NCBI GenBank assembly: GCA_003116995.1
Contig: BDSL01000002.1
Coordinates: 248,001 to 312,000 of the forward strand
Direction: 5' to 3'
From: Yamagishiella unicocca
Lineage: Eukaryota; Chlorophyta; Chlorophyceae; Chlamydomonadales; Volvocaceae
Length of the DNA: 64,000 bases
The notes under the pieces are model-generated. The model ran no database searches. It worked only from the letters and a program-made list of their open reading frames with translations, and was not told the origin of the DNA. Positions within the stretch are counted from its first letter, which is position 1; each line of letters starts with the position of its first letter. Of the stretch, positions 1-64,000 are shown one piece after another. The position numbers were made by a program, and so were the translations under genes.

Positions 1-2308
1 GCACGAACGCATCCGCCGCCGCCAGCATCCCCGTGTACTCCTCCCGGGGCACGTGGCCGTCCATGACGTACACGCTGGGAGCACGTTCCGGATGGAAGTG
101 CGGCCCCAGGGCGTCCCGGGCCCACAGCCGCATGCGCTCTAGCGGGTCGGGTCATGTGGTGCAAGCGCGTGGAGATGGCAGGAGGTTGCGGGTACGGGGT
201 TGCGAAGTGAAGCCGAGAAGGCTTGTGCGATAAACTCGGTGGTAGTGGCAGCACGAGAAACATGTTGCGGGAAAGAACCGGATTTTTGGTGGCGTTTGTA
301 TGTGTTTGTTGCATGTGATGTTCCTGGAACGGTCTGCGAGGACGGTCTGCCGACACGGCCACATCGATCCGCGTGGTTTCTCTGCGGACTGTGCTCTAAC
401 ACGATCCATGCCCTGGTGGCCGTACCTTCTATCGGGACCAACGGCCCTTCAGGCAGGAACGGCTTGGTCAGAATGTAAAGGGCCACATCGGGCTCAGTGC
501 CCGGTGCCCGCACCGCTGCGACGCTGCTACCGCCAGGGCGCGGCGGCTGCATAACGTCCCGGTGCATGTGCGCGCTGTCCGCTGCAGCCCGGTCATTGTC
601 AAGCCGCGCGTCCTGCGGCGAGCCAAACTCCTGCAAGAACGCCTTGATGAGCACGTCGTAGCCCTTGCGGAGCTCCCACTTGAAGATCGAGATGAAGGCG
701 AAGGAGTGTTGGCGGCGGCTCGGGTTACCAAACACCTGGCACTCGGGTGCGCAGCGTTTGGTATTTTGATTAATTGCGACCCGTCAATTACCCGGGTAAT
801 CAGGTGGCAATCGCTTTTGAGGGAGGAGCCAAGATTGGCTTTTGATTCGGGGGCAATCCCCCGAATCGTCTTGCGGGTCCAAGCGACAACACGCGCACCT
901 GCACAGCCTGCGGCGGCGGCAGCGGCAGCGGCCGCACCCGCTGCGGGTTCAGCTCCTCCGTGTCGACGGCCGGTGGCACCACCCGCACCGGCCGCACCAC
1001 CCCCGAGCTTCGCAGGACGGAGGCCGACGCCTCGGTCGGCGCCCAGACCTCGTCCAGAGAGTTGATCGCGCGCACGAAGTCAGGTGGAATCCTGACAGCC
1101 GGCGGCGGGCAGCGAGGGCATGTACGAAACGCCCGTGGGTGCCACTTTCTGCGACACAGCGACTTCGAAGCACTCCTACGACTCATCGTTGGTCGAGAGG
1201 AAACCCGTTGTTGGCGGGAGGACCCGACCCACCCACCTGTCCGTTTCAGCCATTGCGCGGGCTACCACGTGCCGCACCAGCCCGGACGAGCCCGGCGGGG
1301 GGCAGGCCTCGCAGCTGCGCCAGCGAGGAGCCGGCCGGCCCATGTAGGGCGGCAGGTTGTGGCAGATCTTGGAGATGTGGGGAGGATTGCGGCGGGAAGA
1401 AATGGGCGTCTTGAATGCGGACGCCGGCAGAGGGGCACCGGCTTATGTCGGGTGTGGGCATTGTGTACGGGGATGGGTTGCGATAGGGTGCAATGGGGTA
1501 GGTGTCAGCATGGGTATCGGAGCAAGGCGCACAGCGCACGAGTGTACGGTAAGTGGCAGGCTGTGGGCCGTCGTGCACCTGCCCGTCCCCGCCCTCTCGG
1601 CCCCCTGACCCCACCACGATGGCTGGCGCGGAGGGGGGCTGACGCAGCTCCAGCAGCTGGGTGTGATCCCGGGCGTCCATGACCCCGGCCTGCTGGTCGG
1701 CGCAGTTGTCCTGCAAGGGAGGAGCGGGGGAGAAGAGGAAACCCGCGGGGGGAATGACATGAACACGAGGGTTGGCTCAGGACTAGGGCAGTATTGGGTC
1801 GGCATGCTCGTGCTTCCTCGCCATCCCCTTTTGAGCATCGTAGCTATGAAAGCCTCGTGCACAGCACTGCCCCCGCGTCGGCGCCAAAATGCTTTGCGCA
1901 AGGTGAGCTTGCGTCCACCTGCAGCAAGCCCACGTGAAGTCTTGTCTTGGCCACGAGTTTGCTCCTTAGCAGTGGCAGGACGTAGCCAGTCGCCTCTACG
2001 CCGAAGCTGCTGTGGTCCAAGAACGGCGCATACCACCAAACGTCCGCCGGCACGGCGTCGTCCGCCGTCGATGTATAGGAAGATTCCCAGTCGTCAAGTG
2101 GTTTGACAGGGGCCATATTGGAACTGTCATCACTAGGTTGAGCCGCCGGAGCTGATAGTTTTGTTCCAGATAGAGTGGCTGTGTGCTGCTTTGGGCGCAT
2201 TGCGTCGTGGAAGCCATATAGCAACATGACGGCAATGCCGGCGACGGCCAGTAACCTACTCCTGCGGTGAAGAATGAACCTAGCCAGTACTCCTTGGCAT
2301 ATTGACAT
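1..2308 (-). CDS. GT4-type glycosyltransferase, type II membrane protein (3' end beyond window)
   Basis: Probable Golgi/ER glycosyltransferase of the GT4 (group 1) type that transfers a sugar from a nucleotide donor. Six exons read right to left: 2308-1919, 1710-1615, 1367-1237, 1091-899, 735-426 and 138-1; all junction phases agree. The start is the ATG at 2308, giving MSICQG followed by a basic stretch and a single hydrophobic anchor (about residues 19-34), as in type II membrane enzymes. Family signals are RAMAETDR plus SLDEVWAPTEAS in exons 3-4 (the usual ETDR ... MDEVWVPS region), then SIFKWELRKGYDVLIKAF and DVALYILTKPF in exon 5, and VYVMDGHVPREEYTGM in exon 6 (donor-binding half). Exon 5 carries an insertion of about 45 residues between the last two exon-5 motifs. 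The donor and acceptor sugars cannot be told. The C-terminus lies left of the window. Confidence 0.8.
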
Positions 2309-2688
2309 TCCCGAGCTTTGTAATGAGGCGTTGCGCCGGACCGGAGTGATCAGGTCGGAGCTGCAGCGACCCGTGGGGCGTACACTTTTACAAAGGAGCT
2401 GATAGAGCAGGCCTATTGACCTATTGATGTCACACACTTTAGACACACTCCACCTAATAAAGGGTGGAAATGATAAATGCCAGCGGAGATTCTCCAGAGG
2501 CAACCCTTGGACAACAAAACTCACGACGATCACAGGCATTAGTGCCCCCCTAGAGTAGCATGGACTCAAAATCTTACTTTTACAGCACGAGCAAAGCCTT
2601 CGCAAAAAAGTCAAAACCTCCAGCTTTCCGCGTGCAAAGGAATCCCCTTACATTTGGTGCGATTTTCCAAATGCGCGGAGCCCCCCTC

Positions 2689-2985
2689 CTACGAGAAGAT
2701 TGCAAACGAGATCAACGTGCATGCAATTGAGAGCCAAGTCATCAGCCGCACGCAGTAGACCGCCTCCGCGAAGTTCATGAACAGTCCGCTCTCGTAGAAG
2801 AGGATGACAAGGCTGTTGAGCGATGTGATAGCTGAGTTCTGGGGTATGATTGTCAAAACACATAGCGCCGCGAAGATGTATGGATTCTTCAGAAGGAAGA
2901 GCAAGCCGTATGTGCCCACAATGGCTGCGTAGGCCACGTTAAATTGGAACCCGGCAGCCGACTTGCCCCCACCACGCGGATCCAT
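2689..2985 (-). CDS. Small three-TM membrane protein, unrecognised
   Basis: Open frame of 98 codons ending in TAG, starting at MDPRGGGKSAAG. It holds about three hydrophobic segments: VAYAAIVGTYGLLFLL, the stretch after NPYIFAALCVLTII, and MTWLSIACTLISFAIFS at the C-terminus. The frame stays open upstream to 3108, and a second ATG-led frame at 3332 (MNPALRASFGPARAASRPF, basic and Ser/Ala-rich like an organelle transit peptide) overlaps it. The two may be joined by a spliced intron in 3050-3160, for example donor GTGCGG near 3152 and acceptor CAG near 3050, but I could not settle the junction. No family was recognised. It is head-to-head with the CAF16-like gene. Confidence 0.42.
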   Translation of the reverse strand: MDPRGGGKSAAGFQFNVAYAAIVGTYGLLFLLKNPYIFAALCVLTIIPQNSAITSLNSLVILFYESGLFMNFAEAVYCVRLMTWLSIACTLISFAIFS

Positions 2986-3332
2986 TGAGCGGCATACGAA
3001 AGTCGCCGCTGCGGGTCCCTCCGAGTGAGGGCACGGCTTCTGCACAGGCTGTATGCAAAACGCGCATATTGTCAGATGATCAGCCCCGGCAATCAGGCAG
3101 CACAGCATGCTATCTTACCACTGGGCTGCTGATTCCGAAGCGGTTTCCGCACACAGGCGCCGCGCGAATCCTGCAGCGCGACAACAGACTTTAGCAAAAT
3201 TGTTCTATAAGTAACGGAGCCGCGCCCGCGTGGTTTATTGGCTAACCTGGTCACTAGACAAGGGGCCTCAGTAGTGAATGGCCTTGATGCTGCACGAGCA
3301 GGCCCAAAGGAAGCTCTCAAGGCCGGATTCAT

Positions 3333-3716
3333 TTTTCTCCCCTACTTATGGTTGTAGTTAAACTAAAGTAGGAAACTAATTGGCACTGTAATGAAGGAGT
3401 AAAGTTCATCACAGGTGCACAGCACACGAACACTGTTGTGGAACATGTACGGCAACCGTTTTGGTCAGTTGGCTTTTGGCTGCCAATCGCCTAAACGGCT
3501 TAAAGCCACGTCGCCTTCTATATTAATTGTCCAATTGCCAAATTTGCGACCCTGTTTATCCAATATTATATAGATCCTTGCGCCTTGGCCCGTTGTGACC
3601 ACAGCGCAACGTGTGGCCCTCAAGACTTTCCGTGCACTGACCGCGCCTGCACAGCCGGACTTCCAAATAGAATCTGACCCAGAACTCTTCTCTGTATTTC
3701 ATAAACGGATAATAAC
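3333..3716. promoter_or_regulatory. Intergenic region upstream of the CAF16-like gene
   Basis: About 385 bp between the possible minus-strand start at 3332 and the plus-strand ATG at 3717. It is more AT-rich than its flanks. A CCAAT pentamer (3560-3564) and a TATATAG box (3567-3573) lie about 145 bp before the ATG, in the right place and order for a core promoter of the plus-strand gene. If the 3332 start is real, this is a divergent promoter. Confidence 0.35.
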
Positions 3717-5839
3717 ATGACGGTACCTGTTACCGACGACGGACCATCCACGAGCCAGGTTGAGGCCGTGGGACTCACCAGTGTAAACTACTCATACCCG
3801 GGCTGCGATCCGTTTATCAAGGCTTGCAACGTCAACCTACCACGGGGCAGCCGCTGCCTTCTTATCGGCGCCAATGGCGCGGGCAAGACGACCCTTCTGC
3901 AAATTGTGGCGGGCAAGTACATGGTAGCACAGGACACCGTGCGTGTGCTTGGGCGCTCACCTTTCCATGATTTGGTAAGTTATTGTCGCACGTGCGCTGT
4001 TAGGCCGCGTAGTTTGGTGTAAATACGCGAGGACGCCGGTGCCACAGGCTTGGCTCTGGTGGGCCGCGCACTTCTCCCCACCCCCCACACACGCGCACGG
4101 GGCAGACCACTGGGCCACACTCTAACGTACATACCTACATGTCGGTGACAGCTGGCAATCCGATATCTCTACTGCGACATTTGCATTCGAGTTATACCCT
4201 CACTCTTCGTCCGACACCCTCAACTGCTCCAATACCACCGTCGCGTCAGCCCGATTGCGACCCCTGAGCCCGTTATCGCGATCCGCAACGTCCCTGACGT
4301 GCCCTTCTGACACTTTCCGTGTGCAGCAACTTACTTGCTCTGGTCAACTGAGCTACCTGGGCACGTCCTGGCGCAAGGATGTGGCCTTTGCTGGGTACGG
4401 GGTACCGCTGCAGGTGAGGTTGCACCCCTACGCGCAACAAGGTGCTCAGACGCACTAGCGTACAGGCAGGGCCTAGAGCACTGCGTAGTGTCGTTTCACC
4501 GTTGCGCAGGAGGACGTTGCATTTATAATCAGCAGCTTGCCCGTAGTCCGACTGTGTGGTCGTCACGCCGTTCCAGCCTGTCCTTGTACCCTTCCTCATG
4601 CTGCCACCCATCTTTGAGGTTCAACGTAGGCAGCTATGGCAGTTCATGCGCTAGGCAGCACGACTTGCCGGAGGGTGTTGCGATCATGACTGTACTTGTG
4701 CTGAACCCGTCGTGGTGCATCTTGACTCCGCAGGGCGACATCAGCGCGGGCAAGATGATCTTCGGCGTGGAGGGCGTTGACCCCGCGCGCCGTGCGCGCT
4801 TGGTGGAGTTGCTTGACATCGACCTGTACCAGCGCATTACCACCATGAGCGACGGTCAGAAGCGCCGAGTGCAAATCTGCATGGGCCTGCTCAAGCCGTA
4901 CGAGGTGGGTGCGGAGCTCGGGCTCTCCTCGGCTCCAAAATGGTGCAACGAGGCTGAAGTTGTGCTGGGAGTTGAAGGCGGATGGTGGCGTAAGGATCAA
5001 GTATGCTGCAAAAGCAGAGGCATCCAGTTGTCCATGCGAAGCCGCAGCAAGTGGTTAATGGGGATGAGGGGTAGTTGCTTATCGGCCGTCGTGGGTTGTC
5101 ACGCATCGGGAGCGTGCTCTACTGCAAAATGAGCAGTGTCGGCAAGCCGCGGCTGTCATACTGTGCCCTCGAGCACTTGGCAGATAGCCTTTCGTTAACG
5201 CACAAACGTGTGCACGTATTGGGCGTCGCATGAGACCGGCTTTGCAGATATGGCGTCAGTCCTCTCTAAACGCATGAGGAAGAATGGACACGGCGGCGCG
5301 GCGACCCAAAGCAATCCACCAAACCCTAGAAGCGTACTTTAGGTCATACCCCACCGCAACGTGACGCATTCACGTTGTGGATACCGGTGCGCGAAGCGTG
5401 TTGTTACATCTTCGTATTCCTCCCGGTCACGTAGGTACTTCTGCTGGACGAGATCACGGTGGATTTGGATGTGGTAGGCCGCCTGCGCCTGTTGGAGTTC
5501 TTCAAGCAAGAAAGCGACGATCGGGGAGCAACTATTCTGTACGCAACGCATATTTTCGACGGCTTGGAGGGCTGGGTCACGCACGTGGCGTACATGGAGG
5601 AGGGAAGCATCGTCAAGGGCGGCCCGATTGCGCAAGTGCAAGACGCGGCACTGGCAGCGGCAGGTAGCGGGAAGAAGCTGCTCCACGTTGTGGAGGAGTG
5701 GCTGCGTGTTGAGCGGGACGCACGGCTGGCCCGTGTGGCAGCTGCAGTGGCTGCGGGGCACACTGTAAGCATGGAAACAGCGGTGCGGCCACAGCGCACG
5801 CCGTACATGCCCAGCAAGCACCTGGCGTTCTTCAGGTGA
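3717..5839 (+). CDS. Soluble ABC ATPase, CAF16 / plant ABCI type
   Basis: Single nucleotide-binding-domain ABC protein without membrane segments, about 306 aa. Yeast CAF16 is linked to the CCR4-NOT transcription complex; the plant ABCI relatives are soluble. Four exons, all phase 0: 3717-3974, 4327-4413, 4734-4904, 5435-5839. Walker A is GANGAGKTT in exon 1, the signature loop is MSDGQKRR in exon 3, and Walker B is [12 protein letters not shown] at the start of exon 4, followed by the switch region [11 protein letters not shown]. That THIFDGLE... motif is characteristic of the CAF16 group. The longer frame running through 4335-5132 crosses two introns and is not the gene. Function beyond ATP binding is inferred from the family. 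Confidence 0.88.
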
Positions 5840-7156
5840 AGAGCACTCGAACGTATGGAAGCTGGCAATCCTTATTTGGTGCGAGGGGCAAACATGAACT
5901 CCTAAGTAGTAATGCCGGGGTCGATGTGTGGGCCTATGGTGGTCGATGTGGTGGTCTCTATCGGGTATTTGCCTTTATGGAGGGCCTCCGTAGCACGTTC
6001 GGCCAGGTTCGGCCGTATTCATTATTAGCAGTCCTGGCCAAAAGCTGTGCACGATTGCTGTTTGTAAATGTGGTGAGATGCAATACGGCATTGGCCGGGA
6101 ACTTCTTGGAACTTCCTGGTCGCTGCCTGCAGCACAGATGGCATGGTGACTCTCGGACCACGTCTGACCTGGCCTGCGTTGGCAAAACCATTACAAGCCG
6201 TTGGAATACGTTGCCCCAGATCTATAGTGAAATGCTGGCCTTAAAGCCTTACAGTGTACTGCTCAGGGGCCTTGCCGGGTGTGGCAGGGGGGCTGTGGTA
6301 GGACACCACATGACACTCGCCCTTGTGCGCTCATGGTTCCCAAAAAACAGAGAAGGGTGGGGACGGGACAGCCGATGGAAACTATCCTAGATTCATGGTA
6401 GCCCTCGCGGCATAGGGGACAATCTCCATGGGTTCAAGGGCAGTAAGGCGAGATGCGAATGGTACGGAAGGTGAGAGGTATCTATCATACGAGGCAATCT
6501 TTGGAGCCTGGACAGGCACTCCAGGAGTGGTACCTGTACATACCCTTTCCCGCGGGAGGATTAGGGATCCAGCGGAAGGCAGGTGGCGGCGAATTGGTGT
6601 TATTTCGGACAGAAAGATAGCAATAAAATGAAGGGACATAGGTTGCCAGCAACATGAAGGCGTTCTGGATGCAGCTGTAAGGAGCCTCAGAGGAATAGTC
6701 GCAAACACGTAGGCGATTTGAGATGAATAGGGTAAACGGATATTGCATCCTAGGTAAGAACTCACAAAGGTTATAAAGCCCGGCTCATGTTCCGGCTGCC
6801 TCAAATGCCCATGGGCCAAGAGTGATTAGTACAGACGCAGGCAAACCTGGCACACTGTACACCATTCATTAGCGCGAATACTTATATGAAATATAGGTTG
6901 CACTTCTGTATGGTTCTTTGGCGTGCTCGACCCCACACCCCAGTCTGTATGCCGGATCAAAATGCACGGCAACAAATTCGAAGTTGACAGCTTGCCGGCC
7001 CTAGCGCAAGGCACGCAGCATTTTGTCTAGCAGTCGATGGTTTATGCAGTAAATTGGAGAGGCTTGAAGCTGTCCATATTTGACCTTGTGCGCATTCGAC
7101 TACTGTTACCATGCTGAGCTGGTAGGCCGCGCCATCCTTTGGTTAAAGTTTTCATC
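5840..7156. other. Intergenic, no gene seen
   Basis: Contains the 3' UTR of the CAF16-like gene and the 5' region of the INCENP gene. Open frames here have no conserved motif and no intron structure. A TGTAA motif at 6063-6067, about 225 bp past the stop, is a candidate poly(A) signal for the upstream gene. Confidence 0.5.
6063..6067 (+). terminator. Candidate TGTAA poly(A) signal (CAF16-like gene)
   Basis: TGTAA is the usual green-algal polyadenylation signal. This copy is about 225 bp past the stop at 5839, on the coding strand. A five-base motif is weak evidence. Confidence 0.3.
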
Positions 7157-10100
7157 ATGGCAGCTGGCACAAAGGACCTACTTACGCGGCTTGAGGACTG
7201 GCATGCAAAGGAGCAGCAGGAGCTGTGGCGCCAGGAGGACTTGACCACAACTGTGCGGAATGACGTCCAGAGTCTGGTCGCTCAAGCTACGCAGCGTGTC
7301 TACCAGCTTCGAACTCGTAATGTGGTGGCTAGCACTTCTGAGGTAAAAAGCTGCCTTGGGCATGGATTAAGCTTAGATGTGTCATGTCTTTCGCCTTGCG
7401 GCCATTCAACGGGGTCCGTTCCCGATCGCCACAGGGTTGTCGCCACAAGAAAACAGCAAAGACGCAGGATGCTCCACTGGCCATGGTGCCGGTTCAGCCG
7501 TCTTCTGAGGAACAGCAGCAGCGACAGCAGCCTGACCGTCACGGGGAACCCGTGTCAAACCCACCCGTCCCAGCAGGGCCACCTGCCCAGGTGCCACGCG
7601 AACATGGCGAACGGGAAGCAGTACACGACACGCAGGATCAGCCTGAGGCCGGGCCCAGTACAGCACCAGCTCCTTCTGCAGGAACAAAGCGTGGCCGGAC
7701 AGCAAATCGGCCAGCGGCCACGTCGAAGCGGGCCAAGGCCCAGGCGGCCAAGCCTGTTACTGGGGGAGCTGCAGAGCCGTCACCTCCTATTGCTGCTGAA
7801 GCAGATGCACCACCGGTGACAGGGACAATCGATGCGGCTGACACACTGCGAGGTGAGGAGGCACCAACTGTATCTACAGCAGTGCCCATGCAAGGCCACT
7901 CCCACACGGAGACTGCACCCGAGCAAGACGGCGCTACGGAAAAAGCAGCTTCACGCACACGTGGTCGAGCGCGCAAACAGCAACAAAAACCGGAGCCGGC
8001 GGAGGCTATTGTCGACGCAGGTCCGTCTGGATCAGTGCCAACTGCAGTAGCGCCGTCTGCGCCGGCCTTTTCGCCACGTGTCACGCGATCGCGGCGTGGC
8101 GCCCCGGCATCAGCCGTTCCAGCAGCGCCACCCTTCGCCTCGCCCACAGCGGTTACGAAGCAAACACGAGGAAAAGGCGCACGCCAGAAGCGGGACATGA
8201 AGGAGGCGCAACTGGGTTCCCCGGGTATGCATCCAAAGACAAAGCTCGCAACAGAGGGCGAAGTAATCCATCCTGCGGCTTCTCCCCTCGGGGCTTCCAA
8301 TTGCGAAGCAAGGACAGCAGATGAGGCTGGGGAGCCAGCGCAGACCACGAATAAGGCTGCGTCCGGGACCAGCGGCCATGAACCTGAACGTCAGGAGCAG
8401 CAGCAGGCGATGCCTCCGCTTCCGCGCTTGCCTTCTCCATCGCCTTTGCCTTCATCACGGCCACCGCTGCCTGTTAGTCGTCCAGCATCACCGCCGCAAG
8501 CTTCGCGGCAACCACGTCAGGCCCCGGCTGCTATCGTCACGCGCATGCCAGCAGCCATCGCTGCCACTGTTGCCATGCTTGGCGGCAAGCCTGCAGTAGT
8601 TGCCCTGGCCCCGGGCAGTGCCGCAACCACCAGCGACCCTGCGGGCGGAGTGGAGGCAGTGGTTGCCAAGGGCGACGCTGACACAGTCGTCGCCAACGGG
8701 ACACAGGCAGTCGCCGGCGCTTCTGGCAGCGCTGGCAAGTTTGCCCCCCTCGCTAACGTGGAATTGCGTGGGCGATCCGTTGGCGGGGGATTTTGCTTTG
8801 GCACACAACTGAAGGAGCACTCATCGCCGTCCATGCCGCACTTCGGCCATACAGCTGAGCAGGACAGCCCAGTAGCCAGCGGCGCGACCGAGGTACCCCA
8901 AGGCCAGGTCGATGCGGCTGCTACTGTCACAAACGCGGCCATGGCAAGTGCTTTGCCTTTACCGTTTGACGAAATTAAGCCCACCGTCATTCCACAATCG
9001 CCCGCATCGTTCCAGCAGACGCATAAGCCCCGTCTGTCCAGCGGTCGCAGCCCAGAATGCGTTAACACCGCTGGTGTTGACACGGTATCTGGGGCCAACG
9101 AGGCAGCAGACGAATCGGAGATCATCGAGGCAGCAGACGAGCCGGAGGCCAGTGAGGCAGCAGACGAATCGGAGATCATCGAGGCAGCAGACGAGCCGGA
9201 GGCCAGTGAGGCCGCAGACGAGCCGGAGGCCAGTGAGGCAGCAGACGAGCCGGAGGCCAGTGAGGCAGCAGACGAGCCGGAGGCCAGTGAGGCAACAGAC
9301 GAGCCGGAGGTCATCGAAGCGGCAGACGAGCCGGAGATCATCGAGGCAGCAGACGAGCCGGAGGCGATCGGGGCAGCAAACGAGCAGGGCACGACACCTG
9401 GTGTCCGAGCAGAGACGCGCAACCGCTCGTTATCCCTTGCCATGGCGCTGCGGTCACCATGCGTATCAGGTATCGGGATTGTCCTGGTAGCGGAGCACAG
9501 TGCCGAAGATGGGGATCTCCAGGTAGCGCAGCTAGGCGACGCTGACGAACTCTGCGAGGCGGGCGAAGTGCCTGACGCAGACAACTACGCTGACGCACGC
9601 GCCGATAACGACGGCACTGTTGGGGCACTCGTGGACGACGGCATGGGACCAAGTTACGTGGAGGACCTGCCGTGTGGCGCTCCCGAGCAGGTCGACGAGG
9701 ACGATGTAGGTGACGTCACGGTGGGGGCAGCGGGTGAGGCCGCCATCACTTGCGTCACCGAGGAGGGCAGAGTGAAGGAGGACGCCACTAAGGGTGACGC
9801 CGTACACTATGGCGACCCAATCGACCCCAGCGTGGACAAGACGACAAGCGCCCCGGTGCCGGGTGCGGAGGCGGAACCCGTCGTCATCCAGCTTGCAGGC
9901 GCGCCATGCAAGCCGGAGTGCGTGGCTGCGGGCTCGGTGGAGGCGGCTCAGGTCAACAGGCCCAAAGGCGGGAATTTGGTGTCCGCGGTGCGCAGCTTCC
10001 TGCCAGCGCGTGTCGCACCTTCGCCACCGCCGGCTGCTGGGAAGAAAGCGGTCAAGGTGAGTAATAGACATCCTCCTGCGGTGGGGAGTCAAAATCCACG

Positions 10101-12953
10101 CGGGACTGAGGAGAACATCGCAGATTGCGCCGGCGTGCACTGGGGCGTTACTTCTGCACGTGGTTATGGAGCTTGGTGCAGCGATCAGGAACTCACGGGA
10201 GGGAATTTAAGGTTTTATCTATCTGGACATTGGGGTTTATGAAGGAACCGAGCTGGTATTGGGTTTACTGGCATAAGGGCCATTGTCTAGCGCCAATTAC
10301 TGTGTCATCTGTGATGCGAATTGTCCGAACGCATGTAATACTTATACTGCCTTGCCAAAATATTTTTGAACCACAGGTGAAAGCGTTGGAGGCAGCCCAG
10401 GCTGTCAAGCAGAAGGAGGCCGCGCGCGCCGCAGAGCGTGCGCATGCCCGTGCCGCCGCTGCTGACCGCCATCGACAAGGACAGCCCGATGCGGGGCCCA
10501 GCAACACCGCTTGCAACGGCAGGCCACTTCCAGCTGGAGCGCACGGCGTAACTGCAGTCCGGCCCACGCCCACTCGCTCGACTGCCCGTCCGGAAGCCGA
10601 CGGTGCAACAGCATCAACGTGCACGACCACGGCAGGCGTCGTGCCACCTGCACATCTAGCGGCTGGGGCCAAGTCGCCAGCTGCCATGGACGACAAGCGT
10701 AACGGTAAGCATGCGTTGGCCTGGGGGCATTACCCCGTCTAGGGCCCACCATTCCCGTCTCACAACCGAATCGTACGCGCCCTGGATGTGCCAGATGGTG
10801 CTGTAAATAGCACGGCGGCGACGATGCCTGGAAGCGTCAAGGCAAAGGCGGCCTTCTTCCAGTTGAAGGAGGAGCAGGCCAAACGGGCGGCAGCGGAGCA
10901 GGGCGCTAGCCGCAGGCCTGCAGCCGCGGCAACGGCATCAGGGGCTCCTGCAGCGCCATGTAGCATGCCGAATTACAAGGCTGGCGCAATTGCGAGGTGG
11001 GTTGGAGTGTCAAGCACTTGCGGCGCGTGCTTCATCTGCGTTGGCGTAGATGCCACGCGGCGTTTTGCTTCCTGCAAATATAGCTAATCCATCATTCACA
11101 TTGGCGTCGGAATGTAAGGCGATTTCCTTTTTGATGGCTGGTACGGCCATCCAGCCATGCAACGGCGTTAGATGCGAAAGATGGCTCGCGACTAGCGCTT
11201 CTTATACGTTTACCTGAGATATCTTTTCATGACCATCGCACACAGAGTGGCCCTCGCTGCTGGAGACGGCGACGCAGCGTTGGCTGCCACAGCGGCAGTC
11301 TTGCCGCCTGCCGCGACAACAACGTCAGGTGTCGCTGCACCATCGGGGTCCCGCGCTGCCGCCGCCGCACCTGTCGGCGCAGCCGGGGAGACGGCCGCTG
11401 ATAAACACAAACGCGTCGAAGCCAAGCGGCGTGAGGAGGAAGAGCGGCGGCGGGCGGAACTGGAGGCACGTACAAAGGCCAAGGACGGCAAGCTCCGGAA
11501 CTTCGAAGCGGCCAAACAGCACCAACGGCAGGGCGGCGGCGGTGCCGGAGCTCCCAGACCACCAGCACCGCCACCGGCCAACCCGCTGGCGGCTCATCCA
11601 TCTGGGAAGCGGCCGCCGCTAAACGCAGCTGCTACCGGAGCGGGTAGGCGTTGGGAGGTGTGGGGCTGAACGACCGGGGAACCGGTAATGAATTGGCTGG
11701 TTGCAATGCGATATGACCGTCCTTTGTCTCCTTTTGCCAGGCTGCATTCCATGTCCGGACCTCGTTCTGGTCTGCGAAGTAGACGTAGCATGAATCATAC
11801 ACAATGTTGCATGGTATTGAAGGGGTTCTTTTTGTGCACAGGTCCATCTACTACCGTCCAAATCAAGCCCGAGCCAGAGACCAACAGGACGGGGCCTACT
11901 GGACCCCATACCGCTCGGACTCCTGGGCCCAAGGCCGGCCCTGCCACTGCCAACATGGTGTCGCCTGCGGTGCAGATGCAGATAAAGCTGCTGCCAGCCG
12001 TCCATTCGCACAGCATTGCGACCGCTGCAGCCGAGGCAGGCGCGTCCAAGCCGAACACCGCTGCTGGGAGCACAATGGCTGGTGGTGCAGGCATGGTACC
12101 CGGCTTGCCGAAGCCAAGGCCAGCTGGGGCGTCGCAAGGTCAAAAGCAGGCAGCGGCGGCGGCAGCCGCGGCCGGCAGCTTCATATCAGGCGTCAGGGCG
12201 GCTGACGTTACGCCTGGCGCGACTGAACTTACGGAAGAGGAGCGGCGCAATGTGCATGCCATCCAAACGTCGCCATACGTGATGCAAGTCAAGCCGCGGA
12301 CACCCGGCATGCCGACCGCTACCAAGCCACAGTTCAACAGCTACGAGATCTCGCCGTACAGGTGAGGCGGCATGCAGGAGTTTCGATGGGACGGTGATCA
12401 GATTCAATGGAGAGGCTCGTGCATTGTCCGCTAAGGGACCCCTAACCGACCCCCAAGGAATTTGCGCGATAGCCATGGATAACGTCGCAGAGTCTCCATA
12501 CGGCAGCGGAGATACCGTCTGATCCCTGCGATGCAAACAGGAGCGCTTGCGCGCACAACTTCCTTCAATCTCTAGGGGCTCTCACGAAACAGCAGGCAGC
12601 TTCTAAACCTCAAATTCCTTCCAGGGACCACAATTGCCATCAAAAATCGGACCCTTCCGGCTTGTAGGTCCGACACGGAATCCAACTGCTCCGACGACGA
12701 CGATGACTCGCCACGGCGCCCACGGAAGCCGTTGCCCGAATGGGCCGCGGCCGGTAAGGTGCTGGAGTCGTTGCGCTCTCAGTGCGCGCTGGACCCCATC
12801 TCCATCTTCGGTGCCTGCCCTCCGACCATCGACATTGTCAAAGTTTTCTCGGACATGCCGCCACCCGGCGACACGGACGCCCGAGGTCGGCCACGGCGCG
12901 ACTACAGGCGGCGCGGCAGCAGCGGTATCTGGGATGGTGACTGCGACTTCTGA
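7157..12953 (+). CDS. INCENP-like inner centromere protein (chromosomal passenger complex scaffold)
   Basis: Scaffold of the chromosomal passenger complex that binds and activates Aurora kinase (plant WYRD, yeast Sli15). Seven exons with matching phases: 7157-7342, 7468-10056, 10377-10704, 10795-10996, 11246-11643, 11842-12361, 12668-12953; about 1502 aa. The C-terminal IN-box is clear: YEISPYR, an acidic run, then PLPEWAAAGKVLESL, the hallmark DPISIFGACPPTIDI, and near the end RRGSSGIW, the serine motif that Aurora phosphorylates. Exons 3-5 are rich in Ala, Lys, Arg and Glu (EAARAAERA, KRREEEERRR), as in the single-helix/coiled-coil part of INCENP. Exon 2 (863 codons) is low complexity and carries a ten-unit acidic repeat. 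The N-terminus (AGTKDLLTRLEDW) would hold the centromere-targeting part. The middle diverges too fast to align by eye. Confidence 0.87.
9100..9369 (+). repeat. Ten tandem 27-bp units coding for an acidic nonapeptide
   Basis: Inside exon 2 of the INCENP gene. Ten in-frame units encode EAADEPEAS and variants (EAADESEII, EATDEPEVI, EAADEPEII, EAADEPEAI). An eleventh, degenerate unit (GAANEQG) follows. The first four units alternate ESEII/EPEAS, so an 18-codon higher-order unit was itself duplicated. The middle units are almost identical at DNA level, which points to recent expansion. Confidence 0.93.
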
Positions 12954-13515
12954 GATACAGCATTGCGCTGTGCCGCGGAGTAGGCGTGGCGGTGCGGGAA
13001 CTGGAAGAGCTGGCGCGCCTCTATGTACCAGTACATAGGAAGCCCAGCGCGCAGGTTCTCGGGCGGGCAGTATGGGTGCCGTCTTAGGTGGAAGGTTGCA
13101 GCTGTTGCATGCAGCCGTACAAGGAGAACCCTACTAAATCTGCCATCTGCCAGACCAGGCGCTTCATTTCATATTACATAGACTCCGTCACGGGCAGCCA
13201 GATGTGGGGCGAGTAACCATAAGCACAAGTGTCATGACTTATGTCATCAGCTCGCAGACCATCGCCGGGACGTAGTATCACGCTGAGCGTGTAATCGAAC
13301 TCCCCCGGTCGTACCAGTGCCTCAGTGAACCTTTATACGTCATGTAATGCTATCTTGGTATGAATAACGAGGGGAGGACGTGGACTAGGATTTGAGTCTG
13401 TGTTATATTGCTGTGCACGGCGCTGCACAGCGCTGCATCAGACAGACGGGTTTCAGTCCCAACCCCGTCCGCTGCAGCGGCAGTTTGGAGGAAGGAGCCA
13501 CCCATTGCCGATACG
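12954..13515. other. Intergenic, no gene seen
   Basis: Separates the convergent INCENP and LYR genes. No motif-bearing frame was found. TGTAA at 13343-13347 is a possible poly(A) signal for INCENP, about 390 bp past its stop. Confidence 0.45.
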
Positions 13516-14030
13516 CTAGAAGAGGATATTCTTGGGCTTTTGCGCACCGTAGAACCTCTTGAAATCCCGTTCATTGCGCTTCACAGCCTCGTCCATCGAA
13601 ATGGTGCCATCCGCCACCCTGCCCAATGGATGGCAGGTGTTTTTGGTTAACTTTCCCGTTCTGCTCAGTGAGGGGCAGAAGTAAGCACATCATGCGGAGA
13701 GAGCGACGTAAACAGAGTCGCCCTCAATACGTACCGCGTGCCCTTCGCGTCTCCGCGGCCATCCACCATCGTGCCATCGCGAACGACAAATACGCCTGAC
13801 TGGACCTCCCCTGGCCGCTTAGGTGTGATAACTCGTAAAAATGCAATCCTGGACGTAAGCTCCTTAAGGTACTTCAGCTGCTCTTCAGGATTCGACTCTG
13901 CCCGCCGCGAGCGAATAGTGACGCGAGCCTCACTGAGGGCCTCAGACCGCTGATTTGATGCAAGCCGCGATATTAACCTAAGCAATTCACGGTATTTACA
14001 GAGAACTATCGACTTGCTCGTCGCACTCAT
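13516..14030 (-). CDS. LYR-motif (Complex1_LYR-like) protein
   Basis: LYR proteins are small mitochondrial assembly factors that work with acyl carrier protein and the Fe-S or respiratory-complex machinery. Two exons, 14030-13735 and 13618-13516, joined in phase; 132 aa. The N-terminus (MSATSKSIVLCKYRELLRLI) has the LYR tripeptide as KYR in helix 1. The middle SNPEEQLKYLKELTSRIAFL is a charged helix. The C-terminus ends with ADGTISMDEAVKRNERDF and KPKNILF. A longer frame upstream (to 14174) is open, but the methionine at 14030 sits directly before the motif. The client complex cannot be told. Confidence 0.7.
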
Positions 14031-14952
14031 GGAGGAGGAACACGAAATGTACGTGCGATGTTCCGTTATGAAAGTCTTACATTTACTGAGGAATAGAAGC
14101 CATGATGTGACTTCAGCTATGATGTTCCGCGTCGTGTAATGCGTAAGTACGGCATGACGTAGCTTTTCCTCCATAGCCCCTGCAACGGAAACTGTATCAA
14201 GTATCTACGCTCTTAGACGCATTTACACGCACATGGCATAGATACGGTATGCGCTAGACTCGCAAGCCCCGTGCCTTGGTGTATGCAGGGATGCACCATT
14301 TTCAGCACAGGGGCAAGGGATGCATCACAAGAAACATCTCCCGGCAAGAATCCGCCTCTTATAAAACCTTGGATCACGGCCAATCCACCTCGGATAATCG
14401 CCTCGATCCGCCAATCCACCTCGGAACCCACATACTTGTTCCACTCGCCCTCAGTCCTACGACCTCGACAGCCATGCCCCACATTTGCTGTAGAGGGAGC
14501 ATGCCACTTTTATTGTGGGTGCTGCAGTGTCTCATCGAAGTTCTGACGCCCCACATACCGAACAGCCAACGATGAAAGCACTGGCACGACTGAATGACTG
14601 ACAAACGACACCCCCAATCGAGCAGCAGTTGTGTTCGGTTCCCCACGCAATCCGTTCGGCATTTGCCTAAACAGGCAATTTACACGCCGTGTATGCTCCT
14701 TTAGTTGAGAAGATGAGAAGGTCAAGCACACATATAAATGTATTGTAGTCCCAAGGCGAAGCTTTGTTGACATCCATCTCGCCAACGACTGATAGCACCA
14801 ACGCCAGCGGGTTACCAAAACAAAATGCGAGCCATGCATGCCCACGCTGACATTACTGCAGTGCGATTGCCCAACCCACAACGAAGATCGGCTCCATTTT
14901 CACACGCGCCCGTCCGAACCTGCTCACAGCAGATAGCACCGTTCCCTCGACG
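14031..14952. other. Intergenic, no gene seen
   Basis: Between the start of the LYR gene and the stop of the molybdate-type transporter. Open frames here lack known motifs. TTACA at 14676 (TGTAA on the minus strand) could serve the transporter. Confidence 0.4.
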
Positions 14953-17900
14953 CTATGCATGTAGCGGTGACCTATGGTCCTTGTTGCTTTTGTCCGTAGG
15001 AAGGCGGGGTGCGGATGTGCGGCCAGTATGACCACTACACCGTCTTACATCACCGTCAATGCTCGGTGTCTGGTGATGCTGGCTGGCGCCCGTCGACGCT
15101 GGCCTATCGTCCAGCGTCAGGGTGTTCATGTACGCCTGGCACACCATGCACGCCAGCAGCATTGCAACGCACACGCCGAACATGACCGCGAGGGGGAACA
15201 CGCTGACCTGCGGCCATGGAACGAGCCAGGCGGGATACGAGGGCGTCAGACGCTTCTGGGCCCCACATTCAGCACTGGGACTACACTTGGCACTGTCCCC
15301 GTTTCGTTCTTGTCCTTGCCTCCTCGCGGTTCAGGTATACTATCGCATAGCAACGCGCTTCTGCCTTATCGTTATGTTCACGCGACATCGCATTGCAGGT
15401 ATGATTGTGGCAGACGGGTTTCACATTAACAGGTGGTCAGCTACAAATAAAATGCCCGCATACACTGCAGCTGCGACCAATTTCTCTTCCCCCCGCCCAA
15501 GCCTGCATCTTGGTTTCCATTCAACTTGACCCAAACCCTTTACGCATATCGGTTGTACATGTGCAGGGCCGACGCAGTCCTGCTGCCAATCCCACCCCAA
15601 CCTCCGAAACCTACTTTGTACAACACTATGCATACGAACAAGTTCAGCGGTATCCTGAAGATGTTGATGATCGTGGCACGCAGCTCCTCAGGCACATAGT
15701 GGGCGCGAAGCGCCATCATCGAAGGCCAGAAGATGCCGATGCACGCCTCAAAGCCGCAGAACGCCAGCAGCTGCAGCTTGCCAGGCACAGACATCCCGCC
15801 AGCGCCATTGTCCACAAGGGAGGACCCACCTGCCACGATATGTCATGGAGAACGAGGAGCTTCAGATGTGCTACATGTCAAGTGCCCGTTGGGTCGGCCC
15901 CAGTCGCAGCGTCCACACCCATCCCTGCTGCCGACTGCCACTCACTTGCGCTATGATCCCTCCGCTCCATGTGGAACAGCAGCGGGACGCTCAGTGACAG
16001 CGCACTTAAGCCGTACACCGCTCCCATGTAGCCATGCGGGGAGTAACGCCGTACTAGGATGCTTGTGCCGGCACTGCCGGCCTGCAATCAAGGAGCGTCA
16101 ATGCCACGCGGAAGGGACCGAGTGCTTCCAATGACAACCAGTACCGTGAATGGGCATAACCGCCTAAGGCCATCACGGCTTGCACCTCTGAGGGACGCCA
16201 GCACGCGTCGACCGCGCAGCTAGGCGTTAGTGCTCCACAGGGACAGGCATGCAGGCATTTTGCCCCTGTCGTGCACACATTACATGCCGAGTCCTGTGCG
16301 GTGCGGCGCTAGGTGGGCAACCCGAGGGCAGCGAGTGACAACGGTGGACAGTGAAAAGCGCACACCACAGGCACCAGCTGCCAGGGATCCAGCGCACGAC
16401 GGCCGAGGCTTTCTCCTAAAGCGCAAGCGCAGCGTTGGACTGCCGGAGAGCACCTGCACAGCATTGCCACACACGTTCGCCCCCCGCACCATGCACGCCG
16501 TCATGAAGCATGAGAAGACAAGACCATGAGGGATTTTCTCGCCGTTTGGACTGAGCGCAGGCGTCCAGAGGAACACGAAAGTGTACATGGACGCCTCAAA
16601 CATGGACTGCATTGCACCCAGCAGCGCAATGCGTGGATCTGAGGGCCGGGGGCGGGTGGGGCTACCGCAAGGTTAGTTACTTGACCGCAAGCCCAATCCA
16701 GCCAAGGACGCCTAGACCACATCAATGGCAGCCATCGACATAGTTCCGCATTCAGCGTGCAGCACAGTCAAGGGTGGCACGCTTGAACCGCAAATGGCTA
16801 GTTCTATGTTGATACCTGTCCAGCGACCCTCCCTTCGCCGTTATCGTCTTCGCAGTCCCCACCCCTGCACGTTGCCCCCGGTACCTATGCCTGCCCGTCA
16901 TGTTCCATGCATGCGAGAGTCGAGCCCATCAGCTCCCCTAAAACGTGCCGTCTGTGCCGCGCGAACCTTTGTGCACCTCCAAGAGTCACAATTCCCAGCC
17001 CTGTCCAATTGGCTTGGCCATTTTACTTTGGTCCCTCAAACTACGAGTTGGCACGCCGCCATGACCCCATTCATTCAAGACTAGCAGACGTGCCCTCACG
17101 TGCCTGCACACTCACCCGTTCGAATCGCCGCCCAACCATGCGCCAGCTGGCCGATAACAGAGCGGCGACTGGTTGAATCTCCATAGTTCTCCACCCATGT
17201 CGTCGCCACCAAAACCCCACCCACCAACATCGCTGCAATGGCGGCATCAAACGGCGCCACAGGCCCCAGCCTCAATTCCTCCACCAGCAAGTTTCCAGTC
17301 AGGCCCGAAAGAATGGCGACCAAGCCAGCACCAAGGAAGATGGCCTTCGAGAACCTGAAATAGAGGGAACGGGACGAGAGAGGCGAGGTGAAACACACGT
17401 GGCTTCAGGCCAGGTGGCATATGGTGCAAAAGGACGGCCGGCAGGTCACAACCACTTCGCGAGGCCCCAGGGCTCGATGCCGTGGCTGCAGGGTTTGGCG
17501 AGTGGGTATTCGCATTTCAACAGTACATGGCCGGGGAGGGTTAGAACGTAGGCCGGAGGTTGCTGTTACGAAGGCCTCCGCAAGATAACAGAGGACCGAA
17601 ACGGCTCGAGTAAAAAGCTTGACGTATTGTGTTGCAGAAATCAATGTGGAACCCTCCCGCCCTCAAACGTGGGGGTTCCTCTCCACCCCCGAATGTGTGG
17701 ATGGCGCCTCCTGAGGTATGCTGGCGGCGCGGTAAGGGTCAGTATATAAGAGCAGGTGGTGTGACAGACCAGCAAGACTTGATTGTCCTGTTTGACATCC
17801 TGAGACAGGTAGCAACGATGGTGTAATGAGACGCCAGCTTATTCAGTAGAAGCATCCGCTCCCACTGGCTGCCTAATCTCCGGACTGCCCTTGCTGAGAC

Positions 17901-19189
17901 CCTAAGGGCCCTGACTCACGTCTCAGCCAGGAGCGCTTCTGAATAGCCCCTCCGGTTGTGCTCCGCCACCAGCCAGCTCTCAAAGACGGAGAAGAGTAGG
18001 CTAGTGGAGACGCCGCCCAGCGCCCGGCCAAGCATCAGCACCCAATACGTGGAGCTGTGCTTGGTTGCGCAGGAGAGGCAGTACGTGGCAACATAAGCCA
18101 GAGAGGCGCTCCGCCGGCCGCTGAGAAAAGGGACAAAGGGATTCAGGGTTGAACGAGGATTCACGAGGATCCAAAGAGCGGGTTTTATCACCTGACCACA
18201 CAGGCAGTTCGTGCACGATGCCCACAACAAATGTAGAAGTTCGAAGGGATGGAAGCCACAGCGCAAGGAACTATTCACCATGGTCTCTAGCACGTGCAGC
18301 AAGTACTGACAGGACTCAGGCGAGGGGGCCCAGCGGCGTGCAATGATAGCGGCACATGAATATAGTGATTAATCGTAGGCAGTGGCATAGTGAGGATCGT
18401 ACGGGTACGGACGGCTAGCATGTAGACAAAAAAGGCACATGCGCTGGTACTGCAAAAATGCATACTATGCTGCCATGCGAACCCGAGCCAAAAACCCGAG
18501 CCGCACGCTGTACCCGTCCTCACATGATATCTGCCAGCGCTCCCACCACGGTGCCGAACACCAAAGAGCTCCCAAAGCCCATTATGAAAAAATGGCCTAT
18601 ATCCCCCACCGTATAGCCGTAGTGCTCGTACAACGCATAGATGTATGGTCCCTGCAGCCAGTCGCCGGCTGCCCGTGCAAGGCAGGCCGAAGCGCGGGAT
18701 CGTTTAGGTTAGGGAGTAAAACTGACTGGTAATCCTCAGAAAATGTTACAACCGTTCGAAACGCAAGGAGATCTGTAAACGTGCGCTCTCCTTGTATGAC
18801 GGGCAAAATAGCGACTACAACGCTAACTTGTTGCACAAAGGCGTACCACAAAAGGACCCCCCCTTTTCAATTACATATAACGTTCCAAAAACCAGAGGAG
18901 TTGGAAGGGTTAACGACAAAGATGGAGGGAGGACGACACAGCCGGACAAAGCGATGTGGGGATACGGGTTGTGTCGGGTTTCTAGACCGAATTGCTTCAT
19001 GACGAACCACTTACCCATCATAAAGCAGAATACTATAAGGTAGTTCGTGCGGAACGCTTTGAACCGCTTTAGGCCCTCTTGATCCGCCAAAGTCGATGCT
19101 GGCTCCAGCTCCTCGGAGCCCGACCGCCCATTCAGCACAACGGCAACCAAAACCAGCACGCCGAACAGGACCAAGTAAAATGCGTCCAT
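14953..19189 (-). CDS. MOT2: MOT2/MFSD5-type molybdate-anion transporter (MFS)
   Basis: Major-facilitator transporter of the MFSD5 family; the Chlamydomonas member MOT2 takes up molybdate. Eight exons, right to left: 19189-19015, 18668-18524, 18120-17920, 17354-17116, 16638-16490, 16081 to about 15915, about 15837-15615, 15207-14953; phases agree wherever both ends are clear. Motifs: FMMAGDWLQGPYIYALYEHY over the first junction, GFGSSLVFGTVVGALADI, then the diagnostic MLGRALGGVSTSLLFSVFES with WLVAEHNRRGYSEALLAE (loop 4/5), SMYTFVFLWTPALSP, and FWPSMMALRAHYVPEELRAT. About 12 membrane spans are expected. The C-terminal tail after YMNTLTLDDR is polar and unconserved. The substrate is inferred from the family. 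Confidence 0.88.
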
Positions 19190-21037
19190 GACGCGCCGAC
19201 GGCGAATGTGCAGAACGCTTAATTAGCTTCAGTTTGGCCATTGACCACCGCGCGGTTGCGCGAAGAGAATGTCCATATGCGCGTTGACTATATCTATACT
19301 ACATTCAAACTGAGGCGATCGAAGCTGTCATACACGAGAAACGTAGTTGTTCGCAACGAGGCCACAAGCCGAACAAATATATGCGGGTATGCTTGGCTGA
19401 CACTATTCAAGCCGAGTACCTATTTGTATTGCACGTCTATACTGTTTAAAAGCTCTACGGGTCGAACAATTTCGGGGCCATGATTTTACATTACTGTCGG
19501 TTAAGCCGTCTCAATGTGGTATCTGACCCACTATTGACCCAGAACAAGCATCTACTAGCATATGTCCATACCGGTACTCGTCGTCGACGGCGCATAAGAT
19601 ATCATTAGCTTGCTGGCGGTGCCTGTCTACCACTGCTAGAGCTGGTTGATGGCACCCCGAATCCTACACGTCGGCAGCTGCAGTTGCTTGCAGACATTTC
19701 GCATCACACAAACACAGGCTCACAGGCAATGCGTAAGAGAACGACTCGACGCTATACAGATTACATAATTATATCGGTTGATCAAGCTCCCTCCCGACGA
19801 TAGCATGCAAGAACAGCCGGCAACAAGATGTCCATGCATGATAAGCTATAATGCCTTGGCAAGAAGCACCAAAGATTACCATCTTATTGCGCCTCCCTGT
19901 GGAGTTCCGTACGCAATATCCTTTGTTAGTAACCAACAATAAAACAACCTGCGAAACAGCAATTTACAGCAGCTGGAGCCACTGCGACAGCAAACAATGG
20001 GCACAGCGTCAGCTTGTGCAGTGTTAAAGCCCTGACAGCGCAGCACCTACCGGCGAACCAATAAACAGCTACCTTTCTTCCGTCCCAACAGAACGTTGCC
20101 CAGTACAAAAAGACACCCCCTTCGTGCCTGAAGGCAGGAACGCAGGGTGTTTCGTCGACGGTTAACTACACCAAATTCCTACGTGAGTTCATGACGTCCT
20201 CAAGTCAACAGCATCAATCGCGCCCTCATCACTCCAAAGATGCAAGCAATGATCAAGGAAAAGCCAAACCGTGGACTGCGGCCACTTTGTACACGGGTTC
20301 ATTGTTCGACAGCAGCACCGAATGGGTGACATGGGGTTCCGGTCAGCATGTAGACTCGGTATGCTCAGAAATGTGTTCGCAGCCTTGCTTCAAACTCGAC
20401 CCTTCTTACTCGACCCCTAGACCATGCGCCATAACGCATCAACCACAATGGCTCGTGCACGTTGCCGCTGCCCAGCGGCGCCACAGGACATGCACGCATG
20501 CTTCTGGGAATGCTTCAAATCATTCTTACCAACCTGCTCGCCCGCACATCCATTCAGCACTTTCCAGCCTATGAGCTCCGACATCGTGTATGTGCACCCC
20601 GACCTAGATAGGTGCACTTCGATGCAACCACAAGCGCCAAGACAAATGAATTACGTAGGGAGGCTCAAAGAGGTCACGGAGGTCACCATCCACCCCAAGA
20701 AACTTGCATGTCCAAGCTGCATGTCCAGCCACTACACCCAGCACCTACCGGCGCAACAGCGGCACCCTGCAGTCAACTAGCAGTTTATGCAAGCGCATAG
20801 TAAACATATTTACCGTGCAAGTACCCCTTTAAACGTACACCCGCCCCTTACTCCTGCTCGTATCCCTGGAGCAAAACAGGGCACTGCATGCATGGCTACC
20901 TACTGTGAGCTAGCGACACCAGCAGATGCTGCCGGTCGCCATGCACCGCCGCTAATAATTTGCTAGTATGGCAACCGACGTAGCACGAATGTTACCCCAC
21001 AATCATGTTAAGACTCGATGCCATTAATCCCTAAATA
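19190..21037. other. Intergenic, no gene seen
   Basis: About 1.85 kb, AT-richer than the coding parts. The largest frames (19241-19483, 20191-20574, 20424-20780) are short, of odd composition and without motifs or plausible exon partners. Confidence 0.45.
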
Positions 21038-21538
21038 TCAACAGAGCACTATCGCTGTATCCAGTCTGTGCGCCTCCATAGAAGCCCCAGCAAGCGAGTG
21101 TTCCCCCCAGAGCAAGTTGCAGAACTTGCAGTGATCAGCAGAACCGACATAGCTGAAGATGTTGATATTCACGCACCTCCAGGCTGCTGGCTCATGTCCA
21201 GCCCGACCATCGACACAGGGCCAAAAGCCTGCGCATCGAGCATGCGAGTAGGCAAAAGGTTCGGGCCCCGGTCTTACTATACTTATCGCAGTTCTTACCT
21301 TTGCAAAGTATTCTTCAATTTGGCTGCGCTCTGGTCGTCCAAATAGTGACCTTGCTGGATGCGGAAACCCGGTGGAGCTTGTCGTTGGGGCTGCAGGGTT
21401 CGGTGTCGGTGACAGGCTGTCCGCAATCTTGGAATCGCATGCGTCTGATATGCGACGCCTTCGGGAAGAGCAAGCGCTGCGGCCCGTCGGCGTTTCGCCC
21501 AGGCCCTGTCCCAGTTGCACTTGTGGCTGTTGCTGCAT
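21038..21538 (-). CDS. Tentative small gene, product unrecognised
   Basis: A possible first exon starts at ATG 21538 (MQQQPQVQLGQG...) and runs 80 codons to 21299, ending in RSQIEEYFAK before a strong GTAAGA donor. A second exon fits in phase at 21228-21177 (AFGPVSMVGLDMSQQPGG), again followed by GTGCGT. The third exon is unclear: an acceptor near 21160 would allow a short tail, and the stop is not settled. The N-terminus is Ser/Arg/Pro-rich. No family was recognised. The two phased exons with good splice sites are the main support. Confidence 0.35.
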   Translation of the reverse strand: MQQQPQVQLGQGLGETPTGRSACSSRRRRISDACDSKIADSLSPTPNPAAPTTSSTGFPHPARSLFGRPERSQIEEYFAKVRTAISIVRPGPEPFAYSHARCAGFWPCVDGRAGHEPAAWRCVNINIFSYVGSADHCKFCNLLWGEHSLAGASMEAHRLDTAIVLC

Positions 21539-23035
21539 TTAGACTCCGAGATTCGATATTAGAACGAAGTGTCAAAGGTTGTCCTCGCGCGGTCTTCAAA
21601 GGTGCGAACGTCGAGTGGCCTGGCAACGTATAAGAGCCTGGATATGCTGTAATATGCTTTGTAAGGCACAGCGCGACTGATGAATATGTGAGTAGCTTGG
21701 TATCACTGTCGTGATGTGACGAAATAAATAAGAAGCACTTTCTCCGGTACTCGTGGCGATGTCGTACATTCGAGACTTGGCTCGTTGGCTGGTGCCGTGT
21801 GGACTCTTGCTCTAACAGAAAATAACGTAAGGAAATAATGTTGGGCATCTGTATCTGATGCTGAGTTGTTTGCCGCCACTGGTTACCTTCGCACCTTCGG
21901 GTGTCGAAGTCAAATCGGCTACACCGTACTGCACGAAAACACTTCAGGTACCTCCGGCCCTTAAAAACACCTGTCTCCTCCGTCTGCATGCCGAGACCGG
22001 GAGGGCGACGTGTGGGACGGGGGAAGGTGTGCAGCCCCGGGGCTTTGCCTCTGGCCTCATACACGCGATGTGCCGGCCCGGCCCGCGCCGCCTGGGTGCT
22101 GACCCGGCACCGCTCTGCTCTCAGTAATCCTACACTCTCAACTCTTCCCCGGTCGGTGGCCCAGACAAAAAAGAGGACAAAAAGGAGGGGCGGGTGCGCG
22201 AATCAATGTATCCCCAAAGCAACTTGCAACTTGGGACGCGCCACCGCGTGAGCGCGATCCCCCCAAAACCGGTCGCTGAGGACATTCCCGTTCGCGAGAG
22301 CAGTGAAAGGCCCTAGCAATCAATTATACGCGAAAGGAGCTCGCGAGGACCGTTTCACTTTCAAACTAAGCTTCGCGTCGACCACGCGTCCGAGGGCCCT
22401 ACGTCCGCTTCGAAACCAATTTTCGGAGCAAAGTCCGAAAAGTACACCATTTGGGGTTGCATACTGATGGCAAACCTGAACGCGTGCGGGAACACATAAT
22501 CGGCTGGCACAACCGCAATTGAGCTCACCCTCGGTTACCCACGGTCACGGTGTTGCGCGAGCTTCCGATTAAATCTGTGTATTACATGGCAAAAGCTGTA
22601 CGCGTCCCCGTACACACCAGACCGCCACGGCACAGCGAACCGTGTAGACATTTGCTGACAGCACGAACGTTGTACGAGCGTAAGGCCCGAGCACTTTTGC
22701 TATTGTTGCACATGTGCCAACTTATCGTAATCAGCGACAATAACTAGGGAGGATAAGCTAGCTGAAAACGACCAGGACCGCAACCCCCACCGTTCACTCC
22801 CCAGTTGCAAACACATTCGACTTGATGTGCATAGCGCAATGGCAACAACTGCTGCAGGATGTCCGACCTGTTCCGTCAGATGAGGACTTCAGGCAGGATT
22901 GTCTGGCGCCTTATTGCGGCACCTGGAGGCACCTGGCAGCATCACTCCTGTCGAGTCCCTGGTCATATAATTCCAGTGCTGCTCCGCCAATTGTAAAAAG
23001 GAGCCCCTAAAACAGGTTCCTTCAAGCGCGCGCAT
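21539..23035. other. Intergenic, no gene seen
   Basis: No motif-bearing frame on either strand. The 22.1-22.4 kb part is mixed purine-rich and GC-rich and may be a promoter for the tentative minus-strand gene at 21.5 kb. Confidence 0.35.
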
Positions 23036-24060
23036 TTAGTAGTTGGGGCCTGGTAGCCGGCATGTCCGCCTCCCGAGCACTGCGCATTTAAGGACTGACC
23101 GCAAGTACCGGCGCACCACCTCAATAACGACCCACTCCAGCACCGCCAGCGCCGGGCCCTCTCGCCGCATCGCCTCCACGCGCGCCACCTCGGCCGGCAG
23201 GCAAACGCGCACTGCCACCGGCACACGCAGGCGCGCAAATATCATGGGCAGCCGCACCATCATGTCGGGTGCGGGGTCCAACCACCATCATGTCGGGTGC
23301 GCGGTACGACCACCGCTCAGCCGCTGCCGGGTGCTTGCGCGGGTCCGCGAAGGCGATGAGCAGGCAGGCCGCGCCCCCCATGTACGGCAACCAACAGGTG
23401 AGGAACTCGGCCCGCTCACAGACGGGCACGCCAAAACCCCCCAGTGAGCGTACAGCCAGGTCTCCACGTCAGCGCCCGCAACGCAGAACAAGCGCGCCGA
23501 GTCGCACTCGGGCAGCGGCAGAGAGGTCGGCTGGTGTGGGGCCCAGGCCCTGGAGCAGGGGCACGGCCATGGGCCAGCAGGGCCGCGGTATCGGCCGCCC
23601 CGCGGCCCAAGCCTTGTTGAGGGCAGCCACTGCCGCCAGTTGCTCGAGAAAGCCACCCCCCTGGCTGCTGCTGCAACGCACGGGATTCCGCAGCCCGCCC
23701 GTGTCCGGCCACATCAGCCCATACACCACATCGGTGCTGCCGCTGCTGCTGCTGGCGCCGCTGCTTGTCCGCTGGAGCCGCCTCGCACCACCGCCACACT
23801 CCGTCCACAGCTCCTCCCGTCCCATCGCCCCCTAGTCGCCTTCCAGTACCCCGCCCACCTTCAGCGCCTCTCATGGCAAGTAGCTGTACTGTCGCCCGCC
23901 CCCACTAGCCGGGTGCGCCAGGTTGTCGTCCGGCGCTGCCTGCACGCGCCACTCCGCGCTGCAACCGCCCCGCACGCCGTCCGTACAGTCGAGTCACGGC
24001 ACCAGGCTGCTGGAGGCCCAGCGTTCCTACGGCGTCGAGCTCACGACCATGAAGGTAGGC
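23036..24060 (-). pseudogene. Degraded or misassembled coding region, family unknown
   Basis: Minus-strand coding-like peptides occur in order but in different frames: DVVYGLMWPDTGGLRNP with FLEQLAAVAALNKAWAAG, then LFCVAGADVETWLYAHWG, then ERAEFLTCWLPYMGGAACLL with ADPRKHPAAAERWSYRAP, then LPMIFARLRVPVAVRV with ALAVLEWVVIEVVRRYLRSV and a stop at 23036. Between blocks two and three the frame changes at a G6 run (about 23443) with no splice site. Between blocks three and four it changes at a 19-nt direct repeat spaced 28 bp apart (28 is not a multiple of 3). It is either a pseudogene or carries two sequence errors. It lies just downstream of the RING-kinase-UBL gene. Confidence 0.4.
23255..23301. 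repeat. 19-nt direct repeat spaced 28 bp
   Basis: CACCATCATGTCGGGTGCG occurs at 23255 and again at 23283. It looks like a recent 28-bp tandem duplication and shifts the minus-strand reading frame of the coding-like region around it. Confidence 0.8.
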
Positions 24061-24109
24061 TGGGCGGGCCAGACGCAGATACCGGGCCGGCCGCCTCTCA
24101 ATGGCAGCA

Positions 24110-27100
24110 CTACCGTATGAACACCTCACAGCCGTCGCCAATGCCATAGTGGCACAGTTCAAACTGGTCATCGAGCAGCTTAAGCTTGTAGATGAGTCGC
24201 ATCTGGTTGAACGGAATGCCCTCCGCCTCCTCGATCTGCGCAGAAGAGGAAATGGGAGATGGACGGGAGCGGTCGGTAAGTCACTGCGGGGCCGAAGTCC
24301 AAATCCTGGAAGCAGTGGTGCCTCACTCACCGCAGCCTTCAGGTATTCAACCTTCCACATCTCGTGCGCCGGCAGGACGAAGTTCTTGTTATGGGTGCGG
24401 ATCACCAGTTGCATGTTCGGGCCATCCATGCCGCGCATGTGGCACACGCCACCAGCACGCACGAGGTTGGCGCCTAGCAGCGCCGGAAGGTGGCGGCGCT
24501 GGTCGTCAATCAGCAAGTCGAAGTTGACTACCTTGGACATGGGCAAGTTGGCCGGCACCGCCTGCGCGGCTTCCCTCTGCAGAGCAGGGTTGTGGGCGGG
24601 GCGGGTCATGCGGTGCTCATATTCAACATGTGGAAATCGACGGGACAGAAAAAAGGGGAAGAAGCAAACGAAAGCCCAGCCCTGCCCGATCCAACGATTG
24701 CACCGAGAGGAGACTGCCCAACGCGCACCGTCCCAGCTCCGCCCAGCCCAGCCCCCCGTACCAAACCAGAGGAAAGGAAAACCCAAAGAAGCCCTGCACT
24801 GACTCCACCGCTGTACGAGGGTTACGGCCGACCGCTGGAGACGTCCGCCGGCGCTTTGCCACCGGCATGGAGGCGCGGAAGCCCACGCAAGCAATGAGCA
24901 GGCACCCTAATTCGCAGAGCCCACCCGTTTTGCTAAGCGCAGACGTACCTACGCGCGGAAATGGAGGGCGGCAAGTGGGGACGAAAGGCACAAAAGTACG
25001 TTGGGTAATGGCGCGGAATGTACGACGGGAAGGGCACAGGCAGGGCACACAGAGGCCGATACGTTACCGGTGGACACGCCGGGAGAGACTTGAGATATGT
25101 GCGCTCACAGCTGAAGCACGCGGTGCGATGGGAGCCCGTACGGCGGGAGGTACGGCGACGGAGGGAACCGTAATGCTACTGAGTCCACCGGGGTCGGGAT
25201 ATCGGTGTGTCGGCATACACGTGTCAAAGGGCATTGGCAATGGTACGGCGCCGCAACATGCCCGCAGACCTGGCCTACGGATGCCGCGGCTGTCCCTACG
25301 TCCCCCTCCGGTACCAAACCAAATCCTCCACGCCGCCCCCGCTCCAACCCGGCCCTACCCCCAGATCTGAGCTGCTGTACGTGTAGTCCACCTCGACGTC
25401 GTCGATCCTGACGGCGCCCGTGCGGCTGTGCAGCACCACGGTAGTGCGCGGCTTCGGCACTCGGGTGTCCACCACCACCAGCATCCGCGGCCTTACCTCG
25501 CCAGTTCCCTTCAGCGCGGACGAAAACAGCAGCAAGGAAGTGGTTACTTGTCCACACGGCTGCACCTGCTGTTGCGTCCTGAAACTGCCACCACGCAGCC
25601 AACTCCGGCACATGCATGCACCCGCGTGCCCGTAGCTTACTGAAAAAAGCCTTCCGCAACTATCCAACCTGAGCAACACTCGGGATCTAGTTTCGGCGAT
25701 GCTTTGGAGACGCTTTCCGCTTACCGCGACACCCGCATTCGCTCACCTTGTCCATCATGGACCGCAGCCGGATGCCCTCCCCAGTCATCTGCGCGTCTGT
25801 CAAGTCAATGAAGCCACCGTCGCCCCCGCCGCTCGTCATCGCCCTCAGCAGGTAGCGCCGGAACTGCCGGGGCACCAGCAGCTGCGCGGCGGCCCCCAGC
25901 AGCAAGCCCAGGTGCAGCCGTGCATAGACCTCCAAGGACCCCTGCACCTCAATGCGGCTGTCGGTGTCAACGTCCATCAGGGGAAGGTGCAGCACCACCG
26001 CCGCGGGCTTCACGATGCCCATCGTTGAGGGGTCCGATAGGTGCAGGTGCAGCTCCATTGCCCGGGACGGAGACGCAACCGCGGCCACTCGTGCCTGGCC
26101 TCGGGCCCCAGCATCCGCACCAAGGCCGTTTGCTTGCTCCTGGGCCTGGGCTCGAGCCCGAGCATGAGCAGCAATTGCCCGCGCCTCTTCGAGCTGAGAT
26201 AAGATGGGGCCCTGAGGAGACGTCGGCATCGGCTGCGCCGCGGCGGACAGCGCAACAGGGGGCGCGACGGCAGCTGCTCCAGGCGGAGCTTGGACCCCGC
26301 TCCCAGCCCTGGAGGCGGTCTGGATTGATCTCAGCAGCTGCTGTCCCGCAGTTGGCGGTGGGGCAGTCGGTGTGGCAAGCAGCGCAGCAGCTGGTGCAGC
26401 CGGTGGCACAGCGGGTGTTATAAAGGAGAACGCGCTGGCAACTATGAAGGGCCCCGGAGCAGCCGGCGCTGACGCAGCCGGTGCAGCCGGCGGCGGTGCA
26501 GCCGGTGCAGCGGGCTGTGTAAAGGATGGTGGCTTATTCTTGGACCCTGACGCGGCCAACTGTGGCTGATATGCAGGCGGCGCAACGTAAGAGGATGCTG
26601 GGGCTGCCCTCGCCACAGGGACAGGCGCCGCAGCTGCCGCTCCCCCCAGTGCTGTCGGGCCGTAGACCTCCTGCAGCCTCTGCTCGAGCTCCCACGTCAA
26701 AGCCGCCAGGGCCGCCGCCGCGCTGGGTCGGTCGCCCGGGTCGGGTCGCAGGCAGCGGCCCAGGAGGCTGTGCAGCGCGGGGGCCAGGCCCGGCGGCAGC
26801 TCGGGCGAGCGGCGGTGCACCCCCACCTGTGATATGAAGCAGGACCGAAGGCGGTAAGCTTGGCCCCGCAACTGAAAGATGCGGAATGGGGTGTCTTGCT
26901 ACTGCTTACGCGCAACCCAAGCGACGACGTACGCCTGCAACCAGCCCAGGCGCAAGCTTACAGCACCAAGGGTTCCGGCAGCGTAACCCTTGCCTTGCGG
27001 GCCGTGAGACTCCATATCCTGCCCGCAGGACCCCCCTGCCCTGCCCCGGAACGCCGCCCTGCCGCCCACCTGCATGGTGATCTGTCCCATGTTGAGGCCC

Positions 27101-28709
27101 GACCACGGCGGTCGGCCCGTCATCGCGTGCAGCAGCGTGGTGGCGAAGGCCCACATGTCGCTTTGCGGCGTGATGGCATCGGCCTCGCCGATTGCAAACT
27201 GCTCCGGCGCCCTGCGGGACGGGGCGTTGACGTGCGGCGAAGTGCGAGGGGTTGCGGGCGGGCATCGCGGTTCCAATGTCCTCGGGAGTCTCCTGGGTTG
27301 ACACATCGCACGTCCCCGCAACATTCCCGCCTTGCGCTCACACATATTAGGCTGGTGAATGCAATACGGTATTACGTATGCTAGGTTACCTTGGCCCCCC
27401 GCGACCCACATGTAGTTGACGGAGCCTTGCGGCGAGGTGACCAGGTGCTGCCCGATCGTGGCGGTCACGGCGCGCCCGATCCCGAAGTCGCACAGCAGCG
27501 GCGTGCCCGCGTCGTCGAGCAGCACGTTGTCCGGCTTTAGGTCCGCCATCACGATGCCGTGCGCGTGCAGCTCCACAAGACCTCGCAGCAGGTCCACCGC
27601 CAGCAGCACCGCGCGGCCGGCGGGGAGGCAGCCGCCTGCGGGCGCGGAGTGAGGGAGATCGGCGGGGGAGGGAGGGCGGCGGGAGGCAGCCCAGCCGTGG
27701 GTACTGTGCTTGGTGCCTCGGTGCACCTCGCGTGCCCCAAGACAGGCCACGTCGGCTGACGCTGTGGCAAAAGCGCCGTCGCATCCGCCGCGCTGCAGGC
27801 TTTCGCCGCTTGCGTTACTTTTTAGGTTAAAGGAATACCTCACGTTGGAAACGCATGTGCACCGCCGCGTGTGTGCGTATGCTGTTCACATAGGCGTCTG
27901 CGGACCGCCATCATTCGGGCAATGAGGGCTGCACCCGACTGCACACCGGCTGTAGAGCCGCGGCGCACCGCCCCCCTCCCGCGGCCGTCCTCTCGCACCC
28001 GGCTGTCGCGCCAGGTGCTGCATGAGGCTGCCCGGGTACTTTGGCATCACCAGCGCCAGCCGCCCGTCCTTGACGGTGACGCCCAGCAGCCGGACGGTGT
28101 GGCGGCACACGGACGACACGCGCGCCAGCAGCCGCACCTCGCGCTGCAGCGCGTCACGGACGGCCGGCGGTCCGGACAGCTGCAGCAGCTTGACAGCAAC
28201 CTGCAGGCAGGGCCGTCGGGGCGGTAGAGGTCAGCTTGGGCTGGCTGGGAGGAACGAAATGGGTCCTGCGGGCTTAGGTGCCTGTGCTTCGGATGCTTGT
28301 GCCATGTCCTTTCTCACCGCACCTCGCGGCTGCGGTAGTAGCCGAGCACCACGCGCCCTGTGCCGCCGCCGCCTAGCTCCACAGCCGTGAGCTGCAGGTC
28401 GCCGGCAGACAGGACCAGGGCCGAAGCGTGCGGGCCAGTTCCCTTGCTACCGCCGTCGGGCAGCACACCGTGCTGGCGCAGGAGCTCCTCCTCTGGGCCC
28501 ACAGATCCTGGCCCCTCGGCCTCGATCACCTCGAGCAGCGCGAAGTTGCGCGGTAGGGTGGAGCGGTCGGGCGGCAGCGGTGCGCGGCAGAAGGGGCATG
28601 CCTGCAGCTGGTTCACGCATGAGCGGCACACGGTGTGGCCGCAGGGCGCTAGGAGCGGGGACCGCTCCTGGGCGTCGAACACATCGAGGCAGATGCTGCA
28701 GGACACCAT
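24110..28709 (-). CDS. RING finger - protein kinase - ubiquitin-like fusion protein
   Basis: Predicted E3 ligase with a kinase domain and a C-terminal ubiquitin-like fold, about 871 aa. Exons: 28709-28323, 28200-27999, 27635-27410, 27211-27070, 26826-25747, 25565 (or 25568)-25359, 24576-24331, 24235-24110; all in phase. The C3HC4 RING is at residues 4-43: CSICLDVF, CGHTVCRSC, CPFC. The kinase begins EVAVKLLQLSG (ATP lysine), then HGIVMADLKPDN (catalytic loop, HRD arginine replaced: non-RD), CDFGIGRAV, APEQFAIGEAD and WAFATTLLHAMTGRPPW. Exon 5 finishes the kinase and adds an Ala/Pro-rich linker. The last two exons give a complete ubiquitin-like fold: MQLVIRTHNKNFVLP, IEEAEGIPFNQMRLIYKLKL, then GDGCEVFIR and stop; no GG tail. 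The 780-bp intron before the UBL exons is the weakest link, so two genes remain possible. Confidence 0.75.
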
Positions 28710-30400
28710 CCCTCAGCTAGAATAGAAGGGCCGCTGGAATGGAAGTCCAGTGACGCCAAGCAGGTATAGCGCTGAGCGTGTATTTGCGTTTGTGGCACTG
28801 TCTCCTTATTTGCGCTTACACCTCACGCTGCACGCCTGCACGTAGTAATACCGGTAATAAACACAGTCCGTGCACCATCATGAGCAACGGTCTTGTCACT
28901 AACTATGTTATCTTCAACAATACATGGCAGCGAAGTTTATGATGGGTTACAACCTTTCTTACCGATGAATGGACAGTACGACTTACGATGCCCAGCCTTC
29001 GCCATGCAGCGCGTCGCCATTCTCTACTTCGTTGGTTATTCTCGTTCACTGTGCTACCGTATATATGCACCCTGTTGTGTACGTGTTTTGGTAGTCGCTG
29101 TCGGAAAATTGATTGCGTATTATGCCAATATCCTTATAAAAGACTAAGTTACTGTTAGTGAAAAGATGGTGAATCCAAACTCTGTAGCGCCGGAGCATAA
29201 AGCAGTGGCATATGACGAGGTGGAGGATGCGAACCAACGCACCAGCAAAAGCACCAGCACTTCGTGAATTCGATGAAATATGTTGCGAATGGTCGGATTA
29301 AAGGATCGGATGAAAGGAATACCTCATTGCTGGCAACACGCCTACCCATGTGGGTTACGCCATTTGCTAAGAACGCGCTGGTTTGTTCTTCGCAATCAAC
29401 CCGTCCGTTGCCATTATCCTGTCGGGTTTAACCTTCTGGCTCTATTCGCACACATGTTGCCGGCTTTTGATACCGATACACTGGGAAACAATGGGAGTCG
29501 TGTCAGCCCTGTTTGCAGATGGGTGATCCCTTCGGCGCATGCCCAGAGACGCAACCCCGCCCTCCCCTGAAGTGCCGTAGTTGCCCACCTCCCCAACAAA
29601 AGCCCTGCCTCACCTTCTAAGCCCAGTGCAACTTGGTACCCGATTTCGACTCACGGGATCCGGAAGTATGGCAGCTGCCGAACTTCTTCCTGCCTGCCTC
29701 CCGGCACATTTCCTGTCCATCATCCGGCCTGCCCATCATCCCCGTCCTATCAGTTCAGAGCATGGTTGGTACTAACGTTGGCACAGACGTCTGGAACAAC
29801 CCCTGGCTGGTCGCACTGCTGTACGTATCATTCCTGGCGTTCGCGTGTAACAATGTGGTACGCCTGTTCAGCGTGGGCGTTGGGCGAGGCGTTGGGCGCG
29901 TGCGTTGAGGTTTAGGAATATACGTCCTATAGGGCACGTTTGCCAACGGAGCACGTTTTCTGACAATTTACATTAATGGGGTTTATTGCTGTATGCGGCA
30001 TGACGTACGAACTGCTGTAAGTGCCCTTTTGCAGTGTGTTTGGGAGTATGAAGGTGCGAGTCCGTAGGAGTGCCACATTGGTCGGTGGAAGGCTCGGTGT
30101 ACAATAAAAGACCGGTCAAGCCCTGAACTTGTCTTGTACGCAGGGGCGATTCCCCCCTGCGGCGTGCTTCTGTCGCGGCAATCGTGAGCAAACGGTTGAC
30201 CATCACCGCATTTGGTGAAAGCCATCCTAAGGTTACACCGTCTTTTTGGACTAGGAACTATGAAGCAATAGCGCCAATTTCATCACGACATGCAGCGTGC
30301 AGCGTTTGCACCTTCCTAACACGGTGTGCAACGGGTTTTTACTGTGGAATATGTGAACTGATGCAAGCAAACGCTCAGGCTTCCTGCTTGTTGTTGTAAT
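28710..30400. other. Intergenic, no gene supported
   Basis: Upstream of the RING-kinase gene. A plus-strand frame at 29634-29908 contains a hydrophobic segment (WLVALLYVSFLAFACNN), but no partner exon or motif was found, so it is not called. Confidence 0.4.
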
Positions 30401-30402
30401 CG

Positions 30403-31441
30403 TTACAGTGGGCTCCAGACCTTAAAGGTAGAGCCATCGGGCGCATCGCCTGACACTGAAAAAGACAAGGAAAGCAGAGAAAACCGACGGTTCCGAAAGA
30501 CAAACCACCCAGAGCCTCACAACCGAGAGCCCAGAGGAAACAGCAAGCACCAATACACAGGGGGAGGTTGCGCTGATGGCTCCCCTGCACATGGCCACAT
30601 GCATCCCAAGCAGACCCCCGAATGGAGAGACAGCAGCACGCCTCGGCAACGGCTTGTGTACAGACGTGTATACACCCTACCATGCGCCGCTGATGCAGTA
30701 ACGATGTGCGTACCATGGGTATAATCATGGCTTTATTTATTTTTTATTGGTATTTTATCCTCACCGTAAATATTGGTGGCGGTAATGCTAGTAAATCATG
30801 CCGAACGTGGTCGGCGCGCAGGTACAGATAATGTCCTTACATGGTCGCCAGTCAAGCGACGACGCCCAGCTCCTAAATAGGGAGGCTAGAGAGCCCACGA
30901 ATGCAGGATGCCAACCGCCGTACCTGAGGTCCAAAAGCTGCAAAACCTATGTTGGGTATGGTGCGCAGGCTTTGTTATTGGATACTGTCGTACGCTTGCC
31001 TCCGCCACAGCGCGATGGGTACGTGCATGTAACGCCAGCTTCAGGAGGAGAGCATACTCGCAAGTCCCTGGAGCCGGTGCATAGTCGCGATTGACGCACG
31101 GCTTCTAAGCAGGCCTGGAAGCCCGTGGCAGTCGACACCTTCGGCTTGGGGTGTGTGTTTCCTGAGGTGAGGTGCGGGCAGTTGGTCTGGTCGTACCGTG
31201 GCGGCGCTGCACTGGCTCACCGGTTGTAACTTTTTGCTAGGTGTGTTGGTGGTCGGTTCCTGATAAGGCAGTCAACAGTGCAAATTCCCCATGGGGTGCT
31301 GGCTGCTTTTTTGCCTATGGACTTTTGAATGGTGTCTTGGTGGTTTACTGGGTTTCCTGTCTCTTTTGTCTCCTCGGCGGTGTCCGGCGATGCGCCCAGT
31401 GGTTCGCCTTCTCAGGCCTTTTGGTCTGGAGCCCGCTGTAA
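30403..31441. mobile_element. About 1.04-kb element bounded by degenerate inverted repeats
   Basis: At the left, TTACAGTGGGCTCCAGACC (30403-30421) reads inward, followed by CATCGGGCGCATCGCC and ACACTGAAA. At the right, the reverse complement of TTACAGCGGGCTCCAGACC ends at 31441, followed inward by CTGGGCGCATCGCC and GACACCG. The arms match over roughly 80 bp with gaps. No transposase frame lies between them, so it would be a non-autonomous element. No target-site duplication is clear. A related single copy sits near 48.0 kb. Confidence 0.5.
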
Positions 31442-32597
31442 AATTGCTGCTATCTTTCGGCTTTTGTGCAGTAGTGGGCGGAAAGGGTCTTCATGGTTCG
31501 CCGCCCCCATGTGAATTTCCGGTCACACATGGCCTGTCAGGATGCCTTTTGAGGGACTGTCCACCGCCCTTGAGTGCTGCCGTGAAGTCGCCTCATGTGA
31601 AGACCGCCTGACACTGTGTCCTAACGTTGGAACCGAGTCATGGGTAAATGGGGGCCGACAGGGAGGTGTTCCCTGTTTACGTGGTGGTCTCTTGTGGTGC
31701 TGTTTAGTGCACATGCAGCACCAGGCACAACCTATTCACTTGCACTCTTTATTAAAATGCCAGTTCCATCGTCGGCAGTTCCCTCCTGCAGGTAGCTTGT
31801 CAGATTGGCAGATAGCGGGCACGCATGAATGCCAGCAGACAGAATCCGGCATGATATGGCAAGGATGGCATACGGGCCTTGGACCGGCCACTGATAACAT
31901 GCTTCTTCCCCTTGTCCGCAAAAGCCGAGAGCCACAGCCAACTGTTGTCAACTGCGTGGTTCCAATCAAAGCCCATACGCAACGACGGTGGATTTCCGTG
32001 GAAACGCTGGATAGGGCCTATCTGGCTGGAGCCTCTGGGCCTTGGCTGGGTCTCCGGCCAACGCCTTTCCTCGCCTTCAGGTCACTCTGAGGGCATAGTC
32101 AGTGTTCTCTTTCTGTACCGAATGCGCACTTCGTGGGCCCCTCGGTAAGTTATCGAATCGCCCGGTCCTAGACCCCATCATTGTAAGTACGGCTGCGCGC
32201 GAGACGAGCAATCAAGGCCGCCCTAGTCAAGACCTGTTCACTGATGTCCTTCGACTCGTCATTGCTGTTGCTGTGCTATGATAGAAGGTTTCGACAGCGC
32301 GAGGCAGTATGCCTAGGTGAGCAACGTGCTGGATAGTTGCCCGTAAAACCTGATGGAATTGACAGGTCGCTAGTCGAATTTTCGAGAAAAAGGGCGACAA
32401 AGAGGACTGCAAGAACCAACGAGGATATCGGCATCGACAGTGCCTTCAAAATGGAACCCAGCGCTCGTCAGGCGCACAGGCGGCTATGGGTGGAGGTGCG
32501 ACAGGCGTTCGCGTTCTTTCTTGCAACATGGTGTACACCACGATGTACTTATTGGGTTCCGTATGTTGGCCATCTGTGCATCGGTTGCCGGCAGCTC
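31442..32597. other. Intergenic and 5' region of ATAD1, no gene seen
   Basis: Frames such as 31542-32090 have no motif. An ATG at 32452 is in frame with the ATAD1 start and could be an N-terminal extension (MEPSARQAHRRLW...), though it lacks family similarity. Confidence 0.4.
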
Positions 32598-35500
32598 ATG
32601 ACGCAGGCGGTTGCCCTTGGCGCCATGATTTGGGGTCTCAAGGTTTGCCTGCAATACATCGACCCATATCGCGAACAGCGTGAACAGGTGAGCGGCGGAC
32701 TATTAGGCACAGTCCCGCCTGACGAGACGGGATTTGTGGATCTTCTTCTCTGCGGATCAATGCGCGACATCTTGCATTCCTTATGAGATCAGAGGGATTG
32801 ATGTAGCCTACGGTGAACTATTGCAGGCCAAGAAGCGCGCTTCTTTCCTGAAACAACACCTTGGGCGAGCGCTGGAGCTGAACGAGTTCGAGCAGCTATT
32901 GGCCGCCCAAGTGATGAACCCCGATCACATCGAAGTAGAAATGCAGGACGTTTCCGGCCTCGAAAAGATTGTGGCAGACCTGGTGCGTGGGTTTCGGGGG
33001 AATAGGCAGGTGGAGCGGGTTTTCGGCGGGAATAAAGGGAAGGCGGTAAAATATTTATCCGTATACGCAACAGCTGGACATGTCAGTGTGCATACAGGCT
33101 GCGGGCTTGACTACTAGCTTGTAGCAGCGTGTGTAGCATGCGTCCTGCACCGCCATAACAGCGTGTTATCACCTCCCTGTTGGTCCTACGGAATCCTCAG
33201 GAGACAAAGGTGCTGTATCCCTTGATGCGGCCTGAGCTGTATCGCACAACGCTGTGGAAGCAGACCAAAGGCGTGCTGTTGTAAGTGGGGATTGGCGCAT
33301 TTGCCTGACTGAAGCTAGATAGGGCACCTTAGATCTAGTGTACGGTGATTGAGAAGCGAACAACAGTGGGGTACCATGCAACCAGAACCATAGTTGTGCT
33401 GTTTCGGGTGACTGACGGTGTGTTTTCTTAGGAACATGAAGCTGTTGGGGCAGGCAGCCTGAATGCACAGCCAAGATATCGGCACTGGTTGATGCAGGCT
33501 GTTCTAGGCTCAAGAGGAACTACCCGTACATGTATGCCGGCGTTTCGCCATGTTTTAACCTTCCCTAAGCTGTTTGGACGATTGGTTCCTTTTCGAGCCG
33601 CACACTTATCTCCTTCCACGTATTGCCGACACCAAATGCAGGTACGGACCTCCGGGAACTGGCAAGACCATGCTTGCGAAGGTAATCGCTGACTGAGGCA
33701 GGGTATGCTGTTGTATGGGGTATGCCGAAGGCCTCATGCTTATGCGAAACTTGTCGCCATGCACCGTTAGTACGCGTGTATCGGATGCTCCCAGGATGAG
33801 TGGTTTTGTCAAATGTGCCTCCCTTCGATCCGTAATCTTGTGGTCCCCAGGCCCTGGCGAAGCAGTCTAGCTGCTTCTTCCTCAACATCACTGCATCCTC
33901 CATTATGAGCAAGTGGCTGGGAGACGCCAATCGCCTGGTGCGGGCTGTTTTCAGCCTGGCAGCGAAACTGCAGCCCTGCATCATCTTCATCGGTACGTTG
34001 TCTGGGATGCCGGGATGTCGGTACGGTCATCCCGCTTACCGTATTGGCGGCGGCATCGGTGTGTACTCCCATGTGGGTTTGTTGCTGCCCGATGTGGCAA
34101 TCCTCGGGCTTCCAGCATTTGTCGCGCAGGGTCACCAGTTGTCGCATTCCTTCGAGCACCAAAACTTTGTGCATAGAGCTGTTAATGGTCCATCTAGACA
34201 GCGTAGCTTTGCACTAGAGCCTCTGTCTCGATGCCACCGTTTGCACGTACAGTTGGCTTGTGCGTTGACTGTAGGATTGTCCTAGGGAGTCCCCACAGTT
34301 GCCTCCTTGCTAAGTTGTCTTGCTTCATACCAGTGCTTCTTTCTCCCGTTCCTACAGACGAAGTCGATGCCATGCTAGGAAAGCGCGGCGCCAGCAGCGA
34401 GCATGAGGCCATGCTGCAGGTCAAGACCGAGTTTATGCAGCTGTGGGACGGTATGGAGTCGAGCCGTGGGCAGGTGGGAAGAGGCAATGGATTTGAGCCC
34501 ATGACATCCCTAATGGGTTGACGTCTGGGGGGTTGGTATAAAAACCGTTTACGCGACAAGGACAGGATAGTTGGCGCGTGGGGGGAGGGAAAATGGTTTT
34601 GTCGCTCGTCACGACGGTTTGAGGTGAGTTGATGCACAGATCATCGTTCAAAGCTGCATATTACATCTGAGGTATCTGCTCTGGTCAAATATCGGGGTGT
34701 CTGTGTTGCACTTGAGCAAATGCTAGAACCATATGGCCTGTTTGGAAGTCGCAGCCTGCTTACGATGGCTAGAGCAACATAATAAGTTCTCAACGGAGCG
34801 GTGCATTGGCACTGGGCAGCCGTTCGGTATGTTACCATAAAAGCGAAGGTAACATTTGGCCAACTTGACGAAACATGGGCCGCAAGTACTTCTTCGCATT
34901 CAGTGTCATGACCAACTACCGGTACGCCTGCAATATTATATAACGTTATGCCATTGCCTATACCTCCCCGCCAGCGCGTGGTGGTCATGGGTGCGACTAA
35001 TCGGCCCTGGATGGTGGACGAGGCCGTGCTGCGGCGCTTCACGCTGATGTATGAGGTGGGTATGCTTCCATATGAATGTTGTACGAATTGAGGCCAACCT
35101 CGTTTCGTGACAGGCTTCATGTCAGTGTTATCGAACTCGGTTTGTTGTCGGGTGCATACAGCGGCGTGGGCTTGCGGTTGGTAGACAGTTTTTTCTGTAA
35201 CCCTCTTGAGTCATTGCCTGGTCAATCATTTTCGCAGGTTGGCCTGCCCAACACGTCCCAGCGCAAAGCTATCTTATTGGGGTATCTACGCAAGCACAGC
35301 TTGGAGGTGCCCAACAGTGTCGCCGAAGAGCTAACGCTCGAAGACCAGGGGCACGCCAGACAGGTGCCAGGAACAGCGAGCCCTGCCGCAGCTCAGAACG
35401 GCGATGGCCAGAACAACAGCAGCAGCGGCCTCATTGGACGCAGCGCCGTCGAACGCATCGCAGATGCGACGGAGGGCTTCAGCGGCAGCGACCTTTTGGA

Positions 35501-36032
35501 ACTCTGCTCGCAGGCTGCACAACGAGTCCTAGCTGAGCATCTTCACGAGCTGCAGTCATCGTGAGTTAGGCATAGGGTTTTGCTTGTAACCATTGAAAAC
35601 GGATACAATTGGTTTCCTTTGCGCCGGTGTTTGTGAGGTATGTCAGTGATTGTTTCAACAAACACAATCTCTACATTCTTTTGCGGTGCATCGCAGGGAC
35701 GCGACTGGCGAGCAGGCGCAGAGCATGAGGCCACTGGGCTATCGGGACCTGGAGGAAACGCTACAACACGTCCGCCCATCGCTACACAGGGCCGACGATT
35801 ACAGCCGGGTATGCATATTGTGTATCGGCAATTGTGTATACTTTTCTCAACGTTTTATGTGGACTTGGAAGAAGGCGGGTGGCCTTACCTACGCATGTGG
35901 CTACTATACTTGTGAACCTTATTATCTCTCCCTCAGGCAACATCAAGCAATGGAACAGGAGCTGGTGGCGGACTGATGACACCGGCAGACATTTCGGCGG
36001 CTATTGCATTGCTTCTGCAGATGCGAGGCTAA
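32598..36032 (+). CDS. ATAD1/Msp1-type AAA ATPase
   Basis: Mitochondrial outer-membrane/peroxisomal AAA ATPase that extracts mislocalised tail-anchored proteins. Ten exons: 32598-32687, 32827-32982, 33201-33280, 33642-33681, 33851-33992, 34358-34473, 34975-35055, 35238-35560, 35697-35808, 35937-36032; every phase matches, 411 aa. The N-terminus [20 protein letters not shown] is a signal-anchor. Motifs: [18 protein letters not shown] (linker), [13 protein letters not shown] (Walker A), [19 protein letters not shown] (pore loop region), [15 protein letters not shown] (Walker B), [20 protein letters not shown] (sensor 1/arginine finger), then [15 protein letters not shown]. Exon 8 has a polar insertion ([16 protein letters not shown]), and the C-terminus carries an extra Gly/Ser tail. 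The start at 32598 was chosen because it begins the anchor; 32452 is possible. Confidence 0.92.
34538..34581 (+). repeat. 44-bp dispersed repeat, copy 1 (ATAD1 intron 6)
   Basis: Matches 62815-62858 at 41 of 44 positions, with the shared core AAAACCGTTTACGCGACAAG. The G-rich lead before it is also similar. Confidence 0.85.
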
Positions 36033-36054
36033 GACATGATAACCGTGTATCGTG

Positions 36055-36059
36055 TTACA
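36055..36059 (-). terminator. Candidate TGTAA poly(A) signal (four-TM gene A)
   Basis: TTACA on the plus strand reads TGTAA on the minus strand, about 165 bp past the stop of the four-TM gene. It lies in the 190-bp gap shared with the convergent ATAD1 gene, so the two transcripts may overlap. Confidence 0.35.
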
Positions 36060-36222
36060 ATTACGGTGAATCATGATTCAACGGATCGTGGGTCCGGATC
36101 GCGGGTCATTCAATAGGATTAAATAGTCCATTGTATCTTGTGTCTTCGGTACTAGGTACTAATATAGTAGGAAAAATGGTATTCAGCTAAGTGCCTGCTG
36201 GGCATCATTTGTACGCATTGTT

Positions 36223-37027
36223 CTAGACAGCGGCGGCGGCCTTCTCGGCGACGGGAACTGAAGTCGTCTCCTCAGGGAACATACCCAGGGCAATGATCAG
36301 CATGCAGTTTACGGTGGCCGTCATAATGGAGCCAGCAATCATGGTGCGCACACGGTGCTTGAGCGTGCCGTCCATGTCGCCAGTGAGGGAATCCATGGTG
36401 AGGAAGGTGTCGGACATTTGGATGTAGAGGAGGGTAGCCTGCACGGGTAGGAATGGACATAAGTGAATACATTGTAACGCCATCAGCCTGGCCATTAAGG
36501 CGGGGGGGGGCATACTCATGCTTGTGGCGAGCTTTGCCAGCACTACTTACAACGCAGAACAGACCCATCCAGGACATACGAGTCTTGGTGAAGGCGCCAG
36601 TAGCCAGAGAAGCAGCAACGCCAAAGATCAGGGCCACCTCCAAGCATACAATGAACCTGGGAAATAATAGGGATAAGATGTTCATATCAATACAGCAGAC
36701 TACGTCGATAAATAAAGTTGTTGACGTTTCCCTTCTTACAAGATTTTCTCCTTACCAGTAGTAACGGAAAAGCTCCATGCAAGGAAGACCAAGCGATAGG
36801 CCGTTGATGCCCATAAGCACCTCAGACCATCCACTCTCGCACTTGTCCTGGATTGACGCAATGCCCGCAAGGCTGACAGCCCTGCATGGTGAAGTGGGAG
36901 TGCAGTTCAGTATTTCGCATTTCGCAGCAAGCGTTAAGAGCGTCGTGAAATGTATATACATTTCCAAGACTCACCAAGTGCAGAACACGAGAGCCGTGAG
37001 GCCCATAACAATTGAGCTCGACGCCAT
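36223..37027 (-). CDS. Four-TM membrane protein A (paralogue of 47472-48368)
   Basis: Uncharacterised membrane protein of 166 aa. Exons 37027-36975, 36881-36756, 36656-36551, 36438-36223; phases match. Four hydrophobic segments: MASSSIVMGLTALVFCTW, then after the loop AGIASIQDKCESGWSEV the segment FIVCLEVALIFGVAASLA, then MSWMGLFCVVATLLYIQM, and TMIAGSIMTATVNCMLIIAL; a short acidic/Ala tail follows. The topology resembles MARVEL/CASP-like proteins, but I do not see their signature residues, so no function is assigned. The copy at 48 kb has the same first three exon lengths (53, 126 and 106 nt) and the same intron phases. Confidence 0.78.
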
Positions 37028-37874
37028 TCCTGCGTTGGAAAGGAATTGAGGAAATGAGAAGTTCGCGGCTGTATGACTTCTCCCCATCCCTTCATTAAAT
37101 TCATAGCGTAGCAAAATGGAAGTTGTCTAGTTTACAAGAGGCGCACAAGAACTACGAATTGAACGCACCTGCGTAGTTGTTTGACCAGCAAGCTGTCGGG
37201 AAGAATTCGCAAGCAGGGATGAAGGAACCTTTAGTAGCAAATTAGAAATTATGACTGCAATGGTTGTGTGCATTAGCTTGACCTGAAAGGCATTTTATGG
37301 CATGCCGGAATGCAGCCACGTCAGCCCGTCGTAGCTCGTCGTACGGATTCGCCAGCTGGCGGGTCCCGGTGAGCATCCTATGCCACAGTGGCAAAGGAGC
37401 CTAATCTTAACCTGATATGCTTCCAGCAAGTTCCTGTGTGACGCCGGTGTTGCGTTTCTAAGTTTTGCAGCGAAGGTGATAGTCCACCTTCCGCTAGCGC
37501 CGTTACGTAAGTTCTAGAGGACAACTACCGGTATGTCGTTGACGCATTCTCACTGCTCCCACTGTCGTTGTTACTGTTGATGCATTCTCACTGCCGACAC
37601 GGTTGCGCAACGAAATTATAGTCTAACCAACTTTCGCACCATACCCGTTGCCCCGTTGGCAGCCGGGCAGATTGCACGCATTTTCCGAATGTGGCCGCTC
37701 TCCAACGTGCGACTTATATCTTGGCGTATGTGCTTACAAGCAGTCATCGGTCTCGCAGGTCCCCTTTCAGTTACATGACAGCTGCAACACAGCTCGGCAC
37801 ACCTCTGCCGAACCAAAGTCGACTCATTGCGGCGTGACCATACAGTCTGCTTACGGCATGACCATACAGTCTGC
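37028..37874. other. Intergenic between four-TM gene A and EMC2
   Basis: About 850 bp holding the promoter of the four-TM gene and the 3' end of EMC2. No gene is seen. A 24-bp tandem duplication lies at its right end. Confidence 0.45.
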
Positions 37875-37881
37875 TTACAGC
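37834..37881. repeat. 24-bp tandem duplication at the EMC2 stop codon
   Basis: Two copies of a 24-bp unit with core TGACCATACAGTCTGCTTAC, differing at the first base and near the end. The right copy contains the EMC2 stop (TAA at 37877-37875). On the minus strand that copy reads TGTAA at the stop, a possible overlap of stop codon and poly(A) signal. Confidence 0.8.
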
Positions 37882-40800
37882 CCTTGGCCGTTTAGCTTTG
37901 CCAAGATTGGCTCGACAAAAGGTAGCTTGTCAGGCGCGTGCTGCTTGTAAATGCGGAGCAAAGCCTGTGTAGTCACCTCGGGCAACTCGATCTGGGCCCG
38001 GCTCCTCGCGTCCTGGAGCGCCACCTGCAATGGAGATAGGCCACATTTTAGCACCAAAATAGGTTGAAAAGTCTCCATGGGCCGATACAAGTTGTACCTT
38101 GTCCGTTATATGCGCAGAACACGCCAAAACGCCGAAAAGAGCCCGTAGGCTCCCGCCCGCAGTCAGCTCAATTGCCTTAGCGTAGTAGGAGCGAGCCGTC
38201 CTGCAAACATAAGTCCATTGGGGCGCGGGACCTCACCCATGCACTCCGCAAAGAGCACCGAGTTCATTCACCCGGTTTCCTGTGCCTTGGCTTTGCATGG
38301 ATCGGATCAATGCACTTCAGACAGTTCCAATGACAGGTTCTGGGTCCTAAGAACAGCGCGGCCAATTTGTTTTCCGCTTGTATGCCTGAAGAGCCACACC
38401 ATAGAGACAAAAACAGCGTTCACAATGCCTTTCCGTAATACCCTGGCGAGTGTCGGTGTTCGCCACGAAGGCTCCCAGCCTCAAAAGAGCTCAGGAGGAA
38501 AGTGGGAGGTGAAGGCAGATGGGATTCTAGAGGGCAAGGGGTTGTCCGAAGGAATGAGGTTTGGGAAGGACTGAGATACGCAATTTTTAAATGATTCCGT
38601 GAGTCCGACGGCCATGCAGGTCGCCTATGTTTACAGGGATAATCCCATTCCGAGGGAAGCGAGGCTTTCGCGTGGTTAGTGTGTCCGTCCTCATCCACTG
38701 AGAGTCCTTCTCTTCGCGTATCTACTGCACGCCAGCAGTAGTAGAAGCTTTCCTGCCTTATTTATCTGCCGATGTTACGTCCACGCATTCACGTAACTTG
38801 CCCTGCCGAATCTCGAATCAGAAACCAAGCCAGCAATCCTCTTAGGTACTTACTTGTAGTTCGCCGGGCCCCCAACAGTGTACAGGGTGTCCGCGTATCG
38901 GACGTAAAAGCTGCTGTTACCGGGAGACAGCATGAGCAGCTCCTCGTAGCAGAACGCGGCCTCCCGGTAGTTCAGGACCTGCAAAAGGCAAGGGCACCGA
39001 GCCAGCACTTAGGATGCATATGATGCCGCACTATGTTGGTAGTGTTTGTTGTGATACGTCAGCTCCGTCAGGCAACGTCCGCGCTGTCGGTCTAAGCGTG
39101 CCAATGTCGTACACCGCCAAGCTCACGCAACATCACACAGCCAGCAGCGAGTCGCCAAGGCCAGTCCCTCGCTAGCTAAAGCTTAACCAGCATGATAATA
39201 CAAGCTCGCTGCATTAGGTAGGTGAGTAGCCTGCCCCATTGATCCAGGGGTTTGAAGCCCAATCCCTAACGCAACATATACCCTCGGTACGAGACATCTG
39301 CCCAAGCATTCAGCATCCCCAACTTCCACACATTGGGCCCCCACTCCGTGGACCCCATCGCTTTTGCAGCTGTATTTCGCCCGCTAACCCACCTCCAGGT
39401 ACATCTCCGCCAGCTCTTCCCAGCCGTCTTTGTCATTTGCGAACACGTCCAGGTACTTGCGCAGCGCCTCGATGGCCGCCGTGATGCTTCCCCGGCTGCG
39501 CTCGACTGCCACCTGAATCCGCAAGCAGGTCGAGATACGTCATTTCACTGTCAGTGAAAGGGCGAAGGAGACGATGCCTGCTGTCTGGTGGCTCGAAAAT
39601 GTTTGGCATCTAAGACGTAGGACACAGGACACTTGGAAACCACCTGTGTGGCAGCCCCCGACAGCCACGTTGCACCCGTGCGACCCACCAGTCGCTTCAG
39701 GGCCATCTCGTTCGAGGGGTCCTGCACGAGCACGTCGCGGTAAACCTCCTCAGCACGTGCGTAGTCGCCAGCCGCCTCAAAGTACATGCCCTGTAACAAA
39801 GGCACAAGAAAAAAATGGAAGGACCCAGGTTCGACGTTATTGCATGGCAGGAACCCTACTTGGGGTAGGACATGTTGCACACGACTGGGATGCGGGACGC
39901 TTACATTTCCTCAACCAAAGGACCGTGGCGAAAATGCCGGCACGCTCTATGCGGCACGTATGTTGTCCAGTGGTACGCAGTCATTCGTAACGCACCTAGG
40001 TTGTGCCCACTACAGCGCACGGGTCCTTGTACGTATTCACGACTGTCACGACGGCTTGCCGCAGGATAGAACCGTTGCCGCACCCCAGAACCGCCAGCTG
40101 CTTTCGAAGGCCATTGCCGCGCCCCGGAAGCGTTTTCGGCAACCCAGGACTGCTCGCCGTATCTCGAGACCGCCGGCCGCCCCCAGACCTGGAAAGCTAA
40201 CTTGCCTGCAGGCGTTTAGCCCTGACACTGTCGGGAAAGCGACGGTTGATGGCCTTGATTACGGAGGCTGCAAATTGTAGCGCGTGGCTGTCCAGCGCCG
40301 CCACTGCGACCTGTTCATGGACAGCCCAAACTGCGATGCAATCACGGACGGCACCATTACGTTCCGTGATGTGATCCTCAACGTTTGATGCATAGGTAGA
40401 GGGCGAGGACGTGCGGCGGTGCTGCCCCCAACTGCGCGGGGTTGCAGGGTTGCGTCGATGGCGCCAATGCACCCCCAGATCTGTGCACCCACCACAATGA
40501 ACATCACTGCTAGAGCCACCACCGGGCTGTATACGCACGCAGGACTTCGCCCAGCACACAACGCAAGCACGCTATCGTGACAAGCGGCCCGCATACGGGA
40601 AACGCCATGCGTTGGCAGTACTGCTGTGCGGATGTAGGTAAGGAAGACCGGTAGGTCATGACCGGGGACTTTCAAAACGTGCTAAACAGCTGGGTTCATC
40701 TGCTGGACATCCTGGCAGAAGCACTGTGTTTGTGGCGATGGCGGTCCTGGGAGGGGTCCCTCCCATCAACCTCCTGCGCGGCAGCCGACCTACCGCGTCG

Positions 40801-41432
40801 GAGAAATGCCTATTGGCACCTCACGCCCTGCCCTGCTCTGGACTTCTGATACTGCGTCTATAGCTGCCCCAGCTGCACTACAGCCGCGCGTCACGTCACC
40901 AGCGGATTGGTATAGTTCCCACCCCCGGCACCCCGGTTGGCGGGTTCCATCTTGGGTGGAGCCCGTGGACTTTGTGTCCATGCCCTGGGCAACTGTACAG
41001 AACACCCTTCCGAATCAACAACCATGACGCACACAATTAACCGCAATGCGCAGACTGCCCGTGACTCACGTTCCTCTTCCGCGAGGTGGCTCTTGTAGTG
41101 CCGTAGCAGTATGTTCCCGTACCGTGCGACTGTCGGCGAGTCGCGTATGTGCAGATCGCGCACCTGCATCCATCAGCACGGGTTTTGGTGTCCTGGGAGC
41201 TGAGACCAGCTTGAACGCATCTAGGACACTTGCGCGATTGCCGACAACGTTCAGGAGGGGCTGAGGTGGGGCCCTAACACCACCCCCTGCGGTGATCGGT
41301 GAGCTTGGTGCATTCATGAAACGTATCCCTGTTTCCGCTCACCAGTCGTAGGTATCTAATTAGCTTATCTGCACTAGGAACGCCTTTGGCGCCCCGCAGC
41401 TGCCGCTCGACCTCTTCGAGCTCGATTTCCAT
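37875..41432 (-). CDS. EMC2: ER membrane protein complex subunit 2 (TPR protein)
   Basis: Cytosolic TPR subunit of the EMC insertase, which inserts tail-anchored and multipass proteins into the ER membrane. Eight exons, all in phase: 41432-41343, 41163-41070, 40330-40206, 39790-39689, 39512-39393, 38978-38854, 38200-38098, 38024-37875; 302 aa, the usual family length. Sequence: MEIELEEVERQLRG start, LWAVHEQVAVAALD, AASVIKAINRRFPDSVRAKR, GMYFEAAGDYARAEEVYRDV, WEELAEMYLE, VLNYREAAFCYEELLMLSPG, ARSYYAKAIEL, LRALFGVLACSAHITDK. These are the successive TPR helices of EMC2. The intron after exon 3 starts with GC (CAG/GCAAGT). It is divergent from the Deg gene. Confidence 0.92.
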
Positions 41433-41771
41433 TTCAATGCCCAGGACGTAAAGTACACGGTATATGGACGATGACAATGCGACCGGGTGCCGATGTCCGA
41501 TGATATGAAACAAAAGAGCACACCTACAACGCACTATTCGGATTTGTTGTTATGTCTACTTGCATGTTGCAGTAAGGCCTGCCTAATGTATCTACCTCTG
41601 TCGGAATGGCGCTATGAAGTCATCACTCAACGAAGTTTTCCTACGGCAATTTCCAAACCATCATTAAACGAGGTTCACTCACGTGGCACTAAAGGGGTGT
41701 TACTACTTCAACAGTTTCCTCAATTGCTACTAGCAGTCAGGTTAATTGCCTAGATCGACTGGACTCAAGTC
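41433..41771. promoter_or_regulatory. Shared upstream region of EMC2 and the Deg9-like gene
   Basis: About 340 bp between two divergent start codons, AT-richer than both genes. It must hold both promoters and 5' UTRs. No clear TATA box was picked out. Confidence 0.5.
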
Positions 41772-44700
41772 ATGCCTCCCCGCAAAAAGCCGAAAAATGG
41801 AAGCGGTGTTGTAGAAGCAAAGGTACCGCCATCTAATGTATTTGGCGATTCAATTACATTCCGTCGGTCCATAACTGTCAGATTCGGCCATGGCTGCCGG
41901 CGGTGGACCGATGTTGCTGCATCGTCGCCACCGGCGGCCGTAGTTCTTTTTATTGAGAAGAATTACATAGGTTTCATGGGTATCAGGAGCTGAGGGGAGG
42001 GCAACGACTGTGACTGGCCCGCCGCCGCTGCCGTGGCCAAACGTTTCGGGCCCTAGTTTTTCTTAAACCGCCGGGAACTTGACTAGACGGCGCGATGACT
42101 AGTGATGCTCTATTCCCGTACTGCAGGCGGCGGCGCCTGGCCCCTCGGTGTCGGACAACGTGGAAGAGGACCCGCGACCAACGTCGCCACGAACGCGAAG
42201 CCGCAGTCAGAAAGCCGACGGCGCTCCGGCGGAAAACGATGCGCAGGCCGCAGACGGCAAACAGCGCAGGAACGCACGCCGCAAGTACGGCGGTGGCGGC
42301 ACTACGTCCGCAGACGTCGGCTTGGACTCGGGCATGGGTGCACAGCAGTCGGGGCTGCCGCCCAAGCCTCGCAGCCGTGCGACGGCATCCGGTCCAGCGG
42401 ATGACGGCATAGCGGACAGCGACATGATAATGGAGGCTGTCGTCAAGGCAAGATGGTCGATTGCCTACACCTGACAAGAATTCCCCTATTCACAGAACGT
42501 CTCAGTATATTCTCTAGGGAACTCAGTATGAGTTTCGCCCCTTTCCCCTTACAGTACGGCACGTCATTTCCATTCTGTGTGTAGGTCTTTTGCATGCACA
42601 CCGAGCCCAACTACTCGCTGCCGTGGCAGCGGAAGCGGCAGTACAGCAGCTCCTCAAGCGGCTTCTTGCTACCCGGGCGGCGCATTCTGACTAATGCGCA
42701 CTGTGTGGACCACTACACACAGGTAACGTCATTGGGATGGGATGGGATGTTGTCTCTTTTCTATATTTTTGTTATTTCGTTGGATTACACACAGGTCGGC
42801 TGGGGCATGAAGCGTTGGGGGATAGACCAGCATTGGGGAGCGAAAGAGGTTTGGGTTTGGGAGCAGGGCGCAGGTACCGGTAAATCGGCAGGTGGTCGTA
42901 GGCCCTGTGCGTATGGCTGTAACGCTTACCGACCTGGGTTAATGAAAGACCAATTGGTGTTCGGTATGCTCCGCTAATGTTCGCATGTCACTCTGCAACG
43001 GTCAGGGTGCAAAGCAGCCAAGTGGGCGAGCTGGGCGCGGCGGTACATGGGTGTTCGAAACGCTGCGCGCACTTGCGTTTTGGTTTGTAGTGCTGCTGGC
43101 AAGCTGCTGCTATACCAGATGTGGCGTATTTCGTGTAACATATTGCTTATTCGCCGTTCTCCCTTTGCAACAGGTCAAGGTGAAGCGGCGGGGCTCGGAC
43201 GTGAAGCATGTCGCTTCGGTGCTGTCCGTGGGGACGGAGTGCGATATCGGTGAGGAAGAGCGCCCCTACGGCTGGCTTGCAATGCGTGCGTGGGGTACGG
43301 CGATGTGCGCCTTGGGCCGGTTAGTACCGGAGTATGTGTGGAGCAAGGCTCGCAAGCAACGCCTGTCTTGGTTTGGAAGCTGATAAACAGGCCAGTTTTA
43401 TCGTTGTGAATAAGGGGGTAATCAGTATGGCCGGCATCAGACAATCCGTGACATCTGTCAATGCTCACGACGCCAAGTACCCTCGGTTTTCTCAGGCCAT
43501 CAGGGCATCACCGTCAGTGGCTCATGGGCGACCTGCAAACCGTTGCCTGCCCCTTCGTTTCCCAACTTTCCCGTTCGTTATGTCATGTTCATTAAACCCC
43601 GGACAAAAGGCGGCTTTACTCGTCGGACAGTATGTTCATGTACCCTTGACTCTCTCCCGCCATTGCAGCCCTGCTTACCGTCGAGGATGACGCGTTTTGG
43701 GAGGGCGTGGAACCAGTCGTGTTTGGCCAACTGCCGCAGTTGCAGGACGCTGTGGTGAGTTCACTACAGGGATGCATTTGCACCAGGCCGCTCTGCCTGC
43801 GCGGTTCTGAACTCTGGGCGTCAGCAGCGGGTGAAGGCGAGTTGCGCGCACCTTCGCAACCCCTAAAAAGCCGATGGCATTCGGACAGGCGCCGCGTGGT
43901 GTACTGCATCCATCAACTTCAGCCACCGTGCGCACTGCTGCTGGCTCGCTGCATTCCACGCACTGCATCCGCCGACCCTAATTTTTGTAAATCTGCCTTG
44001 TGTTCCTCCGCGCCCACATCGACTGCCCACAGACTGTTGTGGGCTACCCCATCGGTAAGCTTGCAGCAAAGCTGCATACGCGTAAAGACAGCTGCCCGAC
44101 ACGCGTGGCTTTCCGTGATGCAACCCGACGTGCATGAGCCGGCTTAACACGCTCCAAAGACTCACAGACCGGTGCTTTCCTCTTCAGGCGGCGACACAAT
44201 GTCCGTGACGTCAGGTGTGGTCAGCCGCATCGAGGTGACTGCGTACATGCACGGCTCGTCCGAGCTCCTGGGCATCCAGATTGACGCGGCGGTGGGTGCG
44301 GGGCCCGGGCGATTACGGTTGTGGGTGTGTCTGGGATCACGTACATGGGTGTTGGCAATTACGGCTGCTATCGTGTCGCATGCATGCAACGACGAGTGAA
44401 ACGGTAGCACGGCTCTATGAATGCATCGCGCGTAATGTTTTTCCATGTGGTAAGGAGGCTTTTTGAGACGTCTCTGTGGCGCTTGAAACGGTGTTGTGCG
44501 TGCACCCATTTCAGATCAACTCGGGCAACAGCGGTGGGCCTGCCTTCAACGAGGCCGGCGAGTGCGTTGGCATCGCGTTCCAGTCCCTGAAGGTGAGGCC
44601 CGGAGGCGGAGGCGTTAGTCACGAGGCGTGTGGCTGGCGGCAGGTCAGGGCTTCGCGCCCCACGTTCCTCGGACAGCAGCAAAGCCTGCACCCTGCCCGC

Positions 44701-47193
44701 ATCAAGGACGCGCATCTAGCACTCGCATGGTTCTCCCCGCATCTTGAGGCGAAGACTCGTGCCCAACAGGCTAGCACATCCACGCTCCTTGCGACATGTT
44801 ATGCCCCATTATTGTTGCATTAACCTTTTGGTATGCCCCATGACTGTTGCTTTAACCTTGGCACAAACGCGGAACGTTTTCTGAGATACTGTGCTCATAT
44901 CACCGTTGTGCAACGCGCGTGCCACCTGACCTGCATAGGGTATCTCCACATCTCTGCCCGCTTCCCGTGTGCCCCAGCACGAGGACGCGGAGAACATCGG
45001 CTACATCATCCCGACGCCGGTGATTGAGCACTTCCTGACGGACTACGCGCGCCACGGCCGCTACACAGGCTTCCCGTGCCTGGGCGTTGAGTGGCAGAAG
45101 CTCGAGAACCCCGACCTCCGGACGGCACTCAAAATGCAGGTGCGCTTGGTGCGCTGCTGGACCTGGACCCAGGTCCCTTGGCCGTAGGTTCAATGGCGGG
45201 ATTGCCGTTGGGTGGTTTCTATGCGCCGCGAGATGGTTGTTAAGGCAAATCGGTATCCCATTCCGCGTTTCAAGATTCCATTCCGCTGGCGTTCGTAACA
45301 TGAGGGGACTTGTCCCTTAAATTTTTAGCCTGAACTGGCATTGGTATCTCCCTTACTTGACGATGAGTCACCTCAGCTCATTTACCCTCAGCTAACTTCT
45401 CTTCAAACTTATATCAAAACACGTTCTTGCCACCTGTATGGTTGTTTGCTGCACCTGGGCCACGTCTCATAGCCCGTTCGAATCGTGAATAGCCCTCGCC
45501 TGACCGCTTGATGACTAAACGTCATATTGCGCTGCACCCAATGCGTAGCCGGGCCAAAAAGGAGTCCTCATTCGGCGCGTTGAGCCCACATCGGCGGTGT
45601 CGGATGTCCTGAGCCAAAACGACGTGCTGATGTCGTTTGACGGCGTGGCCATTGCCAACGACGGCACCGTGCCATTCCGGTCGGGCGAGCGCATCTCGTT
45701 TTCGTACCTGGTGGGTTGGCGAGCATTTCAGCAAATCCTGTTTATTGTGATCCTAGTATTGCTTTTACAGGGCATAGATGCAAGGTCCTCACCAGTGTGT
45801 AATGTGCTGTGTAATGTGATGGCATCGGTACCCCCTTGCGTTCGCACGAACAGCGTGATCCTCGTAATGCGAAGGTATACGTGCATTTGTCCTGAGCCAG
45901 AGCGCTTGTTTCCGCCGTATTTTTCCGGCTGACAGGTTAGCACCAAATACACCGACGAGGAGGCGCAGCTGGTGGTCCTGCAGGATGGCGTCCAGCGCAC
46001 TGTGCGAGTCAGCCTGAGGGCACCGGTGCGCCTCGTGCCTTTCCACACCCGCGGCCTGCCACCGTCGTACTTTATCGTGGCTGGCCTGGTCTTCACGGCG
46101 GTCACGGTGCCGTACCTGCGCAGCGAGTAAGTAGAGGATCGCGTGCTGCTTTGACCCACAAACCAGCCGTCAGTGGCGCGTTGACTAGGCTAGGCCACCG
46201 GCTTCAGGCCCTACAACCTTCCCTATGCTTGCAAACATTGGCTGTGCTGCCTCTTCTGGATGTGACACCCACGATTCACTCACCATGTGCCGTGTGCGTT
46301 CATGCAGGTACGGAAAGGAATACGACTTCGACGCGCCCGTGAAGCTCTTGGACAAGATGATGCACGGCATGGCCGCGCACCCCGATGAGCAGGTACGTGC
46401 GTAACGTGTTGTGCAGAAGGTGACGATATCCCAAGAATCAAGGTGCATGCATTGTAACTGCAATGTGATGCGGCATAAGGGACCGTGATATGTCCCCAAA
46501 CGGCGTCTGTTAATGGCGACAGTGATTGCCCGCTGTACCGTCTGTGACGTTCATCCAGGTCGTCGTGTTGAGCCAGGTGCTCGCGGCCGAGGTGAACCTG
46601 GGCTACGAGGAGATCTGCAACACGCAGGTGAGCTCGGAGTGACCGGGCGGGACTGCGAAGTGGTTTAGCCAGAACCAGGAAGCTGTGTGAGGGGTTGCGA
46701 AATATCCGCTGGCTTCAAACAACCAGGATGATTGCACCTCCTTCGGTGCCGTGCGACTAAGCCGTTGCCACGGCCGTGTAAATGTCTTCACTGCAGGTTG
46801 TTGCGCTTAATGGCGCGCCCATCACCAACCTCGCGGACTTGGTAGCACGGGTCGACGCATGCACCGACACGTTCCTATGCCTTGATCTGGATTACAACAA
46901 CAAGGTATGATTCCGATTGCGTGCAGAACACAAATTTGCCAGCCATTAAGATTGCGTTTGCATCGATTACGTGCGATCAGGTAGTCCTGGGCACAACCAA
47001 GGCCAAGGCGGCTACGTCTGAGATTATGGCTGTGCACTGCATTAGCAATGACAGATCCCCGGATCTCGTGAAGGCCACTGAGGAAGTTGCTGGCGGATCG
47101 GCATCAGGCAAGACCGGCAACAAGGTCGCAGATGAGGCCGGTAACGGAGCAGCGAAGGGCGCGAGCAAGCGAGGACGCCGATCCGGTCACTAG
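41772..47193 (+). CDS. Deg/HtrA-type serine protease with PDZ domains (Deg9-like)
   Basis: ATP-independent serine protease of the plant Deg9 group (Arabidopsis Deg9 is nuclear). Fifteen exons in phase: 41772-41822, 42127-42447, 42585-42722, 43174-43249, 43669-43754, 44033-44054, 44188-44291, 44515-44592, 44978-45139, 45549-45710, 45936-46126, 46308-46392, 46559-46627, 46797-46904, 46981-47193; 621 aa. The start [12 protein letters not shown] and a later NGKQRR-like basic tract suit nuclear targeting. Catalytic triad: His in [11 protein letters not shown], Asp in [13 protein letters not shown], Ser in [10 protein letters not shown]. First [23 protein letters not shown]; second half: [37 protein letters not shown] and [19 protein letters not shown]. 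The intron after exon 2 begins with GC (AAG/GCAAGA), and exon 6 is only 22 nt. Confidence 0.92.
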
Positions 47194-47471
47194 GGTTAAT
47201 GAAGAAATGTTCGAGGGCTGACCTATTAAGCTGTCCTGGCGATGGCAATGAATTATTGAATGTATGAGATGAACGGATGAACGATTCCAGTTACAACCTC
47301 GCTTATCCGATAGATCTCTTGATCGTTTGATCACACGAGTGACATTTAGGTTGCGTTAAAATGGGCGCTTGGCGTTAAGTTGGCAAAAATAGCCTGACTA
47401 GGGTCAGCCTCATGGGACTGGCATTACTTGGGTATCAACATTATATGTACAGGACAACAACTCCACAACCC
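47194..47471. other. Convergent gap between Deg9-like and four-TM gene B
   Basis: About 280 bp with both 3' UTRs; nothing else is seen. Confidence 0.5.
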
Positions 47472-48368
47472 CTACACATCGACGGACTTTCCGCAGACTG
47501 CAGCGGGGGCCGATTCCTCGGCAGCGACGGGCACAGTGCCTAGAGCAATGATCAGCATGCAGTTAACGGTGGCCGTCATGATGGAGCCGGCCACCATGGT
47601 ACGGACACGGTGCTTGATTGGGCCATTGATGTCCTCAGTGATTGACTCCATGGTGAGGAAGGTGTCCGTCATCTGAATGTATAGGAGCGTAGCCTGCAAG
47701 GAGAGAGTCAGAGCGTCAGTATGACACGTTTTGATTGTAAACAATATGGCATTATGGGTGGTGGAGCGAGTGTAATGGAATCTTCGTAACGAAAAAAGAT
47801 ACTTACAACGCAAAACAGACCCATCCACGAAAGGCGCGTCTTAGCGAAGGCGTTGGTGACCATGGCGCCAGCGAGACCGACGATAAGGGCAACCTCAAGG
47901 CAAACAATGAACCTGTGAGGATGGGGTGGTGATCTCAGTTATTCAAAATAGAGGCTTACGAAAGCAGGGACCGGCCAAAAGATAGCAATGTTACAACGGG
48001 TTTCAGACCAAAAGGCAGAATCATCGGGCACATCGCTGACACTGAAGAGAAAAATGGTATGAAAGCAGAGAAGATCATGTAAAAACGCACCAGTAGTAGC
48101 GGAAGAGCTCCATGCATGGCAGGCCGGCTGAAAAACCGTTGATGCCTGAGAACACGTCGGACCATGTGGCATCGCATTTGTCTTGAACCGATGCAATGCC
48201 AGCTAGGCTGACAGTCCTGTTGGGCGGAATATACAGTGCAAGTAGTTTAAGCGGCTGTACCGTATACAGTTGTTGACAACCGCTTGCTGTGAACTGCAGC
48301 AGCAGACAACCTTACCAGGTGCAGAAGACGAGGGCCGTAAGGCCGAGGATAATAGTGTTGGATGCCAT
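47472..48368 (-). CDS. Four-TM membrane protein B (paralogue of 36223-37027)
   Basis: 168 aa. Exons 48368-48316, 48216-48091, 47912-47807, 47693-47472, with the same phases and same first three exon sizes as copy A. Sequence runs MASNTIILGLTALVFCTW, TVSLAGIASVQDKCDATWSD, FIVCLEVALIVGLAGAM, LSWMGLFCVVATLLYIQMTD, TMVAGSIMTATVNCMLIIAL and a diverged tail ending KSVDV. The transmembrane segments are more conserved than the loops and tail, as expected for a functional duplicate. Intron 2 contains a dispersed repeat. Function unknown. Confidence 0.78.
47961..48075 (+). repeat. Single copy of the 30.4-31.4 kb repeat, inside an intron
   Basis: Within intron 2 of four-TM gene B. It shares, in order, AAAAGATAGCA, TTACAACGGG, CAGACCAAAAGGC, ATCGGGCACATCGC and GACACTGAAGAG with the inverted arms near 30.4 and 31.4 kb. 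Confidence 0.6.
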
Positions 48369-50264
48369 TTCTGTCAAGAAGGGCGAATGAGGAGGCGGTT
48401 ATTGCTTTGCTTGGGCCTAAGTTGGAAATGATAGGTGCTCGGACGGCGCGACCTGGCCGCCGTTGCACTTACGACTAGCAACAAGATTAAAAGATATGTA
48501 GATGATATGTGCTGTCTTATAACAGCAAGGATTGTGCTGCTTTTGTGGAGGTTGTACTCACCTCTGGCGAAGCGTTGACCGGGACTGATGTACTTAGACC
48601 AGGAACAAAGGCGGGCGAATTACAGTGTTGTTGGAGCAATGTGACTGACACCCCTAAAGTGATACAACGCTCCTTTTATCAGTGCGAGTCGTCGCCTTGC
48701 GAATCCGAAAGTTGCCGTACATAATGTGGATCTAGGTTCTGACGGACAGTGAGACAGACCTTGCTCACCATGTTTGTGCCCGATATATTGGCTAATTCCG
48801 TATATTGGCAGTACATGCTGCCATAAGGAATGAATGTCGCTTCCAACCTCTTGGGAATTCCGAAAAATTCGATCTGCATTGACGACGGAGGTGCCAGCTG
48901 TAGCAATACTGGGCTTACTTGCTGATGTCGGTGCTGTGCAATGTTGTTCAGCACTAGTGCAAGGCGCCAATACATGTATCGATATGTGTGCTAGTATTCC
49001 AGCACAGATAATGGGATTCAATGTGGCCTAACGATTTTTACCGCATAACGAGCAACCGAGGAATATACACCTTGTGCAAGAGCAACGAACAAAGATGCAC
49101 TCATCATATACAGATCAGCATTGTAGTACCGTCCTGTCTGTGTCTGATATTGCTAGGGACAGTCAGTCATGGATAACTTGATGACGATTCCTTTGAGTGG
49201 CCAGTTCAGGTACCATGGTGGCCCGCCAGTGAATCAATGTGTATATATCAAATAGTTGCTTTATAAAACAGCCGGTCATGTTGCGCATTACCTCACGCTC
49301 ACGTTTCCTAACCGGTATCACGACGTTCGCTCCTGCGGCAGCATGCAAGCCTCATCGTAAGATTTGGATAAGCATCGGCCTGCTTCCATCGTGTGGGAAA
49401 CGGACAACCCGCAGGTACCGGTAGTTCCATGCGCTGTGTATGCCCCTTGTTGCCCTGCATGGCCCTTGTTGCCGTCCTGTGTTACAATGGAAGGGCAATC
49501 GGCTGCAGTGTCCTGTAGTAGCTAGTCCCCAATCCTCTCCAAACGACTCATGGCGCTGATATCGGCACCATTCATGCGTTGAGGGAGTCACGCCCTAACA
49601 TGATCTTTGCGCATGCCGCAGCAGTTCGACCATCTTACATCGCTGCACCCACATCATTCCCATGCCACGACGCTGCACTATCGTTACACCCATCCCACGA
49701 CACTGCACCGGCATTTCGCTCATCCCACGGTGATGCCCCTTCGTTCGGCCGGTTGCCCATGTCCCCATCGGCATTCCTCCCATCATTCAACGCTTCATCA
49801 GCCTCTGGTACTACTCCTGCCAGCTGTCCCGCCGGGTCACTGCTCTGCTTCCTCCCTCCCGCGCTTGGGCCGCCCGTCTCGCTGCTGCTCCACCTGCTCC
49901 TCGTCCGCCTCAACGTCCTGTCAGAGGGTGCGTGGGGGGCGGTGGGGGAGGGGTGATGGGGGGGTGCCTCCTGCGCTCCAGGTTTGGGTGTGCTGGTGCT
50001 GCATTCAAGTGGAGTGGGTCTCCCCGCTCGCACCTCGTGTCCCCCTACTGCACGAGATGCTGTGTGTCCCCGTGTGCCATAACTGCAAACCTTACCTCAC
50101 TCTGGTGCCGGCAGCTTAGGAGACATTGGGAGTGCTCATTTTCCTGCAGGGCCACGTCATACAAGAAGGCCACTTTACACTCGTGAAAGTGCAACCGCGC
50201 TGAAGTACAGACGCGGCACACATGGGTGCAAAGAAGAGTACTGCAAACACCCTTCGCAACCCCA
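48369..50264. other. Gene-poor region, no gene supported
   Basis: No convincing frame. It includes the promoter of four-TM gene B. A minus-strand frame at 49635-50033 is low complexity and coincides with a 30-bp repeat, so it is not called. Confidence 0.4.
49641..49730. repeat. Three imperfect 30-bp tandem units
   Basis: Units 49641-49670, 49671-49700 and 49701-49730 share C(G/A)CTGCAC near the start and CCCACG(A/G) or CCACGA at the end. The period is a multiple of 3. On the minus strand it would code for ten-residue units of the AVSWDGCNDS / AASWHGNDVG type. Confidence 0.7.
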
Positions 50265-50693
50265 TTACGCTAGCAGCTCCTCAGCAGCAATAATAAGCGC
50301 CCTGGCCGCGGCGCGAACAGGGGCATACGCCGGCGCCTGCTGGACCTGCGCCTTCAAACTTGTGAGTTTCTTGGGGTCGATATCCTTGTCGCCTATTGGG
50401 TCTGCGTCGGCCACGCGTCGGCTGCGCCAGTTCATCACGACAGGCCACTGGTCGATCGCTGCCGTAGCGTCCTGCTCGGACCCAAGCTTAGAGCTGAAGA
50501 AAGCAACAAGGACATCGCGGAGCTCGTCCTTTTCCGCCTCGCTGATGAACTTGTTGCCCAGCTTAAAGACTGCCTCGGAGATGTGGGAGACTTGCTGCAG
50601 GCCGCGCTCCGCGAACTTGGTATTTAACTCTTCCACCATGAGCCACCCCACCTTGCCTTGAAGGTCGGCCACGTGCACCATTTCCGGAAGCAT
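50265..50693 (-). CDS. Uncharacterised 142-aa helical protein
   Basis: Intact single frame from MLPEMVHVADLQGKVGWL to AARALIIAAEELLA and stop. Composition is balanced, with amphipathic helices: ISEAVFKLGNKFISEAEKDE, LRDVLVAFFSSKLGSEQDA, DIDPKKLTSLKAQVQQ. It has no signal peptide or TM segment. The frame is open a further 15 codons upstream (SSGSKWDTVAVPG) behind a possible TATAG acceptor, so an upstream exon may exist. I recognise no family. A real gene is suggested by even codon use and the absence of low complexity in an otherwise repeat-rich stretch. Confidence 0.5.
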   Translation of the reverse strand: MLPEMVHVADLQGKVGWLMVEELNTKFAERGLQQVSHISEAVFKLGNKFISEAEKDELRDVLVAFFSSKLGSEQDATAAIDQWPVVMNWRSRRVADADPIGDKDIDPKKLTSLKAQVQQAPAYAPVRAAARALIIAAEELLA

Positions 50694-50848
50694 GCCCGGC
50701 ACTGCTACTGTGTCCCACTTGCTGCCACTTGACGCGAGGCTATAGGCACGTCCGAGTCCTTATGGTCACGCTTATTGTTGGGCTGGATACTTTCAGGCAG
50801 CTTCTCGTAAACGGTCGGGACGCTGAAGGGTATTCCAAATCGGAGAGA

Positions 50849-50989
50849 GGCCACGTTCACCCGGTGTGCCAGAGGTGTTTAGGCCGTGTGCCAGAGGTTT
50901 AGGCCACGTTTACCGGTGTGCCAGAGGTTTAGGCCACGTTCACCGGTGTGCCAGAGGTTTAGGCCACGTTCACCGGTGTGCCAGAGGTA
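50849..50989. repeat. Tandem repeat, about five 30-bp units
   Basis: The unit GGCCACGTTCACCGGTGTGC plus CAGAGGTTTA is repeated. Units start at 50849, 50882 (short, about 20 bp, missing the CACGTTCACC part), 50902, 50932 and 50962. The 50932 and 50962 units are identical up to the last bases. Confidence 0.9.
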
Positions 50990-53869
50990 TTTTTGTACAC
51001 GTAGCAAGTGCTCTGAACGTTACCCTGGCCCCAGCGACGGTGTATGTGTCACCGTATATTTTTCAGGTACCGGTAACTGACAGTAGAGGCAGTCTTGTTA
51101 TGTCAGCTGCGGAGCAAGAAAGTGGACAGAAATACCGTAAAAAGTGCGTCTTCATTAATGACGGTGAAAAGCTATAAGGATAGAGTATAGGTAGTTACCC
51201 TAATCCATAAACCGTATGGATTTTGTGCAAAAGTACGCATGTGAACACCAATTCGGATAACGCACCGAATTGTCGGAAATCCGAACTACCACATGTGAAC
51301 TGGCCCTAATATCAAAGCGAACACATCAAAGCGAACACCCAACTCTAAAACCGACAGAAAGCGTGCCGCAAACAAAGAGCGCTTTTTGCTCGATTCCACG
51401 AAGGGGAATCAAGCACAGAGTATCGTTTGCAACTCGGTCACAAAGTGTGCAGCAAAGAAGGTGCGCAGTCCTGTACTGCATCGTAGTCAACCCCGCCGTC
51501 ACAAGGTGCGCCACTGCTACGGAACGCCACCTACCGGCACCAGATTGAGAGCCAGACAAACTTTCGTACAGGTATAATTATCTATCACCCTAATTCATTA
51601 CTTGGACGTCTCACACTCTCAATTACACGCGGTTGTAGATACATGGCAGATGTCAGCACTGCCAGGTCATGGGAATGACACAGGCGACGCAGCTGTGAAC
51701 CAAAATGCATGATCCTAATGATTTACCACCTGACGGGCCTAACGCAAGTAAGAGGGGCTGCAGGGGAGTTGGAGCGTGAAGTCACGGACAACGACGACGT
51801 TGGAGAGGAGGTGGAGGACAAAGGTATGTTTTGCTTGCATGGTCCCAATGCAGGGTATGGTACTAAAAGAGTATGAAACCATCATTTGGAGGTTCGCAAC
51901 AATAACTTCTCTGTCCACCCATGTTTCCTTAACCTACAGGTTCCACACTCATTGAGTATCATCAGCGACGGCTGGACTGACCTTACAGAAGCTCGGCGTC
52001 AGAAGCTGGCTAGGCTAGTGGATGGGCTTCGGCTGGCCGGGGCTTCTGGCGACGGTGGCAGTAACGCTGGGCCTGCTGGGCCAGGCTGGGCCTAGTGATG
52101 TCCCTAACCGGCAGGGGGGATCCCGGAACGAAGAAGGCAGCAGAAGGCAGGTTCGTCGCAAAATCAGCCAACCGCCAACAGACCAAGAGAAGTCGGAGGA
52201 GAATTTGAAGCGCCTGGTGAGGAGCCTAGATGATCTTTATGGCAGTGGCCAAGCATCATCAACTTGCCATGTGTGCCTTTCACATGCCAGCGAACCTCAC
52301 AAGTCCGGCCGGGTACAATGGAGGTTAATGTCGGTTCTGGACGTCCGTCGTCCCTACGCTGGGGGACAGTAATGGGGGGTGTCGGGCGTGACTGCGACAC
52401 AATCTGCCCCGTTCTGCTCCAGGGCGGCCCCCTACTGGCAGCGACTCGCGTCGCACACCGTATGTAGCGGTGCGGGCCAAGCCGGCACGTGTCTGACATG
52501 GATTGCACGCAATGCTTTAGACGCGTTCAACAGCGTGCAGATCTTGGAGCTGCCGGAGCGGGTCTAGTAACTGCGACATGTTGCGATCGGTTGCGCCACC
52601 TACGATGTTCAGAGGGGAAGAAAGCGCCGTCCGCTCCTGCCAGGCAGCGAACACCTGTTGGGTGGATGCCTGAGCTTGAGGTTGCGTCGAGGCGGGGAAG
52701 ACGTCGCCGCGGTGACGCTGAGGTGTCACAACAGCAGGACTGAGCCATGCTCACCAGCAGTCTGTTGCGCCCAAACGCACAACGTGCTGCTGTTGTGCTT
52801 TCCAGGCTGGCCGCGGCTGGCAGACTCCAGGCCTGATCCGTACGCCGTCGGAAGCGCCCAGGCTACAACTGATCAGGTTGTAGACTCAGTGGCGAACAGG
52901 CTGAGCGCCGCAAGTCGCCACCTCTTCCGGGTGCTGACCCAGGTGTACATGGTTCACGGCTGAGGCGCGCCCCACAGTTGCACTGTTGCTTGCGGGGCAA
53001 CAAATGCTCGGCACTGTCGGTACACGTCCGTAACTGGGCACCTCGTGCGAGAGGATACGTTGAGCAGGGCCAGGAATGCCAGAGGCGGCATGCCGCTGTA
53101 CTAAGGCGGCGTAAACTTAGTGGGCCCGATGTGCGCATCCTATCCTTTCGGCTCCGATTGTGAGCCAGCTACCACTGACAGCCGTAAGCTACCAGAAGAT
53201 TTGCGTCTCTGGAGCGGCGCCGAAACCATCAACTAGTGCCCACGAAACGGCTATGCCGGTCTAGGCCATGACAACTGAGAAGCAACCGAGTACGGAACGG
53301 TGGCGTCTAACGGCCATATAGCCACTAACTCGGGCAGCTCAGGCCATCTGGCCGACCTAGGTACGCGTTGGAACTGATTGGGCACAGTGCCTGCAAGGTA
53401 ACTGACGATACCTGACGGTAACAGGCACTCGCATACAACGACCCTTGGGTCAGTTGGTCTTTGGTGGAGGGCCACAGAGTGGACAGCGTGCATTTGGCCG
53501 TATCTACTTATACATGTGTCATGCCGGCGTGGCCCCGCCCTCCTCCACGAGCCGCGTCACTTCTGATTCGGCAAGCGTTCGGCAAGAGGCCAGTTAGCCA
53601 AGGTGCCAAGCCCCTGAAAGCTGAAACAGTTCACTCCGTACGCGGAGGTGCCGTATAGCCACATGATCTAAACTATTGGGAGGTGTTTGTATGCATGCTG
53701 CCTGTGCCTTGGGACGCATCTGATGCAGGTCGTGCATTACACGTCGCAACTTTAAAGTTTGAACACCAAAGGACCACATTACCACATTGAACTGCACACT
53801 ATGTGTTTGGTTCTCTGACCATGTCACTTTGATTTGTTACTGATGCGGCAGTGAGCGGCTCGGGCTGAG
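50990..53869. other. Gene-poor region with coding-like fragments
   Basis: Fragments such as 51892-52095 (contains VPHSLSIISDGWTD), 52140-52290 (KISQPPTDQEKSEENLKRLV) and 52800-52963 (DQVVDSVANRLSAASRHLFR) look coding, but I could not join them in one phased model. They may be an unrecognised gene or decayed transposon sequence. Confidence 0.3.
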
Positions 53870-56800
53870 ATGGCGACCGGAAAGGGTGCGAAGGCAAAAG
53901 GTGCGGACTTGTGCTAATGCATTTTCTATTTTGAAACCTGAATGTGTCGCGGTGCTTAACAACACAGGCAAGCGTGGATTTTCCGGCCAGCTGCTCGCGA
54001 CAGCAGGGTTGGTAGCTTTTTCGGCCGCCTACTTCGCATACCGTGGCCGTGAACATTTCAAACCCCCAGTCCTGTCGCCGATAAAAGCACCAAAGCTTAC
54101 CGATCTATCGGAATTTGATGCGTCCTACAAGGATCAGATGCTCTGGGGTAGTTACAGGTCAGGGCTCTATTTTGGAATGCGCACAAGGTAAGCGGCCCTG
54201 CGGGCGGTAGGATGCCCTGGGACAGACTATTTTACGTTACAGCTACAGGGCGGATTATATGGCAGCTGACGTCCTGCTCGTCGTTACTTCTCCATAGGAC
54301 GCCCAAGGGGCTGCTGTCGGGTATGCTCTGGTTTGATCCAGACGACCCCAACACGCTCAATCAAATGCGGGCACGGCATGAAGCAAGCCAGGGGGATGGG
54401 CTGTCGTCGTATGGGTGGAAGCGGCATGACGGCCGCACGTACGGCACTCAAGAGCTCATCGACGGGGAGTACAACATTTCGCTGTCCATGGTAAGCCTGA
54501 AGGGCTCAGGACAAGCTCGTGGGGACCAGGTTTCGGGGCGGATCGGAATGTCTTAGGTTGGGGCGTTCAGGCACACAAGGCCCCCAAGTCCGGCAAAGTA
54601 GTTTCCCGCCGCCGGGTCCTCGCCCTCATCTATGCTTCCACCCACCCAACCTCAACTTCGCGTCCGCACCTAAAGCCCCCAAAAACCCTTCGCACCCCCA
54701 GCTCAAGTCTTTCAGCCCCGAGTCCGGCCCCGGCGGCGACTGGTCCGTGCGGCTGCAGCTGGCTCGCACTGCTGTCCTGCCGCAGCGGCGTCGTCGCATC
54801 AGCGTGGTGGTCTACCTGGGGGACGAGGACGCACCCCGGGCGCCTTGGCAGGTGCGGCGTGAGGGGCGGCGAGCGGCCTGCTGGGACAGGGCAGGCGACA
54901 CCTCGCGAGCGTCAGGGGGGCGCGTTGCGTTCGGGTTTATATCCTGCGCGAAGGCGCCAGCGCCAGGGCCAAGCCGCCCCACAAGCTCCTCCAAAGCCGG
55001 CGCTAGGAGCATAGGTTCGTCGAGCAGCGAGCATGTTAGTGGGGGATTTATAAAAGAAATCCGCGGAACCACGGCCGACAAACCATGGAGCCGTGGGGGA
55101 ACAGGGCGCCGAGGGTGCCCATGGGCACGGCCGCTCTGGCGCCCACTGCCTCACGTCCTCACACTGGAGCGGCCACCCAGCGGAACTTGTCACGGACAAG
55201 AATCTCCACCCCGCATGCGCACTTGCCTTCCTCGCCGCGTCCTTCTGCGTCGTCCACCTCCCCGATGTGTCCGACCCGCGGGTCGCAGGTGCTCCCTGAT
55301 GGCGAGGTCACGGACCTCCGCAGCGGCCCCGCCACCCTGCTGTCAGGGGCCAGCAGCGCGCTGGGGAAGGGGGCCACGCGGTGGGCGCTGCACGCCATGG
55401 AGAGCAGCGGTGGGTCGGCGGGGGTGGTGGGTGGTGGGGAACGTGCCCATGGCGGCGGGGGAACGGAGTTGGAAGGGGGGGAGCGCGGCGGCGTAAGGGG
55501 GTGACCCCCTTGCATGGTCCCTCGCTGTTTCCTCAAGGCAAATAACGTTAGAGGCGCTGACATCCACGCCGGTGATGACGACGCACTGCACCATGGTGCT
55601 TGGCCGCAAGTAGGCGAAGCTCGTGGAGGAGTTGCTGCTGTTGCCGTCGGTCGCGGTGCTCGCCGCGGGGTTGCGGCTCTCGGCGGCGCGAGCTCCCTCG
55701 ACCGCTGCCGCCCCCACCCCCCCGCGCCCGCAGCGCTTTCCGGCGCCCGCAGCCGCGGCTGTAGGCTGGACTACCTGAGCCTGGGCATGGAGAACAAGAA
55801 CTACCTGCTGCGGGTGCGGGACCTGATGCTGACCACGATGTGGGAGCGCCTGGAGAGGTGCGTGAGGGGGGAGAGAACAGCACTTTTTGTGTGCGCCCAA
55901 GCCCATGTTGTTGCTGCGGCAGCTATGAGTTGCCTGCTGCACTGCACGTTGGCACCTGCGTGCCGAGCTGCTTGGGACCGACCGTCGTCCGGGTTGAGGG
56001 GGGCGCCTTGCCTCGGGAGGAAGCCGTCGTCAGCTGCAGCGGCACCCTCCCCCTTTGCTGCGGAACCCTCCCCCCCGAGGGGGACTATCCTTTACCCCCC
56101 CACCCGCACCGCGGTGCTGCAGGCAGCCCAGCAGCAACCGCTTCCGGCTGTACCTACCCAACGGGGCGACCACCTCCGCGGACCTGGCCATGTTCCAGGT
56201 CACCTGCGTGCTGCCCTCCGCAGTGGACTTCGCGTTCACCAGCAGCGCAGGTGGGGACCGGGGCTCCCGCAACGTGTGTTCGTAGACCCCGGCGACGCGT
56301 GTGCTGACCTACCGCGGAGCCTACCGCGGAAAACGCCACTGTTGTTGTGTGCGGGCATGAGGCGACGTGGGCAGCTGCGCTTGAGGGGCGGGAGGCTGGG
56401 GCAGGCAGGGGCCTAGGCAGGTGTGTCTTGCGCCCATGACACCTCGCCCCGAAGCACGGGCCGTCACGACTGCAGCACCCTCGCGCTGCCCTCCGCCCCG
56501 TGTGCCAGACGACTCGCTCGGCTGGGGGAACCGGCTCGACTCTCTGCTGGGGCCGGGGCTGGACGGCGCGCTGGCGGCCAAGGAGAAGGAGTTCGATGAC
56601 AGGTGTGTTACGGGGGACGAGGGGAGCCGGAGCGTGGCGGATGGGCGGGAGCGGTGCGGGCTGCCCGAGGAGGGCAAACCTAGTACTCGCCGGGGCCCAG
56701 GCCAGCACACACACGACGGGCTGCGAGGGTCTGGGAGGTAGCCGCTGCGCGGCACAGCATCCACACACCCATGCAGTCGCCAGCACCAACACCAGCCACC

Positions 56801-59800
56801 CGGTTGCGCTATGTGGCCGAGGCGCCAGGTTCGAGCGCGTCTTCGGCCCGGGCCTGAGGCGGCAGCGGCCGGCGGCGGCGGGAGAGGGCGGCGCTGGGCT
56901 GGATCCGGCGGCAGTGCCGGGGCCGGAGCCCTCGCTGCCCGATGGCACGCTGGAGGTGTCCCGCGCGGCGCTGTCCAACATGCTGGGCAGCGTGGGATAC
57001 TTCTACGGCAGCTCGCTGGTCAGTGCGGGGCCCGGGGGAGGTTGCAAGGAAAAGCCGTGTATGAAAGGGAGCAGGGGGGGAGGCGCGGGAGACGGGTCGG
57101 AGTCGCAGTCGAGTGCGGCGCGGTGCGGCGTTAGCAGGTCGCGGGCACGGGCCGCTGGCGGGTCTCGGTGGCAGTGGGGCTGGAGGCAAGGCGGAAGCAC
57201 GCGACTCCGCGTTACGGGGGGAATGGTGTGATGCGGATGACTGCAGCAGGCAGGCGGCTCCCTCCGCGCTGGGCCGGAGGGCGTATGCTTTCTAGTTCCT
57301 TGTCGCTTGCTTGCCCGCCCTCACTCACTCTCCCTCACCCGCCGTCCCTGGTGGCTCCACGCCCGGTGGCTTTGTGTCCGGCGGCAGGTGCGCACGGGTG
57401 GCTCCGGCTCGGAGCCCCAGCTGTACTGGCCCGCGGCGCTCTTCACCGCCGTGCCCAGCCGCAGCTTCTTTCCGCGCGGCTTCCTTTGGGACGAGGGCTT
57501 CCATCAGCTGCTGGTGCAGGTGGGTGCAGGGGTGTGGGGAGTAAGCGTCGAGGACGGAGCGGTCTTGCAGCCAGCCGTAAGGTGATTGCTGGTTTGCAGT
57601 CAGCCACCACCAAAATGTGAAAACGGTGTCAACACCGCTACCTGCTGCAACGGCGGCACGGCGGCTGCGGCAGGCCAGCAGGGCAAGCGCCCCTCCTTTC
57701 CCACTCTTCCCCCTCCCCGTGTAATCGGTCTTGCATCTCACCCGCCTCACGAACCAAACCGCCTGCCCCACCGCCCGTTGGCGGCAACGACCCGCCTAAC
57801 CGCCTCCGCAGAAGTGGGACCCCCAGCTCAGCCGGGACATGATCGCCCACTGGCTGGACCTCATGAACAGCCAGGGCTGGATACCCAGGTGGGGCTGAGG
57901 CATCTACGCCGCGCGCTGACCCCACACCGCCTGCTATGACATGCTCGCGCCCATTCGGCTCCTTTTGTCGCGGCTGCCGGTGGTGTGGCTACAGCGGCGT
58001 GACCTGTGTGCGTAACGCCCCCACACTCTCCGTCTCGTGGTCGCCGCCCGCGCCCCCCCGTCCACTGGCAGGGAGCAGATCTTGGGTGAGGAGGCGCGCA
58101 TGCGCGTGCCGGCGGAGTTCGTGGTGCAGAACCCAAGCCATGCCAACCCGCCGTCGCTGTTCCTGCCCATTGCCAAGATGGCGGCGCAGCTGGTGGCGGC
58201 GGCGGCAGAGCGGGCTGCCGGCGCAGGTACGGTCAGCGCCGTGTGTTATGGATGTGTAATGGGAATACTGATCCCGGGGATGGGAGTTGTGTTCGTCTCA
58301 GTGCGAGCTAGGCCTCAGGTGGTGGTGCGGCCGAAGCGGGAGGGAGTGTGGGGCGCAAAGCTTGGTGAGGTATGCGGGCGCGAGGTGCGCGGCGACGCAC
58401 CCACAGCTGGGGCGGCAGTAACGCCAGCGCCAACCCCTTGCTCGATAGCTACCCGCATGAGCGGTGCAAACTCTCGAAACGTATCGCGCCGCCGCGCTGC
58501 TTGGAGCCATCCACACCCCTGGCCGTGGGTTCGCGGACTTATTTCATACCCCCACATTTCGGTCGGTGTAAGTTCCACAGCTCCCACTCCGCCTGATCCT
58601 GCCTGGCCCCACCCCACACCCGCACACCGTGCAGCTGCCGCGAGCGGCGGTGAGGAGGAGGAGGAGCTCGCGCGCGTGTCTGCCTTCCTGCGCCGCGCCT
58701 GGCCCCGGCTGGAGGCGTGGTACAACTGGTTCAACACGACGCAGGCCGGGCCGCTGCCCACCAGCTTCAGGTGGGTGCGAGCAGGGCAGGGTTTAGCAGG
58801 GCAGGGCATGAGAAGCAACCCAACAAACCAGCGGTGGTTCGCCCCCGCTCCAGCAGCGCCCGACCCAAGCCCGGGCTGCGGTTCCCGGCGGCCCACCACC
58901 GTGCTGCGTCTCCGTCGCTGCAGGTGGCACGGCCGCGACCCCCTGGCCTCGTCGGAGCTGAACCCCAAAACCCTGACCAGCGGCCTGGACGACTACCCTC
59001 GCGCCAGCCACCCGGACGCCATCGAGCGACATTTGGACCTGCGCTGCTGGATGGCGCTGGCGTCGCAGGTAGCGTTGTAGACGTGACCTCGTCCTTGACT
59101 GGGGTGGTGAGCTTGAGCCTGGGCTGGGGACTCCGTCTTGCATGGCTGCCGCGAAAGAGCCGCCTGTGGGTTTCGCTAGTACTGATTTGCGCGTGTGAAG
59201 TGCGGGATCCAGTAGCGGCACCTGTAGCGGCATCGGTAGCAGCGCGGTTCATGTGTCGTTGCGGAGCGCGTAGGGCCTGGGGCGTGCTAGTGCGAAAATT
59301 GGACCTTGACCGGCAGACACGCGTCGCCAGCCATTGAGGTGTGCGGCTCAAGCTGAAGGACAACACGCATGTTACCTCTTGCGCATCTGGTCGAGTCTCT
59401 TATGGCGGCCCGCGTGTCACCACCGAACCACCTGTACGCACGCGTCTGCCCTCCCCCTCTTACCCGCCGCCTCGCTGCGCCTGTACGGCAGGCCATGTAC
59501 GACATCGGCTCCTCGCTGGGCCTGCCGCGGCCGGCCGTTGAGCGGTACCGTGCCGCCGCCGCCTCGCTTTCGGACCTGGGGACGCTGCAGCAGCTGCACT
59601 ACGACGAGGCTCGCGGCCGGTTCGCGGACTGGGGCACTCACACGGAGGACGTGCAGCTGGTCACGAAGGTGAGAGCCGCCGGGCCGGGCGCGCACACAGG
59701 CAGGGGGCGAGCTCAGTCACCACGTCAGAGGTTGGTTTGTAAGCGTTTTAGCTTTGGGCCGGCTACAGCGCGCGCTCTGGGGTCTCAGAGCAGCGCCTGA

Positions 59801-60562
59801 CGGTCCCCATTTCCCACTTTAGCCTGCCATGCTCCTCTGCTGCCACTGGCACTCCCGAGTGTCTCCTCCAAACGACTCCTGGGCTTCCCGCGACGCGTAC
59901 AGGTTGTGAACGTGCCGGGCCCGGACGGTCAGCCGGCCCAGCCGCAGACGGTGTCCGAGCGCGCGACCCGGGGCTGGCCGCTGCCGCAGTATGTGCCGCA
60001 GTTCGGCTACGTGTCCCTCTTCCCCCTCATCATGAAGCTACTGCCGGTCGGGGAGAGCGCGGCGGCAGCAGCGGCGGCCGGCGAAGCCGCCGCCGGGACG
60101 GGCCTCGACAGCGGCGTGGAGGGAGGAGCTGCGCACAGCGTTGGCGCCGCCGGCGGAGGTGGCGTCGAGCTGACGCTGCAGCAGCTGGCGCTGCTGCAGG
60201 ATGGCTCGCTGCTGTGGAGCCCCCACGGGCTGCGCTCCTTAGCCGTGACGGCGTCGCTCTATAAGAAGCGAAACACGGCGGACGATCCACCCTATTGGCG
60301 CGGCCCGATCTGGATCAACATCAACTATCTGGTGCTGCGCGCGCTGTCACATTACGCAGCCGCCGGCGGCGAGGTCGGCCGGGTCGCTGCCGCCGCGCAC
60401 GACGAGCTGCGGTTGCGGCTGTTGACCACGATTGCCGGTAACTACCAACGGCAAGGATACCTGTACGAGCAGTATGACGACGACACGGGCGGCGGAATGA
60501 GCAGCCACCCCTTCACCGGGTGGACGGCGCTTGTGACCCTGATCGCGGCGCAGGAGTACTAG
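53870..60562 (+). CDS. Processing alpha-glucosidase I (mannosyl-oligosaccharide glucosidase, GH63)
   Basis: ER type II enzyme that removes the outer glucose from the N-glycan Glc3Man9GlcNAc2. Exons: 53870-53900, 53968-54187, 54298-54490, 54702-54851, 55289 to about 55414, about 55540-55609, 55765-55857, 56135-56250, 56509-56602, 56829-57018, 57388-57519, 57812-57888, 58072-58226, 58635-58770, 58924-59068, 59492-59668, 59903-60562. Phases agree throughout, apart from the junction near 55.4 kb, where only a weak GTCGGC donor restores frame. [10 protein letters not shown] leads to a membrane anchor ([17 protein letters not shown]). GH63 motifs: [98 protein letters not shown], then [18 protein letters not shown] at the end. 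An Ala/Gly-rich insert of about 40 residues follows LLPVGE. Confidence 0.92.
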
Positions 60563-61196
60563 CTGGGGTCCGGTGAAACCTAAAGTGGTCTCGTGTACTT
60601 TATCATCTATGCTGGCGTGGCTGCCTATCATAATGCTCGGCTACGTAAACCTGTGCAACAAGTCGTCTCGCCCGGAGTTTCATGATGCATGGGTTGGCGC
60701 GAAGAAGCGTGTGACTGTTGGTGTGCGTGGAGGGTGCTGGCGGTGTGTTCACAGGCGCAGAGCGTTGCGCCTTTGTTCGCATGGCACCGCACTGCATTGC
60801 ATGTGCACGGCGACTGCTACTTGGCCAGCACCTAGCTTGTCATGGCAGGGCATGGCCTTGGCGGCGGAGCCGCCAGAAGGATCGTACCCTACAACGAGGT
60901 TAGCACGGCCTCGGCCTCAGGTGGTGGTGTTGCGGCCATCCTGTAACCCCAGCGCCCAGATGGCCCTAACTATGACGCTTTATAATAAGGCTTGGGGGAA
61001 GTGATCGCGGCGCTTAACTGTGGACACAGCCCCGTTACATCGCCGTAAAGTGCCAGGAGGAAACAATGACACACACCCAAGTGTGTGAACGTCATCACGC
61101 GAGCAGCAGCGTTCGCGTATTTCCGCCTTGGCAAAGGCAGCCAAGGCCTACTGTCAGGCAAACGGGTTGACAATCGTCAGGCACCTAACCCCTTCC
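60563..61196. other. Convergent gap between glucosidase I and IPK
   Basis: 3' UTRs of both genes; no further gene is seen. TGTAA at 60942-60946 (plus) and TTACA at 61035-61039 (TGTAA on minus) are candidate poly(A) signals for the two genes. Confidence 0.45.
61035..61039 (-). terminator. Candidate TGTAA poly(A) signal (IPK)
   Basis: About 160 bp past the IPK stop on its coding strand. Confidence 0.3.
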
Positions 61197-63658
61197 TCAG
61201 CCAGCCCCAGCACCGGCACGCGGCGCTTGTCTCGCCTCCTTTTCATCCTCCAGCACCACAAGGGTCCCCCGCCATACCCGACCTGTCGGCGCAGGCCCTT
61301 CCAGCTCCCCGTCGGCATCTTGCCGCGTCCGTGACCCCCACCCTGGACCCAAAGCCGCGTCCGCCGCCGCGCCGGGGTCGCCCGCTGCCTCAGCCACCCG
61401 CGGTCCCAGCCGACAAGCCGCGGCGCCGTCCTCGCTGCCTGCCAGTGCAATGACTACCGGGATGCCCAGCCGCGCCACTCGAGCAGCCTCCTCCACCTTG
61501 AGCGCGATGCCACCTGTGCGCCAACCGTGAGGCAACACGCGGCATCGGGCACCCGCTTTGAAGATGAGCCCGATGACGAGTCCGGTGTTGATGGGTGCGA
61601 TTCATGAGTGGCAACCCGCCCAATGCCTGCTGCCGCGGGCCCGTACCAACATCCGTCGCGGCCGCCCCAGCGCGCGTTACCCAGCCTGCCTCCTGACGCT
61701 TACCGGTGACGTCATGTGCCTCCGCGGTCATACGGATCTCGGTGGCAGCTCCTCCGCCGTCGGCTTCTGTAACACGCCAAGTGCCATCTGCAAGGTGTTG
61801 TGGGCGGGCATCGAGCGCCCTTGTGTGGCAGTTCCTTGGCGGGAGGCGCGGAACGGGGGTCTGGCTCTGGGCACTGGAGACGGGTCGCCGAGCAGGAGCG
61901 GCGGGGGAGGTGCGCCGCTCCAGAGCGACCTTCGTCGCACAGTGCAGTGCGACACTTCCTGGCGGTGCCGAAGCAAAGGCGACCTGCTCGGCTGCTCGTA
62001 TTTTTTGCGTCGTTGGGGAAAGCCGCAGTGAAGAGTCCCACACTGTGGCCCTCGTTATCGGGGCCCCTGAAGGGAGGTACCCCGGACGTGCGCCTGCTGA
62101 GCTCAGCCCACAGGCGGCACTCACCCTTGCGTACGGCTATACGACGTAGCAGCCGCGCGCCTTCCTCTTCCGGCGGCCTGTCGTACACACCGGCGACGTT
62201 GGTCTGCGCCGCCGCACAAGTCGTACATGGGAGACGGGCAGGGGTCGGTGGTGGGGTCGGTGTCGGCAGGAGGCTGCGTGCCGCGTTGCTACACGACGAC
62301 GACGAGGCAAGCCAGTGTGCGGCACGGCGCAAGACAGACAGCGTCGCCACCTCCTTGGTTCCCCCTTGCACGTTTCAGGGCGGCGCCGATGCAACACATA
62401 CCGCTCCCATACCAGTGCTGTATTGACATTTGTTGAGTACATTACGGAAAAGCGCTTAGATTGTCAACTATATGGACACTCACCCCCTACGCTTAGATTG
62501 TCAACTATATGGACACTCACCCCCTAGCCAGCAGCGTTTGTTTTAGCCCAACACACCGCCGCCTGCCGGCCTGAGCGCACCCCAGCCGCAGCCGCAAGCA
62601 AGCCCGGCACCCACCAGGAATACCACGAAGTGCGGTCGCAGCTGCTCCGCGAGGTCACGAACCAATGTGTCGCCGCTGAGGATGGTGCAGCCCAGTTGCT
62701 CGTCCAGTACGGCATCGCCGTGCAGTACGGGCAGGAGGCCCGACCTCAGGCAGTCCGCCACCGCGCCGCTGCCCGACTTGCTGACCTGCAATCAAGGCGT
62801 TCGGGTGGGGTGGCATAAAAACCGTTTACGCGACAAGGAAAGGATGGTTGGCGCATGGCCGTCGGACACCGATTGTGTGGGCGCATGCTGCAGCACTGGG
62901 ACTAACTACCGGCAAACCTGTGGAGGCGGCCTGTCGGGGCTGTGTAAAGGAAAAGGAAAAGAAAACGAAGAAGCGTTTCGGGGGGGCCCGATGAGCGGCG
63001 GGGGGGGGATGACGACCTGGGGGGGTCCGATAAGAGGCGAAAGGCGGCATAAGGACCCGTTTCCACGCATGGGTCTGCTGCGGGGGTGCGGAATGAGCGG
63101 CGAGCAGGGCAGGTCGTGTTGGGATGTCCCTACAATCCCCGGACGCAGCGTCCTCGACACGGGTGCCGCCTGGCTGGCATGTGCTGCCGGTAGGCGACGC
63201 CGGGAAATGGAAATGGACATAACGGTAAGGGTTTCGAGGCGCGTAATGACCCGTGACGATCTGAGCCCCAACCTGCGGACTAGTCCGTGCCGAACGACAG
63301 CAAGGATAGGATACTGGGTGCTCTGAGTCAGGTGCGTTCGGCGAGCTCACGCAGCGGCCTCGACACCCCCACCTGCCGGTGCCGGGTGGTGTAGTGGCCA
63401 AAGGGCGAAAGTCCCACCGCAGGGGCACCAGCTGCATGCAGGAAGAGCGGCCAAGGCGTCAGCGGGCAGGGAAGAGCGGGGCATCAGGGGGAAGAGCGGG
63501 AGGAGTGGGGCGACCGCCTTCTGCAGCCTAACGCGCCAAAGGCCTTCCCCGCGTGCCCCTGCCTCCTGGTTGGCAATACACACATTGGCTGCCGCCGCCC
63601 AGCCTCACCCTGCACCAGCTCTGCAACCACATGGCCGTTCAGCTTCGTCACGGAGGCC
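61197..63658 (-). CDS. IPK: Isopentenyl phosphate kinase (5' end beyond window)
   Basis: Amino-acid-kinase-fold enzyme that phosphorylates isopentenyl phosphate to isopentenyl diphosphate. Visible exons: 63658-63609, 63431-63373, 62785-62615, 62203-62125, 61787-61704, 61513-61197, all in phase. Motifs: VTKLNGHVVAELVQAGAPAV, GLSPFGHYTTRHRQ, LLPVLHGDAVLDEQLGCTIL, SGDTLVRDLAEQLRPH, then NVAGVYDRPPEEEGARLLRR, HDVTGGIALKVEEAARVARL and GIPVVIALAGS. The PVLHGDAV..D...GCTILSGD block is diagnostic for IPK. The N-terminal third, with the phosphate-binding Lys/Gly loop and the catalytic His, lies right of the window. The C-terminus after RVWRGTLVVLED has a tail of about 18 unconserved residues. Confidence 0.9.
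62453..62526. repeat. Perfect 37-bp tandem duplication (IPK intron)
   Basis: Two identical head-to-tail 37-bp units, 62453-62489 and 62490-62526, each starting CGCTTAGATTG and ending CACCCCCTA. They lie in the intron between the 62785-62615 and 62203-62125 exons. Confidence 0.95.
62815..62858 (+). repeat. 44-bp dispersed repeat, copy 2 (IPK intron)
   Basis: Counterpart of 34538-34581 (41 of 44 identical), here in the IPK intron between 63373 and 62785. It is on the plus strand, so antisense to IPK, whereas copy 1 is sense to ATAD1. Confidence 0.85.
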
Positions 63659-64000
63659 CTGGAGGTGGGCGGAACGCAGACGGGGTGTGGACGACGATGG
63701 GGCAGGTGCGCAGTGCACCAGGCTCCGGGTGCTCCCTTGGTGTGCGAACTTGTGGGCCCCCGCAAGGGCCCTCAAAACAACACCGGCACCAAGACCTTTC
63801 GTTACCGGTATTATTCCAATTGCGTTTGACTGGAACAGCGCAACGGCAGCGACCGCTCGAGAGCGACCGGTCAGCCTCCTGCTGCACAGCAGCACAATAT
63901 GTCACCGGTGTATTATCCCCTGTCCAGCCCTTGTGTCTAAACCCGGTACGATGCCGCAGGCCTGCATAAGTGCCGCGCATCGCATTGCGTACGCTGCCCC
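63659..64000 (-). other. IPK intron running off the right edge
   Basis: The acceptor at 63660-63659 (CTCCAG) opens the first visible IPK exon. No further exon is recognised up to the edge. Confidence 0.5.

What the first reader, a model, noticed from the sequence alone, without database searches (positions are those of the whole stretch)
24110..28709. RING + non-RD kinase + C-terminal ubiquitin-like domain in one gene
Seen: eight phased exons encode a C3HC4 RING at the N-terminus, a full kinase domain, an Ala/Pro-rich linker and a complete ubiquitin-like fold ending at the stop codon. Established: RING-kinase fusions exist (plant KEG), but KEG continues with ankyrin and HERC2-like repeats, not a ubiquitin-like domain. 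Inference: the protein could couple a phosphorylation signal to ubiquitin transfer and use its own UBL to dock on proteasome or E2 factors. The kinase has MADLKPDN in place of HRDLKPDN, so it would not be controlled by the usual activation-loop arginine pocket.
Basis: partly seen in the sequence, partly recalled or inferred. Interest (0 to 1): 0.75.

Follow-up and report, generated by a model that had tools for sequence, protein, structure and literature searches.

The report
Algal RING-kinase with broken ubiquitin-like tail
A green-alga gene really does join a ubiquitin-ligase finger, a protein kinase and a ubiquitin-like domain in one protein, but it seems to end where it does because an older, longer tail after the ubiquitin-like domain has decayed in this species.

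Summary
On the minus strand, 28709-24110, eight GT-AG exons encode 852 aa with a RING, a kinase and a C-terminal ubiquitin-like domain (UBL), each above Pfam cut-offs. Three Astrephomene proteins have the same order; Tetrabaena and Gonium have kinase+UBL. The reading needs correcting. In those five relatives the UBL ends in GG and runs on into a "KPVI...WGG" tail, 259-290 aa where complete, a ubiquitin-fusion cassette also of Basidiomycota and brown algae. In the window that tail lies behind the stop codon as a fossil (24116-23111) with four stops and four frameshifts, the only copy found in this genome. The kinase keeps 80 of 82 family-invariant residues, the UBL 10 of 21, the fossil tail 56 of 73. 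The UBL has lost its GG end and most of the Ile44 patch, so proteasome docking is doubtful. A paralogue shows RING-kinase-ankyrin, the KEG order. Best reading: a KEG-like RING-kinase E3 that has lost its ubiquitin-cassette end. New variant of a known kind.

The parts
28323..28709 (-). exon 1: start codon, RING finger, first part of kinase N-lobe
   Evidence: intron 1 position shared with the C75 paralogue
28578..28703 (-). C3HC4 RING finger, residues 3-44
   Evidence: Pfam zf-RING_5 33.4 bits, zf-C3HC4_3 32.4, zf-RING_UBOX 32.5, all above cut-off
27999..28200 (-). exon 2: kinase N-lobe with V-A-V-K133
27410..27635 (-). exon 3: kinase catalytic loop MADLKPDN (27549-27526) and DFG
   Evidence: tblastn 73% to P0001
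27070..27211 (-). exon 4: APEQ and kinase C-lobe
25747..26826 (-). exon 5: end of kinase, Ala/Pro-rich linker, first diverged middle domain
25359..25508 (-). exon 6: start of a second, diverged ubiquitin-like repeat (by comparison with relatives)
   Evidence: P0003 790-832 at 25490-25362; model of the relative P0006
24331..24576 (-). exon 7: rest of that repeat and first half of the C-terminal UBL
24110..24235 (-). exon 8: second half of the UBL and stop codon TAG (24112-24110)
24122..24402 (-). UBL, residues 788-849 (interrupted by intron 24330-24236)
   Evidence: Pfam PF00240, 36.8 bits, cut-off 25.4
24090..24101 (-). out-of-frame remnant of the (L)RGG that ends the UBL in relatives
   Evidence: tblastn with P0001 and P0005
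23111..24116 (-). fossil C-terminal tail (KPVI...WGG cassette); four in-frame stops and four frameshifts, counting the one at its head
   Evidence: frameshift-aware alignment to four relatives; own-genome search lists the same stretch
22582..22586 (-). TGTAA, a possible poly(A) signal behind the fossil tail; none in intron 6
   Evidence: 2 found on this strand in 28709-21000 against 2.8 expected, so weak; that TGTAA is the volvocine signal is recalled

Best explanation
It is a volvocine-alga RING-kinase ubiquitin ligase of a KEG-like group. Its ancestor carried a ubiquitin-fusion cassette at the C-terminus: diverged ubiquitin-like repeats, then a UBL ending in GG, then the KPVI...WGG tail. In this species the reading frame was lost at the last strand of the UBL and the tail has decayed, while RING and kinase are kept. 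Shown by sequence: the exon structure, the three domains, the family-wide order, the fossil tail, the retained residues K133, D228 and D246, and the degraded UBL surface. Inferred: the RING recruits a ubiquitin-charged E2; the kinase, with an unusual MAD loop, phosphorylates the ligase or its substrate and so sets when ubiquitin is transferred; the remaining UBL is at most an internal adaptor and cannot be cleaved after GG or conjugated.
For: Domains above cut-off. Same architecture plus GG + tail in Astrephomene P0004-P0006, and kinase + UBL + tail in Tetrabaena P0001 and Gonium P0008 (tails of P0004 and P0008 are incomplete). Tail family: 133 proteins at E <= 0.001 among 7995 scored candidates; 105 of 125 examined hold GGKPV and 119 of 125 a WGG motif of the tail's type. 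Fossil tail with eight disabling events, found with each of four relatives. No other tail copy found in the own genome. Kinase keeps 80 of 82 columns invariant in P0001, P0005 and P0008; UBL 10 of 21 (Fisher p 1e-7), or 10 of 17 without the four columns of the missing end (p 4e-5). Against P0005 and P0008 the window kinase (90 of 109) does no worse than P0001 (82 of 109). Tail columns invariant in P0005, P0123 and P0122: window 111 of 151, P0001 133 of 149, P0121 146 of 151. At the tail's rate of damage about 20 disabling events would be expected in the 2559 coding bases; none is seen. RING-kinase-ankyrin paralogue with introns 1-4 at the same places.
Against: No transcript, protein or assay. 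Splice sites were chosen by hand to keep the frame open, which biases the zero count. The dead tail keeps 56 of 73 columns invariant in P0001, P0005 and P0008, more than the open-frame UBL (10 of 21, or 10 of 17), so the UBL must have diverged before the tail broke, and kept columns alone do not prove life. UBL of window against P0001 (12 of 24 against 21 of 28) differs only at p 0.09. A search with residues 590-852 found nothing at E <= 0.001 among 7994 candidates. The middle keeps 21 of 29 (two relatives) or 12 of 13 (three relatives) invariant columns. The only nucleotide relative fetched, the C75 paralogue, is too distant for dN/dS, which was not run. The models of Tetrabaena, Gonium and C. 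incerta show no RING, so the RING in the ancestor rests on Astrephomene, Raphidocelis P0007 and the paralogues.
Confidence: 0.63

Rival explanations
1. The whole locus is a young pseudogene. The tail broke first and the rest has not yet collected stops.
For: Eight disabling events in about 1 kb of tail. The UBL keeps only 10 of 21 invariant columns. In Gonium P0008 the catalytic Asp and the DFG Phe are already replaced, so the family tolerates loss.
Against: 852 codons open; kinase 80 of 82 invariant columns and K133, D228, D246 kept; all splice sites GT-AG. About 20 disabling events would be expected under equal decay.
Confidence: 0.22
2. One reading: a finished RING-kinase-UBL ligase whose UBL docks on proteasome or E2. 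Tail loss was adaptive and left a working C-terminal UBL.
For: UBL still scores 36.8 bits and keeps R42, I44 and K48. C. incerta P0002 and P0003 also end after a UBL-like region without GG or tail.
Against: L8, G47, H68, V70 and positions 71-76 lost; UBL far less conserved than the kinase.
Confidence: 0.1
3. Two genes: RING-kinase ending near 25.36 kb and a separate UBL gene at 24.58-24.11 kb.
For: The 782-base intron 6 (25358-24577) is the longest; no transcript is available.
Against: Three Astrephomene, one Tetrabaena, one Gonium and two C. incerta models join kinase and the UBL region. Exons 6 and 7 join without a phase break. No TGTAA in intron 6 (weak).
Confidence: 0.04

Closest known systems
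KEG (KEEP ON GOING), RING-kinase-ankyrin-HERC2-like E3 of land plants
   Same: N-terminal RING followed by a kinase. A paralogue in this genome (C75) has RING, kinase and downstream ankyrin repeats.
   Different: The window gene shows no ankyrin repeats but a UBL. KEG's RING and kinase are named in PMC10286513 (passages); its ankyrin and HERC2-like repeats are taken from the finding and recalled. KEG itself was not aligned.
UPPER/PhWD2, RING-kinase-WD40 protein of land plants (PMC10286513, passages)
   Same: RING then kinase.
   Different: Ends in WD40 repeats; the paper reports homologues absent from green algae.
Ubiquitin/UBL-GGKPVI...WGG fusion proteins of Basidiomycota, brown algae and green algae (unnamed family; no Pfam hit over the tail in P0001, P0005 or P0008 at E <= 0.01)
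   Same: UBL followed in relatives by the same tail; fossil of it in the window.
   Different: The 120 listed members show no RING or kinase domain in the precomputed Pfam column; the window copy no longer encodes the tail.
Raphidocelis P0007, RING-kinase-TPR
   Same: RING-kinase part 38% identical over 95% of residues 1-380; catalytic loop CADLKPDN.
   Different: TPR-type repeats and no ubiquitin domain in the precomputed Pfam column.
IKK/TBK1 kinases with a ubiquitin-like domain (IKK in PMC1949818, passages; TBK1 recalled)
   Same: Kinase and UBL in one chain.
   Different: No RING; UBL right behind the kinase (recalled); no sequence kinship tested.

Membership tests
KEG | N-terminal RING finger followed by a protein kinase domain | tested here: met
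KEG | ankyrin repeats after the kinase | tested here: not met
   no ankyrin hit in Pfam scan at E <= 1; present only beside the C75 paralogue
KEG | HERC2-like repeats | tested here: inconclusive
   no such Pfam hit, but it was not checked that Pfam models these repeats
UPPER (RING-kinase-WD40) | WD40 repeats at the C-terminus | tested here: not met
   no WD40 hit
RING-type E3 ligase | complete zinc-ligand pattern | tested here: met
   C-x2-C...C-x-H-x2-C-x2-C...C-x2-C read from the sequence; Pfam RING models above cut-off
RING-type E3 ligase | ubiquitin transfer with an E2 | not testable with these tools
   needs an assay
active protein kinase | ATP-binding Lys, catalytic Asp, DFG Asp | tested here: met
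   K133, D228, D246 kept
active protein kinase | HRD His and Arg | tested here: not met
   MAD here; MAD, AGD, AGP, CAD or ALD in relatives
UBL-GGKPVI...WGG fusion family | UBL ending in GG followed in frame by the tail | tested here: not met
   stop before the GG; tail present only as fossil
ubiquitin-like docking domain (proteasome) | L8-I44-G47-H68-V70 surface (recalled) | tested here: not met
   only I44 kept (alignments; ubiquitin of this genome)

The most novel reading that the evidence does not exclude
In the relatives, and in the ancestor of this gene, a deubiquitinase cuts at GG|KPVI as in ubiquitin-ribosomal fusions. This releases the WGG tail and leaves a RING-kinase whose own C-terminus is a mature diglycine UBL, so that the whole ligase-kinase can be charged by an E1 and attached covalently to targets. 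The window species is a natural loss mutant of that step that still keeps the RING-kinase.
Probability: 0.08. Interest if true: 0.85.

Novelty: new variant of a known kind. Interest (0 to 1): 0.5.

Why it matters
Few proteins join ubiquitin ligase and kinase in one chain; KEG and UPPER are the plant examples named in the passages read. This family shows that green algae have RING-kinases with exchangeable C-termini (ankyrin, TPR, or a ubiquitin-like cassette with a processed-looking diglycine), and the window gene catches the loss of one such end. A 2019 survey of algal ubiquitin fusions reported none in Chlamydomonas beyond the S27a and L40 fusions (PMC6332867, abstract and passages), while UBL-GGKPV fusions, with UBLs that differ from ubiquitin, are encoded in C. 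incerta (P0123), C. schloesseri (P0126) and volvocine algae.

Tried and rejected
A protein search with residues 590-852 gave no hit at E <= 0.001; the relatives came from residues 1-380. Rfam at gathering scores and ARAGORN gave nothing in the window. Of the 66 ubiquitin-family matches in the genome, eight further places (L009-L016) and the polyubiquitin loci L001-L008 were checked for tail or kinase with seven queries; the printed matches (over 45 bits, or any with P0121 and P0123) are ubiquitin-type only. 200 kb of flanks, C2:148001-248000 and 312001-412000, hold no second copy: one hit of 40 bits with a kinase piece at E <= 1e-4. Foldseek on the Astrephomene model listed kinases, and linear tetra-ubiquitin over 265-266 columns with low TM-scores. 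On the UBL-tail model the 50 listed matches look by title and length like ubiquitin or ubiquitin-bearing chains, so the tail's own fold stays unassigned. The sigma-70 promoter scan is not suited to a eukaryote. TGTAA counts are at chance. Rejected: assembly error as cause of the broken tail, because four of the eight events are in-frame stops. Rejected: alternative splicing into the tail, because the homology runs on through those stops.

Literature: ten searches, of which only the listed titles and abstract starts were seen (for example 10 of 148, 10 of 42, 10 of 35,275). No listed title or abstract start names a RING-kinase-UBL protein or the KPVI-WGG tail. Searches (Tetrabaena; Astrephomene) returned no paper, so the library is thin here and absence from print is not shown. 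Of the papers opened only passages were read (PMC11354881, PMC1949818, PMC10286513, PMC8463890), and for PMC6332867 abstract, outline and passages.

For these I lowered the best reading from 0.66 to 0.63 and raised the pseudogene rival from 0.20 to 0.22.
Full report
What is there. The window lies in a 133 Mb genome (contig C2:248001-312000). On the minus strand, eight exons from 28709 to 24110 join in frame to 852 codons. All seven introns are GT-AG, and exon GC3 runs from 0.72 to 0.93. Pfam finds a RING at residues 3-44, a kinase at 111-360 and a ubiquitin domain at 788-849, each above its curated cut-off. The loop is M226-A-D-L-K-P-D-N; K133, D228 and D246 are in place.

Is it one gene? A search with residues 1-380 gave 2901 proteins at E <= 0.001 among 7991 scored candidates, 120 listed. 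Of the top eight, seven are volvocine or Chlamydomonas proteins and P0007 is from Raphidocelis. Astrephomene P0004, P0005 and P0006 (g5236, g5237, g5239, neighbours by number) carry RING, kinase and ubiquitin; Tetrabaena P0001 (68% identical over 85% of the query part) and Gonium P0008 carry kinase and ubiquitin; C. incerta P0002 and P0003 carry the kinase in Pfam terms and a UBL-like end that aligns with exons 6-8. The models of P0001, P0002, P0003 and P0008 have no RING; whether those genomes lack it or the models are short was not testable. Contrary result: a search with residues 590-852 found nothing at E <= 0.001 among 7994 candidates.

In P0001, P0004, P0005, P0006 and P0008 the UBL ends in GG (LRGG in three, LKGG and MRGG in the others) and the protein goes on with KPVI; 259, 287 and 290 aa follow in P0001, P0005 and P0006, while P0004 and P0008 are cut short at 80 and 176 aa. 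Searching with the P0005 tail gave 133 proteins at E <= 0.001 among 7995 scored candidates, 120 listed: further green algae (P0121, P0122, P0123, P0124, P0126), brown algae (Ectocarpus, Ascophyllum) and many Basidiomycota. Of 125 examined (those 120 plus the five above), 105 hold GGKPV and 119 a WGG motif of the tail's type; 12 of the 105 have fewer than 40 residues before the junction. The tail is thus a widespread ubiquitin-fusion cassette. No Pfam family covers it in P0001, P0005 or P0008 at E <= 0.01.

The fossil. In the window the reading frame leaves the family frame at about 24115-24127, so the ORF stops at 24112-24110 just before LRGG (24101-24090, out of frame). The rest of the tail follows to 23111 and is broken. 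A frameshift-aware alignment of exon 8 plus tail to P0001, P0121, P0005 and P0006 gives eight events each time (frameshift positions move by a few bases): frameshifts near 24120, 23525, 23449 and 23275, and stops at 24029, 23996, 23873 and 23834; identity over exon 8 and tail is 169 of 300, 190 of 350, 184 of 324 and 185 of 330. One of the stops at 23873 or 23834 falls opposite a gap in three of the four alignments. The final WGG has become WVV. Six-frame searches of the genome with P0005 (45 of 880 candidates scored) and P0121 (28 of 28) find the tail nowhere else; such counts are lower bounds.

Is the rest alive? Columns invariant in P0001, P0005 and P0008: the window keeps 80 of 82 in the kinase, 12 of 13 in the middle, 10 of 21 in the UBL and 56 of 73 in the fossil tail. 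With two relatives only (P0001, P0005): 129 of 135, 21 of 29, 14 of 32 and 127 of 175. Four of the 11 lost UBL columns are the missing end, which leaves 10 of 17. Tail columns invariant in P0005, P0123 and P0122: window 111 of 151, P0001 133 of 149, P0121 146 of 151. Controls against P0005 and P0008: kinase, window 90 of 109 and P0001 82 of 109; UBL, window 12 of 24 and P0001 21 of 28, p 0.09. So the kinase stands out as kept, and the UBL is more altered than the dead tail, which means that it had diverged before the tail broke. Tail damage spread evenly would predict about 20 disabling events in the 2559 coding bases, where none is seen. This estimate leans my way because the exons were picked to stay open; against that, introns 1-4 sit at the same places in a paralogue. 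I take RING-kinase as maintained and the C-terminus as released, but a young whole-gene pseudogene is not excluded (0.22).

The UBL. Against ubiquitin (ubiquitin of this genome) the window UBL keeps R42, I44 and K48; L8 is missing or His, G47 is L, H68 is F, V70 is R, and it ends there (positions 65-70 counted by eye). The surface that usually binds proteasome receptors (recalled: L8, I44, V70 patch) is mostly gone. AlphaFold2 of the Astrephomene relative P0006 (mean pLDDT 74.6) shows a beta-beta-alpha-beta fold at 523-596 before the UBL at 602-672, and a less clear one at 427-516, so the family probably had tandem ubiquitin-like repeats; Foldseek lists linear tetra-ubiquitin among its hits over 265-266 columns, with low TM-scores.

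Paralogues. C75:402283-405037 (minus) carries a RING and kinase matching the window gene in four pieces at 44, 65, 50 and 49% identity and, downstream on the same strand, ankyrin repeats above the Pfam cut-off in three ORFs: the KEG order, if they belong to one gene, which was not tested. C28:309885-311025 carries a RING and a UBL ending in LGG about 0.8 kb apart, with no kinase match seen between them. C75 reads ALDLKPDH in the catalytic loop; Astrephomene reads AGDLKPSN, Gonium AGPLNPDN. The missing HRD Arg is therefore a family trait and no special feature of this gene.

Mechanism. Shown: parts, order, conservation, fossil. From established family knowledge: a RING of this kind recruits E2~ubiquitin, and an intact K/D/D kinase can transfer phosphate. 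Inferred: the kinase gates the ligase or primes its substrate. The MAD loop suggests weaker dependence on activation-loop phosphorylation, but EFR, a non-RD kinase, still needs that phosphorylation for signalling (PMC8463890, passages), so this is open.

Novelty. KEG and UPPER are RING-kinases with other C-termini; PMC10286513 (passages) reports UPPER homologues absent from green algae and names KEG as another RING-kinase. The listings of the ten literature searches showed nothing on the present architecture, in a library that is thin for volvocine genomes (searches returned none). The family is already in databases under automatic names such as 'Mitogen-activated protein kinase kinase 2'. Verdict: new variant of a known kind; interest 0.5.

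Noticed in passing
L037 (G000:C75:397500-405600), minus strand: Paralogue with RING, kinase and downstream ankyrin repeats (KEG order) and introns 1-4 at the same places; its ATP-loop is degenerate (LGAWGDCRV) and intron 4 has a GC donor.
   Followed up: partly
L038 (G000:C28:308000-312000), minus strand: RING finger and a UBL ending in LGG about 0.8 kb apart on one strand, no kinase match between them: a possible RING-UBL gene related to the window gene.
   Followed up: partly
P0008 (Gonium pectorale GPECTOR_5g68): The same family member reads AGPLNPDN and DVG, so the catalytic Asp is lost: a likely pseudokinase in a sister genus.
   Followed up: no
P0121 (Tetrabaena): UBL + WGG-tail protein annotated as 'Ubiquitin-60S ribosomal protein L40', apparently a misnomer: it carries the WGG tail instead.
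   Followed up: no
window 58016-60559 (+): Exons of a glycosyl hydrolase family 63 protein (Pfam 166 and 174 bits).
   Followed up: no
window 17919-18368 (-) and 35076-35561 (+): Exons matching MFS_5 sugar transporters (88 bits) and an AAA+ lid domain (33 bits).
   Followed up: no
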